Assembly: GCF_026391055.1 (NCBI RefSeq)
Contig: NZ_JAPLET010000015.1
Span: forward strand, 434,001-498,000
Length of the DNA: 64,000 bases
Direction of reading: 5' to 3'
Source: Spirosoma sp.
GTDB taxonomy: Bacteria > Bacteroidota > Bacteroidia > Cytophagales > Spirosomataceae
The notes beneath the pieces were generated by a model. That model was given only the letters and a program-made list of their open reading frames with translations, was not told the origin of the DNA and did not search any database. The translations under genes were made by a program, and so were the position numbers. This document shows, piece after piece, positions 1 through 64,000 of this stretch (position 1 is its first letter; the number at the start of each line of letters is the position of its first letter).

Positions 1-314
1 TGAAACAGGACATCGAAACGGCACCCGTCAGCGAGAAGATGAAAGCCCTGCTTCAGATTGCGGCATTCACCCAACAAAGTGGGAAAGCTGTAACGCCCGA
101 AGCCGTTGCCCGCGCTCGTGAGGCCGGTGCCACCGACCGCGAGATTCATGATACGGTGCTGATAACCGCACTGTTCTCGTTGTATAACAAGTATGTGGAT
201 GGGCTGGCAACAGTAGCCCCGGCCGATCCCGCATACTACCAGATGCTTGGTGAGCGGATCACCAGCCGGGGCTATGTTCGGCCACCGGGCGGGTATCCAG
301 TACAAACCCACTAA
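1..314 (+). CDS. Carboxymuconolactone decarboxylase family (AhpD-like) protein, C-terminal part; 5' end outside window
   Basis: Frame open from window start (KQDIETAPVSEKMKALL...); GATDREIHDTVLITALFSLYNKYVDGLAT matches the two downstream CMD paralogs. Confidence 0.85.
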   Translation, partial: KQDIETAPVSEKMKALLQIAAFTQQSGKAVTPEAVARAREAGATDREIHDTVLITALFSLYNKYVDGLATVAPADPAYYQMLGERITSRGYVRPPGGYPVQTH

Positions 315-474
315 CTGATTTGTAAGCAGTTTTCTGGTTGGTCAGCTTTACAAACCCACCAACCAGCGAACCTCAAAAAAACGACTCACGCATTTACTGG
401 CCTTTTTTCACCGACCAAAAACTACCCGTTTTTGGTCGGTCTACCCCCTCATTTGCTTTTTTTCTCAAATAGCT

Positions 475-3267
475 ATGAAAATAAGAGTATTAATTGCCTT
501 GCTGGCAATGCTATATATAGTTCCAGAAACCGCTTGGGCACAGTCGCGTCGGGTGTTTGGTACGGTGCGCGATGCCGACAATAACCAGCCAATGGCAGGT
601 GCCAGTGTGGTTATTAAAGGTCAGCAGATAGGCACCGTTGCCGATGCCGCCGGCCACTTTTCGCTGACGACCAGTCAACGAGGGGGTGTAACACTAAAAA
701 TCTCGATGGTTGGCTACCAAAGCCGGACAGTTGCTGTGGCCGATGGGGATCAGGCTGTTTCGGTGGGTCTTCAAGTAGCCACGAATGCCTTGCAGGATGT
801 GGTTGTGGCGGCATCGCGGGTGGAGGAGAGTTTGTTGCTTGCTCCCGTAACGGTTGAGAAAATGGACGCACGAGCCATTCGCGAAACGCCTTCGGCTACA
901 TTTTACGAAGGCATCAACAACCTGAAAGGGGTCGATATGGTTACCAGTGGCCTGACCTATAAGCAGATTAACACGCGCGGTTTTGCCAGCACGGGAAACA
1001 GCCGGTTTCTTCAACTTATCGACGGAGTCGACAATCAACCGGCCGGGTTTGGCTTTTCGGTTGGAAATATGTTTGGGTTGAGCGATCTGGATGCCGAGAG
1101 CGTTGAGTTGGTTCCGGGGGCCGCTTCGGCTTTATATGGACCGGCTGCGTTCAACGGGGCACTGCTCATGACCAGCAAAAATCCGTTTACGTACCAGGGA
1201 TTGAGCGTACAGACAAAAGTTGGGGTAAACCACATCAACGATCCCAACACAGGGGCGGCTATTTTTCAGGATTACGGCCTGCGTTATGCCAAAGCCTTTA
1301 ATAACCGACTGGCAGTAAAACTGGTGGCGTCGTATATGAAAGGTCTCGACTGGTTTGCTACCGATTATACGGATGTTGATGCCACCACATCGCCCGAAAA
1401 ACGGGGGCTCAGTAACCCGGCTTACAACGGGCTGAATGTCTATGGCGACGAGGTGAACCGCACCATCACGGGCATTGGCAAAGTAGCCCGCACGGGTTAT
1501 CTGGAAAAAGATCTGACCGACTACAACGTCTACAGCCTGAAACTGAACGGGGCAGTTCATTATCGCATTACGCCTAAGCTGGAGGCTATTTACTCGTTCA
1601 ATTACGCGAAAGGAACGGCTAATTATACGGGCAGTAATCGATTTTCGGTAAACGGCTTTTCACTGCTTCAGCACCGGATTGAACTGCGGGGAGCCAATTT
1701 TATGGTGCGCGGCTACACGAACCAGGAAGATTCGCACGACTCGTACAACACGCGTTCGCTGGGCCAGCAGATTGGCCGGACGTGGGTGCGCGACCTCAAC
1801 GGAAATGTGGTGGCCCCGAACGTGGCAGACCAGACCTGGTTCGACCGTTATACGGCTGCCTATCAGGGGAAAATTCAGGGCGTAACAGGTAGCGACAATG
1901 CCAGTGCCCGTTCGTTTGCCGATCAGGGTCGTTTGCTGCCCGGTTCTGCCGAATATGAACAGCAAAAGGCGCGGCTCATCGGTATTCAGGGACTGGCTGG
2001 AGCAGGTATTCTGAGCCAGACGAACATGTACCATGCCGATGCGCAGTATAACTTCACTCCGGCGCTAAAAGCGGCCGGGTTATCGGGTACGGATTTGCTG
2101 GTTGGCGGTAATTTCCGGCAGTTCAGCCTGTTTACCAACGGAACCCTGTTCGACGATAAAGGTGGACGGATTCTGTACAGCGAGGTTGGTGCATTTGCCC
2201 AATTGAGCAAGTCGTTACTGGCCGATAAGCTGAAACTGACCGTATCGGGTCGGTACGATAAGAACCAGAACTTCGCGGGGTACTTTACGCCCCGTGCGTC
2301 GGCGGTATTCTCACCCAGCGACCGGCATCACTTCCGGGCTTCGTTTCAGACGGGCTACCGAAATCCAACTCCCAGCGACCAGTTTATCAAACTCAACGTT
2401 GGCCCTATCACCATTCTGGGCGGTGCGCCGAGTAACAGCGCGGGCATGAAGGTATACGAAAACTCATTCAACTCAACCAGTATTGGCGGCTTCGTAAACG
2501 GGTTTATGGGTGAAGTCAACAGTGTTGGTCCCCAGCAGGCGGTGCTGAACAACAAAAACAAGCTGATCAAGTCGAATGTGCCGTACATCGCCCCCGAGCG
2601 AGTACAGAGTTTCGAGCTTGGCTACCGAGCCTTGCTGACGAGTCGGCTGTCGCTCGACGCGAATTATTACTTCGGTGCGTACCGTAATTTTATTCTGAAC
2701 ACGGTGGTCATTCGGCCCAACAGTCCTGTACTGGCGGCTGATGGCAGCATCAACCCCGCAGCTGCCCAAGATATTCTAAATTCGGCCTATCAGGCGTTTC
2801 AACTCTATACCAACGCGCCTGACCGCGTAACGGCGCAAGGAGCCACACTTGGGCTGAACTACGCCAGCGCCAGCGGCTATACCCTAACGGGCAATGGCAC
2901 CTGGTCGGCTTTCAACCTGCAAAATGCTGATCCGAACAATATTCCGGCTTTCAACACCCCCCGATATAAAACCAATGTGACGGTTGGGCATCGGAATATC
3001 GTGCGGAATGTAGGGTTCAATGTGGCTTGGCACTGGCAGGATGCATTCGACTGGGTAGGCTCGTTCAATGACCTGCGCCCCGGCGGTATTCAGGCCTATC
3101 ATCTAATCGATGCACAGGTCACGCTCAAACTGCCAACCTATAAGACGTTACTCAAAATAGGCGCGTCGAACCTGACTAACCAGTACATCGTGCAGGCTTA
3201 TGGTTCACCGGCTGTGGGTGGTTTGTATTACCTGTCGCTGACGTTCGATCAGGGTATGTTGCGGTAG
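475..3267 (+). CDS. TonB-dependent outer-membrane receptor with N-terminal carboxypeptidase-like regulatory domain
   Basis: Signal peptide; GTVRDADNNQPMAGASVVIKG; plug (TRGFASTGNSRFLQLIDGVDNQ) and beta-barrel; 930 aa. Confidence 0.95.
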   Translation: MKIRVLIALLAMLYIVPETAWAQSRRVFGTVRDADNNQPMAGASVVIKGQQIGTVADAAGHFSLTTSQRGGVTLKISMVGYQSRTVAVADGDQAVSVGLQVATNALQDVVVAASRVEESLLLAPVTVEKMDARAIRETPSATFYEGINNLKGVDMVTSGLTYKQINTRGFASTGNSRFLQLIDGVDNQPAGFGFSVGNMFGLSDLDAESVELVPGAASALYGPAAFNGALLMTSKNPFTYQGLSVQTKVGVNHINDPNTGAAIFQDYGLRYAKAFNNRLAVKLVASYMKGLDWFATDYTDVDATTSPEKRGLSNPAYNGLNVYGDEVNRTITGIGKVARTGYLEKDLTDYNVYSLKLNGAVHYRITPKLEAIYSFNYAKGTANYTGSNRFSVNGFSLLQHRIELRGANFMVRGYTNQEDSHDSYNTRSLGQQIGRTWVRDLNGNVVAPNVADQTWFDRYTAAYQGKIQGVTGSDNASARSFADQGRLLPGSAEYEQQKARLIGIQGLAGAGILSQTNMYHADAQYNFTPALKAAGLSGTDLLVGGNFRQFSLFTNGTLFDDKGGRILYSEVGAFAQLSKSLLADKLKLTVSGRYDKNQNFAGYFTPRASAVFSPSDRHHFRASFQTGYRNPTPSDQFIKLNVGPITILGGAPSNSAGMKVYENSFNSTSIGGFVNGFMGEVNSVGPQQAVLNNKNKLIKSNVPYIAPERVQSFELGYRALLTSRLSLDANYYFGAYRNFILNTVVIRPNSPVLAADGSINPAAAQDILNSAYQAFQLYTNAPDRVTAQGATLGLNYASASGYTLTGNGTWSAFNLQNADPNNIPAFNTPRYKTNVTVGHRNIVRNVGFNVAWHWQDAFDWVGSFNDLRPGGIQAYHLIDAQVTLKLPTYKTLLKIGASNLTNQYIVQAYGSPAVGGLYYLSLTFDQGMLR

Positions 3268-3293
3268 ATATTATCAGTACTAAAAACGAACAT

Positions 3294-4514
3294 ATGGAAA
3301 CGGTTCAAATTTCTGTTAATCAGCAACAACACATAAAATTGCCCTGGGGTAGTTTCGCTCTTTGTCTGGTCGCTTATTTGTTCGGGGGAACGGCCAGTAC
3401 ACTCATGGCTACGTATTTGCCAATAGCCTTGCCGGAACTCCTCGGTCGATCTGCTTCATCGGAGCAGGTCGGGGAAGTAGGTGCCTGGGTGAGTGCCGCT
3501 TTTTTATATGGATGGATGACGGGCGGGCTGCTCTTTGGCCCACTCGCCGACCGGTTGGGGCGTGTACGGGGATTGGCGCTGGCAACGGGGTTATGCGGTG
3601 GCGCTATGCTGGCAACGGTATTCGTGCCCAACGAATACCTGCTGTTTCTGTTCCGAGCCTTAACGGGTGCGGGTGTGGGGGGGATTTTGCTGATCTCGAC
3701 CGTCTATTTATCGGAGGTCTGGCCCGTAACTTCACGGGCAATTGCGTTGGGCGTGCTGGCCACCGCTTTCCCGGTGGGTATTGTGGCGACGGGTGGCCTG
3801 GTGAGCGGATTCAGTGACTGGCGACTGGCTTTTTGTATCGGTATACTGCCACTTACGGTCGGATTTCTGGTGTGGGTATTTCTACCCGAATCAGCTCTCT
3901 GGCAACAGGGGCGAAGCGAATTGTCCCAAAACAAACCCAATCTGTTCAGTGCCGAAAATAAGCCCAACCTGATTAGCGGGGCCATTATTTTTGGCTCCGT
4001 CCTGATTGGTCTTTGGGGTATTTTCTCGTGGATACCAACCTGGGTGCAGTCACTTTTGCCCCCAGGCCAGACCGGCCAGGCCGAACGCGGCATTACCATG
4101 ATGCTTCTGGGAATGGGCGGCATTGTGGGCGGTGTGGCATCGGGCTTTCTGGTAGCTCGCCTTGGTCCACGGCCCACGCTGCTCCTGACCTTTACCGGTT
4201 GTATATTGGCCTGTGGATTGCTCTTTCTTACTAACCATGTGTTCTCGACGGTCGTATATGTCGAAGTCGCTCTGTTGTCTTTGTTCTTCGGAATTAGCCA
4301 GGGGTCGCTGTCGAGCTACGTACCTACGTTATTTTCGCCTTTCATACGGGCAACGGCAACGGGTTTCTGTTTTAACATCGGGCGACTGTTTACGGCTACG
4401 GCTGTGCTTTTCGTGGGTAGCCTGACCACGGCTTTGGGTGGTATTGGGAATGCACTGGTTGTATTCTCTGCCGCCTTCCTGATCGCCTTTGGTGCTATCT
4501 GGATACGTGAGTAA
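3294..4514 (+). CDS. MFS transporter
   Basis: ~12 TM segments; GPLADRLGRVRGLAL motif; 406 aa. Confidence 0.92.
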   Translation: METVQISVNQQQHIKLPWGSFALCLVAYLFGGTASTLMATYLPIALPELLGRSASSEQVGEVGAWVSAAFLYGWMTGGLLFGPLADRLGRVRGLALATGLCGGAMLATVFVPNEYLLFLFRALTGAGVGGILLISTVYLSEVWPVTSRAIALGVLATAFPVGIVATGGLVSGFSDWRLAFCIGILPLTVGFLVWVFLPESALWQQGRSELSQNKPNLFSAENKPNLISGAIIFGSVLIGLWGIFSWIPTWVQSLLPPGQTGQAERGITMMLLGMGGIVGGVASGFLVARLGPRPTLLLTFTGCILACGLLFLTNHVFSTVVYVEVALLSLFFGISQGSLSSYVPTLFSPFIRATATGFCFNIGRLFTATAVLFVGSLTTALGGIGNALVVFSAAFLIAFGAIWIRE

Positions 4515-4577
4515 TATTCGGTTTCGCTCTTTCACTTTTTCATTCTATCGCTCCGCTTCGGCGGTCCGATTTAACAT

Positions 4578-5156
4578 ATGCCACATATTCCACTTCCAGA
4601 CGGCGTTCCGGGCATTCGGAGCCTTGTCATTTACCGACCCGATACGGGTCAGCATCTGTATGCGCTGGCGCAGGCCCTGTTACGGGCCGGATCACCCGAC
4701 AGCACCCTGGCCAATGCCGAACGCGAGCTGATTGCGGCCTTCGTGTCGAAACAGAACCAGACCGATTTCTGCATGATGAGCCACGCTGCGGCATCCCGTT
4801 ACCTCTACGCCGACCAGCGTGATCTTGTCGATCAAACTCTGGCCGATACTGAAACGTCGCCAATTTCAGCCAAGCTAAAAGCCTTGCTGATCATTGCCGA
4901 TCACGTTCGGGCGGATGCACGTACCGTTTCCGAGGAACTGGTTGCAGCAGCCCGGGCAGAAGGTGCCACCGACGGCGATATTCATGACACAGTACTAATT
5001 GCGGCTTCCTTCTGCATGTACAATCGATACGTGGATGGACTCGCTACCCTGACCCCCACCGACCCGGCTGCGTATGACGCCATGGGCGAGCGGATGGGGA
5101 CAATGGGCTATCAATTACCAACACCGCAGGCCAGCCCTGCTACGCATTTATCATAG
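4578..5156 (+). CDS. Carboxymuconolactone decarboxylase / peroxidase-related family protein
   Basis: Paralogous to 5262..5849; QTDFCMMSH replaces the usual CxxCxxxH. Confidence 0.88.
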   Translation: MPHIPLPDGVPGIRSLVIYRPDTGQHLYALAQALLRAGSPDSTLANAERELIAAFVSKQNQTDFCMMSHAAASRYLYADQRDLVDQTLADTETSPISAKLKALLIIADHVRADARTVSEELVAAARAEGATDGDIHDTVLIAASFCMYNRYVDGLATLTPTDPAAYDAMGERMGTMGYQLPTPQASPATHLS

Positions 5157-5170
5157 GTATAGTAATTAGT

Positions 5171-5201
5171 CCCCAGCCACAAAGTGGCTGGGGTACTTTT
5201 G
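5171..5201 (+). terminator. Rho-independent terminator-like hairpin
   Basis: CCCCAGCCAC-AAA-GTGGCTGGGG perfect 10-bp stem followed by TACTTTTG, just after a CDS end; the tail also matches a Bacteroidota -7 box (TAnnTTTG). Confidence 0.65.
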
Positions 5202-5261
5202 TACACACGCTTTCCGCTATCTATCCACAAGGACATACTCAATTGACAGATAACCCATACA

Positions 5262-5849
5262 ATGCCACATATCGAACTACCCGCCGGATTGCCCGGCATT
5301 CGCGGACCCATGGCGTTTAGTCCTGAAACCGCCCGCCCACTCAATGACCTGGTCAATGTGCTACTGCGATCAAACGCCCACCGGTTTGAATCGGGCCTGA
5401 GTGAAGGCGAGCGAGAATTGATTGCTACCTATGTATCGTCGCTGAATGACTGCTTTTTTTGCCAGACGATACACGGCGCGGTGGCCAGCCAGCACCTCGG
5501 CGATGACGACTGGTCGCTGGTCAACTCCGTCAAATGTGATTATCAGCAAGCCGCTATCTCGTCGAAAATGAAGGCGTTATTAACTATTGCCGGAAGCGTT
5601 CAGCAGGGAGGTAAAGCGGTGACTCCGGCGCAGGTCGAAGCGGCCCGCGCCGAGGGGGCTACCGATCACGACGTCCACGATACAGTATTGATTGCCGCTG
5701 CTTTCTGTATGTTCAATCGCTATGTCGATGGTCTGGCCACCTGGGCACCCGAAGACCCTGCTCTGTATAAATACCGGGCGCAGAAAGTGGCCGAGTACGG
5801 CTACACCCACGAAGACCATTACATGCCGACCGCCGGGTCGCCAACTTAA
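5262..5849 (+). CDS. Carboxymuconolactone decarboxylase / AhpD-like alkylhydroperoxidase
   Basis: NDCFFCQTIHGAVA = CxxCxxxH active-site motif. Confidence 0.9.
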   Translation: MPHIELPAGLPGIRGPMAFSPETARPLNDLVNVLLRSNAHRFESGLSEGERELIATYVSSLNDCFFCQTIHGAVASQHLGDDDWSLVNSVKCDYQQAAISSKMKALLTIAGSVQQGGKAVTPAQVEAARAEGATDHDVHDTVLIAAAFCMFNRYVDGLATWAPEDPALYKYRAQKVAEYGYTHEDHYMPTAGSPT

Positions 5850-5851
5850 CC

Positions 5852-7087
5852 TTGCCGATGAAGCGTTCCCTGTTGTTTTTTCTGGTGTTTATTTTCCTGC
5901 TGATCGCCCTTGAGGTGTTGAGCGTCTATTTTATCATGCCGTTCCCCGGTAGCCAGCTTGGTCTCGGCGAATCCGACTCGGGCCACACGTCATTGGGCCG
6001 GGTTGAACTCGCCTACTGGCTACACCGGAATATTGGCTGGTTACGTGTCGTTGGGTGGTTGCTGCTGATCTACCCGACGTTTCTGGTGTTTACAAAACCC
6101 CGGCGGACGTGGCACCGCTATATGGCGGGTGGTCTGGTAGCGCTTTATGGCGTTGTGTTCTATGAAGTGAATCAGGAGATGATGGCCGATCAGATGTTTA
6201 AGCAACCTATCAATAAGCGGGTCGTTTCCATGAGTGAGAACAAAATTCCGCTCAATAAACTGGTGCTGGGGTTCACCGCTATTGGACAGGCAACGGCCTA
6301 CCCGATTCAACTCATTGGCTACCATCATCAGGTACGCGACACGGTGGGCGGCCAGCCGGTTATGATCACGTATTGTACCGTTTGCCGGACAGGGCGCGTA
6401 TTCAGCCCGATCATCAAAGGTCGGCCCGATGAGTTTAGGCTGGTGGGTATGGATCATTTCAACGCCATGTTCGAAGACAAACGGACGGGTTCCTGGTGGC
6501 GGCAAGCTACGGGCGAGGCTATTCTGGGGCCGTTAAAAGGAAACAGCCTGACTGAACTGGCAGGGCAGCACATGACTCTGGGCGAGTGGGCCGCCCAACA
6601 CCCCAACACGCGCGTATTGCAGGCTGATTCAACCTTTGCCGACGAGTTTGCCGGCATGAAAAACTACGAAAAAGGCCTGTCGAAGGGGAAACTCACCCGG
6701 CGCGATTCGGCTTCGTGGCAACCTAAATCGTGGGTTATCGGTGTGGAGAAAGCCGGTTTTTCGAAGGCATACGACTGGAATAAACTGGTAGAAAAACGTA
6801 CGCTGAGCGATGTAGTAGGGGGCGAACCCATACTGCTGACCATTGCGCCCGACAGTGTATCGTTCGGAGCCTGGAGTCGGCGGGTAGGGGCACAAACACT
6901 CACGTTTCACTATGCCAGCCGGCAACTCACCGATCAGGAAACAAAATCGGTCTGGACCTGGCGGGGGCATTGCGTGGCAGGTCCGCTGCGGGGAAAACGA
7001 CTTGATGCCATGCCGAAAGCCTATCAGGAGTTCTGGCATTCGTGGCGCAGTTTCCATCCCGATACCAAGCGGGATGATGCAGATTGA
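5852..7087 (+). CDS. DUF3179 domain-containing membrane-anchored protein
   Basis: Three N-terminal hydrophobic segments; TYCTVCRTGRVFSP...GSWWRQATGEAILGPLKG typical of DUF3179. Confidence 0.85.
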   Translation: MPMKRSLLFFLVFIFLLIALEVLSVYFIMPFPGSQLGLGESDSGHTSLGRVELAYWLHRNIGWLRVVGWLLLIYPTFLVFTKPRRTWHRYMAGGLVALYGVVFYEVNQEMMADQMFKQPINKRVVSMSENKIPLNKLVLGFTAIGQATAYPIQLIGYHHQVRDTVGGQPVMITYCTVCRTGRVFSPIIKGRPDEFRLVGMDHFNAMFEDKRTGSWWRQATGEAILGPLKGNSLTELAGQHMTLGEWAAQHPNTRVLQADSTFADEFAGMKNYEKGLSKGKLTRRDSASWQPKSWVIGVEKAGFSKAYDWNKLVEKRTLSDVVGGEPILLTIAPDSVSFGAWSRRVGAQTLTFHYASRQLTDQETKSVWTWRGHCVAGPLRGKRLDAMPKAYQEFWHSWRSFHPDTKRDDAD

Positions 7088-7090
7088 TGC

Positions 7091-7119
7091 AGAGAGCCGG
7101 GCCGAACGTCCGGCTCTCT
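7091..7119 (+). terminator. Hairpin downstream of DUF3179 gene
   Basis: AGAGAGCCGG...CCGGCTCTCT perfect 10-bp arms 4 nt after the stop; no strong T-tract. Confidence 0.45.
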
Positions 7120-7249
7120 GGTTATACCGCCCCTGACGAAGCTTTTCTAACTGATTTCTAGTGTACGGTTGACCACTTACGAGGAAAACCGTCGTTGATA
7201 GGATATGCTCCGTCTGAACGAGTACTTTTGTTCCACCTAAAATGGACGT

Positions 7250-8161
7250 ATGCGATTCAAAATTTTTGCTACTGTACTGCTCGTTCTGCTGGTAATATCT
7301 TCGCAGGGGCAGGGGTTGATTGATGGATTTATGCGTGGTCAGCGAAAAGCGAGTCTGGCCGTATTTGGCTCCCAATCCACGTACGATACGTATTACGTCA
7401 ACAAGACCGAAACGAAAAATCCGAACCTGGGCACGGTTACGACTGAAGCCCTGACTGTTGTGGGCACTTATGGCCTGGGTTACGACCTCGACCTGATTGT
7501 GGCCGCCCCTTATGTTCGTACACAGGCCAGTGCTGGCTATTTTTCGAAGCAGGAAGGTTTTCAGGATGTTACAGCTGCACTTCGCTGGGAGGCTTACGAT
7601 TATAAACTAGGCCGGTCGAAACTCTCCTGGCAGTTTGCTGTTGGCTACTCCATGCCCATTCAGCCGTATGTCAACGATGCGCTAGTGGCTATCGGACGCG
7701 GGTCGAAGAACCTGGATGGCCGTACACTGCTTCATTTTAAAGCTCGTTCGTTTTTCCTGACCGGTCAACTGGGCTACATCCGAAACGGGCAGGTAACGCT
7801 CGACCATCCGGTCAATTATTACGATCCCGATCAGCTTAATCCGAACAGCAGCTCAAAAGTAAATGTCCCCGACGTAACTGAAATCATCGTTCGGGGGGGC
7901 TTCGTAACCAAATTCTGCAACATCGATGTATGGGGACAGCAACAGACACCGCATAACAGAGGCACAAATATTGGTACCGGCGTTCCCTTTCCAACCAATG
8001 CCATTGGCTTTAGGCGGGTAGGGGCCACGGCTTACCTTCGGCTACTCAAACAGTTTGGCCTGACCGCTGGATACAGCACCACCCTCGACGGGCGCAATAC
8101 GGGCAAAAGCACCCAGATCAATGCCGGTTTAGTCATTGGTCATTGGACCGCGAATAATTAG
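7250..8161 (+). CDS. Outer-membrane beta-barrel protein (transporter-like), hypothetical
   Basis: Signal peptide and alternating amphipathic strands; 303 aa. Confidence 0.7.
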   Translation: MRFKIFATVLLVLLVISSQGQGLIDGFMRGQRKASLAVFGSQSTYDTYYVNKTETKNPNLGTVTTEALTVVGTYGLGYDLDLIVAAPYVRTQASAGYFSKQEGFQDVTAALRWEAYDYKLGRSKLSWQFAVGYSMPIQPYVNDALVAIGRGSKNLDGRTLLHFKARSFFLTGQLGYIRNGQVTLDHPVNYYDPDQLNPNSSSKVNVPDVTEIIVRGGFVTKFCNIDVWGQQQTPHNRGTNIGTGVPFPTNAIGFRRVGATAYLRLLKQFGLTAGYSTTLDGRNTGKSTQINAGLVIGHWTANN

Positions 8162-8222
8162 GTTATTGGGTTGTACCTACAAGGTAAAGCCGAACGCGGC
8201 CCGTAGGTACAACCCAATAACC
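8161..8222. repeat. 20-bp perfect inverted repeat between two genes
   Basis: GGTTATTGGGTTGTACCTAC (8161-8180) / GTAGGTACAACCCAATAACC (8203-8222); begins on the last base of the stop codon. Confidence 0.85.
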
Positions 8223-8239
8223 ACCAACCACTCCCATCT

Positions 8240-9748
8240 ATGAAAATTTCCTTTTCGTCAACACTTTTAATTGCTTTGTTCCTGTGTGTATCGGCCTGTA
8301 AGGAGCCGATTATCGACGAGGGTATTCTGCCGTTTATCACCCCAGGCTCCCCTGACGTCGACGGCGGGGCATGGAGCCCTATCGTACTGAAATCAGCCGC
8401 TGCCATTCCCGTACCTCCGCCAGACGCCGTTATGTCGGCTGCGTACCAGCAAGAGCTAACGGGAGTTAAAAATGGGGTGCTGAGTTCTACCCCGGAACAA
8501 AACACAGCGGTTAACTTTTGGGCTGCCGGGGGAGTGCTGCGCTGGAATCAGATCGCCCGGCAACTGGTGGCCAAATACAATAACCCGCCCGGCTACGATA
8601 TTCTGACGGGTCAGCTTAACGACTCGCCTGCGGCCAATCCTATGGCCGGTCCGCCGTTTGCTGCACGGGTGTATGCCTTGTTGAGTGTAGCTCAGTACGA
8701 TGCGCTGGTGGTTGCCTGGCGGGCCAAATACCAGTACAACCGGCCATCGCTGGAGCAGCAGGGCGTTATTGCCCGGATACCTGTGCTGGACGTGCCGTCG
8801 TACCCTTCGGAAGATGCGGCTATTGCGGAGGCTTCGTATCAGGTGCTGGCGTTTTTCTTTCCGAACGAAGTTGCCTGGCTCAAGGCAAGAGCCACCGAGC
8901 ACAAACAGAGCCGTATCTGGGCCGGTGCCAATGTACCTACGGATCTGAAAGCGGGAGAAGATCTGGCAGCAGCCGTGACGGCCAATGTCCTTGACCGGGC
9001 CAAAATCGATCGGTTTAGTAGTGCACAGGACCCCACAAACAGCTGGCAAACCAAACTCGCTTCGGCACCTTACGATCGTAAGTGGACAAGTCTCGAACTG
9101 CCCGCCCGTACTCCGGTTCTGCCGCTAGCGGGACAGGTAAAGACCTGGTTCGACTCAACCGCAATTGCCCGGGCTATTCCCGGCCCACCCCCGGCGACTA
9201 CCTCGACTGAGTTGCAGACCGCACTGGCCCAGGTCCGTGATCTTGCCAATGCCCGCACGCGTGAGCAGTGGCGCCTTGCCAGCTACTGGGATAATGGACC
9301 GGGAACCTACTCGCTGTCCGGGCTCTGGAATTTCCTGGCTGAAGACCTCGTCCGGCAAAACGGTCAGAATGAACTCCGGACAGCCCGAACATACGCCCTC
9401 CTGAACCGGGCCATCCAGGATGCCACAACGGCGGCCTGGCGCACGAAGTATACCTATTTTACGCCCCGCCCTGCGCAGTTGGACCCAACCATTAAAACGG
9501 CGACGGTTATCCCCAACACCCCCACCTACGTATCGGACCAGGCGGCAGCGTCGGCTTCGGCAGCTGCGGTACTGGCTCATCTTTTCCCCGATGAAGCCGC
9601 GAATCTGAACGCAAAAGCAACGGAAGCCGCTCTATCCGGGCTATACGCGGGTACGTATACCCGGTTCGATACGGAGGCCGGAATGGCTTTGGGTAATACA
9701 ATCGGGCAGATGGCCGTTGCCAATGCAAAAGTTGATGGAGCCCGTTAG
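8240..9748 (+). CDS. Lipoprotein with two tandem PAP2/vanadium-haloperoxidase-like halves, apparently lacking catalytic residues
   Basis: Lipobox FLCVSACKEP; KYQYNRP...PSYPSEDAA...SRIWAGANVPTD and KYTYFTPRP...PTYVSDQAA...LSGLYAGTYTRFDTEAG. Confidence 0.75.
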   Translation: MKISFSSTLLIALFLCVSACKEPIIDEGILPFITPGSPDVDGGAWSPIVLKSAAAIPVPPPDAVMSAAYQQELTGVKNGVLSSTPEQNTAVNFWAAGGVLRWNQIARQLVAKYNNPPGYDILTGQLNDSPAANPMAGPPFAARVYALLSVAQYDALVVAWRAKYQYNRPSLEQQGVIARIPVLDVPSYPSEDAAIAEASYQVLAFFFPNEVAWLKARATEHKQSRIWAGANVPTDLKAGEDLAAAVTANVLDRAKIDRFSSAQDPTNSWQTKLASAPYDRKWTSLELPARTPVLPLAGQVKTWFDSTAIARAIPGPPPATTSTELQTALAQVRDLANARTREQWRLASYWDNGPGTYSLSGLWNFLAEDLVRQNGQNELRTARTYALLNRAIQDATTAAWRTKYTYFTPRPAQLDPTIKTATVIPNTPTYVSDQAAASASAAAVLAHLFPDEAANLNAKATEAALSGLYAGTYTRFDTEAGMALGNTIGQMAVANAKVDGAR

Positions 9749-9946
9749 GAGTAGCCTAGGTCCACAGAGTTGAAGAACGAAAATGGTTGTCTACCCGTAT
9801 GCGTCGTGCTTTTCCTTACTAGTATACTCGGCAGGAGCGTTCATATAATAAGCCGCAATTAGGCAAATATGGGTAGTATTCCTTAGCGCCTTTAAGCTAC
9901 TATGTTCACGAAGCCTGCTTAATTTTGGGGCTCATTTTTGCTGTAT

Positions 9947-11119
9947 ATGCTTCTCCAACGATTTCTACAGTATTGGACCCTGCCTCGTTTATTGCGATTG
10001 TACATAGGTCTTTTCTGTTTTGCCGCCGTTAATCAATGTCTGTTTCTGCATCAGTACAACAATTACCTGATGTTTGCACGGCCTTTTCACAACCTTCTGC
10101 TGGATAAAAGTATATACGGCCTGCACCCGGATCTGTACGACGATAATTATAAATACAGCCCCACCTTCGCCTGGTTGATGGGTCCGTTCTATTACATGCC
10201 CGACTGGCTGGGAACGGTTCTCTGGAACTTGCTGAATACCGTAGTGCTACTGCTGGGCGTGTGGCTGTACCTTTCCAATGAAAAAGACCCGGCCCGGCAA
10301 CGGCGGGTTGCGCTGCTCATTATTGTTCTGGAGGCACTTATTACGGCACAAAACCTACAGAGCAATAACCTCATCGTGGGATCTATGCTGCTTGGGCTAT
10401 ATTTTCTGCGGAACGAGCGGGTTTGGCAGGCTGCTTTTTTCTTTGTGCTGTGCGGCTTCATCAAATTTTACGGCATGGCAGCTGCGGGCTTCTTTTTGTT
10501 TTACCCCAAAAAGCCCCAGTTTATTCTAGCCATGATCGGCTGGATCGTGCTGCTGGGAATTGCGCCCGCAACCATCATTCCCTTTGATCATCTCATGGCC
10601 GAGTACCAGGAGTGGTTTCGGGTTATTGTGGTCAGTAAATTAGGCTTGCAGGTATCGACTATGGGTATTGCCGAGTCGTGGTTCGGTATGGCTAAAACGG
10701 ACGCCAACTACCGGATTATCGAGATGATTGGTGCTACGCTGTTTCTGTTGCCGTTTCTGCGGTTCAGTCTTTGGACGAACGGCCTGTTTCAACGGCGGAT
10801 GATTGCCTATTTCTTTCTCTTTATCATTGTGTTTAATAAAATGGCGGAGTCACCAACGTACGTGATGGCAGTAACGGGCGTGGCACTCTGGTGGCTTACG
10901 CTCTCCGACCCGACCCGGCTTGATAAAATTTTACTTGCTCTTGTAATCATCTTCACGTCTCTGTCGCCAACGGATATTTTTCCACAGGTAGTGCAGAAAC
11001 AGTTTTTTCAGCCCTACAATATCAAAGCCGTGGGTTGTCTATTGGTGTGGGCGCGGTTGCAGTACCAACTCTGGACTCAGCCTAAAGAAGAAGATCTGCA
11101 ATTACTGACTGCTCACTGA
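9947..11119 (+). CDS. DUF2029/GT87-like multi-TM glycosyltransferase
   Basis: Multi-TM; YGLHPDLYDDNYKYSPTFAWLMGPFYYMPDWLGTVLWNLLN is GT87-like; ORF track starts at an upstream TTG (9938). Confidence 0.8.
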   Translation: MLLQRFLQYWTLPRLLRLYIGLFCFAAVNQCLFLHQYNNYLMFARPFHNLLLDKSIYGLHPDLYDDNYKYSPTFAWLMGPFYYMPDWLGTVLWNLLNTVVLLLGVWLYLSNEKDPARQRRVALLIIVLEALITAQNLQSNNLIVGSMLLGLYFLRNERVWQAAFFFVLCGFIKFYGMAAAGFFLFYPKKPQFILAMIGWIVLLGIAPATIIPFDHLMAEYQEWFRVIVVSKLGLQVSTMGIAESWFGMAKTDANYRIIEMIGATLFLLPFLRFSLWTNGLFQRRMIAYFFLFIIVFNKMAESPTYVMAVTGVALWWLTLSDPTRLDKILLALVIIFTSLSPTDIFPQVVQKQFFQPYNIKAVGCLLVWARLQYQLWTQPKEEDLQLLTAH

Positions 11120-11270
11120 CGCTCAGACAGCCTAGCAGTCCATCAATCAATGGGTTCAGCCGGTATGTGCGTTGGAGGCTGGTTTGCGGGCAATACCACA
11201 TAAATGACGTAGAACCAGCTTTTTTTGTAACATTGCCCAGCCGTTTACGATTAATAAATCAAACGATTGA

Positions 11271-13319
11271 GTGATGAGTCTACCTAATTCTCTTGCTGGA
11301 CAGCCAGACTTTGGCCAATCCCGCGTTGTTATCGAACGTGTAAGCCCCGAACTAGACGGTGGGCTATTTCCTATAAAAGCCATTCCTGGCGATGTGATCG
11401 CGGTTGAAGCTGACATTTTCGCGGATGGGCACGATTACCTGACGGCCCTTCTGCTGTATAAGCACGTCGACGATACCACCTGGACGGAACTGGCAATGGC
11501 TCCTTCCTGGAATGATCGCTGGGGGGCTTCGTTTATTGTTGAGAAACAGGGACGTTACCTATACACCTTTGAAGGGTGGGTTAATCATCCGGCTTCGTGG
11601 CAGCACGAAGTACACCTGAAAGTAGCCGACGGGCAGCGAATTACAAGCGAATTGCTGGCCGGAGCCAAATACATCGATGGCATGATTGAGCGGGCGGGTG
11701 GCCTGCCAGCAACCCTTCCGGCAAAAGGAAAAGGGAAAAAACAAGCCGGGCCGGTCGAAGAGTCGGCCGATGTGCGGGCCCTGCGCGAACTGGCCGCCCT
11801 GTTTCGCGATGAGAGCCGGTACGACGAAGCCGTGTCCGTTGCCGAAAGCGATCAGTTTACATTTTACGCAAACCGCTATCCCGAGCGCCAGTACCCAACA
11901 CGCTACGCCCACGAACTCGGTGTTGAAGTTGATCGGGCGCGGGCGGGTTTCAGCACCTGGTATTGCCTGTTTCCACGGTCTGCTTCCCGCGATCTGGCCG
12001 GTGGTGTGCCCCTTCATGGCACGTTCAGGGATGTAGAGGCCCTGCTGCCGCGCATCTCGAACATGGGTTTCGATGTGCTGTACCTGCCGCCTATTCACCC
12101 CATAGGAACGGCGCACCGCAAGGGTAAAAATAACTCTGTTATCTGCCAGCCCGGCGAGCCGGGCGTTCCCTACGGTATTGGCGCTGAAGAAGGCGGTCAC
12201 GATGCCATTCACGCCGAACTGGGCACGGTCGACGACTTCAAACACCTGATTGCTATCGCCAAAAATTACGGCATGGAAGTCGCTATGGACCTCGCCATTC
12301 AATGTTCGCCCGACCATCCGTGGGCGAAAGAACACCCCGAATGGTTTAAGAAACGACCTGATGGCACCATTCAGTACGCCGAAAATCCGCCCAAAAAATA
12401 CCAGGATATTTACCCCGTTTACTTTGAGACGGAAGACTGGCAAAACCTCTGGGAAGAGTTAAAGCGTGTGTTGCTGGTGTGGTGTTCGTGGGGTGTGCGC
12501 ATCATTCGGGTCGATAATCCGCACACGAAGCCATTCGTTTTCTGGGAATGGATTATCGCTGAGGTCAAGAAGGAGTTTCCGGATATGATTTTCCTGTCGG
12601 AAGCGTTTACGAAGCCGCGAGTCATGCAGGAGTTAGCCAAACGTGGGTTTGCACATTCATACACCTACTACACTTGGCGGAATACCAAAGCTGAGCTGGA
12701 GGAGTACATGACCGAACTAACGCAGGGCGAAATGAAGCATTATTTTCGTCCCAACTTCTGGCCAACAACGCACGACATTAACCCGTACAGCTTACAGTCG
12801 GGCCACGAGCCCCAGTTTCTGATTCGCTATTTTATGGCGGCTACGCTGTCGAGCAACTACGGTATTTATGGGCCGTCGTTTGAGTTGATGGAGCACATTC
12901 CGTTCCCGAACAAAGAAGAATACCTGAACTCCGAAAAGTACGAGATACGCCACTGGGACTGGGATAAGACAAACAAGCTAACGTATCTGATCACGCTCGT
13001 TAACCGTATCCGTCGCGAAAACGCGGCCCTGCAAACCACCAACAACATCACGTTCTGCTCCGTCAATGACGACGCTATTATGGCGTATCTGAAAGTGTCG
13101 GGTACAAATCGGCTACTGATTGTGGTCAACACCGATGCGTACCAACGTCGGGCGGGCATGGTACAGGTGCCTATCTGGCAACTGGGTATCGGGCCTGATC
13201 AGTCGTACAAAGTTCGTGATCTGCTCACCGAGGCTTACTACACCTGGAAGGGCGAATCCAACTACGTAGAACTCGATCCCTACGTACTGCCCATGCACCT
13301 ATTTAAGATTGAGGTGTAG
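11271..13319 (+). CDS. glgE: Alpha-1,4-glucan:maltose-1-phosphate maltosyltransferase (GlgE, GH13)
   Basis: FDVLYLPPIHPIGTAHRKGKNN, VRIIRVDNPHTKPFVFWEWII, ending PYVLPMHLFKIEV. Confidence 0.93.
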   Translation: MMSLPNSLAGQPDFGQSRVVIERVSPELDGGLFPIKAIPGDVIAVEADIFADGHDYLTALLLYKHVDDTTWTELAMAPSWNDRWGASFIVEKQGRYLYTFEGWVNHPASWQHEVHLKVADGQRITSELLAGAKYIDGMIERAGGLPATLPAKGKGKKQAGPVEESADVRALRELAALFRDESRYDEAVSVAESDQFTFYANRYPERQYPTRYAHELGVEVDRARAGFSTWYCLFPRSASRDLAGGVPLHGTFRDVEALLPRISNMGFDVLYLPPIHPIGTAHRKGKNNSVICQPGEPGVPYGIGAEEGGHDAIHAELGTVDDFKHLIAIAKNYGMEVAMDLAIQCSPDHPWAKEHPEWFKKRPDGTIQYAENPPKKYQDIYPVYFETEDWQNLWEELKRVLLVWCSWGVRIIRVDNPHTKPFVFWEWIIAEVKKEFPDMIFLSEAFTKPRVMQELAKRGFAHSYTYYTWRNTKAELEEYMTELTQGEMKHYFRPNFWPTTHDINPYSLQSGHEPQFLIRYFMAATLSSNYGIYGPSFELMEHIPFPNKEEYLNSEKYEIRHWDWDKTNKLTYLITLVNRIRRENAALQTTNNITFCSVNDDAIMAYLKVSGTNRLLIVVNTDAYQRRAGMVQVPIWQLGIGPDQSYKVRDLLTEAYYTWKGESNYVELDPYVLPMHLFKIEV

Positions 13320-13393
13320 TTTTGTAGTCATGAAAGTTTTGTAGTCAGATAAGTGGCTGACGCGTCATAGGCTTGCGCCACTAACTTACCTGA

Positions 13394-14263
13394 CTACAAA
13401 ACTTCCAACGTGTTCTCGTACGAAAAAGTCGTTTCGTTGAGGTCTGTAGTACCCGTTACAGGGGCGGCATCGTCGGGGTCGGGAGTACAGGCTAGGGGGA
13501 TATGCCCTTCGGTGGCTAACATGCCGGAGGTGGGGTCGAGGCCAATCCAGCCAGCACCAGGTATGAATACCTCAGCCCAGGCGTGCAAGGCCAGTGAGTT
13601 TTCTTTCGATGGGTCGTTCTGTTGGGTTTCTGTCGTAAAGACCTGTGCCAGATAGCCCGAAACGAAGCGGGCAGCCAGCCCAACATGCCGGAGCGCCTGC
13701 ACGAGCAGCCAACCCGAATCGCGGCAGGAGCCAATAGCCAGCTCAAGCGTTTCGTCGGGCGTTTGTACGCCGGGCTCCATGCGAGTGGTATAGGCAATAT
13801 CCTGAACTACTTTTTGATTAAGCTTTATCAGAAAATCGATCGTTCCCTGAGGGCTGCGGTCAATGCTCTGTAGCCACTGGCTAAACTGAGGGCCGGGTTC
13901 ATTAACATCCAGGTATGGCAAAAGCCCCTTTTTGAGCTGTGCATCATAGCTAAACGGAAACGACTGGGCATAGGTATCCAGGAAAAAGTCGAATGGGTTT
14001 ACTGGTTCCAGCCGGGCAATGATGTCGACATCAACCGACATCATGGACATCGACTCCCAAAAATCCACGCGGGCGACAAAATTTCCGAAAGGGTCCTGCT
14101 GCCAGTGAATAACATGATTAGCGGGTTGGATCGTCAGTGTATACGATTCGATGATGGCCGGGCTATGGGCCACGGGCCGGAGCCGAATCAGGTGGGGCGA
14201 CAGAAAAACGACCCGGTCATAATCATATTGGGTATGGTGGTGAATGGCGACACGGACAGACAT
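13394..14263 (-). CDS. Transglutaminase-like family protein
   Basis: GSCRDSGWLLVQALRHVGLAARFVSGYL ... LHAWAEVFIPGAGWIGLDPTSG. Confidence 0.92.
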   Translation of the reverse strand: MSVRVAIHHHTQYDYDRVVFLSPHLIRLRPVAHSPAIIESYTLTIQPANHVIHWQQDPFGNFVARVDFWESMSMMSVDVDIIARLEPVNPFDFFLDTYAQSFPFSYDAQLKKGLLPYLDVNEPGPQFSQWLQSIDRSPQGTIDFLIKLNQKVVQDIAYTTRMEPGVQTPDETLELAIGSCRDSGWLLVQALRHVGLAARFVSGYLAQVFTTETQQNDPSKENSLALHAWAEVFIPGAGWIGLDPTSGMLATEGHIPLACTPDPDDAAPVTGTTDLNETTFSYENTLEVL

Positions 14264-14292
14264 GGCTGATGATGAGGTGAATGCTTGCTACG

Positions 14293-15198
14293 CTATACTT
14301 TCTCGAAGACCAATCGGTAGTGCTCCATCGTTTCCCGCTGGAAGCACACCCGGTTCGGGCTTTTTCGGAACACGGCAATCAAATCCTGAAAGGGTTTGTT
14401 GGTCAATAATTTTGGTAGCAGCGAAGCATACAGCGCGTATTTGGTCAGGTTAAAGGCCCTGAATCGTTTACGCCACTGACCAATGGTTTCGATGTAGTCG
14501 AGCCGACCACTGCTTTGAGAAATGAGTTTAAACAGCGGTTGGGCATTCCGAATCACCTGCTCCGGTCCGTACGGAAGCCACGACCCCGGAAACTGGGCAA
14601 TCATCAGCGCCAGCATGTACGAATCCGAATCCTTGGGAGCGTCGAGGCTGATTTCTTCGTAAGGGATCATGTTTTTCCCGAACACCATCGTCTGCATGTA
14701 AAACCGGCCCCCTACGGGTAGGAGTTCGTATAGGTTTTTGAAGAAGTCGGCGTATACTTTATCCTGATCACCGGCCAGATACTGCTCAATGGAACAGAAA
14801 TGTTCCATTCCGCCAATGCAGCTAACCGCATCGAAGGTGCCGTAATCGGCGGGGGTAATTTGTCGACAATCTTTAATATCGACATCTAATCCGTTGGCCC
14901 GGCAGGCTTCGGCCTGGCCTTTGGAGAGCGTAACACCTTTACCGATCGCCCCCCGTTTTTTGGTAGCATAAGTTAGGTACGGTCCCCAGCCGCAACCCAT
15001 ATCCAGCACTTTGGAGCCGGGTTTCACATTAAGGCTATCCGCAATGAATTTGTGCTTCTGTTCCTGCGCCTGTTCAAGCGTCAGGGAGAAATCACCATTA
15101 TACATGGCACCGCTGTAGTCGCCGGTCTCGCCCATACTCAGGCGGAAAACTTTGTCAATCGTTGTGTACGTGAAGTCAAGATCCTGCTGCGATGCCAT
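14293..15198 (-). CDS. SAM-dependent methyltransferase, cyclopropane-fatty-acyl-phospholipid synthase-like
   Basis: KVLDMGCGWGPYLTYATKKRG; GGMEHF; MxNGDFSLTLEQAQEQK N-terminus. Confidence 0.85.
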   Translation of the reverse strand: MASQQDLDFTYTTIDKVFRLSMGETGDYSGAMYNGDFSLTLEQAQEQKHKFIADSLNVKPGSKVLDMGCGWGPYLTYATKKRGAIGKGVTLSKGQAEACRANGLDVDIKDCRQITPADYGTFDAVSCIGGMEHFCSIEQYLAGDQDKVYADFFKNLYELLPVGGRFYMQTMVFGKNMIPYEEISLDAPKDSDSYMLALMIAQFPGSWLPYGPEQVIRNAQPLFKLISQSSGRLDYIETIGQWRKRFRAFNLTKYALYASLLPKLLTNKPFQDLIAVFRKSPNRVCFQRETMEHYRLVFEKV

Positions 15199-15248
15199 GA
15201 TAGGAAGAGTTAAGGGAAGTTACGTACGTATTGTTGAACCGGCACCTT

Positions 15249-16397
15249 CTACAGAAAGGGCACCGGTTCCTGTTGTGTTACCGCCACAGGCTGAGCGACC
15301 AACGGCCTGACGGGCTCGGTACGGCCTAATGTCCGTAACAGCCTGAAGTGCGACAAAAGCGCTGAGCCGAAGGTGCGGTTTTCGAGGTAAGGCAAGCCAA
15401 ACTCGTGGGCGGTATCCTTTACAATTTTAGAAATAGCCGGGTAGTGTATGTGACAGACTTTCGGGAATAAATGGTGTTCGATCTGCCGGTTCAGGCCACC
15501 GCAGAAGAACGCAGCAGCTGCCGAATCGGGCGCAAAATTCGCCGTCGTACGCATCTGGTGAACGGCCCATGCCTCCTGTATGTCACCCCGCTCGTCGGGC
15601 ATGGGGAAATCGGTCCCTTCTACCGCGTGCGCCAGTTGGAAAACAAGCCCCAATACCAGGCCTTCGGCAATGTGCATCATGATGAAGCCCACGGCCAGCT
15701 GCCACCAGGTCAGGTCAAGAACAAGAACGGGTAAAATCAGAAAGAAGAAATAATAAATGATCTTGGACGCAAACAGCTTCACATACTCCTGCCGGGGATG
15801 CGACGAATTATCGTGATGCCCGATCTGATTCTTGAAGAACTTTACGAAGTCTTTGCGAAATACCCACGACAGCGAAGCCAGTGCATACAGCGGAAAGGTA
15901 TACCACTGCTGAAACCGGTGCCAGGGTTTAAGATCCTCCTGGGGGTCCAGCCGTACCAGTCCCGGAGCCAGTTCGATGTCTTCGTCGTGACCCGGTATGT
16001 TGGTGTACGTATGGTGAACGATGTTGTGCGTAATTTTCCAGATATAGGGGTTGGCACCCAGCAAGTAAAAACTGTTGCCCATGAGCCGGTTCACCCAGCC
16101 GCGCGACGAAAACGACCCGTGCAGACCATCGTGCGAGACATTGAAGCCAATAAAGGCGGCAAACATGCCCAGCACAATTGCCATGCCGAACATGGTCCAT
16201 AACCCAAACTGGTTCGACAGGATAAGGCCGTAAAGGGTTGCGTAACCGATCAGGAAAAAGCTGGCTTTCCGCCACATAGCCGCATTGGCATTGGACGAAA
16301 CACCGTTTTCGATAAAATAAGCGTCGACTCGTTTGCGGACTGTTGAAAAGAATTGTGAGCGGGTTCTGTCTTTGAATTTTAATGAAGCTGACATCAA
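15249..16397 (-). CDS. Fatty acid desaturase (acyl-CoA/acyl-lipid type)
   Basis: His boxes HDGLHGSFS, HNIVHHTYTN, NRQIEHHLFP; multi-TM. Confidence 0.93.
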   Translation of the reverse strand: MMSASLKFKDRTRSQFFSTVRKRVDAYFIENGVSSNANAAMWRKASFFLIGYATLYGLILSNQFGLWTMFGMAIVLGMFAAFIGFNVSHDGLHGSFSSRGWVNRLMGNSFYLLGANPYIWKITHNIVHHTYTNIPGHDEDIELAPGLVRLDPQEDLKPWHRFQQWYTFPLYALASLSWVFRKDFVKFFKNQIGHHDNSSHPRQEYVKLFASKIIYYFFFLILPVLVLDLTWWQLAVGFIMMHIAEGLVLGLVFQLAHAVEGTDFPMPDERGDIQEAWAVHQMRTTANFAPDSAAAAFFCGGLNRQIEHHLFPKVCHIHYPAISKIVKDTAHEFGLPYLENRTFGSALLSHFRLLRTLGRTEPVRPLVAQPVAVTQQEPVPFL

Positions 16398-16401
16398 TGA
16401 A

Positions 16402-16734
16402 TTAGTTAAGGGTTTGGCCGATCTCCTGTATCTGCCGTAAAATGGGCAGGGTTAATCGACCTCGTTCGGTGAGTCTGTATTCTACACGCGGTGGAATTTC
16501 GGCATAGGCTTCCCGACTCAGGATGCCCAGGGCAACCAGCGCTTTTAATTCACTGGCCAATATTTTCTGGCTGATTTCCGGCATTCTGTCGCTTAACTGA
16601 CTATACCGAAGGGTTTCCTCGCCCAGGGTCAGGATAATATACAAACGCCATTTGCCGGATATGATAGCCAGCGAGTTGGTAATTGACAGTAGATCAGGCT
16701 TAAACGCCAACTCGGTTCGGGTACTTCCTGTCAT
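16402..16734 (-). CDS. HxlR-family winged-helix transcriptional regulator
   Basis: ISGKWRLYIILTLGEETLRYSQLSDRMPEISQKILASELKALVALGIL. Confidence 0.92.
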   Translation of the reverse strand: MTGSTRTELAFKPDLLSITNSLAIISGKWRLYIILTLGEETLRYSQLSDRMPEISQKILASELKALVALGILSREAYAEIPPRVEYRLTERGRLTLPILRQIQEIGQTLN

Positions 16735-17191
16735 TAGTGGTTAACAATTAGTTGAACCGAAACAAGGGATAACCCAGGTTGAGGCTGCCATGTAATGAGT
16801 TCTATTCTGACTACCCGGATCGATCGGCTAAACCTCGTCTCAACGGGTGAATAAATACTATAAAATGCGGATGAACTCAGATTTACCTTAAAAATGTTGA
16901 ATAGATTTTTCTGAAAAGAGTGATGAGCACAGAAACCAGAACGAAGAGTATGTTACTTGAAGAGAGCGTTTGCTGAGTAGAAAGGCACTGAAAAGAAAAA
17001 CAAGGATAAGAAGAAATCAGCAAACTATTGGCAAACGTACGTTACGAGACTATTAAATAAGCCAAAAAGTAGAAAATTGGAAACTTGCTTTCGTATAGGT
17101 AACTGTATTACGTCTGAGTAAGTTTCTTACTTATTTGAAATGATACATAATCATCCATAATTAAACTTTTTCAGGTGCTTAAATAAACAGC

Positions 17192-17229
17192 AAAGGCGAT
17201 GTAATCATTAAAAGAACTACATCGCCTTT
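17192..17229 (-). terminator. Intrinsic terminator-like hairpin
   Basis: AAAGGCGATGTA ... TACATCGCCTTT perfect 12-bp arms downstream of the 17293 gene. Confidence 0.55.
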
Positions 17230-17292
17230 TATGGGTATAGATACGTATTCGGGAAGGGTCCGGACTTCTCTGAGCCGGATATACTGGTAAAA

Positions 17293-18579
17293 TTATTTTG
17301 CCCGGATGGCGATTACGGGGTCAAGACGGGCGGCCGAGAACGCCGGAACGATACCCGAAATGATTCCGATGGCGCTCGAAACGCCCAGGCCAAGAGCAAT
17401 GTTACTCGCCGAAAGAACCAGCTCCAGGCTACCTAAACTCATGAACGATAGCAAGTACACAAGAAAGATACCGGTCAGCCCACCAACGAGACTCAGCAGA
17501 ACGGCCTCAAAGAGAAATTGAAACAGAATAACGTAGTTCTTGGCCCCCAGCGATTTCTGGATACCGATAATATTGGTGCGCTCTTTTACGCTGACGAACA
17601 TAATGTTGGCAATTCCGAAACCACCAATCAGAATAGAAAAACCGCCGATTACCCATCCCGCTACTGTCAGAACCGAAAAAATTCCCCCAATTGCCTGAGC
17701 AGCCGCTTCGGGCCGATTGATGGCAAAATTGTCGTCCTGTACGGGTCGCAAACCGCGTCGTGTACGTAAGAGCCCCCGAATTTCGCTCTCCAGTTCGAGA
17801 AGTCCCTCATCGGTGTCGTACCCTTTGACGGTGATGGTGAGGTTAGGGTTGATGGAGTTGAACATCTTGGCAAAGGCACCATAAGGAATCAGACATTTGA
17901 TATCGGGGTTGCCGCCTACGTTGAGCAGGCTTTCACCCTTCTTGCGTTGTACACCGATGACCGTAAAATTAAGGCCGCTGATCTTGAAGGTTTTGCCAAC
18001 GGGGTCTTCGCCGGGGAACAGGTTTTCGGCTACGTCGGAGCCAATGATCGCTACGTTGCGGGATACATCAATTTCCTGCTGTGTAAAATAACGGCCGTTC
18101 TCAATCGGCACATCTGAGATTATGTTATAATCCAGCGTTGTTCCCTGAATCAGGGATGACATACTGTTATTCTCCCGCTTAACCGTGACGCGCCCTCTGA
18201 AACTCATAGCCACAACGGCCTTAGCATTTTCCAGTCGTTCACTCAGGAATTTATATTCAGAATACTTCGGCTCAGGCCGCTGAAAGAATTTCCACCATTG
18301 ATACTCTCCGCCAAAAGACCAGGGCATCTTCTGCACGTAAACGACTTTATCGCCAATGAACGACAGGCTGGTACGGATGCTTCCTTCCAGCGAATCGACC
18401 AACGTGAAAACGGCGATGATTGCAAAAATACCAATGGTCACGCCCAGCAGCGAAAGCAGCGTACGCAGCAGATTCGACCGCAGTGCCTGCCATGCGAACC
18501 GAAAACTTTCAAAAGTCTGACGAAGGAACTTCACCTGATTTAAAGAGCGAAAGAGTGAAAGAGTGAACGGCCATTTCAC
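17293..18579 (-). CDS. ABC transporter permease, MacB-type (single MacB_PCD + FtsX)
   Basis: LLGVTIGIFAIIAVFTLVDSLEGSI; GIQKSLGAKNYVILFQFLFEAVLLSLVGG; true start may be GTG near 18534 because the first residues fall in a dispersed repeat. Confidence 0.92.
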   Translation of the reverse strand: MKWPFTLSLFRSLNQVKFLRQTFESFRFAWQALRSNLLRTLLSLLGVTIGIFAIIAVFTLVDSLEGSIRTSLSFIGDKVVYVQKMPWSFGGEYQWWKFFQRPEPKYSEYKFLSERLENAKAVVAMSFRGRVTVKRENNSMSSLIQGTTLDYNIISDVPIENGRYFTQQEIDVSRNVAIIGSDVAENLFPGEDPVGKTFKISGLNFTVIGVQRKKGESLLNVGGNPDIKCLIPYGAFAKMFNSINPNLTITVKGYDTDEGLLELESEIRGLLRTRRGLRPVQDDNFAINRPEAAAQAIGGIFSVLTVAGWVIGGFSILIGGFGIANIMFVSVKERTNIIGIQKSLGAKNYVILFQFLFEAVLLSLVGGLTGIFLVYLLSFMSLGSLELVLSASNIALGLGVSSAIGIISGIVPAFSAARLDPVIAIRAK

Positions 18580-18686
18580 CGAACGGATGTTTTGCCATTC
18601 TAACTCCAGCTATGAAAGTACGATAATGACGCTGCTTCCCCAAACCATTTTGGACAAGTATAAGCTTCGGGCGGATAAGTGGTGGA

Positions 18687-18717
18687 TTTGGGTATCGTCG
18701 GGATAACGTTATTTTTG
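18687..18717 (+). promoter_or_regulatory. Bacteroidota-type housekeeping promoter upstream of GGT
   Basis: TTTG (18687-18690) - 19 nt - TATTTTTG (18710-18717), fits TTTG-N19-21-TAnnTTTG; ATG at 18752. Confidence 0.6.
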
Positions 18718-18751
18718 TAAATCAACACGATGCAACCGCAATAGAATCTCC

Positions 18752-20560
18752 ATGAATATACGTCTCGTTCCTTATTACTACCTGCTCGGATTTACCCTGG
18801 TGGTCGCTTCCTGCAAGACACAGTCGACCACAACCACAACCGCCGATACGAAAGTTAAGCAAAGCCAGGGTGTGTACCAATACCGCGATGAGGACCCAAC
18901 GGTAAAGCCGTTTTTCTCGGATCGGGTGGGTGTAATCGGGCGCAATGGCATGGTGGCATCGGCTCACCCGGAGGCTTCGCAGGTGGGACTGGCTATTTTG
19001 AAGGGGGGGGGTAATGCGGTTGATGCGGCCGTAGCCGTGCAGTTTGCGCTGGCGGTGGTGTATCCCGGTGCGGGAAATATTGGCGGGGGCGGCTTTATGG
19101 TGTATCGGGACAAGGCCGGGAAAGCCTACTCGCTCGATTACCGGGAAAAAGCCCCCGGACGGGCTACCCAGAATATGTACCTCGACTCGCTGGGCAATGT
19201 ACGGCCGGGCTTGAGCATCAGCGGGCATCTGGCCAGTGGCGTACCCGGTTCGGTTGACGGGATGGTCGAAGCCCATAAGCGGTTTGGAAAGTTAACCTGG
19301 GCGCAGGTGTTACAGCCTGCCATCGACCTCGCCAGCAAAGGCTTTCCGCTTACGGAACGGGATGCCCTCGGGCTCAACCGGATTAAAACGGACCTGAACA
19401 CGATTAATCCCGGCAAAGCGTATTTTCTAAAAAGTACCGCGCCAACCGATACTATATCTTGGCATAAGGGCGATTTGCTGATACAGGCCGATCTGGCCAA
19501 AACCCTCCAGCGCATTCAGGCGCAGGGGCGGGCGGGCTTTTACGAGGGCGAAACGGCTCGTCTGCTAGCCGAAGAAATGATAAGCGGCAAAGGCCTGATC
19601 ACCGAAGAGGACCTGAAAAACTACCACTCCATCTGGCGCGATCCGATCCTGGCGGCCTACAAAAACTACAACGTTATTACCATGCCGCCTACCTCAAGTG
19701 GTGGCATCGCCCTGGTGCAGATGATGCGCTTTACGGAGCCCTACCCGCTGCGTAAATGGGGATGGAATCGGGACAGCACCGTGCAGGTCATGATCGAAGC
19801 CGAACGACGGGTCTATGCCGACCGGGCCAAGTTTCTGGGTGACCCCGATTTTGTGAAAGTTCCCGCTACACAACTGATGAGCCCTGAGTACCTGCGCACC
19901 CGCTGGACGGACTTCTCCTGGGCCAAAGCAACCGATAGCCGGGCGGTGCGTGGCGGTACCATTCCAGGTTACGAGAGTCTGGAAACCACTCACTTTTCGG
20001 TGGTCGACAAAGAAGGCAATGCCGTGAGTATTACCACCACGCTCAACGGTGGCTACGGTAGCCGGGTCGTGATTGGTGGTGCCGGCTTCTTCATGAATAA
20101 CGAAATGGACGATTTCAGCATAAAGCCGGGGTCGCCAAACATGTACGGACTGATTGGCAACCAGGCAAATGCCATTGCGCCCCATAAGCGTATGCTTTCA
20201 TCCATGACTCCCACCATTCTGGAGAAAGACGGCAAATTGTTCATGGTGGTAGGCACGCCCGGTGGGTCAACGATCATGACATCGGTATACCAGACGATTC
20301 TGAACGTTATTGAGCACGGCATGACCATGCAGCAGTCGGTCAATGCGCTGAAGTTTCACCACCAGTGGCTGCCCGACAAAACGATTTTCGAAAATGGGGC
20401 TTTTTCCAGCACTACTATCGAAGCGTTGAAAAGTCGTGGCTATAGTCTGGAACAACTCAGCAACACCCTTGGCCGTATGGACTGCGTGCTGGTGCGCCCC
20501 GACGGCTCCTACGAAGGCGCATCTGATCCCAGAGCGGATAATACGGCACGAGGCTACTGA
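18752..20560 (+). CDS. ggt: Gamma-glutamyltransferase (lipoprotein)
   Basis: GGNAVDAAVAVQFALAVVYPGAGNIGGGGFMVYRD; catalytic TTHFSVVDKEGNAVSITTTLN; VASCK lipobox. Confidence 0.94.
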   Translation: MNIRLVPYYYLLGFTLVVASCKTQSTTTTTADTKVKQSQGVYQYRDEDPTVKPFFSDRVGVIGRNGMVASAHPEASQVGLAILKGGGNAVDAAVAVQFALAVVYPGAGNIGGGGFMVYRDKAGKAYSLDYREKAPGRATQNMYLDSLGNVRPGLSISGHLASGVPGSVDGMVEAHKRFGKLTWAQVLQPAIDLASKGFPLTERDALGLNRIKTDLNTINPGKAYFLKSTAPTDTISWHKGDLLIQADLAKTLQRIQAQGRAGFYEGETARLLAEEMISGKGLITEEDLKNYHSIWRDPILAAYKNYNVITMPPTSSGGIALVQMMRFTEPYPLRKWGWNRDSTVQVMIEAERRVYADRAKFLGDPDFVKVPATQLMSPEYLRTRWTDFSWAKATDSRAVRGGTIPGYESLETTHFSVVDKEGNAVSITTTLNGGYGSRVVIGGAGFFMNNEMDDFSIKPGSPNMYGLIGNQANAIAPHKRMLSSMTPTILEKDGKLFMVVGTPGGSTIMTSVYQTILNVIEHGMTMQQSVNALKFHHQWLPDKTIFENGAFSSTTIEALKSRGYSLEQLSNTLGRMDCVLVRPDGSYEGASDPRADNTARGY

Positions 20561-20634
20561 TTATTGCCGGAGACACGTTTCGCTAAACGTGCGTTAAGGG
20601 ATTTCCTCAACTGTCACTGGTGGATGACCAATAT

Positions 20635-22173
20635 TTAGTCATCCGCCAGCACTCTGTAGTCAGGGTCTTCCAGAATATTCACATCAATAAGTTTTTCCGC
20701 ATTTGCCAGCAAGCGTCGGCAATCGGGGCTTAGGTGTTTGAGGTGAATCGTTTTGCCCGCCTGCTGGTAGCTGCTGGTCAGCTTGCTTAAGGCTTCGATG
20801 CCCGACATGTCAGCAACCCGGCTATCTTTGAAGTCGACAATTACTTCGTTTGGATCACCGGCTACGTCGAACTTTTCCCGAAACGCCATCACGGAGCCGA
20901 AGAACAGTGGCCCGTACAATTCGTAATGTTTTGCCCCTGCCTCATCAACGTATTTCCGGGCTCGGATCCGGCGGGCGTTTTCCCAGGCAAACACCAGCGC
21001 CGAGATGATGACGCCGATTAGTACGGCCAGCGCCAGGTTATGAAATAACACCGTAATACCCGCCACCAGTACCATAACCAACACATCGTGCCAGGGCATT
21101 TTGCCGAAGGTTTTCAAGCTGGCCCACTCGAACGTGCCGATGGCGACCATGATCATCACGCCCGTGAGTGCTGCCATCGGTAGCTTTTCAATGATCGGCG
21201 CGCCAACGATAATAAAGAACAGCAGCATAACTGAAGCCACGATACCCGACAGGCGGGCCCGTGCACCGGACGAGATATTGATCAGGCTCTGGCCAATCAT
21301 GGCGCAGCCGCCCATACCCGACAGAAAGCCGCTCGTGACATTAGCCAATCCCTGTGCTACGCACTCTTTATTGCCCCGGCCGCGGGTCTGGGTAATTTCA
21401 TCGATCAGATTTAGAGTCAGCAAGCTTTCGATCAGGCCCACACCGGCTACAATGAGCGCATAGGGGAAAATAATTGAGAGCGTTTCGAGCGTAAAGGGTA
21501 CGGCCGGAATGTGAAAAGGAGGGAAGCCGCCCTGTATTGACGCGATATCGCCAACGGTACGGGTGTCGATGTTAAGGCCAATGGTTAGTAACGAAACGGT
21601 GATAATAGCCACCAGCGAGGCCGGAACGGCTTTGGTTAGTCGCGGCAGGCCCCAGATGATGAGCATCGTCAGCGCGACCAGCCCCAGTAACATGAAGAGG
21701 GGTGGCCCGGTCATCCAGTAGAGGGTACCCGTCGCATCGGCCACCTTAAACTGGTCCATCTGCGACAGGAAAATGACAATGGCCAGCCCGTTAACAAACC
21801 CGAACATGACGGGATGGGGCACCAGTCGAATAAATTTTCCAAGCCGGAAAACACCCGCCAGTATCTGAATGAGCCCGGCCAGCACTACCGTTGCAAAGAT
21901 GTACTCGACACCGTGACTCTTAACGAGCGCGACGATCACTACAGCGACGGCACCTGTTGCGCCGGAGATCATACCCGGTCGTCCACCCAGTACAGCCGTA
22001 ACCAGACCCATTACAAACGCAGCATATAAGCCCGTCAGGGGTGAAAGACCGGCGATTAGGGCAAAGGCAACGGCTTCGGGAATGAGTGCAAGGGCTACCG
22101 TTAAGCCGGAAAGTATTTCGTTTTTATAGTCGACGCGTTGTTTGAAGTCGAATAAATTCACGTATTGATTCAT
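20635..22173 (-). CDS. SulP-family inorganic anion transporter with C-terminal STAS domain
   Basis: LSGLTVALALIPEAVAFALIAGLSPLTGLYAAF; STAS DFKDSRVADMSGIEALSKL. Confidence 0.94.
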   Translation of the reverse strand: MNQYVNLFDFKQRVDYKNEILSGLTVALALIPEAVAFALIAGLSPLTGLYAAFVMGLVTAVLGGRPGMISGATGAVAVVIVALVKSHGVEYIFATVVLAGLIQILAGVFRLGKFIRLVPHPVMFGFVNGLAIVIFLSQMDQFKVADATGTLYWMTGPPLFMLLGLVALTMLIIWGLPRLTKAVPASLVAIITVSLLTIGLNIDTRTVGDIASIQGGFPPFHIPAVPFTLETLSIIFPYALIVAGVGLIESLLTLNLIDEITQTRGRGNKECVAQGLANVTSGFLSGMGGCAMIGQSLINISSGARARLSGIVASVMLLFFIIVGAPIIEKLPMAALTGVMIMVAIGTFEWASLKTFGKMPWHDVLVMVLVAGITVLFHNLALAVLIGVIISALVFAWENARRIRARKYVDEAGAKHYELYGPLFFGSVMAFREKFDVAGDPNEVIVDFKDSRVADMSGIEALSKLTSSYQQAGKTIHLKHLSPDCRRLLANAEKLIDVNILEDPDYRVLADD

Positions 22174-22648
22174 TGAAATTTAGCCTGATAGACAAAAAAG
22201 GACCCACTAACCGATGAGCATCGGCCAGCATTACACATGCGCTACGAAAAGCAGGTGCTTTAAATCAGGGGGGAGTAACCGGATAGAGCGAAGAGGGGGC
22301 TATCATATCATAAAGGTAGGCCTTTTTGGCTCAAGACTTGACCGTTAAGAGAGCGAAGAAACGCGGCAATTCAATAATCCTTAAATGGATGCTAATTAAT
22401 AGACTAATAGTTAAAGAGACATGAGTCATCGCGTCTTTTAGTCTGTTCGGTTGCTGAAGCTCAAAGTGATCTTGGTGGCGAACTGATCTCGCTGATGAGT
22501 TAGTTGGCTAGATGATCGGCATAGTCTGTGACTATGCCCAACGTCCTGAGGAAACGAGCGGTTACTGCTTTCAACGACGCAGATCGCCCCTGAATGTCGG
22601 AAACCTTCTATTGATCGATGCTATTTAATGGGTTAGTGAGTAAAGAAA

Positions 22649-22679
22649 AGGCCCTACTCTAATGAATAGAATAGGGCCT
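22649..22679 (-). terminator. Rho-independent terminator for the DUF1080 gene
   Basis: Minus strand AGGCCCTATTCTAT..AGAGTAGGGCCT followed by TTTCTTTA. Confidence 0.75.
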
Positions 22680-22700
22680 CATAAGTTGAATTCAGGGATA

Positions 22701-23381
22701 TTACAATTCCCGAATTTTAATGTTCCGGTACCAAACACGCTCTTTGGGGCTGTGGTTTTGCAGGGCTATTTTGCCTTTAGCATGGGGAGTTGCATAAGGC
22801 CAGCTGGCAAATTTACTTTTGGCTACCAGCGCCTTCCACTCATCAGAGCCATACTGGTAATCGACCAACTTTTTGCCGTTCAGGAAGTGCTCAACGTGAT
22901 TTTTGTTGACCACAATGCGGCCTTTGTTCCACTCGCCGGGTGCTTTGGCAACGCTGAAATCCGAAGGGGGAATCATGTCGTAGTTGGCACCGGTCATCTG
23001 GGTGTCTTTCAGCTTGTAGGGTTTGCCGTCGCCATCCAGATAGCCCTTATCGTCTATAACCTGATATTCCGGACCCGACATGTAAGTCGATTTAATATCG
23101 GGGTTGTCGATGATTTTGTAAACAACACCACTGTTGCTGCCTTTAGGAATTTTAAACTCGAACTCCAGGTCAAAGTTCTCGTATTCTTTGTCGGTCACAA
23201 GGTCGCCACCGGTACCGTCGGGTGTAAGGGCGCCGTCTTCGATAGACCAGCCAACTACGCCATCTTTGTGGTAGCTATGCCAGCCTTTAATGGTTTTACC
23301 GTCGAATAGAGCCGTCCATTTGGGAGGTGCAGTAAACGCAAAGGCGCCGAGCAAAAGGCAGGGAAGAAGTAGCTTTTTCAT
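22701..23381 (-). CDS. DUF1080 (3-keto-disaccharide hydrolase-like) secreted protein
   Basis: WTALFDGKTIKGWHSY; GGDLVTDKEYENFDLEFEFKIPKGSNSGVVYKI. Confidence 0.92.
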   Translation of the reverse strand: MKKLLLPCLLLGAFAFTAPPKWTALFDGKTIKGWHSYHKDGVVGWSIEDGALTPDGTGGDLVTDKEYENFDLEFEFKIPKGSNSGVVYKIIDNPDIKSTYMSGPEYQVIDDKGYLDGDGKPYKLKDTQMTGANYDMIPPSDFSVAKAPGEWNKGRIVVNKNHVEHFLNGKKLVDYQYGSDEWKALVAKSKFASWPYATPHAKGKIALQNHSPKERVWYRNIKIREL

Positions 23382-23423
23382 GTAGTTTGGAATTTTAGGC
23401 TAAATGTAAGTTTAAACCGCAAA

Positions 23424-23490
23424 GAGCGCAAAGGAGGAGCAAAGGTCGCTAAGTCTTTTTCTCTGCGATCCTTGCTCCTCCTTTGCGCTC
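23424..23490. repeat. GCAAAG-type intergenic inverted repeat
   Basis: GAGCGCAAAGGAGGAGCAA (23424-23442) / TTGCTCCTCCTTTGCGCTC (23472-23490), 19-bp perfect arms. Confidence 0.85.
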
Positions 23491-23511
23491 ACTGCAAATA
23501 GTATTGGAAAA

Positions 23512-24513
23512 TTAACTCGCCATGTCGCGGGCGGCTTGCGGGTCGTTGTATTTGCGATCCAGCCCTTCCGTCGATTTCTGGTCGGAGCGGTCCGGGCCGG
23601 AAATCATATCCTGTGCGGTCACACTGCTCTCATCGGCCAGTTCGCGGGGGAGGTTTTGGGCTTCCTTCGCTTCCTCGGGGCGTTCGCCCGGCTGATTGGC
23701 ATGTGTATCTTTCGCGTTAACATCGTACGGACGGGCGGCATTGCCGGTATCGGGTTTATCTTCCATTCCCTCATCGTCGGGACCGGCGGCTGCTCCCTGA
23801 TACGCTGTTCCGGCAACGGTTTCGCTCGTTTCTAGGTCGTCAGGAGGCATTACACTGGGCAAACCCGAAGTGAAGGTACTCAACGAACCCGCATTGATCT
23901 CGTGCGAGCGGTCAGGCTGGTCTGGCTCCTGAATCTCGGGCGTGGTTGGGTTCGGTGAACCGGGTAAATCCGGGATTTCAGGACCAGGAACCGGTGGTGC
24001 CGGTGGCGTCTCGGGAATGCCCGGTACTGGCTGCATGGGGTCTGGTGTACCTGGTGTTTGCGGAATCATGTCGGCAGAAGGATAGTTTCCGCCAATGAAA
24101 TTCCAGCCATTAAATGAATTTGTTTTCGTTTCGGGCGATTCGTCTTCCGAGGGGAGCCCCGTATTAACAGCTGAACCGGCGTCGGGGTTGCCCGTGATAT
24201 CGCCAACGGCAATTGGATCGTCCGGCATTACTGAAGGGTCGAACATTGTGCCTGCCCGTAGAGCCGCATCCGAGTTCTCGTATTTCTTTTTATCATCGCC
24301 GGTTAAGGCCCGTTCTTCGTCGCTTCCCAGCCGAATACGGGGCATATCATCAGAGACATCATCCTCTGTATCGCCCATAGCGACCAGCTTGCCATCTACC
24401 AGCTTCACCATATTGGTTTCGGCCTGATCTGCACTGAACATCGTTTCAGCGTGTTCGCTGGAGACTGTGTCGGCCTGTCTGGCTCCATCGGAGAGATTTG
24501 CGTTGTTTTCCAT
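23512..24513 (-). CDS. Hypothetical acidic, proline-rich protein
   Basis: 333-aa ORF; PGTPDPMQPVPGIPETPPAPPVPGPEIPDLPG; no family recognised. Confidence 0.65.
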   Translation of the reverse strand: MENNANLSDGARQADTVSSEHAETMFSADQAETNMVKLVDGKLVAMGDTEDDVSDDMPRIRLGSDEERALTGDDKKKYENSDAALRAGTMFDPSVMPDDPIAVGDITGNPDAGSAVNTGLPSEDESPETKTNSFNGWNFIGGNYPSADMIPQTPGTPDPMQPVPGIPETPPAPPVPGPEIPDLPGSPNPTTPEIQEPDQPDRSHEINAGSLSTFTSGLPSVMPPDDLETSETVAGTAYQGAAAGPDDEGMEDKPDTGNAARPYDVNAKDTHANQPGERPEEAKEAQNLPRELADESSVTAQDMISGPDRSDQKSTEGLDRKYNDPQAARDMAS

Positions 24514-24577
24514 GACAATGTGAATGTTTAAGGTCTATGGAGAACCACCAGCAAGGCAAAAGGTTTAGTTGTAAAGG

Positions 24578-27500
24578 CTACACTAGTGCGTCGAACAAAA
24601 TCTCGGCGGGATGCTGGGCTTTGCGACCAGTACCGTCTTTGATCTGGTGTCGGCAACTGGTGCCGGCTGCCGAAATAATGGCCGTTTCGGCTTGCCGGAC
24701 AGCGGGGAACAGCACCATTTCGCCAATCTGCATCGATAAGTCATAATGTTCGGCCTCGTATCCGAACGAGCCCGCCATGCCACAGCAGCCCGATGGAATC
24801 AATTGCACCGTGTAATGCTTAGGCAGCGATAGTACTTTTTTGACCGGAATCATGGACGACAGCGCTTTCTGGTGGCAGTGTCCGTGCACCTTCACCAGTT
24901 GGGCATCGGTCGTGAACAGGCTTCTGTCAATACGTCCGGCATCAGCTTCCCTAGCCAGCCATTCTTCAAACAGGAAAACGTTTTTTGCGATGCGTTCGGC
25001 GTCTTCTTTAAGTTCGTCGGGAACGAGCACCGGATATTCATCGCGGAAAGTCAGAATGGCGGAAGGCTCCAGACCGACCAGCGGTTTATCATCCGTGACG
25101 AGGTCTTTGAGCAAGGTCACGTTGCGAATGGCAATGGCCTTTGCGTCGTCCACCAGCCCCTTCGACAAATACGTTCGGCCACTTTCCACATGTTCGGGAA
25201 TGGTAACTGAATACCCCAGCCGCTGCATCAGCAAAATCGCTTTCTGACCAACCTCAACATCATTGTAATTGGTGAATTCGTCACAAAAAAATAGGAGTGA
25301 GGAGTGAGAAGCGAGGAGCGAGGAGTTGCTGACGCCTGGTTTGCCGCCGGATGGCTCCTCACTCCTCCTTTTAATCCACTTATTCAAGGTCGTTTTTGCC
25401 AGTTCGGGCATGGTGCGGTCGGGGTGGAAACCGATGGCGCGGTTGGCTGCCTTCCGGAGCGCCGGGGTGTTGTAGATGGCGTTGTACGTCCAGGGAGCAA
25501 TACTCGCCAGCGACATAAGTTTAGTGAAATTACCCACTAGGCGCGCTCGTAGCGGAATGCCTTTTTCGCGGTAGTGTTGCTGCGTAAATTCGGCTTTCAT
25601 GCGGGTCATGTCCACGCTGGATGGGCATTCGGCTTTGCAGGCTTTGCACGACAGGCACAAATCCAGTACGTCTTTAACCGCTTCGTAGTCGCTCTCAACG
25701 GCTTTTTCGGTATTGCTGTAAAAGTGCCGCAGGATGTTGGCTCGTGCGCGTGTGGTGTCGTGTTCGCGCCGGGTAGCCATGTAACTGGGGCACATGGTGC
25801 CGCCGGAGATTTCGGTTTTGCGGCAGTCGCCGGAGCCGGAGCATTTCTCGGCCAGTTCCAGCAAGCCGCCGTCTTTCGAGAAGTCGAACACGGTTTTGGG
25901 TTGCGGAATCACCACGTCCGCTTCCGAACGCAACGACTCGTTCATGGGGGGCGTGTTGACGACCTTGCCGGGGTTGAAGGTATTGTGCGGATCCCAGAGT
26001 TCTTTGACGTCTTTGCACAACTGGAAATTTTCGGGGCCGAGCATAAACGCGATGCACTCGCCCCGCAGCCGCCCGTCGCCGTGCTCGCCGGACAGTGAGC
26101 CACCGTATTTTTTGACCAGTTGCGCGGTATCCATCAGCAACGCCCGAAATTTGGCGCGCCCTTCCGATGATTTGAGATTAATGAGTGGCAACACATGAAT
26201 TTCGCCCGCCCCGGCATGAGCCGAATATTCGAGTTTGAGGCCATGATTTTCCCAGGCCATGCGGTCTAACTCGTCGATGTAGTCCGGTAAGTCGTGGACA
26301 TCGACGGCGGTATCTTCAATGACATTCGCCGGTTTATCGTCGCCGGGAATGTTATACATGATACTCAGCCCGGCTTTGCGTAATGCCCAGGGCTTTTGCG
26401 TTTCGGTATCGAACAGGATTGGATATGCGTAGCCTAATCCTTTTTCCTGGAGCGCATCGACAAAATCCTGCGCTTTCTGACTAACGCCAATAACGGTGTC
26501 GTCAAAAAACTCGACCATCAGAATGGCCTTCGGGTCGCCCTGCACAAAGGTCCGGTTTTTGGTCTGCTCGATGTTGGTTTTGGTGAGTTGCAGAATGTAA
26601 TCATCGACCAGTTCCGACGCCGAACAGGTATGCGCCAGGGCCACCAGATTGGCTTCCAGCGATTGACGAATGGTATCGAAATGCGCACACACCAGCGCCG
26701 ATTCTTTAGGTGGCAGCGGCAGCAAGTTCAGCTTGGCCTCTGTAATGAAACAGAGCGTCCCTTCCGAACCGGCAATGAGGTGGGAGAAATTGAAGAAGGG
26801 CTCCTCGCTCCTTACTCCTGGCTCCTCACTCCTTAAAGACCCCTCTGTCCAAAAGCCAACCATCGCATCCAGCGCGTAGCCCGTATTTCTTCGGCTGACG
26901 GTGGGCTTGGGGAAACCTTCGCGGATGTGTTTTTGCACATCCGGTTTGGATAGCCAATCACGGAATTGAACGTACAGGCGCTGTTCGAGGGGGCTAACGA
27001 CGTTTTCGCCCCGGCATTTGGCGTCGAACTGTTCCTGATTGAGCGGGCCGAAGGTAACTTCAGCCCCGTCGCTCAGGACGGCTTTGACTTCGAGGAGGTG
27101 GTCGCGGGTGGTGCCCCAGATAATGGAGTGCAGTCCGCAGGAGTTATTGCCGATCATCCCACCAATCATGGCCCGGCTGGCGGTGGACGTTTCAGGGCCG
27201 AAAAGCAGCCCGTGCGGTTTCAGGAAAGCGTTGAGATCGTCGCGGATAACGCCCGGCTGGACCCGTACCCACCGTTCGGCCGCGTTGATGCCAACAATGC
27301 TGCCAAAGTGTTTCGAGATGTCGACAACAATACCGCTGCCTACCACCTGCCCGGCCAGTGAAGTACCGGCCGCCCTTGGAATCAACCCCAGTTTATGCTG
27401 CTGTGCGAAACGAAGGAGTTTCTTTATATCGGCCACAGATTTGGGCAGGGCCACCGCAATCGGCATTTCCTGGTACACGGAGGCATCGGTCGCGTACAGA

Positions 27501-27601
27501 ATCCGCTGGGCGGTATGCTCGGGTGACTCATCGAAATAAAGTTCACCTTCGAACGAAGGCAACAGGCTGGCAAAAGCAGGATTTTGGGAAAGGCGAAACA
27601 T
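24578..27601 (-). CDS. FAD-binding oxidoreductase with (4Fe-4S) and CCG domains (D-lactate dehydrogenase/GlcD-GlcF fusion-like)
   Basis: RAAGTSLAGQVVGSGIVVDISKHF; CLSCKACKAECP; CCGMAGSFGYEAEHY; 1007 aa. Confidence 0.92.
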   Translation of the reverse strand: MFRLSQNPAFASLLPSFEGELYFDESPEHTAQRILYATDASVYQEMPIAVALPKSVADIKKLLRFAQQHKLGLIPRAAGTSLAGQVVGSGIVVDISKHFGSIVGINAAERWVRVQPGVIRDDLNAFLKPHGLLFGPETSTASRAMIGGMIGNNSCGLHSIIWGTTRDHLLEVKAVLSDGAEVTFGPLNQEQFDAKCRGENVVSPLEQRLYVQFRDWLSKPDVQKHIREGFPKPTVSRRNTGYALDAMVGFWTEGSLRSEEPGVRSEEPFFNFSHLIAGSEGTLCFITEAKLNLLPLPPKESALVCAHFDTIRQSLEANLVALAHTCSASELVDDYILQLTKTNIEQTKNRTFVQGDPKAILMVEFFDDTVIGVSQKAQDFVDALQEKGLGYAYPILFDTETQKPWALRKAGLSIMYNIPGDDKPANVIEDTAVDVHDLPDYIDELDRMAWENHGLKLEYSAHAGAGEIHVLPLINLKSSEGRAKFRALLMDTAQLVKKYGGSLSGEHGDGRLRGECIAFMLGPENFQLCKDVKELWDPHNTFNPGKVVNTPPMNESLRSEADVVIPQPKTVFDFSKDGGLLELAEKCSGSGDCRKTEISGGTMCPSYMATRREHDTTRARANILRHFYSNTEKAVESDYEAVKDVLDLCLSCKACKAECPSSVDMTRMKAEFTQQHYREKGIPLRARLVGNFTKLMSLASIAPWTYNAIYNTPALRKAANRAIGFHPDRTMPELAKTTLNKWIKRRSEEPSGGKPGVSNSSLLASHSSLLFFCDEFTNYNDVEVGQKAILLMQRLGYSVTIPEHVESGRTYLSKGLVDDAKAIAIRNVTLLKDLVTDDKPLVGLEPSAILTFRDEYPVLVPDELKEDAERIAKNVFLFEEWLAREADAGRIDRSLFTTDAQLVKVHGHCHQKALSSMIPVKKVLSLPKHYTVQLIPSGCCGMAGSFGYEAEHYDLSMQIGEMVLFPAVRQAETAIISAAGTSCRHQIKDGTGRKAQHPAEILFDALV
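25293..25368. repeat. GAGGAGT heptamer repeat element inside the oxidoreductase CDS
   Basis: GGAGTGAGGAGTGAGAAGCGAGGAGCGAGGAG ... CTCCTCACTCCTCC inverted arm; encodes SEEPSGGKPGVSNSSLLASHSSLL. Confidence 0.8.
26798..26835. repeat. Second GAGGAGT-type heptamer repeat inside the same CDS
   Basis: Minus strand TAAGGAG TGAGGAG CCAGGAG TAAGGAG CGAGGAG; encodes SLRSEEPGVRSEEP. Confidence 0.8.
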
Positions 27602-27701
27602 AGCGGGAAAAGCGTCAAACGTCCTGTAAAGATACTAAAACGACGGGCGTTTGTGGAAAATGTTGCTTCCGGCCATCCATTGGCTAAACATAAGTACCAC
27701 G

Positions 27702-28241
27702 ATGAAAACACGCCGATCCTACACCCCAATCCGCATTGACATGACCCCGTTTGTGTCCATCGCGCTGTTGCTGATTGTCTTTTTTGTCTGGCTAAAGATG
27801 GTGCAACACCCGAATGAGTTGCCGGTTGAATTACCTGACGACGGTAATTGTGTTTGGTACACTCCTAACGCTGATGCCTCTTTATTTTTACTGGCGAATA
27901 ATAGAATTGGTTTTCTTACGTACAGACCAGACGGTTCTGGGGCTGAGTTTACCGAAACGGACTATTCGTCCAAAGGACTTAGGCAGCAGTTAATGTATCT
28001 CATGCCAAACAGGCGCACAATTGTTTTGATTACACCAACTCCGCAGGCCACGTTTAAAAATAGTGTGGATGCGTTGGATGAACTGAAAATTCAGGGATCA
28101 ATAAATTTTAGGTTTAGCTATGAGGTTACGCCTGGTGAACGTAAAATGCTTCAGCGCTATGAGGTCTATAGAGCAAGTCATCCCAGGCAATCGGTTCTAG
28201 TGCATTTGCCGTTGTATCCGCACCGAGTAATGGATGTCTGA
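27702..28241 (+). CDS. ExbD/TolR-like biopolymer transport protein
   Basis: IRIDMTPFVSIALLLIVFFVWLKMVQ N-terminal TM signature; ORF track start (27651) is an upstream TTG. Confidence 0.75.
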   Translation: MKTRRSYTPIRIDMTPFVSIALLLIVFFVWLKMVQHPNELPVELPDDGNCVWYTPNADASLFLLANNRIGFLTYRPDGSGAEFTETDYSSKGLRQQLMYLMPNRRTIVLITPTPQATFKNSVDALDELKIQGSINFRFSYEVTPGERKMLQRYEVYRASHPRQSVLVHLPLYPHRVMDV

Positions 28242-28275
28242 ATCAGGCATCCATTACATGAGATTAGCTTCGTAT

Positions 28276-28359
28276 CCTCGGTCTGTGTCCGCACAGACCG
28301 CCTGTCCGGATGGTTAATCGGGCTGATTTACCAGCGTTCTGTGCGGACACAGACCGAGG
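28276..28359. repeat. Nested palindromic element
   Basis: CCTCGGTCTGTGTCCGCACAGA (28276-28297) / TCTGTGCGGACACAGACCGAGG (28338-28359), 22-bp perfect arms; the left arm region is itself a dyad GGTCTGTG-TCCG-CACAGACC. Confidence 0.85.
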
Positions 28360-28412
28360 AAACAGCATATACCGGCCGGAGGCTGTAGAACAAGAGACAC
28401 AAGGCCGATAAA

Positions 28413-28763
28413 CTACCCCCGGTCCAGCGCCCGCTTCAGCAGCCCGCCAATAAAACTGCCGACGAAGGTCAGGATCATAGACCCGTACAGTCCGAAATTC
28501 TCAATATCCCGGTCGGCGGGGCCGTCGGGAGTCGGTACAATGAGCATGTAGCCAAGCCAGATGAGGACCGCCTGCACTACCGCCAGAAACCAACCCCTGC
28601 GCGATTCCAGAAAGCCGAGCCCGGTAGCCAGCGCCGTAGCCACGAAATAGGGGAGATGAATGGAAGCCGTTAGCTTGATACAAACCAAAATGACGATACT
28701 GCTCAACAGGGTTAAGCCGAGGTTCAAAAACAGCCGACGGTCGAAGAAAGAGGATGTAGTCAT
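28413..28763 (-). CDS. Hypothetical small membrane protein
   Basis: 116 aa with ~4 hydrophobic segments; no family recognised. Confidence 0.7.
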   Translation of the reverse strand: MTTSSFFDRRLFLNLGLTLLSSIVILVCIKLTASIHLPYFVATALATGLGFLESRRGWFLAVVQAVLIWLGYMLIVPTPDGPADRDIENFGLYGSMILTFVGSFIGGLLKRALDRG

Positions 28764-28769
28764 GTTAAA

Positions 28770-28802
28770 ACAAGACCCGCCTGTTTGGTGGGCGGGTCTT
28801 GT
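28770..28802 (-). terminator. Rho-independent terminator of the DUF4097 gene
   Basis: ACAAGACCCGCC / GGCGGGTCTTGT 12-bp arms, minus-strand tail TTTT. Confidence 0.75.
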
Positions 28803-28835
28803 CTGTTAAACAAAAATGGCGGGAAAAGGTGCTGA

Positions 28836-29888
28836 CTAATTGACGGAAACACTACCCGCGCTGGCCGCAATCTCAACCGGAATGCCTCCTCCGTTGAGTT
28901 TTCCCCGAACGCGGTCTTTCTCGATGTTGCCTTCAAACCGCGACAGATTGTCGGGCAAACTCACCCGATTGCCGCGCAGATTCAGGTCCATACCTTTGTT
29001 GAGGGGCATTCGAACGTGAATGCTGCCCGCGCTGGTGTTCAGGCGGACATACTCGCCCACTTTCGTCAGGCTCACATCCACACTACCCGCGCTGGTACTG
29101 GCGTCCAGGCTGCCCGCTACGTTGGCCAGCCGAACACCCCCGCCCGATGTACTCGCTTTGATGTCGCCTTCGATACCCTCACCCTGAATGCTGCCTCCGC
29201 TGGTGCGGGCATCGATGTCGCCTTTCAGGTCGGTGAGCCGGATGCTGCCCCCCGACGTAACCAGGTGCATTTTGCCTGTCGATGATTTGCCTTCGATGGA
29301 GCCGCCCGACGTTTGCAGATCGAGGTAGCCCGATGTGCCAGCCTGGCAACCAGCGAAGTGAATGGAGCCACCCGATGTTTGCCCGTTAATATCGCCGTCT
29401 ACGTCATCCAGATGAAGGCTGCCGCCACTAGTTCTGAACTTCTGCGTACCACTCAGCGAGGCCAGATGAATAGAGCCGCCCGACGTGCGCAGATCGGTGG
29501 TAACCTTGCGTGGGGTGTAAAATTTAAAGCTGATGCTCAGGCTGTTTTTCCAGTTTGTAAGATTACTATGCCGCTTGGCCGTTGCCACAATCGTGCTGCC
29601 TTCCTGCGCAATGGAAATGTCGTAATCTTTAAGGCGATCTTCAATTTCACCTTTGTCGAGCCGGTCGTTCCAGTTGTTGGCCCGCACGTACATCTCGACT
29701 TTGGCGTTCATATCGGTGCCGCCTTCAATGGTCAGGCTGCCGCCGGAGGTTTCAGCCCGCACGGCTTTTATGTTTCCGGAAAAAGTCTTGGTCTGGTAGG
29801 GTGTGTCGTTGTCACGATTTTGCGCCAGGGATGTCAGCGATAGTGTGCTTACACTAAGTAGGGTTAGTAGAAACTGGTTGCGTTTCAT
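28836..29888 (-). CDS. DUF4097-family secreted beta-solenoid protein with TSGGS repeats
   Basis: Signal peptide; TSGGSIHL-type 18-residue repeats across most of the protein. Confidence 0.88.
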   Translation of the reverse strand: MKRNQFLLTLLSVSTLSLTSLAQNRDNDTPYQTKTFSGNIKAVRAETSGGSLTIEGGTDMNAKVEMYVRANNWNDRLDKGEIEDRLKDYDISIAQEGSTIVATAKRHSNLTNWKNSLSISFKFYTPRKVTTDLRTSGGSIHLASLSGTQKFRTSGGSLHLDDVDGDINGQTSGGSIHFAGCQAGTSGYLDLQTSGGSIEGKSSTGKMHLVTSGGSIRLTDLKGDIDARTSGGSIQGEGIEGDIKASTSGGGVRLANVAGSLDASTSAGSVDVSLTKVGEYVRLNTSAGSIHVRMPLNKGMDLNLRGNRVSLPDNLSRFEGNIEKDRVRGKLNGGGIPVEIAASAGSVSVN

Positions 29889-29954
29889 ATGGTTAGTCTA
29901 TTTATAACGTAAAGATGTTCGTCTATCTGAAAAGGTTGCATGGGGTCAAATAAA

Positions 29955-31040
29955 TTACCGGATCGTGATTTCGACGCGTCGGTTTTTTGCCCGTTCCCCT
30001 TCGGTGTTGTTGTTGCCGATGGGGCGGGTGCCGCCGTAGCCAATTGTCGTGATGCGGTCGTCGGCAATGCCCCGGCGTTTCAGGTAACTCGCTACCACTC
30101 TGACGCGGTTTTCTGACAAGGCCAGGTTAAGGCGCGGGTCGCCAACATTGTCGGTATGCCCCGCCACATCGATGCTCCTCAATGGATTTTCGTTCATGGT
30201 CCGCACGAGTTTGTCTAGCTCCGCCGACGATTCGGGCAGCAGAATATAACTGCTCTGCTCAAACTGTACGTTATGCAGGATCAATGTGGTACCCGCTTTG
30301 AATTCAGGTTTAGTAGCGGGAGGGGCCGTAGCGATGACCGTTGTCAAAGCCGCTGGTACCGTTGGTATTATGGCAGCTTCCTGTGGAGCAGATGGCTTGA
30401 TAACTGGCTTTTTAACCACAACCTTAGGCTGTTTTGGTGTAATAGCTTTGGGCGGGACCGACGCTACGGCCGGTGTTGTCGATACTGGCTTTTCGGGCGT
30501 GTTGACCTCTGTAGCCCGGTTAGGAACGGCCTTCTGAAACAAAAACTGCCCTGTAATCAGGGTGCCGGAGGCCGCAAATGGGTTGAGTGTTTTTCTGGCA
30601 TCGGGCCGTTGCCAGAAGAGCTGAATTTCGCCTTCCAGCATATCGTTGAAGAAATCGACCCGTAAATCGTAAAATTTCCCGGCTTCCAGAATAACGCCAC
30701 CTCCGAAGCTTTCTGAATCGTTGAGTTGCCAGGAGTCCATCACCTTTTTGTTGCCCACCCAAACCCGAATGCCGTCGTCTACCTTGGCGTAAAACCTGTA
30801 TTCGCCCGAAACCGGTGCCAGCACTTTACCCGTCCACCGGATGGAATAATACGATTCGGGCAGGCCAGGGCCAGGGCCGCGGCCCCGCCAGTTGAAGTTA
30901 AGCTGGGGATCAATGCGGGTAAAAACTTTTCGCTCGAAATTTGTTCCCACATAATACTCTCCTTTCAGGCCCTGCTGAGCAAGTAGCTGCCCTGCTATAA
31001 GGCAAAATACGATTCCGTTGAGTAGTTTGATGGCTTTCAT
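29955..31040 (-). CDS. PA14 domain + OmpA C-terminal domain outer-membrane protein
   Basis: LKGEYYVGTNFERKVFTRIDPQLNFNWRG...RWTGKVLAP (PA14); VAGHTDNVGDPRLNLALSENRVRVV (OmpA). Confidence 0.9.
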   Translation of the reverse strand: MKAIKLLNGIVFCLIAGQLLAQQGLKGEYYVGTNFERKVFTRIDPQLNFNWRGRGPGPGLPESYYSIRWTGKVLAPVSGEYRFYAKVDDGIRVWVGNKKVMDSWQLNDSESFGGGVILEAGKFYDLRVDFFNDMLEGEIQLFWQRPDARKTLNPFAASGTLITGQFLFQKAVPNRATEVNTPEKPVSTTPAVASVPPKAITPKQPKVVVKKPVIKPSAPQEAAIIPTVPAALTTVIATAPPATKPEFKAGTTLILHNVQFEQSSYILLPESSAELDKLVRTMNENPLRSIDVAGHTDNVGDPRLNLALSENRVRVVASYLKRRGIADDRITTIGYGGTRPIGNNNTEGERAKNRRVEITIR

Positions 31041-31120
31041 TTCTGCGCCCTCCTTTAATAAACATGACTAGTTTAGTCATCAGTTTTGATCTGATAATCA
31101 GGAAAGTGATGTGCGGCAAA

Positions 31121-33526
31121 TCACTCGTTTCGAAGGCTTTTTGCCGGGTTCATGCGGGCGGCTTTCAGCGATTCATAGCCAACCGTCAGGGCAGTAATCA
31201 GGCTGGCTATAACGAGGGTTCCGGCCAGTAGCCACCCGCTGAAATTAATGCGGTAGGCATACCCCTGTAGCCAGCCGTTCATCAAAAACCAGCCCAGCGG
31301 GGCCGCCAGTGCAAAGCCGAGCAGAACGAGCCTGCTGAACTCGCGACCAAACAACCACACAAGTTGAGCAGGAGTGGCACCCAGTACTTTTCGAACGCCA
31401 ATCTCTTTCGTCTTCGCTTCGGCCATAAACGTTACCAGACCATATAAACCCAGGCAACTGAGCAGAACGGCAATGAGTGAAAATACTTCTGCCAACCCCA
31501 GCAGGATATGTTCGGTGATGTAAAAGTTAGCCAGCAGATCGTCAACGAAATTGGCTTTGAATACCTGTTCAGGAAATAGCTCATTCCAGGTGCTTTCAAC
31601 TGCCTTCAGCGTTGTCGATATTTCGGTTGGATTAAGCTTTAGTGAGGCCATTCGGTTCTCGCGATAGTAGTTCAGAATGGTGGCGGGCGGAATGCCCTGG
31701 TGTAAATCGCTCAGGTGAAAATTACGCACCACGCCCACGATAGTTTTGTCGCCACCCCACAGGTTAACGCGTTTGCCGAGTATATCACGGGCCGAGCGCA
31801 GCCCCAATTCTCTTACCATTGTTTCGTTCACGAGGGCTTCATTGCTCGTCGTATCGTTGGTTCGGAAGTTGCGCCCGGCCAGCAGCCGGATTCCGTACAG
31901 CGACACGAAGTTTTTGTCGCCAACTTTAACCACCGTGGGGAATTTCTCCGGCTGCGTATGGGTGTCGTAGGTGAACGGCACGGGCAGTCGCCGGTAGGCT
32001 GCAGGCGGGTCAGCGCCCAACGACACAGCGTCGACGCCCGCTATCTGTGCCATCCGGGCACGAACAACGTCCTGCTTCAGGACATTGCTGACCGGCACTG
32101 GCACCGCCAAAATCGCTTCTTTCTGAAACCCCAGATCGGCCTGTTGCATGTGCCGTACCTGCGCCATCATGACGCCCACGCCAATGATAAAGAGCTGGGT
32201 GATGAAAAACTGCGTGACGATCAGCCCCTGCCGAACGAATACCCCGCCAATCTGTTGCGTGGTGAGTCGCCCGCGCAGGGCTGCTACCGGATTAAAGCGG
32301 GCCAGCACCAGCGAGGGATACAAGCCAGCCAATAGAATAACACCAACGAGCAAAGCGACAAACCAAACCAGCGAATCGGAATGGAATAGGTTTGTAATGG
32401 AAATGTCGGTGTTCATAACAGACAGGGCGTTGTTCAGCATGGGCAGACAGAGGTGGGCCAGCAGCATCGACAGTACAACAGCCGCCAGCGTAACCAGCGT
32501 TGTTTCAATCATAAATTGCCCGATGAGTTGCCCGCGCGAACTACCCACTGCTTTCCGAACGCCCACTTCTTTGGCGCGTTTCAGAGCACCAGCAGTGGCA
32601 ATATTGATGAAATTGATACAGGCCGCCAGCACCAGAAACAGCCCGACAATAATCAGGGTGTACAAAATCAGCCCCGGCGATCGGCCGCCGTATTGAGGCA
32701 TATGCTCCAGATCCGGGAGCGGAATGGCATGAAAGTCCAGTTTTTTAGCTTCGGACGTGGTCAGGTACTTTTTCCGGATAACCGGAAAGGCATCGAGTAG
32801 TCGTTCTACGGGCGTCCCCTGGCGGAGGGTAACGAAACACACGGTAAATACCCTGCTCCAGTCCTGCATGGCCTGTTTGCCTGCTTCGCCCGAAAGAGTA
32901 GGCACGGTCGCGTAGGAAATAAAGGCGTCGTAACGGAGCTTGGTGTTGGACGGCAGGTTTTTGATCAGTCCCGTAACGGTCAGGTCGGTCTGGTTATCGA
33001 AGCGCAGCACCTTACCCATGGGATTGGCTGAACCAAAGTATTTTTGGGCGTATCGTTCCGTCAGAACAACTGTGTTTGGGGCTGCCAGAGCGGTTGCGGG
33101 ATTGCCGCTTAACCAGTCCGAATCGAACACGCTGAAGAACTGCGGTTCGGTGAAACAAAGGCTACGTGATTCGTCAAATTTCTTCGAAAATCCGCCTTTC
33201 CCATCGGGTACCGCCATGACCCGACTGGAGATGTTTTCGAGCCGGGCCGCCGTTTCCACAAAGGGCAGTTCCTGCCGAAGCACATCGCCCATTGGCCGGG
33301 GTGTGGCATCCGTTGGCACAACATTCTCCTGCCGAATATCCGTAACAACCCAGTAGGTTCGGTCAGCTTTGGCATGGTAGCGGTCGAAGCTGAACATGTA
33401 GCTGACCAGTAAAAAGATAACAAGGCCGCAAGCCAGCCCAATGGAAAGTCCGACTGTGCTGATCAGCGTAACTTTCCGGTTACGCCATAGATTTCTGAGC
33501 GAGATAGTGAGGTAGTTGCGCAACAT
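31121..33526 (-). CDS. ABC transporter permease (duplicated MacB_PCD/FtsX, ADOP-like)
   Basis: MLRNYLTISLRNLWRNRKVTLISTVGLSIGLACGL ... GVRKVLGATPAQLVWLF ... MNPAKSLRNE; 801 aa. Confidence 0.94.
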   Translation of the reverse strand: MLRNYLTISLRNLWRNRKVTLISTVGLSIGLACGLVIFLLVSYMFSFDRYHAKADRTYWVVTDIRQENVVPTDATPRPMGDVLRQELPFVETAARLENISSRVMAVPDGKGGFSKKFDESRSLCFTEPQFFSVFDSDWLSGNPATALAAPNTVVLTERYAQKYFGSANPMGKVLRFDNQTDLTVTGLIKNLPSNTKLRYDAFISYATVPTLSGEAGKQAMQDWSRVFTVCFVTLRQGTPVERLLDAFPVIRKKYLTTSEAKKLDFHAIPLPDLEHMPQYGGRSPGLILYTLIIVGLFLVLAACINFINIATAGALKRAKEVGVRKAVGSSRGQLIGQFMIETTLVTLAAVVLSMLLAHLCLPMLNNALSVMNTDISITNLFHSDSLVWFVALLVGVILLAGLYPSLVLARFNPVAALRGRLTTQQIGGVFVRQGLIVTQFFITQLFIIGVGVMMAQVRHMQQADLGFQKEAILAVPVPVSNVLKQDVVRARMAQIAGVDAVSLGADPPAAYRRLPVPFTYDTHTQPEKFPTVVKVGDKNFVSLYGIRLLAGRNFRTNDTTSNEALVNETMVRELGLRSARDILGKRVNLWGGDKTIVGVVRNFHLSDLHQGIPPATILNYYRENRMASLKLNPTEISTTLKAVESTWNELFPEQVFKANFVDDLLANFYITEHILLGLAEVFSLIAVLLSCLGLYGLVTFMAEAKTKEIGVRKVLGATPAQLVWLFGREFSRLVLLGFALAAPLGWFLMNGWLQGYAYRINFSGWLLAGTLVIASLITALTVGYESLKAARMNPAKSLRNE

Positions 33527-33659
33527 AGGGCTAAGAGTTAATTGATCGTTGGTTTTGGCTGGTCTTTCGAGCCGGTACGGAGTTTACTCCGTGCTGACTC
33601 AACTGCTAATTATAGGATCAAATATATATAATTTTCTTATATATATTGGGTGTAAAATA

Positions 33660-33700
33660 AGCCTGATAAATAAACTGAGCCAGTACTTATTTATCAGGCT
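33660..33700 (-). terminator. Hairpin between permease genes
   Basis: AGCCTGATAAATAA / TTATTTATCAGGCT 14-bp perfect arms just downstream of the 33789 permease. Confidence 0.55.
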
Positions 33701-33788
33701 ATTTCAGGTGAAGATTGCTCTGTTTTTAGCTCAGGACGATAGCTGCCATTACGCTCGTTGTTTCGCCGGGTCGGCCAATAAGTTGACT

Positions 33789-36329
33789 CTATTGACTCTT
33801 CAGAACATCTACCGGATTTGCCCTCGCGGCCTTCACCGTCTGCGAGCCGATCATAATGAAGGCGATCAGCAATACCACCAGCAAGCCCATGAATAACTCG
33901 GCAATCTGCACGGGGGTATGATACGGGAAATGGGTGAGCACAGCGTTTTCAAAGAACAAATAGCTGACGGGTAGCGCGATAAGGGCCGATATCGACAGTA
34001 GCAGGAGGAAACCACGGCTCAACAAGAAGATAAGGTTGACAGAGCTTGCTCCCATTACCTTGCGGATACTGATTTCTTTCAGTCTGGTTTCGGTTGAGTA
34101 GGCCACCATACCGAACAAGCCCATCGAAGCAATCGAAATGGCAAGGAAGGAAAGGAAGCCAATGATCTTGATAATCGCAGAAAATTCACTGTAGGCATCC
34201 TGAATTTCCTGATCATAGAACTTGGCCTGAAAAGGATGAACACGGTCGATCTTTTTCCAGGCCGACTCAATCCTGGTCATGGATGCCAGCAGATCAGTAC
34301 TTTGTATTTTGGCATTGATAATGGCCCTATCGCCGGGTGTCCAGCTCATGAAAGCTACCGGCCCGACGAGGTTGTCGATCTTGCCATAGTGAAAGTCTTT
34401 CATAACCCCCACAATGGTCATCCGGCGTGTTCCGCTGAAATTGCTGAATGTGATCTCCTGCCCGATCGCTTTTTTGGGGTCGTTGTTAGCAATGTTAAAT
34501 CGTTTTAAAACTTGCTGATTAACGATTACTTCGCTGGCGGCTTCGGCTGTTGTGGGCCTTGTTTTAAAATTACCCCCGGCAATGAGTTTGTATTCATGCA
34601 GATCCAGGTAGTTTTCGTCGACGTTGTTCGTCAGCACCAGCGCCGAGTCGCGCGAATCGACATATTTCATGTAGCCGCCCCAGGCATTGCCGACGCTGGT
34701 GATAATCAGTGACCGCGACAGCGCCGTTACTTCCGGCATCTCGCCAAGGTATTTCAGAAATGCATCGGGTTTATTACCCTGCATGTTTATATTCAGAATG
34801 TTCTGGGTGTTGAATCCCAAGTCGAATTTCAGGATATTTTTATACTGCACATAGCCAATGGCGGTTGTTGTGATAAAGATCAGTGTGAGCGTGTATTGAA
34901 TGACCACCAGAGCCTGTCGGAGTGTTGCGTGTTTGAACACGTTTATTGACAGGAACGATGGTGATATTCCGCCGACGAGGCTACGGGTGGACACGTTCCT
35001 GAGTGCATTGATCGCGCTGACTCTCGAAAAGAACAGGGCGGGCATGATGCCGGCAATAACCCCTACGGTAACGGAGAAGACGACGAAGGCGATGATCATA
35101 GCCGGACTAAGTTCGAGCTTCACTGTGCGCTGCAACTCCGGAGCCAGGTTAATCAGCTGCGGCCGCAATAGGAGAAAGATAAAGTAGGAAAGAACGAGGG
35201 CCGCCAGGGATATCATGACGGCTTCAACCAGAAACTGCTGCCATACCTGACGCTTGTCGGCACCAATCGCTTTGCGAAGCCCTACTTCCTTGAATCGGCG
35301 CATGGCGCGTGCCATCGACAGGTTGGTATAATTGAAACACGCCGACAGGATCACAACGAGGGCAAGCCCGCCGAGTATCCAAAGCACCGTCGGTGGCATG
35401 TGTGGCCCTCCAACGCCAGACCCCCCTTCGGCTTGACGGAGGCTTTCTCCGACCACGACACTGTATAAAGGCATTAGCTCAAGCTGGGTCTTCGTGTTTT
35501 CGTCGGCGCGATTTTCCTCCCTGGCAACGGCGTCGAGCTGCGACTGGATTGATGCTATATTGGCAGTCTCGGGCAGTAGGAGGTATACGGAGTTCGACGG
35601 CATACTTGCCCATTTCTCGAAGTTATTTCGGTTGAGCTGCTCGGCCGTTGACAGCGATACCAGGGCTTCGAAATGAATATGCGAAAAGAAGGGAACGTCC
35701 TTCATGACACCGGTCACCTGATACGAGAGCGTATCGAATTTGATCGCCTTGCCGAGTGCTGATTCATTGCCGAACAGCTTTTTGGCTGCCGTCTCTGTAA
35801 GAACGATCGAGTACGGATCTTTCAGCGCTGTTTCGGGATTGCCTTCTAACATCGGAAACGTGAAAATCCTGAATACAGACGGCTCCGCCCAGAAACCCTT
35901 GATCGGAATAATGGAAGAGCCAACCTGTGCGTCCTGCGAAAAGTCGTTGTGTAGAATGGTCACGTCCGCACCTGCGTACCGGTCAATGCCGGTCACCTTC
36001 TGCCGAATAAGCTTCCCGATCTTTAACGAAGTAGTGGCAAACTTGGCTCCGGGCCGCGTTCGGTCGGGCCGCGTTCGGTCGGGCCGAGCGCGGCCTGGAT
36101 TTGACTGACCGGCCTGACGTTCTTCCTGATTGGAGGTTTGTATGCTGGTAATGCGGTAGATCCGCTCCCCATTCTGGTGGAATCTGTCGTACGAATGCAG
36201 GTCGAGCATGAACGCGATCAGCAATAGCCCAACAGACATGCTAATGGCAAGGCCAACAATATTGATGGACGAGAACAGCTTGTTACGCATTAGGTTGCGA
36301 CTCGATGTTTTGATATAGCTTCCGATCAT
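33789..36329 (-). CDS. ABC transporter permease (duplicated MacB_PCD/FtsX)
   Basis: MIGSYIKTSSRNLMRNKLFSSINIVGLAISMSVGLL; VGLRKAIGADKRQ; SIRKVMGASSVNLIFLLSRGF; 846 aa. Confidence 0.94.
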   Translation of the reverse strand: MIGSYIKTSSRNLMRNKLFSSINIVGLAISMSVGLLLIAFMLDLHSYDRFHQNGERIYRITSIQTSNQEERQAGQSNPGRARPDRTRPDRTRPGAKFATTSLKIGKLIRQKVTGIDRYAGADVTILHNDFSQDAQVGSSIIPIKGFWAEPSVFRIFTFPMLEGNPETALKDPYSIVLTETAAKKLFGNESALGKAIKFDTLSYQVTGVMKDVPFFSHIHFEALVSLSTAEQLNRNNFEKWASMPSNSVYLLLPETANIASIQSQLDAVAREENRADENTKTQLELMPLYSVVVGESLRQAEGGSGVGGPHMPPTVLWILGGLALVVILSACFNYTNLSMARAMRRFKEVGLRKAIGADKRQVWQQFLVEAVMISLAALVLSYFIFLLLRPQLINLAPELQRTVKLELSPAMIIAFVVFSVTVGVIAGIMPALFFSRVSAINALRNVSTRSLVGGISPSFLSINVFKHATLRQALVVIQYTLTLIFITTTAIGYVQYKNILKFDLGFNTQNILNINMQGNKPDAFLKYLGEMPEVTALSRSLIITSVGNAWGGYMKYVDSRDSALVLTNNVDENYLDLHEYKLIAGGNFKTRPTTAEAASEVIVNQQVLKRFNIANNDPKKAIGQEITFSNFSGTRRMTIVGVMKDFHYGKIDNLVGPVAFMSWTPGDRAIINAKIQSTDLLASMTRIESAWKKIDRVHPFQAKFYDQEIQDAYSEFSAIIKIIGFLSFLAISIASMGLFGMVAYSTETRLKEISIRKVMGASSVNLIFLLSRGFLLLLSISALIALPVSYLFFENAVLTHFPYHTPVQIAELFMGLLVVLLIAFIMIGSQTVKAARANPVDVLKSQ
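36051..36095. repeat. 15-bp in-frame tandem repeat within permease CDS
   Basis: GGGCCGCGTTCGGTC x2 (36051-36080) + diverged GGGCCGAGCGCGGCC (36081-36095); encodes (PDRTR)n. Confidence 0.9.
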
Positions 36330-36381
36330 GGGCCGGTCGATAAAAAGGGTAGCGATGTAAGGAATGGCTTACGAAAGTGGC

Positions 36382-36678
36382 CTAGAGTGAGGCTCGCAGA
36401 AGGGTTCGCTGTTTGGCTAAATCTTCTTTTTTGACAAAGGTGATGGGGACAAAGTCATCGGTTGGAGAGCCAATGTAGTAGAGTGTCCAGTCGCGGTCAT
36501 ACTCGGCCAGCAGTTGCCGGATGCACTCAACCCGGTCGAAAGTGGGCACGCGGCAGTCGCCCCAGTAGAACAGCTCGACCCGATAATGCAGGGCCTGCTT
36601 TTGCCCGTTGATGGTTACGTCGATTTCGATGTCCTGCTTACCGGGCAGCGAAGAGATGGGTATAGCGATGTACGACAT
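36382..36678 (-). CDS. Hypothetical 98-aa protein between permeases
   Basis: Intact ORF in same-strand gene run; no family recognised. Confidence 0.65.
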   Translation of the reverse strand: MSYIAIPISSLPGKQDIEIDVTINGQKQALHYRVELFYWGDCRVPTFDRVECIRQLLAEYDRDWTLYYIGSPTDDFVPITFVKKEDLAKQRTLLRASL

Positions 36679-36708
36679 AGTTTTAGGGAAAGGATATAGC
36701 TATTAATT

Positions 36709-39096
36709 TTATTCATTTCGAAGACTATTCACCGGGTTGGTCAGTGCCGTACGGTACGTTCGCCAGCCAATGGTGAGGCCACCCAGCAGGAGCATCGTGC
36801 CGAAGCAAACACTTAATAGCCCAATACCCACCGTAATGTGATACGCAAACGTCATCAGGAGAAAGCTGCCCGCCAGATAGCCCAGGGGAAGAGCAATGGC
36901 CCCGGCAATAAGCAAAAGCTTCAGGAAATCCCATGACAGCAGCCAGACCACCTGACCAACATTGGCACCCATCACTTTACGAACGCCCACCTCTTTGGTG
37001 CGCAGGGCTGTGGTGTAGGTCACCATCCCCAGTAAACCCAGGCAGGCAATCGACATGGCTAATGCGAGGAGAAGGCCCATAAAGTTCAGATCGTCGGCAC
37101 TGCTATGTCGATTGTTCAGAAAATCTTCATACCAAACGCCGGTGAAGGGTTCGTAAGGATTCAACCGTTTCCAGATGCGGGCAATGTCAGCCCGGACAGC
37201 TTCGGGGTTGCCACCCGTAATGCTCACGTTAAGATACCGAAAACCGGCAGGTTGGTATCGTACCATCAATGGCCTGATTTTTATAGCCATCGACGCAGCA
37301 TTGAAGTCTTTCAATACCCCCAATACCCGAACGTCGGTGCCATCGTTCAGCCAGAGGGTTTGTCCAACGGCGGCCGCCGGTTCGCCCAGTTTAAAGACGC
37401 GCACCGCTTCTTCGTTGATCAGGACGAACCGACCGGCAGAATCGGCCACGGATACCGGCAGATTTTGGCCCGCCAGAAGGGTTAGGCCTACTGTGGGCAC
37501 TAAGTTGACGTTGGCGGAAAAAACGTCTGCTGCCGATGAATCGCCCCCGGTCCGCTGCCGCCGAACCATCTGCTGGCTACCGCCATAACTGCCAAACAGA
37601 GCCGACGTGGCAGCTACCCGGTTTACACCTGCCAGCTTATTGATCTCGTCGGTCAGTTGCCCGGATGGAAGGCCATTGAGGGGAATAGAGAGTACGCCCT
37701 CGCGCTGAAATCCATAGTTGGCTGTACTCATGTAGTGCTGTTGCCGGGCCAGAGCCAGCAGAACAATCATGGCCAACAGGGAGATTGAGAACTGAGCCAC
37801 AATCAACGATTTGCGAAGGCTGAGGCCCCGAAACACGCGCAGACCCGTCTGGCTGCGGAGTACCTGTGCTGGTTCAAACCCTGATAGTACCCGCGCGGGC
37901 AGTAGTCCGGCCAGTAAACCCGTTACAATACTAAACGAAGCGAAGACTAGCCATACGGTACTGTTATTTTCCCACTCCACCCCGCCTATTAACCACTGCT
38001 GCACAAACGGCATGGGTTTTACAAACTGGAGCATACCATAGGCCAACCCTAAACCTAGTAGCGATAAAATTACGGATTCTGCCATGAACTGCCCCATTAA
38101 CTGCCAGCGTAGCGCCCCGGATACTTTTCGAATCCCTACCTCACGGGCACGACTCAGTGATCGCGCCAGGGTGAGATTGATGTAATTGAATACGGCCAGC
38201 AACAAGGTGAGCAGCCCTACCCCTAACTCGGTCTCCAACTTCCCGGCTGTAGGTTCGTAGGTTGAGTTTATCAGATCCTCACGCGGGGGCGAAAGCTGCG
38301 TTAGGGCCTGACTACGGAACGTGTACCCTTTTTCAGTTGCCAATCGTAGTCCCTTCGTGGATCGGCTGGCTAATCCCGGTAGCACACTGTTAAGCGTTTC
38401 GGCCCGCGTGCCGGGCTTTAGCAATACATACGTATAGGTGCGCGTGTAGCCATTGGCGTACTGCTTCCAATCGACCAGTGCCTGTCGCCAGGCCGGGCTG
38501 GACAAGGTCGCCATTGACACGACCATGTCGAAGTCGAGATGAGATTTGGCTGGGTTTTGGGCAAAAACACCCGTTATGGTGAGAGCACCAAACTCCGAGT
38601 GCTCCATGATTTTGCCAATGGGATTGCTCGTACCAAAGAATCGCTGGGCCGTTTGCTGAGTAAGCACAACGGTTTGAGGAGCCAGGGCCGCCTGGCCAAC
38701 GGCAAGCTTAAAACCGAAAATTAGGAAAAAACCTGGGTCAACTGTACTAAATACCACGGGTAACTGCTTGCCGTTGGCCGTTACCTCGCCGTGGCTACGT
38801 ATAACGCGGGTGGCAGCCTCCACAAAAGGGTAATTCCTCACCAGTGCATCGGCCACAGGCAGGGGAGTCGTGGCAAAGCTCAGTATATCATTGGTTTGAG
38901 TCGTTGCATCAGTAATGATACGATACGTTCGGTCGCGGTTGGGGTGAAACGAGTCGTAGTCGAACGCCCCTTTGATGTCGATCATCGCCAGCAAACTGAC
39001 CAGCATGCCCGATGCCAGGCCAAAGACGTTGATGAATGAAAACAGCTTATGTTTCCATAAATTCCGAATGGCAGTTTTAAGGTAATTTTGCAGCAT
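36709..39096 (-). CDS. ABC transporter permease (duplicated MacB_PCD/FtsX)
   Basis: MLQNYLKTAIRNLWKHKLFSFINVFGLASGMLVSLL; GVRKVMGANVGQVVWLLSWDFLKL; alternative upstream ATG at 39114 lies in a hairpin. Confidence 0.94.
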   Translation of the reverse strand: MLQNYLKTAIRNLWKHKLFSFINVFGLASGMLVSLLAMIDIKGAFDYDSFHPNRDRTYRIITDATTQTNDILSFATTPLPVADALVRNYPFVEAATRVIRSHGEVTANGKQLPVVFSTVDPGFFLIFGFKLAVGQAALAPQTVVLTQQTAQRFFGTSNPIGKIMEHSEFGALTITGVFAQNPAKSHLDFDMVVSMATLSSPAWRQALVDWKQYANGYTRTYTYVLLKPGTRAETLNSVLPGLASRSTKGLRLATEKGYTFRSQALTQLSPPREDLINSTYEPTAGKLETELGVGLLTLLLAVFNYINLTLARSLSRAREVGIRKVSGALRWQLMGQFMAESVILSLLGLGLAYGMLQFVKPMPFVQQWLIGGVEWENNSTVWLVFASFSIVTGLLAGLLPARVLSGFEPAQVLRSQTGLRVFRGLSLRKSLIVAQFSISLLAMIVLLALARQQHYMSTANYGFQREGVLSIPLNGLPSGQLTDEINKLAGVNRVAATSALFGSYGGSQQMVRRQRTGGDSSAADVFSANVNLVPTVGLTLLAGQNLPVSVADSAGRFVLINEEAVRVFKLGEPAAAVGQTLWLNDGTDVRVLGVLKDFNAASMAIKIRPLMVRYQPAGFRYLNVSITGGNPEAVRADIARIWKRLNPYEPFTGVWYEDFLNNRHSSADDLNFMGLLLALAMSIACLGLLGMVTYTTALRTKEVGVRKVMGANVGQVVWLLSWDFLKLLLIAGAIALPLGYLAGSFLLMTFAYHITVGIGLLSVCFGTMLLLGGLTIGWRTYRTALTNPVNSLRNE

Positions 39097-39144
39097 GGGC
39101 GGTTCTATAAACACGCAAGGGATTGCGTGTTTATAGAACCGCCC
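39097..39144. repeat. 22-bp perfect inverted repeat abutting the permease ATG
   Basis: GGGCGGTTCTATAAACACGCAA-GGGA-TTGCGTGTTTATAGAACCGCCC. Confidence 0.9.
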
Positions 39145-39157
39145 AAATGTTGTACCA
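39143..39157 (-). promoter_or_regulatory. Sigma54-like -24/-12 element upstream of permease 36709..39096
   Basis: Minus strand TGGTACAACATTTGG, 47 bp from the ATG. Confidence 0.6.
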
Positions 39158-39195
39158 TTAAGTATAATCGATTGCTAGTCAGTTGATTGAAGGAT

Positions 39196-39248
39196 GTTCC
39201 TGAACGTGCATTGTCCGGTATCGGACAATGCACGTTCAGGAACGGACA
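39196..39248. promoter_or_regulatory. Tandem TGTCCG-N4-CGGACA dyads within a 22-bp-arm palindrome
   Basis: TGTCCGGTATCGGACA (39212-39227) and CGTTCAGGAACGGACA (39233-39248); palindrome GTTCCTGAACGTGCATTGTCCG-GTAT-CGGACAATGCACGTTCAGGAAC (39196-39243). Confidence 0.75.
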
Positions 39249-39297
39249 GGCGAATTTATAGTGTGATAAACCATCCACCAGAACGGTAAAAGATCCA

Positions 39298-40470
39298 TCA
39301 ATTAGGCAGCTTAATCGCCCGTTCGTCCAGCGTTTTCATGATGTGGTTTACGAGGGTTGTAATTCGGGAGGCTGTTCGGCGGTCACATTCATTGGATAGC
39401 ACAATGATACCCATATTCAACTCGGGGTAATTGACGCAGAGGCTGCTGAAACCGGGTAGGTTACCATCCTGCCAGATCACCCGTTGTCCCGCTAGTTGAA
39501 TCATCTGCCAGTTTAATCCTGCCGAATACCCGTTTTCGTTTCCCCACGTTAGCTGATGAGCCAGTCGAGCCGCGTCTGCCTGTTCGGCAACATTCCATTG
39601 AATGTAGTTCAGCATATCGGCTACGGTCGATTTCAGGGCACTTGCCCCCTGAAGCTGGTCGGGGCTGTCCGGCATCTGAACACCATCGCAATTGTACCCT
39701 TTCACGAAACGATGCTGATCGGTAGCCGTCAATGTGATTTTTGTGTCAATCATCGCCAGCGGCTGGGTCAGTTTCAGCCGGACAAGCTCCTCGAACGGTC
39801 TGTCGTACACCTTTTCTAAAATATAACCCAGCAACTGCGCACCTGCGTTGGAGTACCTGAAGGTCGAACCGGGCGTGTTGTTGAGGGTAACCCTATGGAG
39901 GTCGGCGTAAAAGTTGGCCTGGGTGTAGTCTCGCAGAAGTTCGGCTGCAATGGCTGATGAAGGCACGCTGGTGTTCACAAACGCTTCCGGCCGGTCTGGT
40001 AACAGAAACGGCAGTCCCGACCGGTGATTGATGAGGTGAACGAGCCGAATTGGTTGCCCCTGATAGGCCAGATTTGGGTAGCGGCCGGCCAGGTACATAC
40101 GGATATCGTCTCCTAATTTTACTTTTCCCTCCACCACCGCCTGGGCCAGCAACGCCCCCGTAAACGTCTTGGTGATGGACGCAAGTGGGTAAATTGTCTG
40201 GCTGTTCGGGAGTTGTTGCTGGTCTCTATCGACCGTGCCGTAGTTGTAGACGAACGTTTGCCCATCTTTAAGAATGCCAATAGATAACCCGACCGACTGC
40301 GGTGCTGCCATAAAGTGCTGAGCAGCCTGCTCAACCACAACGTCGACGGGTTGCTTCAGCGGATTATCCGTCGGGGCCTTTCTCAACAGCGTAGGCAGCA
40401 CCGGCGACTGTTTTGGGTAAACAAGGGCCGTTGGGAAAAGCAAAAGGGTGGAGATAAGCCAGGCATTCAT
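39298..40470 (-). CDS. Serine hydrolase (class C beta-lactamase/PBP4-like)
   Basis: SITK, YSN motifs; ORF-track start 40518 is TTG, ATG with signal peptide at 40470. Confidence 0.9.
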   Translation of the reverse strand: MNAWLISTLLLFPTALVYPKQSPVLPTLLRKAPTDNPLKQPVDVVVEQAAQHFMAAPQSVGLSIGILKDGQTFVYNYGTVDRDQQQLPNSQTIYPLASITKTFTGALLAQAVVEGKVKLGDDIRMYLAGRYPNLAYQGQPIRLVHLINHRSGLPFLLPDRPEAFVNTSVPSSAIAAELLRDYTQANFYADLHRVTLNNTPGSTFRYSNAGAQLLGYILEKVYDRPFEELVRLKLTQPLAMIDTKITLTATDQHRFVKGYNCDGVQMPDSPDQLQGASALKSTVADMLNYIQWNVAEQADAARLAHQLTWGNENGYSAGLNWQMIQLAGQRVIWQDGNLPGFSSLCVNYPELNMGIIVLSNECDRRTASRITTLVNHIMKTLDERAIKLPN

Positions 40471-40694
40471 GGGCCGTCGTCTGGTTTGAGTTTTGTCAAT
40501 AGATGCACGTTTGAGCAAACAGGTTGCGTCAGTGACTGTCGCAAACAGCTAGATTGATAGTTTCGTGGTGTCAGTTTCTTAAAACCTACTGATAGACTAT
40601 CTGCCGAACGAGGTTTTGAGAAACTTCGCAGGTCAGTTTTGAGGAATTGACATCACAACACCACCAAAACGGGTCGCACGGACTGAACCTCGCC

Positions 40695-42173
40695 TTATTC
40701 TCCAGCCTTTTTTAAATACTCGATCGCGTTCGTATTCCCTGGGTTCAGCGCCAGCGATTGCCTATAATTTTTGATGGCTAACACCTTATTTCCAAGTCGA
40801 TCATAGGTTTCGGCTAAGCTGTCGTAGGTGTTGTATCCCTTTGGATAAAGACTGACGTTCAGCTTGAAAATCTCCAGTGCTTCGTTTAGTTTTCCCTGAC
40901 CGGCCAGCGTATAGCCCCAGATGTTTACGTACTCTTCGCTCAGAAATAACTCCGGGTGTTTTTTTCTGACGGCCTTCACAACGGCAAGAGCCTGGGCAAA
41001 ACCCTGTTTTTCTAGCTCGGCGTTGAGGGCCGTCAGGGCAGCTGGCTTACCGAACAACGCATCCATGATTTTACTGGATAGTTCGCCGAGTTGTCCCTGC
41101 GTTGATTGATCGGAGTTGTTGGCGAACAAAACAAGGGCCGTTTTTTGATCAGGATACAGGTCGCAATAACTGGCGAAGCCGAACGTACCGCCCGAGTGTT
41201 CGATCCGTCGCTTGCTGGCGATGGTTTTGTGCAGAAACCAGTTTAGGCCAAACGCCTGACTGTCGGGGCTGCCCCACGTAGGTTGATGGCTTATTTTTAC
41301 GGCCGGGTCTCGCTCTTCCAGCTGATAAGCGGCATACTTCAGTAAATCGGCTGCACTGTAGCGAAGGCCACCGGCTGCCTGCATGGCTTTCAGCGTAAAC
41401 GCGGGCATCTGGACGCCATTTCCACTGTAGCCTATTGCGAACAGATCCGCTGGTTGTGGCGAACCAAAGGTGCTCCGCATGGCGAGGGGCTGCTCAATCT
41501 GGGTGGCGATCAACTCTTCAAAAGGTTTCTGGTAGATTTTTTCCAGAATATACCCCAGCAATTGGGCCGCTACGTTGGAGTGACGGGGATTCTGGCCGGG
41601 TGCTGCCTGGAGGGTAACGTTGTGCAGGTCATTGAAAAAGTCCTGCCGCGTGTAGTTCTGTAATCTGTTCACAATCAGGAACGGAATGGAGTCGGGGTTC
41701 GCCTGCTTATAGGCGTCGGGTTTATCCGGGAAGTTATCCGGTAGCTCCGACGTCCAGTTGGTCAGGTTCACCAGCCGAATAGGCTGGCCCTTGAAAGCGA
41801 GGTTCGGGTAGTCGCCGTCGAGGTATTGGCGGATGTCGTCTTCGAGCCGGACGCGCTTGTCGACAACGGCCCGCGCCAGCAGCAGACCCCCAAACGTCTT
41901 GCTGATCGACCCGATTTCATAAATGGTCTGTTGCGTGGGTAACTCATGTTTGCCTTTCTCCGTCGTACCGAAATTATAGAACGATGTCTTCCCGTTCCGG
42001 ATAATCCCGATGGACAGGCCCACGTGCGACTTTTCCTGGACGAAGGCCGTTCCCAGTTGCTGAATAATGGTTGCGGGCTGGTTGCTGACGGTGGGTGAAT
42101 TACGTTGGCTGAAAACCTTGGCACCGGGTAACGTCAGTAAGCAGCAAGCGAAAAAGAAGCGTATGTTCATCAT
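40695..42173 (-). CDS. Serine hydrolase (beta-lactamase-like) with C-terminal TPR
   Basis: SISK; HSGG; C-terminal YDSLAETYDRLGNKVLAIKNYRQSLALNPGN. Confidence 0.9.
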   Translation of the reverse strand: MMNIRFFFACCLLTLPGAKVFSQRNSPTVSNQPATIIQQLGTAFVQEKSHVGLSIGIIRNGKTSFYNFGTTEKGKHELPTQQTIYEIGSISKTFGGLLLARAVVDKRVRLEDDIRQYLDGDYPNLAFKGQPIRLVNLTNWTSELPDNFPDKPDAYKQANPDSIPFLIVNRLQNYTRQDFFNDLHNVTLQAAPGQNPRHSNVAAQLLGYILEKIYQKPFEELIATQIEQPLAMRSTFGSPQPADLFAIGYSGNGVQMPAFTLKAMQAAGGLRYSAADLLKYAAYQLEERDPAVKISHQPTWGSPDSQAFGLNWFLHKTIASKRRIEHSGGTFGFASYCDLYPDQKTALVLFANNSDQSTQGQLGELSSKIMDALFGKPAALTALNAELEKQGFAQALAVVKAVRKKHPELFLSEEYVNIWGYTLAGQGKLNEALEIFKLNVSLYPKGYNTYDSLAETYDRLGNKVLAIKNYRQSLALNPGNTNAIEYLKKAGE

Positions 42174-42218
42174 TGAGAGTACGTCGGATATAAAAACAAA
42201 GGGTGTAGGTTGTGGCGA

Positions 42219-43715
42219 TTAGTTATGTTTCTGTGCCAACCGATTCAAATGCCCGGCCGCATTTTTATTATTGGGGTTCAAGGCCAGCGAGCGCGTGTAA
42301 TTTTTGACCGCCAGCTCCGAATTGCCCAGCCGCTCGTAGCTTTCGGCCAGACTGTCGTAGACGTTCCAGCTTTCGGGATAGAGGTTCACATTGAGTTTGA
42401 AAAGCTCAAAGGCTTCTCTCGTCTGACCGCTGCTCATCAGGCGGTAGGCCCAATCGTTCAGTTCACCTTCGTTCGGCTTAAGGTTACGCTTTTGCAATTC
42501 ATTCGCCACCGGAATGGCTTGCTCAAAACCGCGTTTTTGCAGCTGTAGCCGAAGGCTGGTTATCGGGTCCGATGCCGGAATGTCTGGATTATAATACCCC
42601 GCAATTTCTTCAAGAAAATTCTCCGGAGAGCTTCCTCCCAAATTGGTCAATACAATAACGGCCAGATCATCGTCGGGATAGACCAGAAAGGCGGAACGAG
42701 CGCCCCCTGACATACCCACGGCCTTGTGTTTGGGCCGGAATTTAGTCAGTCCCCAACCCAGCGCCCATTGTGTGGGTAAACCGTTGCTATACAAACCGGG
42801 CGACCAAAGCGTGTTGAGAGCCACTTTCGTCTTTAACAGTTTACCCTGCTGTAATGCAATAATCCAACTGGCCATGTCTTCGGCGGTGCTGTTCAGGCCC
42901 GACCCTGTTCGCTGAAAGCCCGGAAATTCAGTATAGGTACCCGTCAATCTGGCTGCATTCAGCTTTTTGCCATCGTAGCTATTTTTAAACGTGTAGGTCG
43001 GGGCAAAATGAGGAATGATGTCGCGGGAATCGCCAAAGAGCGTACTGGACATACCGGCTGGTTGAAACTGCTGCTCGCTGAATACCTGAGCAAATGGTTT
43101 CCCGCTAAACTTATCAATGACCAGCCCCAACAACACATAATTGGTTTGATTGTAGCTAAACTGTTCGCCGGTCCGGAACTCCATAGGCATGGCCTTTACT
43201 TTCTCCCAGGCAGCTGCTTCGGTACCCAAAGCCGCCAGGCCATGGGTGAATGGACTAAATACGCGCAGAATATCGGGTATGCCCGAAACGTGGGTAAGTA
43301 ACTGGGTTATCGTTACTGGCTGCCAGTCGGCAGGAAGGCCATCCACGTATCGGGAAATTGGAGCTGAGAGATCGACTTTGCCCGCTTCAACCAATTGCAT
43401 AATGGCCACACCTGTAAACGCTTTTGTGCAGGAATTAATGGCGAAAACGCTTTTGTTGGTTACTGGGACTGAATCCTGTAAGTTCGCAAATCCATAGGAT
43501 TGGCTGAACACCAGATGCCCACGCTGTACAACAGCCACCTGCATGCCCGGAATGCCAAGCTGGCTCATCTGACCACGCAAAAATTTGTCGAGCGCATCTG
43601 CCGATTTTTGCGTGGCCACAAAGGACGCAACTGGTGCAGGGCGGCTCTGCCCAAAGCTGAACGTAAACGTGACTACTAATACTAACAAGCAGGTAGTCAG
43701 CCTAAATGGATTCAT
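42219..43715 (-). CDS. Serine hydrolase (beta-lactamase-like) with C-terminal TPR
   Basis: SCTK, YNQTNY; C-terminal YDSLAESYERLGNSELAVKNYTRSLALNPNN; ATG with signal peptide at 43715. Confidence 0.9.
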   Translation of the reverse strand: MNPFRLTTCLLVLVVTFTFSFGQSRPAPVASFVATQKSADALDKFLRGQMSQLGIPGMQVAVVQRGHLVFSQSYGFANLQDSVPVTNKSVFAINSCTKAFTGVAIMQLVEAGKVDLSAPISRYVDGLPADWQPVTITQLLTHVSGIPDILRVFSPFTHGLAALGTEAAAWEKVKAMPMEFRTGEQFSYNQTNYVLLGLVIDKFSGKPFAQVFSEQQFQPAGMSSTLFGDSRDIIPHFAPTYTFKNSYDGKKLNAARLTGTYTEFPGFQRTGSGLNSTAEDMASWIIALQQGKLLKTKVALNTLWSPGLYSNGLPTQWALGWGLTKFRPKHKAVGMSGGARSAFLVYPDDDLAVIVLTNLGGSSPENFLEEIAGYYNPDIPASDPITSLRLQLQKRGFEQAIPVANELQKRNLKPNEGELNDWAYRLMSSGQTREAFELFKLNVNLYPESWNVYDSLAESYERLGNSELAVKNYTRSLALNPNNKNAAGHLNRLAQKHN

Positions 43716-43726
43716 AGCCATGCTGA

Positions 43727-44659
43727 TTACTTCGCCTTGCGGATATAGATATTTCCGTTCATGTTCTTCATCATGACTTCTGGGCCACCCCCGTTGATCT
43801 TGCCGTACACCCAATCTTCTATTTTCACCTGATACATTCCTGACTGATTGGTACGGCTTACCTTGGGCTGGTTTTTATCGACGTCGATATCAAAGTCGCT
43901 GTAAATATCACCCCGGTCGGATTTGAGTTTGCTGTTCGCTTTCACGCTGGCCGGAAAGGTTACGTCGACATTACCGTTCAGTGTCGAAAAGGCCATTGGC
44001 GTATCCGAATCAATAGATTTGAAAGTAGCGATCAGGTTGCCATTTACCGTATTGGCTACCGCCGATCCCGCAACATTGGTCAGGTGAATGTACCCGTTTA
44101 CATTCGTCGCTTCCAGCGTTCCGCTTACGTTCTCTACCTCGATTGTGCCATTATTTATTGTACTGACCTTGAGCGAAAAGCGCTGCGGTACTTTAATCGT
44201 CAGATCGACGGTTTGCTTTATGGTGTTGGCGTGAACGTTCACCGTATTGTTTTTCTCTTCGGCACTGATATCAAGCGACATTCCCGTAACAATGCGTTTC
44301 ATGCCGTTTGAGGACTGATCCGGGCGATCATCGTCGTCGCGTCGTCCACGTTTTGAGCTGCTGGTAATGTCGATCACGACATCTTTACCGCTGTAGCCAA
44401 TGACACGAATGGAGCCATTGATCAGGCCTACTTTGAGCGAACCGGGTTTGCCAGGATCACTCAAAGGAACAACCAACTGCTCTTTTACATCATTTTGAGC
44501 GATTGATGGCTGAGCGAGACTCAGAAACAAAATGAATAATGAACAATGGATAATGGATAATGCTCTGGCGGGACCCCGATTTGTCATTGATAATTGTTCA
44601 TTATTCATTATCCATTTTAAATCAGCAGCCAGTGCAGTGGTGGATGTATGTGCGTTCAT
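43727..44659 (-). CDS. DUF4097-like secreted putative adhesin
   Basis: LEATNVNGYIHLTNVAGSAVANTVNGNLIATF; likely real start MTNRGPARALSIIHCSLFILFLSLAQPSIAQ near 44587. Confidence 0.82.
   Translation of the reverse strand: MNAHTSTTALAADLKWIMNNEQLSMTNRGPARALSIIHCSLFILFLSLAQPSIAQNDVKEQLVVPLSDPGKPGSLKVGLINGSIRVIGYSGKDVVIDITSSSKRGRRDDDDRPDQSSNGMKRIVTGMSLDISAEEKNNTVNVHANTIKQTVDLTIKVPQRFSLKVSTINNGTIEVENVSGTLEATNVNGYIHLTNVAGSAVANTVNGNLIATFKSIDSDTPMAFSTLNGNVDVTFPASVKANSKLKSDRGDIYSDFDIDVDKNQPKVSRTNQSGMYQVKIEDWVYGKINGGGPEVMMKNMNGNIYIRKAK
44531..44615. repeat. AT-rich heptameric palindromic repeat forming the signal peptide region
   Basis: AATGAATAATGAACAATGGATAATGGATAATG ... ATTGATAATTGTTCATTATTCATTATCCATT; 16-bp perfect arms AATGAATAATGAACAA / TTGTTCATTATTCATT. 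Confidence 0.85.
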
Positions 44660-45525
44660 CAGGATTGTTTTTTAATGTAAATGCTTCCGTTAAATGTTTC
44701 AAACTTGAAGGTCTTACCGCCTTTTCCGATGCGAATGGCGGTGTTTTTGTTGATCTTGTAGACGGTACCTGTGCCAGTTTGCTGGGTTGTTTTTGTCGCC
44801 TGTACCGGCAATACTTCGGCGTTGGGGAAGTCGGTGAAGAACTTGCCCTGGAAAGTTTTGAATTGCAGATCAGCCGATAGGCTGGCCGGGTAACTCACGT
44901 TGATATCGCCATTGAGCGTATAATACGACGAGTTTTCGGGCGGGTTGGCTACATAATCGACGTCCAGGTTACCATTGATGGTGTGGGCGTCGGTAGTGCC
45001 TTTCACGTTCGTCAGGCTAATAGCCCCGTTCACATTACGTGCCTTTAGCGTACCGTCTACATCTTTCACCGACACGTTGCCCCGATTGACGGTCGACACA
45101 ACCAGATTCATCCGGTTAGGGACTCTCACGGTGAAGTTGAGGGTGAAATCATAGTCGTTATCCCTGTTTCGATCATTGTCTCGGTTCCAGTTGTGTCGGG
45201 GTCGCGAATCGAAAGGGGCAGCGATGTAAGCGATGACGCTATCGCCCTGCTGTTCCAGCCTGAGCTGAAATTCCTTTTTGCCAAACTCCAGACCCTGGTT
45301 GCTTTTGGCCGCAATGGACTTGTCGATTTCCAGCACCACCTTGTCGCCCGAATACCCTTCGACTTTAATAAAGCCGTTGACGTTGTAGATGGCCAGTACA
45401 GTGCCGGCGGCTTTCGGCACCGTAAATTCTTTACTGATGTGCTCTTTAAATTCCTGAGCGGTGGCTGGCGATTGGGCACAAGAGAGCACCAGCCCCGCCA
45501 ATGCGGGGATTAGTAATCGTTTCAT
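44659..45525 (-). CDS. DUF4097-like secreted putative adhesin
   Basis: Signal peptide; LKARNVNGAISLTNVKGTTDAHTINGNLDVDY; paralog of 43727..44659. Confidence 0.85.
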   Translation of the reverse strand: MKRLLIPALAGLVLSCAQSPATAQEFKEHISKEFTVPKAAGTVLAIYNVNGFIKVEGYSGDKVVLEIDKSIAAKSNQGLEFGKKEFQLRLEQQGDSVIAYIAAPFDSRPRHNWNRDNDRNRDNDYDFTLNFTVRVPNRMNLVVSTVNRGNVSVKDVDGTLKARNVNGAISLTNVKGTTDAHTINGNLDVDYVANPPENSSYYTLNGDINVSYPASLSADLQFKTFQGKFFTDFPNAEVLPVQATKTTQQTGTGTVYKINKNTAIRIGKGGKTFKFETFNGSIYIKKQS

Positions 45526-45550
45526 ATAGCGAAAAGGTGAAAGAGTGAAA

Positions 45551-45615
45551 GAACCGAAGAGTGAAAGAGATCAGAAACGAGGTTGGGTAGCTGAGGCTCT
45601 TTCGCTCTTCGGTTC
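45551..45615. repeat. GTGAAAGA-type inverted repeat between anti-sigma and DUF4097 genes
   Basis: GAACCGAAGAGTGAAAGAG (45551-45569) / CTCTTTCGCTCTTCGGTTC (45597-45615), one mismatch; right arm overlaps the anti-sigma stop codon. Confidence 0.8.
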
Positions 45616-46453
45616 ATGATAAGTCTTTAATGCTTTGTGCGATTTTACCCTTGACCAAGTGGTTCAGGTTATCGTCGTGAAGCAACTGTTTGAGGGGTTT
45701 GATCGATCGTTTCTCCTGCAGCTTCACCATCACATCGGCCAGTGCCGACTGCACCAGTGGTGACTCCTGCCGGGTGATCGACTGGACCAGCCCTTCGCGT
45801 ACCGCTGCCTTATCGGCTAGTTTAGCCAGCGCTTCCAGTGTAACCAGCCGCACATTGACGTTGTCGTCGTTGTTAAGGGTTGTCAATAGAGCCTCAACAA
45901 CTTTATCATCTACGCTGTTAATCTCTTCGGTATAACTCACTGCCCGGAGCCGTTCCGAAGCCGATGGATTTTCCAATAGTGAGAGCATCATCATCTGGCG
46001 CATGTCCTGCACCTGATTCGAGAGCGTATCGATCTGCTGCTGCTGGAGGGCCACGGTCGTTGTGCCGGGGTTATGAAACAAGTATCCGGCCGCTATGCCA
46101 ATACTCAATAGAATAACGCTATAAGCCAGTTGAAAAGCGGGTTTTGGCGTCCAGAGTGACCGTAGTTTCGTCAGCAGTCCCTCAAATACACCTTCGTTCT
46201 GCGTCTGTACGGTATCCTTATACGTATTGAGCATAGCGTGAAACCGCACGCGGGCTGTTTCGCTGGGCTCTGGTGTGGGCAAGTTGCCCATTAGTTGCCA
46301 AAGCTGGCGGCTGGATTCTGCTTCGGCCCGGCAGGTCGGGCACTGGGCCAAGTGATTTTCCAGGCTAGACCGTTCCGTATCAGGCAACTGATTGCTTAAC
46401 CAGTCGGTTAGCTGCTCGCTGGTCTGTTCACAGTTTAGAGGCTGTCCGTTCAT
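45614..46453 (-). CDS. Anti-sigma factor: N-terminal zinc-finger (zf-HC2), TM, C-terminal HEAT repeats
   Basis: HLAQCPTCRAEAESS; TM AYSVILLSIGIAAGYLF; HEAT-like NVNVRLVTLEALAKLAD; overlaps upstream sigma gene. Confidence 0.87.
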   Translation of the reverse strand: MNGQPLNCEQTSEQLTDWLSNQLPDTERSSLENHLAQCPTCRAEAESSRQLWQLMGNLPTPEPSETARVRFHAMLNTYKDTVQTQNEGVFEGLLTKLRSLWTPKPAFQLAYSVILLSIGIAAGYLFHNPGTTTVALQQQQIDTLSNQVQDMRQMMMLSLLENPSASERLRAVSYTEEINSVDDKVVEALLTTLNNDDNVNVRLVTLEALAKLADKAAVREGLVQSITRQESPLVQSALADVMVKLQEKRSIKPLKQLLHDDNLNHLVKGKIAQSIKDLS

Positions 46454-47000
46454 GGTTATTCATCTGGTAAATTTTCTTTAATTCGTTCATGGCGCGGTGC
46501 ACGCGTACTTTCACCGCACCCTCCGTTGTGTTCAGCACTTGGGCAATCTCATCGTATTTCAGCTCCTGAAAGCGGCTCAATACCAGCACTTCCCGATGTT
46601 CGGCACTTAACTTCGCCATAGCATGATGAAGTGTATCCGTTTCCTGTTGTTTCAGAAGTCGCTCATCGGCGGCTGGTCCACCGCCAATCCGGTCGGCTAA
46701 TTCGGCAAGGTCGTACTGATGCGCCGACCGCTTGTTTTGTTTGCTATGATCCACTAGTACATTCCGCGCCAGATGGTACATCCAGCTTCGGAACTCGCCC
46801 TCGCCAGTGAAGGTGTGGCGGTACTTGAGCATCCGGTAAAACACGTTCTGAAGCATATCTTCGCTGGCTTCCCGCTGGCCCGTCATGTGAAACAGGAAGC
46901 CGAACAGAGGCCGATGATACCGCTCGAAGAGCAGGCCCATCGTATCCATATTGCCTGCTTTTACCTGCAGCATGAGCGCGTTATCTGTTAGAGCGTTCAA
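46428..47000 (-). CDS. RNA polymerase sigma factor, ECF (sigma-70 family)
   Basis: GLLFERYHRPLFGFLFHMTGQREASEDMLQNVFYRML; LSAEHREVLVLSRFQELKYDEIAQVLNTTEGAVKVRVHRAM; start uncertain (TTG 47000, ATG 46973 or 47129). Confidence 0.9.
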   Translation of the reverse strand: MNALTDNALMLQVKAGNMDTMGLLFERYHRPLFGFLFHMTGQREASEDMLQNVFYRMLKYRHTFTGEGEFRSWMYHLARNVLVDHSKQNKRSAHQYDLAELADRIGGGPAADERLLKQQETDTLHHAMAKLSAEHREVLVLSRFQELKYDEIAQVLNTTEGAVKVRVHRAMNELKKIYQMNNHERTASKL

Positions 47001-47177
47001 CCGTTGAAAGAGTGTGTCTGGTGGATTTTGGACTGGAAACCGCGTGAATTCGGGAAGGTTACAGAGAAAGTAAAAAAAATGTTGCTGGTGACCACCAGCA
47101 AAAAGGCCGCCCACGGGCGGCCTGTGCAAAAAAGGAAGGTATTGTGAAAAGAAATCAATGGGATAGTGGAGGCTCGC

Positions 47178-47753
47178 TTACTGATTGCCCGTTTTAATAC
47201 CAAAACTACGTTCAGTATCTCTGATGATGGCCTGTTTCTCGCGCTCGCTTTTGCCAACCACATTTGCCGTCCGCTCGATCACCAGCTCTTCGCCATCTTT
47301 TTGAAACGTGTACTGCATCCAGAGCCGCCCGTTTTCTTTGTCTTCTTTAACCAGTACCGATGACGGCGCTACATCACTCGGCGACAGTGACGACGATGCG
47401 TGGGCTTCCAGACGAACCGACTGAACGTTGGGATCGGACGTATAAACGATAGATTCTTCCTCTTTTTTCCGGTGCCAGCTACTGCGACTTGGTTCCGCTG
47501 CTACCGTTAGCGAGCCATCCGAAGAAGCCCGGTCGAGGGAGTCGATGATGTGATTTTCGAGCGCTTTCACCGCTTTGTCGTCCATATTCGTTACATCGAA
47601 TGACCGACGGTAATGAATGGAGCGCTCAGTCTGTTCAATGTCGACGCGAATGCGAAGCTGCCGACCATCGGTCGTAACGTATTTGCTGGACGACCGTTGT
47701 GCTAACGCGCTGAAACCAACCGTAAGCAGTAACAGGATAAGTAGCGTTTTCAT
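47178..47753 (-). CDS. Small secreted hypothetical protein, paralog of 56682..57302
   Basis: Signal peptide; DRSFDVTNMD..ALENHIIDSL and QYTFQKDGEELVIERTANVVGKSEREKQAIIRDTERSFGI parallels 56682 gene. Confidence 0.8.
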   Translation of the reverse strand: MKTLLILLLLTVGFSALAQRSSSKYVTTDGRQLRIRVDIEQTERSIHYRRSFDVTNMDDKAVKALENHIIDSLDRASSDGSLTVAAEPSRSSWHRKKEEESIVYTSDPNVQSVRLEAHASSSLSPSDVAPSSVLVKEDKENGRLWMQYTFQKDGEELVIERTANVVGKSEREKQAIIRDTERSFGIKTGNQ

Positions 47754-47799
47754 AAAATCGGCAAAAAAGAGAGAAGATTAGGTAAGTATATCTGCTCTA

Positions 47800-47814
47800 T
47801 CCATCATCATGCCA
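47800..47814 (-). promoter_or_regulatory. Sigma54-like element upstream of 47178..47753
   Basis: Minus strand TGGCATGATGATGGA, 47 bp from the ATG. Confidence 0.5.
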
Positions 47815-47866
47815 GCTATGTATTTGTCTGGTTATTAACTATTTATTGGTTGGTGTGTCTGTGTTA

Positions 47867-47903
47867 TGTCCGCTATCGGACAAATTCTGTACGACAGCGG
47901 ACA
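47867..47903. promoter_or_regulatory. Tandem dyads TGTCCGCTATCGGACA and TGTACGACAGCGGACA
   Basis: 47867-47882 and 47888-47903, 21-bp period. Confidence 0.75.
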
Positions 47904-47912
47904 GGATTCATT

Positions 47913-50357
47913 CTAATCCGATCGCAGTGATTTTACCGGGTTCATCAGGGCGGCTTTTACGCTTTGGAAACTCACTGTCAGCAACGCAATGCCAATGGCC
48001 AGAAATCCCGCCAGCGCGAAGACCCACCAGTTGATGCCAACTTTATATTCAAAATTTTGCAGCCACTGGTTCATGCCATACCAGGCCAAAGGTGAGGCAA
48101 TGACGATGGAGATCAGCACCAGTTTCAGGAAATCTTTCGAGAGCAGCGTAACGATACTAGTGACCGAAGCTCCCAGCACTTTCCGAACGCCAATCTCTTT
48201 GGTGCGCTGTTCCGTCATGAACGTAGCCAGCCCGAACAGCCCCAGACAGGCAATGAAAATGGCCAGGGCCGATGCTATTGTAAACACCTGTCCGTATTGC
48301 TGTTCGGACTGGTACTGCTTATTGTAGTTCTCATCGGCAAAGTAAAATTCGAACGGGTTGCCCGGAAAACTGGCTTTGTACAGGCGTTCCAGCTCGGCGA
48401 GTTTATCGGCTATGTGCCCGACGGTGGTGAGCTGAATGGTCATATCGCTGAGCGACCGGCGGGGCATAAAAATAACCGGGTCGATGGCGCGTTGTAAGCC
48501 CTGGTGATTGTAGTCTTTGACAACGCCCACAATTTCGTAAAGCTGGCCCCAGTTGATGAATTTGCCGGGCGCGTCGGCGCTGGAAGCAAAGCCCAACTGG
48601 CGGGCGGCCGTTTCGTTGATCATCAGTTTGGCGCTTTTCTCCCAGCCTAATTCGGCTTCGCGGACGGTAAAGTTGCGACCGGCTGCCAGACCAATTTCGT
48701 ATGTTTTTAAAAACCGGTCGTCGATGATTCCCATTGAGAACGATTTCTTTTCATCGCCGGGTCGTGGGTTTTGTTTCGTAATACCCACCGCCGAGAAGTT
48801 GTAGAAATTCCCCGGTACAATGCCCGTTTGGCTTAGGTTTTTTACGTAAGGGAGTTGCATCAGCTGGTTTTCCAGCAGAACGGCACGGGGCGCAAATGGG
48901 CCTTCGCCAATTTCAGGCCTTTTAATCACGACTCGTTGCGTTAGCTTCATGCCCAGCTCTTTGTCCTGCATATACTGTAACTGCCGGTACAGCACAATGG
49001 TGGCAATAACGAGAGCCACCGACGCGCTAAATTGAGCCACCACCAGCGTTTTTCGCAGCCAGCCGCCCTTGCCCGCCTGATAAGCGCCCTTGAGCGTCTG
49101 TATGGGTTTAAAGGATGTCAGGGCAAAGGCTACGTAGCCGCCGGAGGCCAGCGCACCCACAATGAGCAGAGCCAGTCCGGCTATCCAGACGCCATCGGTG
49201 TTCAGCACCGCCAGCGAAAGATCCCGGCCAACAAACTCGTTGAACGCGCGCTGCAACGAAAGAACCAGCGTAACCGCCAGCCCGAAACCAATGATATTCA
49301 GCAGCAATGATTCACCCAGAAACTGCCCGATCAACTGCTTCGGACCTGCACCGATTACTTTCCGAACGCCCACTTCTTTAGCCCGTTTGAGAGCACCAGC
49401 GGTCGAGAGATTGATGTAGTTGAACCAGGCGATCAGCAGAATCAGTCCGGCAATACCGCTCAGCAGATACATGAACCCAAGGCTGCCGCTGGTTTGGAAG
49501 CGGTCGCTCAGGGAGGCTGCCAGGTGCAGGTTAGTGGCGGGTTGCAGCATAAACACGGTTTCGCTTTCGGGCTGTACTTTTTTGTTGTACACATTGAGTT
49601 TAGCGGCCAATACCTCGACGGTTTCGGCTTGGGCTTCGCCGGTTAATTTCAGAAACGTAGTCAGATAATTACCATCAAAACCATCGAGCCGTGCCCAGTC
49701 GTTGCCATTGAGGTTGGCTGGGTTAGCCAGTGTTTGAAGCGCAAACACCGCATCGAAAATCAGGTCTGAGTTTTGAGGCATGTCGGCATACACCGCCGTG
49801 ACCGTGTACATCGTTTTTCCGAATTGGTTATTCAGCATAAACTGCTGTCCAAGTGGCTGTTTGGTACCGAAATATTTCCGGGCCTGCGAGGCCGAGAGGG
49901 CAACTGTATTAGGCTGTACCAGCGCGGCAGAGGCATCGCCCTGCACGATCGGAAAGGTAAAGAGAGTGAAAAAGTTGGCATCGGCATAGGCCAGCCTGCT
50001 TTCACGGAACGACTGGGGCGATTTCTCCGACTTGCCATCCGAAAAACTCACGATTCCATTGGCCGAGTGTTCGCCAATGCGGCAGAACTCTTTTACTTCC
50101 GGAAATTCCCGTTTAGTAAGTGGGCCTATTGCCGGAGCCATATCCGACCAAATGTCGCCTTCTTTTGTTTGCGTGAGCATTCGGTAGAGCGTCGGCAGGT
50201 TTTTATGAAATGTATTCACGGAGCGCTCGTAGGCGACGTATTCCAGAATAAACGCAAACGTGGCAATGCCAAGTGCAAGCCCGGCCATGTTGATGAGCGA
50301 GAACGCCCGGTTTTTTCGAAGCGTACGCAGAGCAATTGTTAGGTAGTTAAGAAACAT
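47913..50357 (-). CDS. ABC transporter permease (duplicated MacB_PCD/FtsX)
   Basis: MFLNYLTIALRTLRKNRAFSLINMAGLALGIATFAFI; GVRKVLGASVTSIVTLLSKDFLKLVLISIVIASPLAWY. Confidence 0.94.
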   Translation of the reverse strand: MFLNYLTIALRTLRKNRAFSLINMAGLALGIATFAFILEYVAYERSVNTFHKNLPTLYRMLTQTKEGDIWSDMAPAIGPLTKREFPEVKEFCRIGEHSANGIVSFSDGKSEKSPQSFRESRLAYADANFFTLFTFPIVQGDASAALVQPNTVALSASQARKYFGTKQPLGQQFMLNNQFGKTMYTVTAVYADMPQNSDLIFDAVFALQTLANPANLNGNDWARLDGFDGNYLTTFLKLTGEAQAETVEVLAAKLNVYNKKVQPESETVFMLQPATNLHLAASLSDRFQTSGSLGFMYLLSGIAGLILLIAWFNYINLSTAGALKRAKEVGVRKVIGAGPKQLIGQFLGESLLLNIIGFGLAVTLVLSLQRAFNEFVGRDLSLAVLNTDGVWIAGLALLIVGALASGGYVAFALTSFKPIQTLKGAYQAGKGGWLRKTLVVAQFSASVALVIATIVLYRQLQYMQDKELGMKLTQRVVIKRPEIGEGPFAPRAVLLENQLMQLPYVKNLSQTGIVPGNFYNFSAVGITKQNPRPGDEKKSFSMGIIDDRFLKTYEIGLAAGRNFTVREAELGWEKSAKLMINETAARQLGFASSADAPGKFINWGQLYEIVGVVKDYNHQGLQRAIDPVIFMPRRSLSDMTIQLTTVGHIADKLAELERLYKASFPGNPFEFYFADENYNKQYQSEQQYGQVFTIASALAIFIACLGLFGLATFMTEQRTKEIGVRKVLGASVTSIVTLLSKDFLKLVLISIVIASPLAWYGMNQWLQNFEYKVGINWWVFALAGFLAIGIALLTVSFQSVKAALMNPVKSLRSD

Positions 50358-50408
50358 AGGCAGGTGACACGTAAACGAATATATACCGGTGCGATCGATA
50401 GATACTGT

Positions 50409-50423
50409 TCAACTCTTGTGCCA
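50409..50423 (-). promoter_or_regulatory. Sigma54-like -24/-12 element upstream of permease 47913..50357
   Basis: Minus strand TGGCACAAGAGTTGA, 52 bp from the ATG. Confidence 0.65.
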
Positions 50424-50475
50424 CATCTTAAAATAGTCAATTCCAGTCAATTAAGGGATATTGGTGACTAGTTAA

Positions 50476-50512
50476 TGTCCGCAAATGGACAGGAACTGTC
50501 CGCTAATGAAGC
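50476..50512. promoter_or_regulatory. Tandem dyads TGTCCGCAAATGGACA and TGTCCGCTAATGAAGC
   Basis: 50476-50491 and 50497-50512, 21-bp period. Confidence 0.75.
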
Positions 50513-50727
50513 GGTACCGACTATCAGCCGGATGGAATCGGCAAGTAAGTTGACGCTATTGATTATGAGCCGGTTACTCAAATTAAATGAGTTCAGCGAA
50601 AAGGCTAGGATACCTTTGGAAAACAGTTCCCGCTATACGATCGCTGAGAACGCAGCAGAACAACCCTTTGGTAAGGGTGCAGGAACTCGGGTATACGTTT
50701 TCACTTAATTAATCTTAACCAGGGGAA

Positions 50728-51543
50728 ATGATGAATCCGAATCAGGCAATGTGGGAAAAAGGGGACTTCACCCGAATTGCCGCAACCATGCGCGAAAGCG
50801 GTACGGCACTCGTTGCCCAACTGGGGGTTACTAAAGACATGACCATCCTTGACCTTGGTTGTGGCGATGGTACTACGGCCCTACCCGAAGCAAAACTTGG
50901 CGCTACGGTGCTAGGCGTCGATATAGCCAGAAACCTCGTTGACGCGGGCAACAAGCGAGCCAGCGCCGAAAGACTGACAAACTGCACGTTTCAGGAAGGT
51001 GACGCATGCGACTTGTCCGACCTGAACGATCAGTCGTTCGATCTGGTGGTGAGCATCTTTGGGGCTATGTTCGCGCCGAAGCCTTTTGATGTCGCAAAGG
51101 AAATGGTTCGGGTTACGCGTCCGGGCGGACGAATCGTTATGGGAAACTGGATTCCGGGCGATCCTACGCTGGTTGCTCAGGTATTGAAGATTAGTTCGGC
51201 CTATACACCGCCACCGCCGGAGGGTTTCCTGAGTCCTATGCTGTGGGGCATTGAGAGCCACGTTACGGAGCGTTTTGAAAAAGCCGGTATCGCCAAGGAA
51301 AACATAACGTTTCTTCGCGATACGTTCACGTTCAAGGCGTCCTACTCACCCTCCGAGTTCTTTAACACCTTTAAAAACTATTACGGGCCTACCATGAACG
51401 CGTTCGAGGCCGCCGAAAGGAACGGCAAGTCACTAGAACTGGACCAGGCGTTGGATGCTCTGTTCAACAGCCAGAATAAAAGTGCCGATACCAACACCAC
51501 CTCTATTCCGGCCACGTTCCTGCGTGTGACGGTTCAATGTTAG
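50728..51543 (+). CDS. Class I SAM-dependent methyltransferase
   Basis: MTILDLGCGDGTTALPEAKLGATVLGVDIARNLVD; VTRPGGRIVMGNW. Confidence 0.92.
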   Translation: MMNPNQAMWEKGDFTRIAATMRESGTALVAQLGVTKDMTILDLGCGDGTTALPEAKLGATVLGVDIARNLVDAGNKRASAERLTNCTFQEGDACDLSDLNDQSFDLVVSIFGAMFAPKPFDVAKEMVRVTRPGGRIVMGNWIPGDPTLVAQVLKISSAYTPPPPEGFLSPMLWGIESHVTERFEKAGIAKENITFLRDTFTFKASYSPSEFFNTFKNYYGPTMNAFEAAERNGKSLELDQALDALFNSQNKSADTNTTSIPATFLRVTVQC

Positions 51544-51558
51544 TGGGGTAAATTCAAT

Positions 51559-51588
51559 TGTAGAGACAACGCATGCGTTGTCTCTACA
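51559..51588. repeat. 30-bp perfect palindrome of the GTAGAGAC family
   Basis: TGTAGAGACAACGCATGCGTTGTCTCTACA. Confidence 0.92.
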
Positions 51589-51602
51589 CCCACCCCGCCC
51601 AC

Positions 51603-53993
51603 TTATTCCGACCGTAACGATTTCACCGGATTCGTCAGGGCGGCTTTGACGCTTTGATAACCAACTGTCAGCAGAGCAATGCTAATGGCGAGGACGCCCG
51701 ATAGTAAAAACACCCACCCGTCGATGTCGATCTTGTAGGCGAAACTCTGCAACCACGCATTCATAGCGTACCAGGCCAGGGGTGTGGCAATGACGATGGA
51801 AATCAGCACCAGTTTCAGGAAATCCTTTGAGAGTAGCGTAACGATACTGACGACCGAAGCCCCCAGCACTTTCCGAACACCAATCTCTTTGGTACGGGCT
51901 TCTGCAGCCAGGGCTGCCAGACCAAACAACCCCAGACAGGCGATCAATACCGCCATGATGGTGAAGGTGAGCAATAACTGCCCCTGCTTCTGTTCGGCTT
52001 TGTACTGACGGGAGAAGTTCTCATCCAGAAAATGAAAGCCAGGGCTGGCCGTCGGGTCAAATTGCTGGTAAACCGTTTTGATGTACGCCAGTGCCGCTTC
52101 TGCCTTGCCAGACTGGATGCGGATATACAGATTGTCCTGATCTTCGGGTGCCGGAATCTGTAGTACCAGCGGTTCGATTTTGTGCTGAAGCGAATACGTA
52201 TGAAAGTCCTTGACAACCCCAACGACCTGGGCGTCGACGGCCTTGTCCATACTAACATACGACCTGACCCGTTTGCCAATCGCAGACTGCCAGCCCATTT
52301 GCTTCACCAGCGCTTCGTTGACCAGTACGGCGCCCGTTAAATCGCCGGGCGACGAGGTCGAGAAGTTGCGACCTTCCAGCAGCTTGATCTGTAGCGTGTT
52401 CAGGTAATCGGCATCGACGGCGAATTTTTGAACGACCTGCGTACCGGTAGGCATGACGCCATTCTGCTCGAAAATCATTCCCTTCGTGCCGATATTGTTG
52501 TTGCCAATGGGGTTACTTGCCGCCGATACGGCTTCGATGAGCGGGCTTTTTCGTAGTTCTTCTTTCAGCGACTGAATCTGTTTGCGGGGAGCTTCGCTTT
52601 CTATGTGGAACGTCAGCACCTGATCTTTGTTAAATCCCAGGTCTTTGTGCAGCACGTAGCCCATTTGCCGGTAAATAACCCACGAACAGGCAATTAAACC
52701 TACGGCGGCTACAAACTGAAAAACGACCAGTGCCTTCCTGAATCCGATGCCGCCAACCTTACTGCTCGTTTGCCCTTTCAGGGCGACGACCGTTCGGAAA
52801 CCAGACAGAAACAGGGCTGGATAAAGGCCGCTGCCAGCACCCAGCAACATGGCAAACAGCGCCACAATGCCCAGCATCAGCCAGGGACCATAGGTCGTTA
52901 GGGATAACGACTTGTCAGCCAGTTCATTAAACAGCGGCAAGGCCATATTGGCGAGTAGCACCCCAACCACACTGGCCAGCAGTGCCATCAGCATCGACTC
53001 CGTAATAAATTGCCCCACCAGTTGACTGCGAACAGAGCCAATCGCTTTCCGAACGCCCACTTCGCGCAAACGGCTCATGGACCGGACGGTATACAGATTC
53101 ACGTAGTTGATGCCCGCGATGAGTAAAATCAGCGCGGCTACGAGCGCGAAAATGTAAACGGTCTGGCTGTTGCCGTTAGCACCGGCTTCGTAGTCCAGAT
53201 GCGAGTGCAGGTGAATGGAGGGCAGCGGCTGAAGTTCCATGCGGTACGTCACATCAGCGCCCATTTCCTTTTTCAGGTATTTGGGAAAGAAGCCGGTTAA
53301 TTTGGCTTCCAGGGATTTGGCATCGGCGGCTTTGTTGAGCAACACGTAGGTATACAGATCGGAATTCTGCCAGCCGTTGGTGTAGTTGGCGGGCAACGAG
53401 CGCAACGCACTGAAGTGCACATGTGAATTAGTCGGTACATCGGCGATGACGCCCGCTACCGTATTCGGAAAATTATTGCTGAATTCAACTACCTGACCAA
53501 TGGCTCTGGCCGGATCGCCGAACAGTTTTTCGGCCAGGCTTTTGGTCAGCACGATGCGCTGGGGTTGCGTTAGTGCCGCTGCCGGATTGCCGTACAGAAA
53601 CGGAAGTGTGAACACATCGAACACCGATTGATCGGCGAACATGATGTCGTTGGCTTCGATTTTCTTGTCTTTATACGCAATCAATCCGCCCCCTTCCGGA
53701 TTCAGGCGGACCGTTTTCTCGATCTCGGGATAGTCTTTTTTCAGGGCATCGGCAAAAGGAGCCGATGTTGGTGCCAGTTTCAGATTGCCACCCGCCCATT
53801 GTGCATACTGAACGACCCGGAAAATCCGGTTGGCTTTCGTGTGAAAACGGTCGTAGCTCAGTTCATGCCATACATACAGCACCATCAGGCCAACGGCGGC
53901 AATACCCACACCCATACCTACGATATTCAACGCGCTGAACAGCCGGTTTTTCCAGAGGTTTCGGAAAGCGATTTTAAGGTAGTTGCGTAGCAT
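51603..53993 (-). CDS. ABC transporter permease (duplicated MacB_PCD/FtsX)
   Basis: MLRNYLKIAFRNLWKNRLFSALNIVGMGVGIAAVG; GVRKVLGASVVSIVTLLSKDFLKLVLISIVIATPLAWY. Confidence 0.94.
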   Translation of the reverse strand: MLRNYLKIAFRNLWKNRLFSALNIVGMGVGIAAVGLMVLYVWHELSYDRFHTKANRIFRVVQYAQWAGGNLKLAPTSAPFADALKKDYPEIEKTVRLNPEGGGLIAYKDKKIEANDIMFADQSVFDVFTLPFLYGNPAAALTQPQRIVLTKSLAEKLFGDPARAIGQVVEFSNNFPNTVAGVIADVPTNSHVHFSALRSLPANYTNGWQNSDLYTYVLLNKAADAKSLEAKLTGFFPKYLKKEMGADVTYRMELQPLPSIHLHSHLDYEAGANGNSQTVYIFALVAALILLIAGINYVNLYTVRSMSRLREVGVRKAIGSVRSQLVGQFITESMLMALLASVVGVLLANMALPLFNELADKSLSLTTYGPWLMLGIVALFAMLLGAGSGLYPALFLSGFRTVVALKGQTSSKVGGIGFRKALVVFQFVAAVGLIACSWVIYRQMGYVLHKDLGFNKDQVLTFHIESEAPRKQIQSLKEELRKSPLIEAVSAASNPIGNNNIGTKGMIFEQNGVMPTGTQVVQKFAVDADYLNTLQIKLLEGRNFSTSSPGDLTGAVLVNEALVKQMGWQSAIGKRVRSYVSMDKAVDAQVVGVVKDFHTYSLQHKIEPLVLQIPAPEDQDNLYIRIQSGKAEAALAYIKTVYQQFDPTASPGFHFLDENFSRQYKAEQKQGQLLLTFTIMAVLIACLGLFGLAALAAEARTKEIGVRKVLGASVVSIVTLLSKDFLKLVLISIVIATPLAWYAMNAWLQSFAYKIDIDGWVFLLSGVLAISIALLTVGYQSVKAALTNPVKSLRSE

Positions 53994-54038
53994 ATACAGG
54001 CAGGAATAGTCTCGGTTAAACTAGATACCAGGTATATG

Positions 54039-54053
54039 CCAAAAGTTGTACCA
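54039..54053 (-). promoter_or_regulatory. Sigma54-like -24/-12 element upstream of permease 51603..53993
   Basis: Minus strand TGGTACAACTTTTGG, 46 bp from the ATG; 14/15 identical to 39143-39157. Confidence 0.65.
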
Positions 54054-54104
54054 TAAAGATAATCGCTTATTTGTCAGGGTGTTGATTTACGTATAAAAGC
54101 CGCA

Positions 54105-54142
54105 TGTCCGAAACTGGACAGGATTGTGTTCAGTTGCGGACA
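54105..54142. promoter_or_regulatory. Tandem dyads TGTCCGAAACTGGACA and TGTTCAGTTGCGGACA
   Basis: 54105-54120 and 54127-54142, 22-bp period. Confidence 0.75.
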
Positions 54143-54149
54143 TGTAGTG

Positions 54150-54175
54150 TAGAGCCGCAAGGGATTGCGGCTCTA
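54150..54175. repeat. Palindromic element with GGGA loop
   Basis: TAGAGCCGCAA-GGGA-TTGCGGCTCTA. Confidence 0.85.
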
Positions 54176-54183
54176 TAGGTACA

Positions 54184-56571
54184 TCATTCAGACCGCAACG
54201 ACTTCACCGGATTTGTCAGGGCGGCTTTTATGCTTTGATAGATCACCGTTAGCCAGCAAATGAGCAGGGTGAGCAGGCACGCCAGAACAAAAATCCACAC
54301 ACCGATGTCGGTCTTGTAGGGGAAGTTTTGCAGCCATTTGTACATTGAGTACCAGGCAATCGGGATGGCGATGGGGAAGGAGAACAATACCAGTTTGGTA
54401 AAGTCTTTAGATAGCAGCACGACTACGCTCGATACCGACGCGCCCAGTACTTTGCGAACGCCGATCTCTTTTACTCGCTGCTCCGTGGTGAAAGTCGCCA
54501 GACCGAACAGACCCAGGCAGGCAATGAGGATGGTCAGGGCCGAGAACGTGGTGAAAATACGGCCACGGAGTTCGTCAGCCTGGTAAGCCGATTCAAAATC
54601 CTGATCGAGGAAGCGGTATTCAAACAGACGGTCGGGGTAGGTTTCGCGCCATTTCTGCCCGATAAAAGCGATCGTTTTATCCGCATTTTTCGCCTGTATC
54701 TTGATATGAACAACGCCGTTTGCCGGGTTACACAACATGACCAGAGGTTCTATGGGACTGTAAAGGGACTGCTGATGAAAATCCTTCACAACACCAATGA
54801 CCTGCGCCGTTGGGGGAGCGGGCTGACCGGCCTGAGGGAAGCCTCCCAGCATAAACTTTTTGCCCAGAGGCTCTTTCCAGCCCATCCGCTCTACCACAGC
54901 CTGATTGATAATAACTGAGTTGAGGGTATCGGACGGAATCTTTTCGGAGAAATCACGGCCCTTCAGCACCTTCATGCCCATCGTTTTCAGGTACGTAAAA
55001 TCGACGCGCATGGGTTTGAACCCCATTTCCTTCAATCCTGTATTGGACTCGACGGTGAAGATGACCCGGCCACCGATGTTGCTGGTCGCGGCCGATGCGG
55101 TGGCTACCTCCCGAATGTTCGGATTGGCGAGTAAGGTATTTTTCAAGGCGTTGAAACTACCTCTTGGTTGCCTGTCCTGATAGTCGATAGTCAGTACCTG
55201 TTCCTGGTCGTAGCCCAGATCGTGGTTGCGCATGAAGTTAAGCTGCTTGTATACTACCCAAGTGCAGATCAGCATGACCAGCGAGATGGCAAACTGAGAT
55301 ACCACCAATGCTTTCCGGAAAAAGCTCCCGCCTTTGGCGTTGAACGACCCCTTAAGCACGGCGGCTGGCTCGAAGGCCGATAGATAGAAGGCCGGATAGC
55401 TGCCACTGATGAAACCGGTGAAGACTACGATGGCCAGGCCGGTAAGCAAAAAGTCAGGGCGCAGCAATTCCCGGTACTGGATATCTTTTCCTGAAACAGA
55501 GTTAAAAAAAGGCAGCAAAACGAGAACCAGAAGTAAACTTGCTCCCAGAGCCAGCACCGTCATCAGCACCGATTCGGTCAGGAACTGCGCCATCAGCCGA
55601 CTTCTAACCGAGCCCATCACCTTTCGCAGCCCTACCTCCTTTGCGCGTTTGGCCGAGCGGGCCGTGGCCAGATTCATGTAGTTGATACTGGCCAGCAGGA
55701 GCATGAAAAACGCCACCGCACTGAAGGTGTACACGTAACCAATGTTTCCGTTGGATTCGCCTTCGAGGTTCGAGTAAAGGTGGATGCTTGTCAGCGGCTG
55801 AAGCTCGTAACTGACCTTAATACCCATCCGCTTGAAAATCGGCCCTATGTATTTGTCGTACACCTGCGGAAACTTGCTTTCGAGAATTTTGGTGTCGAAG
55901 TTTTCGGGCAGTACCAGGTAACTCAGTATGTAAAAACCACCCCAGTTGGTGGCCTGGCTCCGCTCATTCTGACCGGTAGACAGCAGGGCGTTGAACGTAA
56001 AGTGGGAGTTCTTCGGCACATCTTCCAGCACGCCCGTCACTTTATAAAAGGTTGTGTCGTTCGTTTGGAGCGACTGCCCCAGTGCCGTTCGGGAGCCAAA
56101 GAATTTTTGGGCAGCCTTTTGGGTCAGTACAACGCTACCCGGCTGATCCAGTGCCGTTCTGGCATCGCCCTCAATGAATTTATAACTGAACACATCAAAC
56201 ACGGTGGAGTCGGCTGCATAGATATCGTCCTCATAAAATCGTTTCTCACCCTGCCGGAACATGACCCGACCGTAAGGAAAAAACCGAACGTAATTTTTGA
56301 TGAAAGGGTAATCTTCTTTCAACGTTTTGACTAACGGCGGTTGGGTACTGCTCCAGCGGTTGATCTTGTCCGGCTCGGTAATGTGCGACACCACGCGGTA
56401 AATCTGGGAGGCATTGGCATGATAACGGTCGTAGCTCAGTTCATCCGTAACGTAAAGCAACAACAGCAACCCGCAGGTAACGCCAATGGTTAGGCCCAGA
56501 ATGTTGATCAGGCTGTAGAATTTATCTTTCCGGAGGTTCCGCCAGGCGATTTTTAAGTAGTTAAGGAGCAT
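54184..56571 (-). CDS. ABC transporter permease (duplicated MacB_PCD/FtsX)
   Basis: MLLNYLKIAWRNLRKDKFYSLINILGLTIGVTCGLLLL; GVRKVLGASVSSVVVLLSKDFTKL. Confidence 0.94.
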   Translation of the reverse strand: MLLNYLKIAWRNLRKDKFYSLINILGLTIGVTCGLLLLLYVTDELSYDRYHANASQIYRVVSHITEPDKINRWSSTQPPLVKTLKEDYPFIKNYVRFFPYGRVMFRQGEKRFYEDDIYAADSTVFDVFSYKFIEGDARTALDQPGSVVLTQKAAQKFFGSRTALGQSLQTNDTTFYKVTGVLEDVPKNSHFTFNALLSTGQNERSQATNWGGFYILSYLVLPENFDTKILESKFPQVYDKYIGPIFKRMGIKVSYELQPLTSIHLYSNLEGESNGNIGYVYTFSAVAFFMLLLASINYMNLATARSAKRAKEVGLRKVMGSVRSRLMAQFLTESVLMTVLALGASLLLVLVLLPFFNSVSGKDIQYRELLRPDFLLTGLAIVVFTGFISGSYPAFYLSAFEPAAVLKGSFNAKGGSFFRKALVVSQFAISLVMLICTWVVYKQLNFMRNHDLGYDQEQVLTIDYQDRQPRGSFNALKNTLLANPNIREVATASAATSNIGGRVIFTVESNTGLKEMGFKPMRVDFTYLKTMGMKVLKGRDFSEKIPSDTLNSVIINQAVVERMGWKEPLGKKFMLGGFPQAGQPAPPTAQVIGVVKDFHQQSLYSPIEPLVMLCNPANGVVHIKIQAKNADKTIAFIGQKWRETYPDRLFEYRFLDQDFESAYQADELRGRIFTTFSALTILIACLGLFGLATFTTEQRVKEIGVRKVLGASVSSVVVLLSKDFTKLVLFSFPIAIPIAWYSMYKWLQNFPYKTDIGVWIFVLACLLTLLICWLTVIYQSIKAALTNPVKSLRSE

Positions 56572-56681
56572 AGTTGTGGTACCGGCCGCCGATGCAGCGG
56601 ACTGCCCGGTTTGGGAAGTTGGTTAGTGAACAGCTAGTTGGTTTGGTCGGTGGAGCGGGCAGTACGGAAAGGCGTTATGCG

Positions 56682-57302
56682 TTATCGACTGACTTTAGGG
56701 ACGCCTATAGTCTTTTCAATGTCGTCGATGATCCGCTGGCGTTCCTGCTGGGATTTGTTTGGCGCGTCGATGGTACGTTCATAGATGAAGTCGTCCTCGT
56801 CTTTTTTAAACCGGTAGCGCAGGTGCAGCTTCCCTGATTCCTTGTTATAGCTGACTTCCTTGGTGTAAGGCTCTTTACCATCCACAACGACCACCTGGTT
56901 GTCGTTCCCGGACACGGATATGGTCTGGCCGTTGCTGGTAATGACAGCTACCGACTCACCGGGTTCTCTGGGAGAATGAAGCCGTGGCGAAGTTGGCGCT
57001 AGTGGAGCGCGGGGTGCCATCGGCGCACGGGGAACCCGTGCCGTTCGTATCCTGGGCGGCTCGGGCATACTGATGTGCAGGGAATCCAGAATGTGTTCCC
57101 GTAGCGCATTCCGCTCGTCTTTGTTCAAGCCGGATACATCGAACGTGCGGTCGTAGTCGATTGGTTTGTCATCGACGGTGCCGTTGATGCGGATCGACAA
57201 CGTCTTTCCGTCGTCTTTGATGCTTTGACTGATGGAGTTATTGTGCTGGGCCATAACCAGCGAGGTCGACAGGGCAAGTAATGCCGTTACCAAAGTTTTC
57301 AT
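56682..57302 (-). CDS. Small secreted hypothetical protein, paralog of 47178..47753
   Basis: Signal peptide; DRTFDVSGLNKDERNALREHILDSL; RYRFKKDEDDFIYERTIDAPNKSQQERQRIIDDIEKTIGV. Confidence 0.8.
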   Translation of the reverse strand: MKTLVTALLALSTSLVMAQHNNSISQSIKDDGKTLSIRINGTVDDKPIDYDRTFDVSGLNKDERNALREHILDSLHISMPEPPRIRTARVPRAPMAPRAPLAPTSPRLHSPREPGESVAVITSNGQTISVSGNDNQVVVVDGKEPYTKEVSYNKESGKLHLRYRFKKDEDDFIYERTIDAPNKSQQERQRIIDDIEKTIGVPKVSR

Positions 57303-57425
57303 GTGCGTCGTCGGGTTTAAGGGATTTGTCGGAAATGAGCCAACTACCTAACAGACACTAATTTCTTTAGTACGTTGCGTCGAGTGGAGGAAAATTAATT
57401 CGTCGGAAGTTGAGTTTACCTATTG

Positions 57426-57460
57426 CCGGGATCAGCAACTGGAACAGCCGCTGATCCCGG
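57426..57460 (-). terminator. Hairpin downstream of the DJ-1/PfpI gene
   Basis: CCGGGATCAGC / GCTGATCCCGG 11-bp perfect arms; no clear T-tract. Confidence 0.45.
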
Positions 57461-57513
57461 AGGGGGCCGCCATTGAGGGGAACATAGCTCAATGGAGCGG
57501 GCGCAGTTTTTCT

Positions 57514-58083
57514 TTATCTTTCCACCTGATGCACTTCGTTGAGGCAGGCAAATACCTCCCGATAAAAGTCGGGGTGGGATTGCCAGGTCTGGCCCGTAAC
57601 CATGTTTCCGTCGCGTACGGCTTGTTGGGTAGAATACGTTCCACCGCCCATCTCAATTTCGGTACGTACGTGTTCATAAGCCGTTAGCGTTCGGTTGGCG
57701 GCTAACCCCGCCGTGACCAGAATCTGAATCCCGTGGCAGATGGCAAAGACCCATTTACCCTGCCGGTCAAATTCGCGTACGACATCCAGCAGAGCAGCAT
57801 GATTGCGCAGGTATTCGGGGGCACGGCCACCCAGCAATAAAATGGCATCGTACTCCTCGACGATAACATCCTGTATGGTCAGGTCTGAGGCCAGACAATA
57901 GCCGGGCCGCTCGATGTAGGTATCCCAGCCCAGTTCAAAATCGTGCATAACCAGGTTGAGCCGCCGTTTGCTGGGAGCGGCAATGAGGGCTAAATCGCCC
58001 TCTTCCTGAAAACGGTGAACAGCATAGAGGGTTTCGTAACTTTCGCCACCATCACCGGTAACGATCAAAATTTTGCGATTCAT
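57514..58083 (-). CDS. DJ-1/PfpI family protein (class I glutamine amidotransferase-like)
   Basis: KILIVTGDGGESYETLYAVHRFQEEG; YDAILLLGGRAPEYLR; GKWVFAICHGIQILVTAG. Confidence 0.92.
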   Translation of the reverse strand: MNRKILIVTGDGGESYETLYAVHRFQEEGDLALIAAPSKRRLNLVMHDFELGWDTYIERPGYCLASDLTIQDVIVEEYDAILLLGGRAPEYLRNHAALLDVVREFDRQGKWVFAICHGIQILVTAGLAANRTLTAYEHVRTEIEMGGGTYSTQQAVRDGNMVTGQTWQSHPDFYREVFACLNEVHQVER

Positions 58084-58281
58084 AGCAAGCAGGTTTAGGA
58101 GAAGGTCTGGAAATATAGGCATTATCGCTAACAACGTCCAACTTGGGAGAGACTAGGAATGTCAATCAGATCATGTATCTCAACGATAGCTCTACACAAA
58201 GGGGAAAGCTGTCTGCCGAAGGAGTGCTTTCCTTTGCCGTGACTTGTCAATAGTTGTTCTGTAGACGTATCTACCGCTCAC

Positions 58282-60705
58282 TTACTCACTCCTTAGCGAC
58301 TTCACCGGATTCATCAGGGCCGCTTTCACACTCTGGAAACTGACGGTGAGCAAGGCGACGCCCAGCACCGAGAGGCCAACCAGACCAAAGAGCCAGCCGG
58401 TCAATTCCATTCGGTATACGAACGTATCGAGCCAGTTTCGGGCCGCGTACCAGCCGATGGGCGTAGCGATCAGGAAGGCAATCAGGACCAGCTTCAGGAA
58501 GTTGAGGGATAGTAGCCGGGCCACCTCCAGCGTGCTGGCACCCAGTACTTTGCGGATGCCGATTTCCTTCGTGCGCTGTTCGATCATGAGCGATACCAGA
58601 CCAAACAGACCCAGGCCCGCAATCAGTACCGCCAGCAGGGCGGCATCGGTAACCAGTTCCTTCCAGCGGGCATCGTCGGCGTAGCTTTCCAGTCGGTCGT
58701 CTTCCATAAAATGGTAGCTGAACGGCTGGTACGGAATCAGTTTTCGGAATGTGCTCTCGATAGTTTGCAGCCCGGCCGTTGTCTGGTTCGGATCGAGTTT
58801 AACGTACAACTGGTTCATCTGTTCGGGCTTGCCCAGTTGCAGCAGGACGGGCTCGGGCTTGTCGCGGAGGGACCGGTACTGATAGTCGCGCACCACGCCC
58901 ACTACGGTAAGGTCGTGTCGAATGTTGTTTTCTTCGCGTTGCACGACTTGCCCCAGAGCGGGTCGATCAGCCGAAAGAAATTGCTTAACGAAGGTTTCGT
59001 TGACCAGAATATTCGAGATGCTGTCAGCCGTGTTGGTGTGGCTTAGGCCTCTCCCGGCCAGAATCGGCACATTCACGAAGGGCAGATATTGATCATCAAT
59101 ATACTCACTGGCCGACTTGAGGGGTTTGTTCTGTATGTAAAACGTGCCGGCTCGATGCCCGCCCGATTTTCGGGCCACAGCCTCGACGCCGGGTTTACCC
59201 CGTAGGACCTGTTTCACGAGTTCGCCCTGTTGCTCACGACCCCAGGGGACGTAAACCCGAACCCGGTTGGCACGTTCAAAGCCTACATCAGCCGTCTGAA
59301 TATAGTTGAACTGCCCACGCAGAACCGCCGTCCCGATCAGCAACACAATAGCGATCACGAACTGGACAATCAACAGCGATTTGCCAACCCGGTTACGCCC
59401 GGCTAGTTGTACCCTCCCATACAAAACTTGCGTTGGGTTGAAGCCCGACAGCACCAGTGCCGGGTAAAAACCAGCCAGTAGCGTAACCAGTATAATAAGG
59501 CTGCTAAACAGGCCAAGGGTTTGCGGATTTAGCAGAAAACTAAGCTGTAATGCCTTGTTGGCCAGAGTCGAGAACTGGGGAAGCAGGACATACACCAGAA
59601 GCAGGGCGGGGGCAAACGCCAACAGTGTGAGCAGGAACGTTTCGCCCACAAACTGCCCAACGAGTTGAGCGCGGGTGCTGCCCGTTGCCTTTCTGATGCC
59701 GATCTCTTTTGTCCGGCGTAGCGACCGGGCTAGCGTCAGGTTGATGAAGTTAATACAGGCCAGCAGCAAAATCAGTCCGGCAATTCCACTCAGCACATAG
59801 GAATACACCGACGAGGAACCCTGCATTAGCCCATTGCTCAACTCGTAGCGATTGTTGAGGTGCATGTCCGTGAACGGTTGCAGGTGATAGGTCGAGCTAA
59901 AGGGGCCGTACTCGCTTTTGAGCTTTGCCAGTTGCTCACTAGCGCGACGTTTAAACACATCGGCCATTTTACCTTCAACCGTAGCCCGATTGGCCGAAAC
60001 GCCGTTCCGGTCGGCACGCAATAGTACGAATGTATTCAGGAAGCCATCCGACCAATCGTTCTCATTCCAGTCTTTGCGGTCTGGCGGCAGCGATGCCACA
60101 AACGGACGCAGCACATCGAAGCGGATGCTCGAATTCATGGGGGGCACTTTCACAACGCCCGTAATGCGGTAGTTCTCGAAACTGCCGCCCGCGTCGATGG
60201 TCATGAACCGGTTCAGAACGTCGGTCGTACCGAAATACTTGCGAGCTATCTCGTCCGTGACTACCACATCGCCGGGGTTACTAAGCAACGTTCGGGCATC
60301 CGCTCCTGCTAATAACTCAAAACTGAATAATCGAAAAAAGGACGGGTCTACGTACATCACCTCCTGGTAAATACCCTCGTCTTTGTGGCGAAACAGCATC
60401 TCATAACCCTGCATACGGCAAAAGTCGGCCACTTCCGGCAGGTCGGCCTTAAACGCTGGCCCTTGTGGCAGACCCGTTGCACCAGTCGAGGTTTCAGCAC
60501 CGGCCGGGTTCGTCGTTTTCAGCACCACCCGGTACAGTTGGTCGCCCTGCTGGTGAAACCGGTCGAACGAGAATTCGTCCTGCACAAACAGCATGATGAA
60601 CATAACAGCCGCCAGTCCCGTACTCAGGCCAATGATATTGATCGTGCTGAGCGACCAGTTGCGAACCAGATTCCGCCAGGCAATTTTGAGGTAGTTTGTG
60701 AGCAT
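58282..60705 (-). CDS. ABC transporter permease (duplicated MacB_PCD/FtsX)
   Basis: MLTNYLKIAWRNLVRNWSLSTINIIGLSTGLAAVMFI; GIRKVLGASTLEVARLLSLNFLKL. Confidence 0.94.
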   Translation of the reverse strand: MLTNYLKIAWRNLVRNWSLSTINIIGLSTGLAAVMFIMLFVQDEFSFDRFHQQGDQLYRVVLKTTNPAGAETSTGATGLPQGPAFKADLPEVADFCRMQGYEMLFRHKDEGIYQEVMYVDPSFFRLFSFELLAGADARTLLSNPGDVVVTDEIARKYFGTTDVLNRFMTIDAGGSFENYRITGVVKVPPMNSSIRFDVLRPFVASLPPDRKDWNENDWSDGFLNTFVLLRADRNGVSANRATVEGKMADVFKRRASEQLAKLKSEYGPFSSTYHLQPFTDMHLNNRYELSNGLMQGSSSVYSYVLSGIAGLILLLACINFINLTLARSLRRTKEIGIRKATGSTRAQLVGQFVGETFLLTLLAFAPALLLVYVLLPQFSTLANKALQLSFLLNPQTLGLFSSLIILVTLLAGFYPALVLSGFNPTQVLYGRVQLAGRNRVGKSLLIVQFVIAIVLLIGTAVLRGQFNYIQTADVGFERANRVRVYVPWGREQQGELVKQVLRGKPGVEAVARKSGGHRAGTFYIQNKPLKSASEYIDDQYLPFVNVPILAGRGLSHTNTADSISNILVNETFVKQFLSADRPALGQVVQREENNIRHDLTVVGVVRDYQYRSLRDKPEPVLLQLGKPEQMNQLYVKLDPNQTTAGLQTIESTFRKLIPYQPFSYHFMEDDRLESYADDARWKELVTDAALLAVLIAGLGLFGLVSLMIEQRTKEIGIRKVLGASTLEVARLLSLNFLKLVLIAFLIATPIGWYAARNWLDTFVYRMELTGWLFGLVGLSVLGVALLTVSFQSVKAALMNPVKSLRSE

Positions 60706-60728
60706 AGGGCAAGGGGCTTGGGTGGTGT

Positions 60729-60756
60729 GTAGAGACAACGCATGCGTTGCCTCTAC
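60729..60756. repeat. GTAGAGAC-family palindrome (one mismatch pair)
   Basis: GTAGAGACAACGCATGCGTTGCCTCTAC; first 21 nt identical to 51560-51580. Confidence 0.9.
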
Positions 60757-60766
60757 GTTGGCATAC

Positions 60767-63217
60767 CTATTCTGACCGTAACGATTTGACCGGATTCATC
60801 AATGCCGCTTTAATACTCTGGAAACTGATTGTCAGCAAGGCAATACTCATCGCCAGCAATCCCGCCAGGGCGAACATCCACCATTCGATGTCGATCTTGT
60901 AGATGAATTTCTGCAGCCATTTATCCATAATGTACCAGGCCACCGGCGAACTGACCACCAACGCAATCAGTACCAGTCGGACAAAATCAAGGGAGAATAA
61001 GCCGAAAATATGGGCCGTTGTGGCTCCCAGTACTTTCCGCACACCCACCTCTTTAGTCCGGCTTTCGGCCATGAACGCCACCACGCCGTAAAGGCCCAGA
61101 CAACCGATGAACAACGCAATGCCTGCCAGCAGACGGAACAAGGAGTACATCTGTTCTTCACTCTTGTAGAAATTGGCGAGGGTTTCGTCCAGAAATTCAT
61201 AGCTGAAGACAAACTCCGGGAAAGTGGCTGTCCAGGCCGTTTCAACCTGTTTCATGAGTTGGCTGATGCCCTCGGTGCCGCCCTGCCGGGTCGATAGTTT
61301 GATGGCGATGGTTCGGTAGTTGCCCCGCTGGGTGGTCAATACGCTTGGCTCGACGCGTTCCCGCAGCGAAAACATGTTGAAATCTTTCACTACGCCCACA
61401 ATAGGTTTCTTTACGTTCTCGCCCGCCACAGTCATCAGCTTCCCAAGTACCTGCTCAGGCTTCTGAAAGCCCAGCCGCTTCATGAACGTCTCGTTGATCA
61501 CTAGTTCACGAATGGAGTCGGCAGGTTGGTACATGCGCCCGGCAATGAGTTTCAGGCCATAGGTACGCACATAGGCGGTGTCGCCGGGGCGCATCAGAAC
61601 GCCGTAGCCGGGGTCTTTGTCGTCGTTGCCGTATCGAAACCCCGTGGTCCAGTTGCTGGTCGAAGAAGGGCTGGTCATGCCAAAGCTAATCGACTGAATA
61701 CCCGGCAGACCGATGAGCTTAGCTCGTAAATTGGCAATTGGCCCCGGATCATTGTCGGGTAGTGGCAGCGTCAGAACGGCGTCTTTATTGTAGCCCAGAT
61801 CGGCCGAGCGAAAGAAGCTCATTTGATTATAGGCGATGATGGTGCCGATGATCAGCAGCTGGGAGATAGCAAACTGCCCCACGATCAGCCCCCGCCGGAG
61901 GGACAACTGACTAGTCGCGCCCGCCGACTGCATCTTACCCTTAAGGGCCAGAATAGGCTGATAGCCTGACAGCACCAGCGCCGGATAAAAGCCAGCCAGT
62001 ATGGTGGTCAGTATACCCAATGCCAGTAAGAACCCGAGCACAATCGGGCTGAAGAGGGCTACCGCTCCCGGCTTTATGTTGAGCAGGTCGCCCACATAGG
62101 GCAACGAAACCTGAGCGACCAGCAGCGCCAGTACAACTGCCATACCCGTCAACACACTGGTTTCGCCCAAAAACTGCCGCACCAGTTGGCCGCGCGTACT
62201 GCCCAGCACTTTCCGAACGCCCACTTCCCTCGACCGGCGAATGGCTTGCGCCGTCGCCAGATTGATGAAGTTGACGCAGGCCGTTCCCAGAATGAAGAGG
62301 CCAATGAGCACCATCGCCCAGATCATTTCAATGCTGATGCTCCGTTGGGCATAATTCGATATGTTGGTCGCAAAATGGATGCTGGTCAACGGTTGTAGAA
62401 TATAGGCCAGTGTTTTGGCATCCTCGGGGTCGTGGTATTTATTGACGAAGCCCACCAACTGCCGTTCCATCCGGGCCGCCGGTGTTTCTGCTCCGGGGGC
62501 GGTTGGGGGCAGCATCATATAAATCTGGGCTCCGCCATAGGATGACTTCCAGTCGTCGGGGGGCGAGGTGCTGCCATACGCCAGTACGGACGCGTGCGAC
62601 AGGAACACATCGAACGGCATGCTGCTCGTAGGAAGCGGGTCCTCGATAATGCCCGTTACGACAAAGTCCATCCGGTTTTCCATCCGAATGGTTTTGCCCA
62701 TCGGGTTGGTATCGCCGAAGTACTTATGCGCCATGCGCTCCGAAAGAACCACCGTGTTTGGGTTGGAGAGCGCCGTTTGCGGACTGCCTTTTCTCCAGGT
62801 ATAATCGAAGAGGGTAAAATACTCCGGTTCGGCAAAAGCGATTACGCCGTCCGTTTCCTGAAAACGTTTGGTATCGGCATTGGCCTTGCCCGGTACGGCA
62901 ACCACTGCCGATTTTATCCGGGTAACTAATGTAAGCTGGTGTTTCAGCTCCGGGAAGTCGTTCCGAAGCGCAGCCAGTGCCGGGAACGTGATGCCCGTAT
63001 TCAGCTTGCCGTTGGGGTCCGTTTTGTTCGCGCCAAGCATGCGGTAAATCCGGTCGGCGTTGGCGTTGTGTTTATCGAAGCTGAGTTCGTAGCGGACGGC
63101 CACAAAAAGCAGCAGACAGCAGGCCAGACCCAGCGTCAGGCCCAGTACATTGATGGTGGAGTAACTCCAGTTGCGCTTCAAAGCGCGCAGGGCGGTGGTG
63201 ATATAGTTTTTTAACAT
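60767..63217 (-). CDS. ABC transporter permease (duplicated MacB_PCD/FtsX)
   Basis: MLKNYITTALRALKRNWSYSTINVLGLTLGLACCLLLF; GVRKVLGATTAHIFGLFSLDFVRL. Confidence 0.94.
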   Translation of the reverse strand: MLKNYITTALRALKRNWSYSTINVLGLTLGLACCLLLFVAVRYELSFDKHNANADRIYRMLGANKTDPNGKLNTGITFPALAALRNDFPELKHQLTLVTRIKSAVVAVPGKANADTKRFQETDGVIAFAEPEYFTLFDYTWRKGSPQTALSNPNTVVLSERMAHKYFGDTNPMGKTIRMENRMDFVVTGIIEDPLPTSSMPFDVFLSHASVLAYGSTSPPDDWKSSYGGAQIYMMLPPTAPGAETPAARMERQLVGFVNKYHDPEDAKTLAYILQPLTSIHFATNISNYAQRSISIEMIWAMVLIGLFILGTACVNFINLATAQAIRRSREVGVRKVLGSTRGQLVRQFLGETSVLTGMAVVLALLVAQVSLPYVGDLLNIKPGAVALFSPIVLGFLLALGILTTILAGFYPALVLSGYQPILALKGKMQSAGATSQLSLRRGLIVGQFAISQLLIIGTIIAYNQMSFFRSADLGYNKDAVLTLPLPDNDPGPIANLRAKLIGLPGIQSISFGMTSPSSTSNWTTGFRYGNDDKDPGYGVLMRPGDTAYVRTYGLKLIAGRMYQPADSIRELVINETFMKRLGFQKPEQVLGKLMTVAGENVKKPIVGVVKDFNMFSLRERVEPSVLTTQRGNYRTIAIKLSTRQGGTEGISQLMKQVETAWTATFPEFVFSYEFLDETLANFYKSEEQMYSLFRLLAGIALFIGCLGLYGVVAFMAESRTKEVGVRKVLGATTAHIFGLFSLDFVRLVLIALVVSSPVAWYIMDKWLQKFIYKIDIEWWMFALAGLLAMSIALLTISFQSIKAALMNPVKSLRSE

Positions 63218-63283
63218 AAGTAGTACCGACCGGGACGGTCGGGTGTTATGTGCCGTGTTGTCGTTAAAACCATCCGGTTGATT

Positions 63284-63311
63284 GTAGAGACAGGGCATGC
63301 CCTGTCTCTAC
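63284..63311. repeat. GTAGAGAC-family 28-bp perfect palindrome
   Basis: GTAGAGACAGGGCATGCCCTGTCTCTAC. Confidence 0.92.
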
Positions 63312-63325
63312 GTGCGTCGGCGTTC

Positions 63326-64000
63326 CTATTCTGACCGCAACGATTTCACCGGGTTCATCAGGGCGGTTGCAATGGTTTTGCTGCTAATGGATATAAGGAC
63401 CAAAATCAGAATTAATAGGGCGGGGGCAGCGAAAAGCCACCAGCTCAGTTCGATACGGGTCGCGTAATTGGCCAGCCAGTTTTTGACTAAAAAGTAGGTG
63501 ACCGGCAGGCCGATTAGTATGGCAATCAGGACGGTTCGGATAAATTCTTTCGAGAGCAACAGCATCAGGTTGGTCGTACTGGCCCCAATCACTTTGCGAA
63601 TGCCAATCTCCTTCGTTCGTTTGGAAACGGTAAACGTAGCCAGACCGAACAAGCCCAGGCAGGATATTAGAATGGCGAAGCCCGTCAGGGCACCAAACAC
63701 CTGCTGGAAGCGGTCGTCAGCCTTGTACTGCTTGTCATATTCAGTGTCCATAAAGAAATAGCTGAACGGCGAATAGGGGAAATTGGCCTCGTAAATCCGC
63801 TTTAGCGTAGTGAGTTGCTCTTTGGTGTTGCCCCCGGCTGGATGGCCCCCGGCTGGATGGCCCCCGGCTGGATGGCCCCCGGCTGGATGGCCCCCGGCTG
63901 GATGGCCCCCGGCTGGATGGCCCCCGGCTGGATGGCCCCCGGCTGGATGGCCCCCGGCTATGGCCCCCGGCAAACTTCACACTGGCGAACGAGGTAAAAT
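63326..64000 (-). pseudogene. ABC transporter permease, C-terminal portion (5' end outside window), reading frame broken at an internal minisatellite
   Basis: ...FTSFASVKFAGG | 133-nt array | [35 protein letters not shown]...GIRKVIGASTTNLMLLLSKEF...; the two sides are in different frames. Confidence 0.75.
63831..63971. repeat. 15-bp GC-rich minisatellite
   Basis: CCCCCGGCTGGATGG x8 perfect (63831-63950), one 13-bp unit CCCCCGGCTATGG (63951-63963), partial CCCCCGGC (63964-63971). Confidence 0.97.

Follow-up and report, generated by a model that had tools for sequence, protein, structure and literature searches.

Results

A 15-bp tandem array splits the reading frame of a permease gene

The window considered here is the whole 64,000-nucleotide (64-kb) stretch of Spirosoma DNA that was analysed. 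Its strongest tandem array, as scored by Tandem Repeats Finder, occupies positions 63830-63971 (minus strand), with a period of 15, 9.6 copies, 98% matches and a score of 270. Read directly in the order of the gene strand (minus), native sequence GTGAAGTTT gives way to a 13-bp unit GCCGGGGGCCATA (63959-63971), eight identical 15-bp units GCCGGGGGCCATCCA (63839-63958) and a closing 9-bp core GCCGGGGGC (63830-63838), after which native sequence resumes as AACACCAAA. The 13-bp unit adjoins unique sequence at the gene-5′ edge of the array, stands out by the spacing of its G5 run (13 once, then 15 repeatedly), and is the cause of a frame shift. An initial annotation of this DNA had counted eight perfect 15-bp units and one 13-bp unit, which Tandem Repeats Finder and direct reading both bear out; the span that it gave is essentially correct, save that its start at 63831 is one base off.

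The host gene encodes a MacB/FtsX-type ABC permease. The end of its 5′ part lies at 63972-64000 (minus strand) and the gene continues past the window edge to L009:5885, a portion which we read from the assembly (G000:C15, locus L009). Starting at an ATG near L009:5885, the upstream frame runs through a MacB_PCD domain (PF12704, E = 2.7e-21) and a first FtsX domain (PF02687, E = 1e-13). The second, C-terminal FtsX domain (PF02687, E = 3.6e-12) belongs to the 3′ part (63326-63829, minus strand), which is in a different frame from the 5′ part and has a stop codon at its end. Within the array the frame breaks: the upstream frame, 723 codons long from stop to stop (L009:3741-5912), enters GGHSRGPSS... 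and then stops, and the downstream frame encodes (GGHPA)n before proceeding into FtsX. The insert amounts to 133 nt when the GCCGGGGGC core is counted once as native. This length and both translations had been proposed from the letters alone and are confirmed by our reading, and array-free orthologs together with the Pfam matches uphold the proposal that the tract is an insertion in a permease of this type. Chance is excluded as the source of the array, because perfect 15-bp tandem duplications are rare: in an unbiased survey confined to approximately 2.1 Mb of Spirosoma DNA there were only a handful, none of which approaches the array in length.

Several further repeats were seen in the surroundings and elsewhere in the genome. 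The permease is one of at least five FtsX-type paralogs that follow one another on one strand (window 58282-63973 and L009 to 10929), all of which end in MNPVKSLRSE. Two palindromes, a perfect one of sequence GTAGAGACAGGGCATGCCCTGTCTCTAC and another around GACCGGGACGGTC, are found between adjacent permease genes (window 63226-63242 and 63284-63311), and both recur between the next pair (L009 ~5890-5980); they are likely to be intergenic dispersed repeats. Another 15-bp array at window 36050-36086 has a different unit, CGGGCCGCGTTCGGT, in 2.5 perfect copies; it is in frame and encodes RPDRTRPDRTRP in the N-terminal region of another FtsX-type permease (ORF 33789-36329, minus strand). A 9-bp repeat CGGAGCAAC in 65 copies spans 580 bp at L163:4923-5503 (G000:C11).

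Both halves of the permease appear to be under constraint

Close orthologs of the permease, with 70-92% protein identity, are present in about 17 other Spirosoma genomes; named relatives with such orthologs include S. spitsbergense and S. luteum. The orthologs in the 17 genomes are open through the array site, and the complete ones are approximately 810-920 codons long. Wherever the site was read in an ortholog no array was found; instead, the protein reads SVKF, then two or three small residues, then N, K or Q. An ortholog 81% identical to the Spirosoma permease also occurs in a record titled Flavobacterium sp. SUN052 (L018), whose genus label may be wrong. Compared with five relatives, dN/dS is 0.09-0.12 upstream of the array and 0.04-0.10 downstream, such that the out-of-frame downstream part is constrained at least as much as the upstream part. 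Because both halves still look constrained, the frame break is either recent or not present in the cell, the latter implying a base-calling error. The suggestion of an in-frame 15-bp unit whose secondary shortening by 2 nt broke the frame is supported; the gene may be a pseudogene, or the break a sequencing error. Loss of this one permease would be tolerable, since the genome holds dozens of related ones.

The unit is a dispersed motif of the Spirosomataceae

What the initial annotation overlooked is that the permease unit is a DNA motif found in tandem at many unrelated Spirosomataceae genes. In other members of the family, short tandem runs of the motif, written as GCCNGGGGCNATCCA, occur at some two dozen coding loci that are unrelated to one another. 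A 30-bp dimer of the unit, allowing up to three mismatches, was found in 7 of 36 genus genomes (six besides the one studied here), each time at a different locus, and its reversed control in none. A degenerate dimer was found in 19 of the 223 Spirosomataceae genomes searched, against 1 for the reversed control. With another form of the pattern, hits came from 13 of 79 genomes of the family and from 1 of 312 genomes in the rest of the order (control, 2; Fisher 5e-9). A few of the listed matches are ordinary coding sequence hit by chance, such as L080, which resembles a TypA/BipA-type GTPase. Arrays of the motif are confined almost wholly to the Spirosomataceae. A viral vehicle was considered and dropped, there being no exact match to the degenerate dimer in IMG/VR.

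Most of the arrays sit in long open reading frames of ordinary conserved genes, with the protein continuing in frame past the repeat; all of the other coding arrays examined are in frame, the permease array being the exception. The hosts, named from recognisable conserved motifs rather than by family search (our permease, assigned by Pfam, excepted), include HisIE (in a linker; L097), a cysteine desulfurase (L070), a short-chain dehydrogenase (SDR; L085), a glycosyltransferase (in an FVDGPR loop; L225), a hybrid histidine kinase (L084), ApbE, an RsmF-like rRNA methylase, a sialate esterase and others. Array-free homologs were found for the permease, HisIE, glycosyltransferase, ApbE, RsmF, SDR, sialate esterase and cysteine desulfurase. 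Comparing assemblies of one genome per species, the number of units at a single site differs between species, being 1, 2 or 4 in the glycosyltransferase and 0 to 2 in the SDR. Four of the six possible coding frames are in use (GGHPA, SSRGP, LDGPR and PAGWP), from both strands. The remaining two, QPGAI and WMAPG, were not seen in the coding loci examined; both are more hydrophobic, and their absence may reflect a filter imposed by selection. Since the unit is read from either strand and in several frames, the recurrence lies in the DNA and not in the protein, and convergence at the protein level is rejected.

The source of the unit may differ between loci

In array-free homologs of the glycosyltransferase, the bases that encode VDGPR are almost those of the unit, and the native site matches the motif at approximately 13 of 15 bases, which is better than chance. 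The glycosyltransferase arrays clearly consist of repeated native sequence, and local duplication is enough to explain them. In the permease, GCCGGGGG is native at the exact array site in several array-free orthologs (L039 GCCGGGGGTAAG, L042 GCCGGGGGCAAT, L044 GCCGGGGGAAAT), at the same codons as the closing core, and CATCCA is absent at that site from all orthologs read there; therefore, native sequence could account for at most nine bases of the unit and does not account for the other six. The native sites of HisIE, SDR, ApbE and sialate esterase do not clearly resemble the motif more than other stretches of the same loci do, and the motif therefore seems to have been brought in at these four genes, or built up there by unseen steps. 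Pooling eight loci lends little weight (p = 0.09) to the notion that arrays generally arise where native sequence already matches the motif in part, and we do not adopt it. Local slippage thus fits some loci, and copying from elsewhere fits others. The genome under study contains no second near-perfect copy of the motif that could act as a template.

The number of loci overstates the number of independent origins, which is smaller, because arrays at the same site in several species can be a single inherited event. The three HisIE arrays are a case in point: a single origin fits the tree, with divergence of the units since, and three independent events need not be assumed.

Discussion

We consider it probable (roughly 0.7) that the permease tract is one member of a dispersed Spirosomataceae minisatellite family whose unit occurs at many unrelated sites, mostly within genes. 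The motif would start at a site either from native look-alike sequence or by being copied in from elsewhere, after which slippage or unequal recombination would change the unit number in steps of 15 bp, or five codons. Such steps are presumably tolerated by the hosts in Gly/Pro-rich loops, and selection would normally remove the out-of-frame variants. In the permease, the 13-bp edge unit would put the C-terminal FtsX domain out of frame, a change that may be recent and tolerated given the dozens of paralogs, or else an error of base calling. That the motif, once present, expands and contracts by five codons with selection holding the frame is the best-supported account of the data. More tentative is the idea that a motif-specific process of the Spirosomataceae, whether enzyme-driven or based on templated copying, plants and amplifies one 15-bp sequence in protein genes. 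If true, this would amount to a novel class of dispersed repeat, very short and acting as a five-codon selfish insert.

The 2-nt shortening might itself be an error of sequencing or assembly, in which case the real permease would keep its frame and carry an insertion of Gly/His/Pro/Ala repeats; such an error would bear on the frame break alone and leave the array as it is. The in-frame condition of the other coding arrays and the purifying selection on both permease halves argue for such an error, as does the nature of the data, the genome being a 31-contig draft and the tract being GC-rich and about the length of a short read. Against it, the 13-bp unit borders unique sequence at one end of the array, where reads should anchor best, and mistakes in the number of units would be likelier than the loss of 2 nt at this position. 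We regard an error as a serious possibility, although not as the favoured one.

It is unlikely that the tract is a purely local minisatellite, formed when slippage duplicated the gene's own 15-bp stretch and unrelated to the arrays elsewhere. The presence of GCCGGGGG at the site in several array-free orthologs speaks for such an origin, as do the glycosyltransferase arrays, which are clearly native sequence repeated. However, the CATCCA portion is missing from all orthologs read at the site, although other species carry identical units in unrelated places; given the few perfect 15-bp duplications per Mb, we estimate roughly that the genomes searched should hold far fewer than one match of this quality.

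An origin of the unit in a REP-like palindromic element CCGGGGYTATCCANANTNAACCC, or its movement by that element, perhaps via the associated transposase, is more doubtful still. One genus has many copies of a REP-like palindrome of similar core, CCGGGGCTATCCA, that contains 15-mers in register, as seen in genus g33 within the REP core GGGGCTATCCA (L073, L074, L089, L090), and there are about 11 related REPs in the genome studied here. However, approximately 14 of the 19 family genomes matched by the degenerate dimer score zero for the REP (e.g. G018, G025, G032, G148 and G162) and, because most array-bearing genomes are without it, the palindrome is not a general driver of the arrays. The copies in our genome are of a REP-like element of the form CCCCGG...CCGGGGTTATCCATAGTCAACCCTTTCAGGGTTGG, one of them at L145:13612-13726 (G000:C15 ~393600), and a relative of this element is present in 75 copies in G214 and 28 in G217. 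Expansion driven by hairpins was also considered and is not supported: the G-rich strand of the array folds worse than its own shuffles and the C-rich strand no better than shuffles (z of +4.4 and -0.8). The G5 runs recurring every 15 bases could permit a long-loop G-quadruplex.

Finally, a phase-variable (contingency) locus that turns the permease on and off is very improbable: although the 13-bp unit lies between 9-bp direct repeats GCCGGGGGC, such that slippage could gain or lose it and thereby change the frame, the phase-variation-like switch entertained in the initial annotation is not supported as an effect of unit number, because a 15-bp unit is five codons and changes in the number of such units never alter the frame (the single 13-bp unit alone does so). 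Moreover, dozens of paralogs accompany the permease, and none of the orthologs seen has the array.

Carried in frame by enzymes such as HisIE and cysteine desulfurase, the 15-bp unit offers a simple natural system for studying the spread of a short sequence between loci, and allows one to ask how protein loops tolerate inserts and whether function changes. Annotators should also bear in mind that an apparent frame break at an array of this sort may be an error. In the literature searched, coverage of which was incomplete, we found no description of this 15-bp repeat in Spirosoma or its relatives.

To our knowledge, dispersed DNA repeats within bacterial protein genes are seldom described, and the known cases are long and mostly palindromic. 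Intragenic minisatellites (VNTRs) of bacteria have unit lengths divisible by three and copy numbers that vary among related genes, and each locus usually has its own unit. The Spirosomataceae arrays share the first two properties, but here one unit is common to loci, species and genera. A close parallel is with the Rickettsia palindromic elements (RPE), 105-146 bp sequences with inverted repeats and a stem-loop (Ogata et al., 2000; reviewed in PMC2229807). As with RPE, a single family of DNA repeats occurs in frame within numerous conserved but unrelated protein-coding genes, which tolerate it; in contrast to RPE, the unit is 15 bp, is arranged in tandem, and shows neither inverted repeats nor unusual folding into a stable stem-loop. 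PARCEL, an amphipathic protein motif of 25 residues that shows dyad symmetry and lies in open reading frames of no assigned function (PMC2996958), likewise consists of tandem in-frame repeats that are dispersed over unrelated reading frames and recognisable in the DNA, whereas the Spirosomataceae insert has five residues, uses four frames and lies within known enzymes. The BrickBuilt minisatellite-MITE of Porphyromonas gingivalis also spreads a tandem-repeat unit over a Bacteroidota genome, but its 23-bp unit is always intergenic and is accompanied by leader and tail units bearing inverted repeats (PMC4596501), whereas the arrays described here are mostly intragenic, with no flanking terminal repeats seen, and are in register with a REP palindrome in genus g33 only. 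The Spirosomataceae repeat family differs from RPE, PARCEL and BrickBuilt in its unit length, its tandem form, its lack of a palindrome and its use of several frames.
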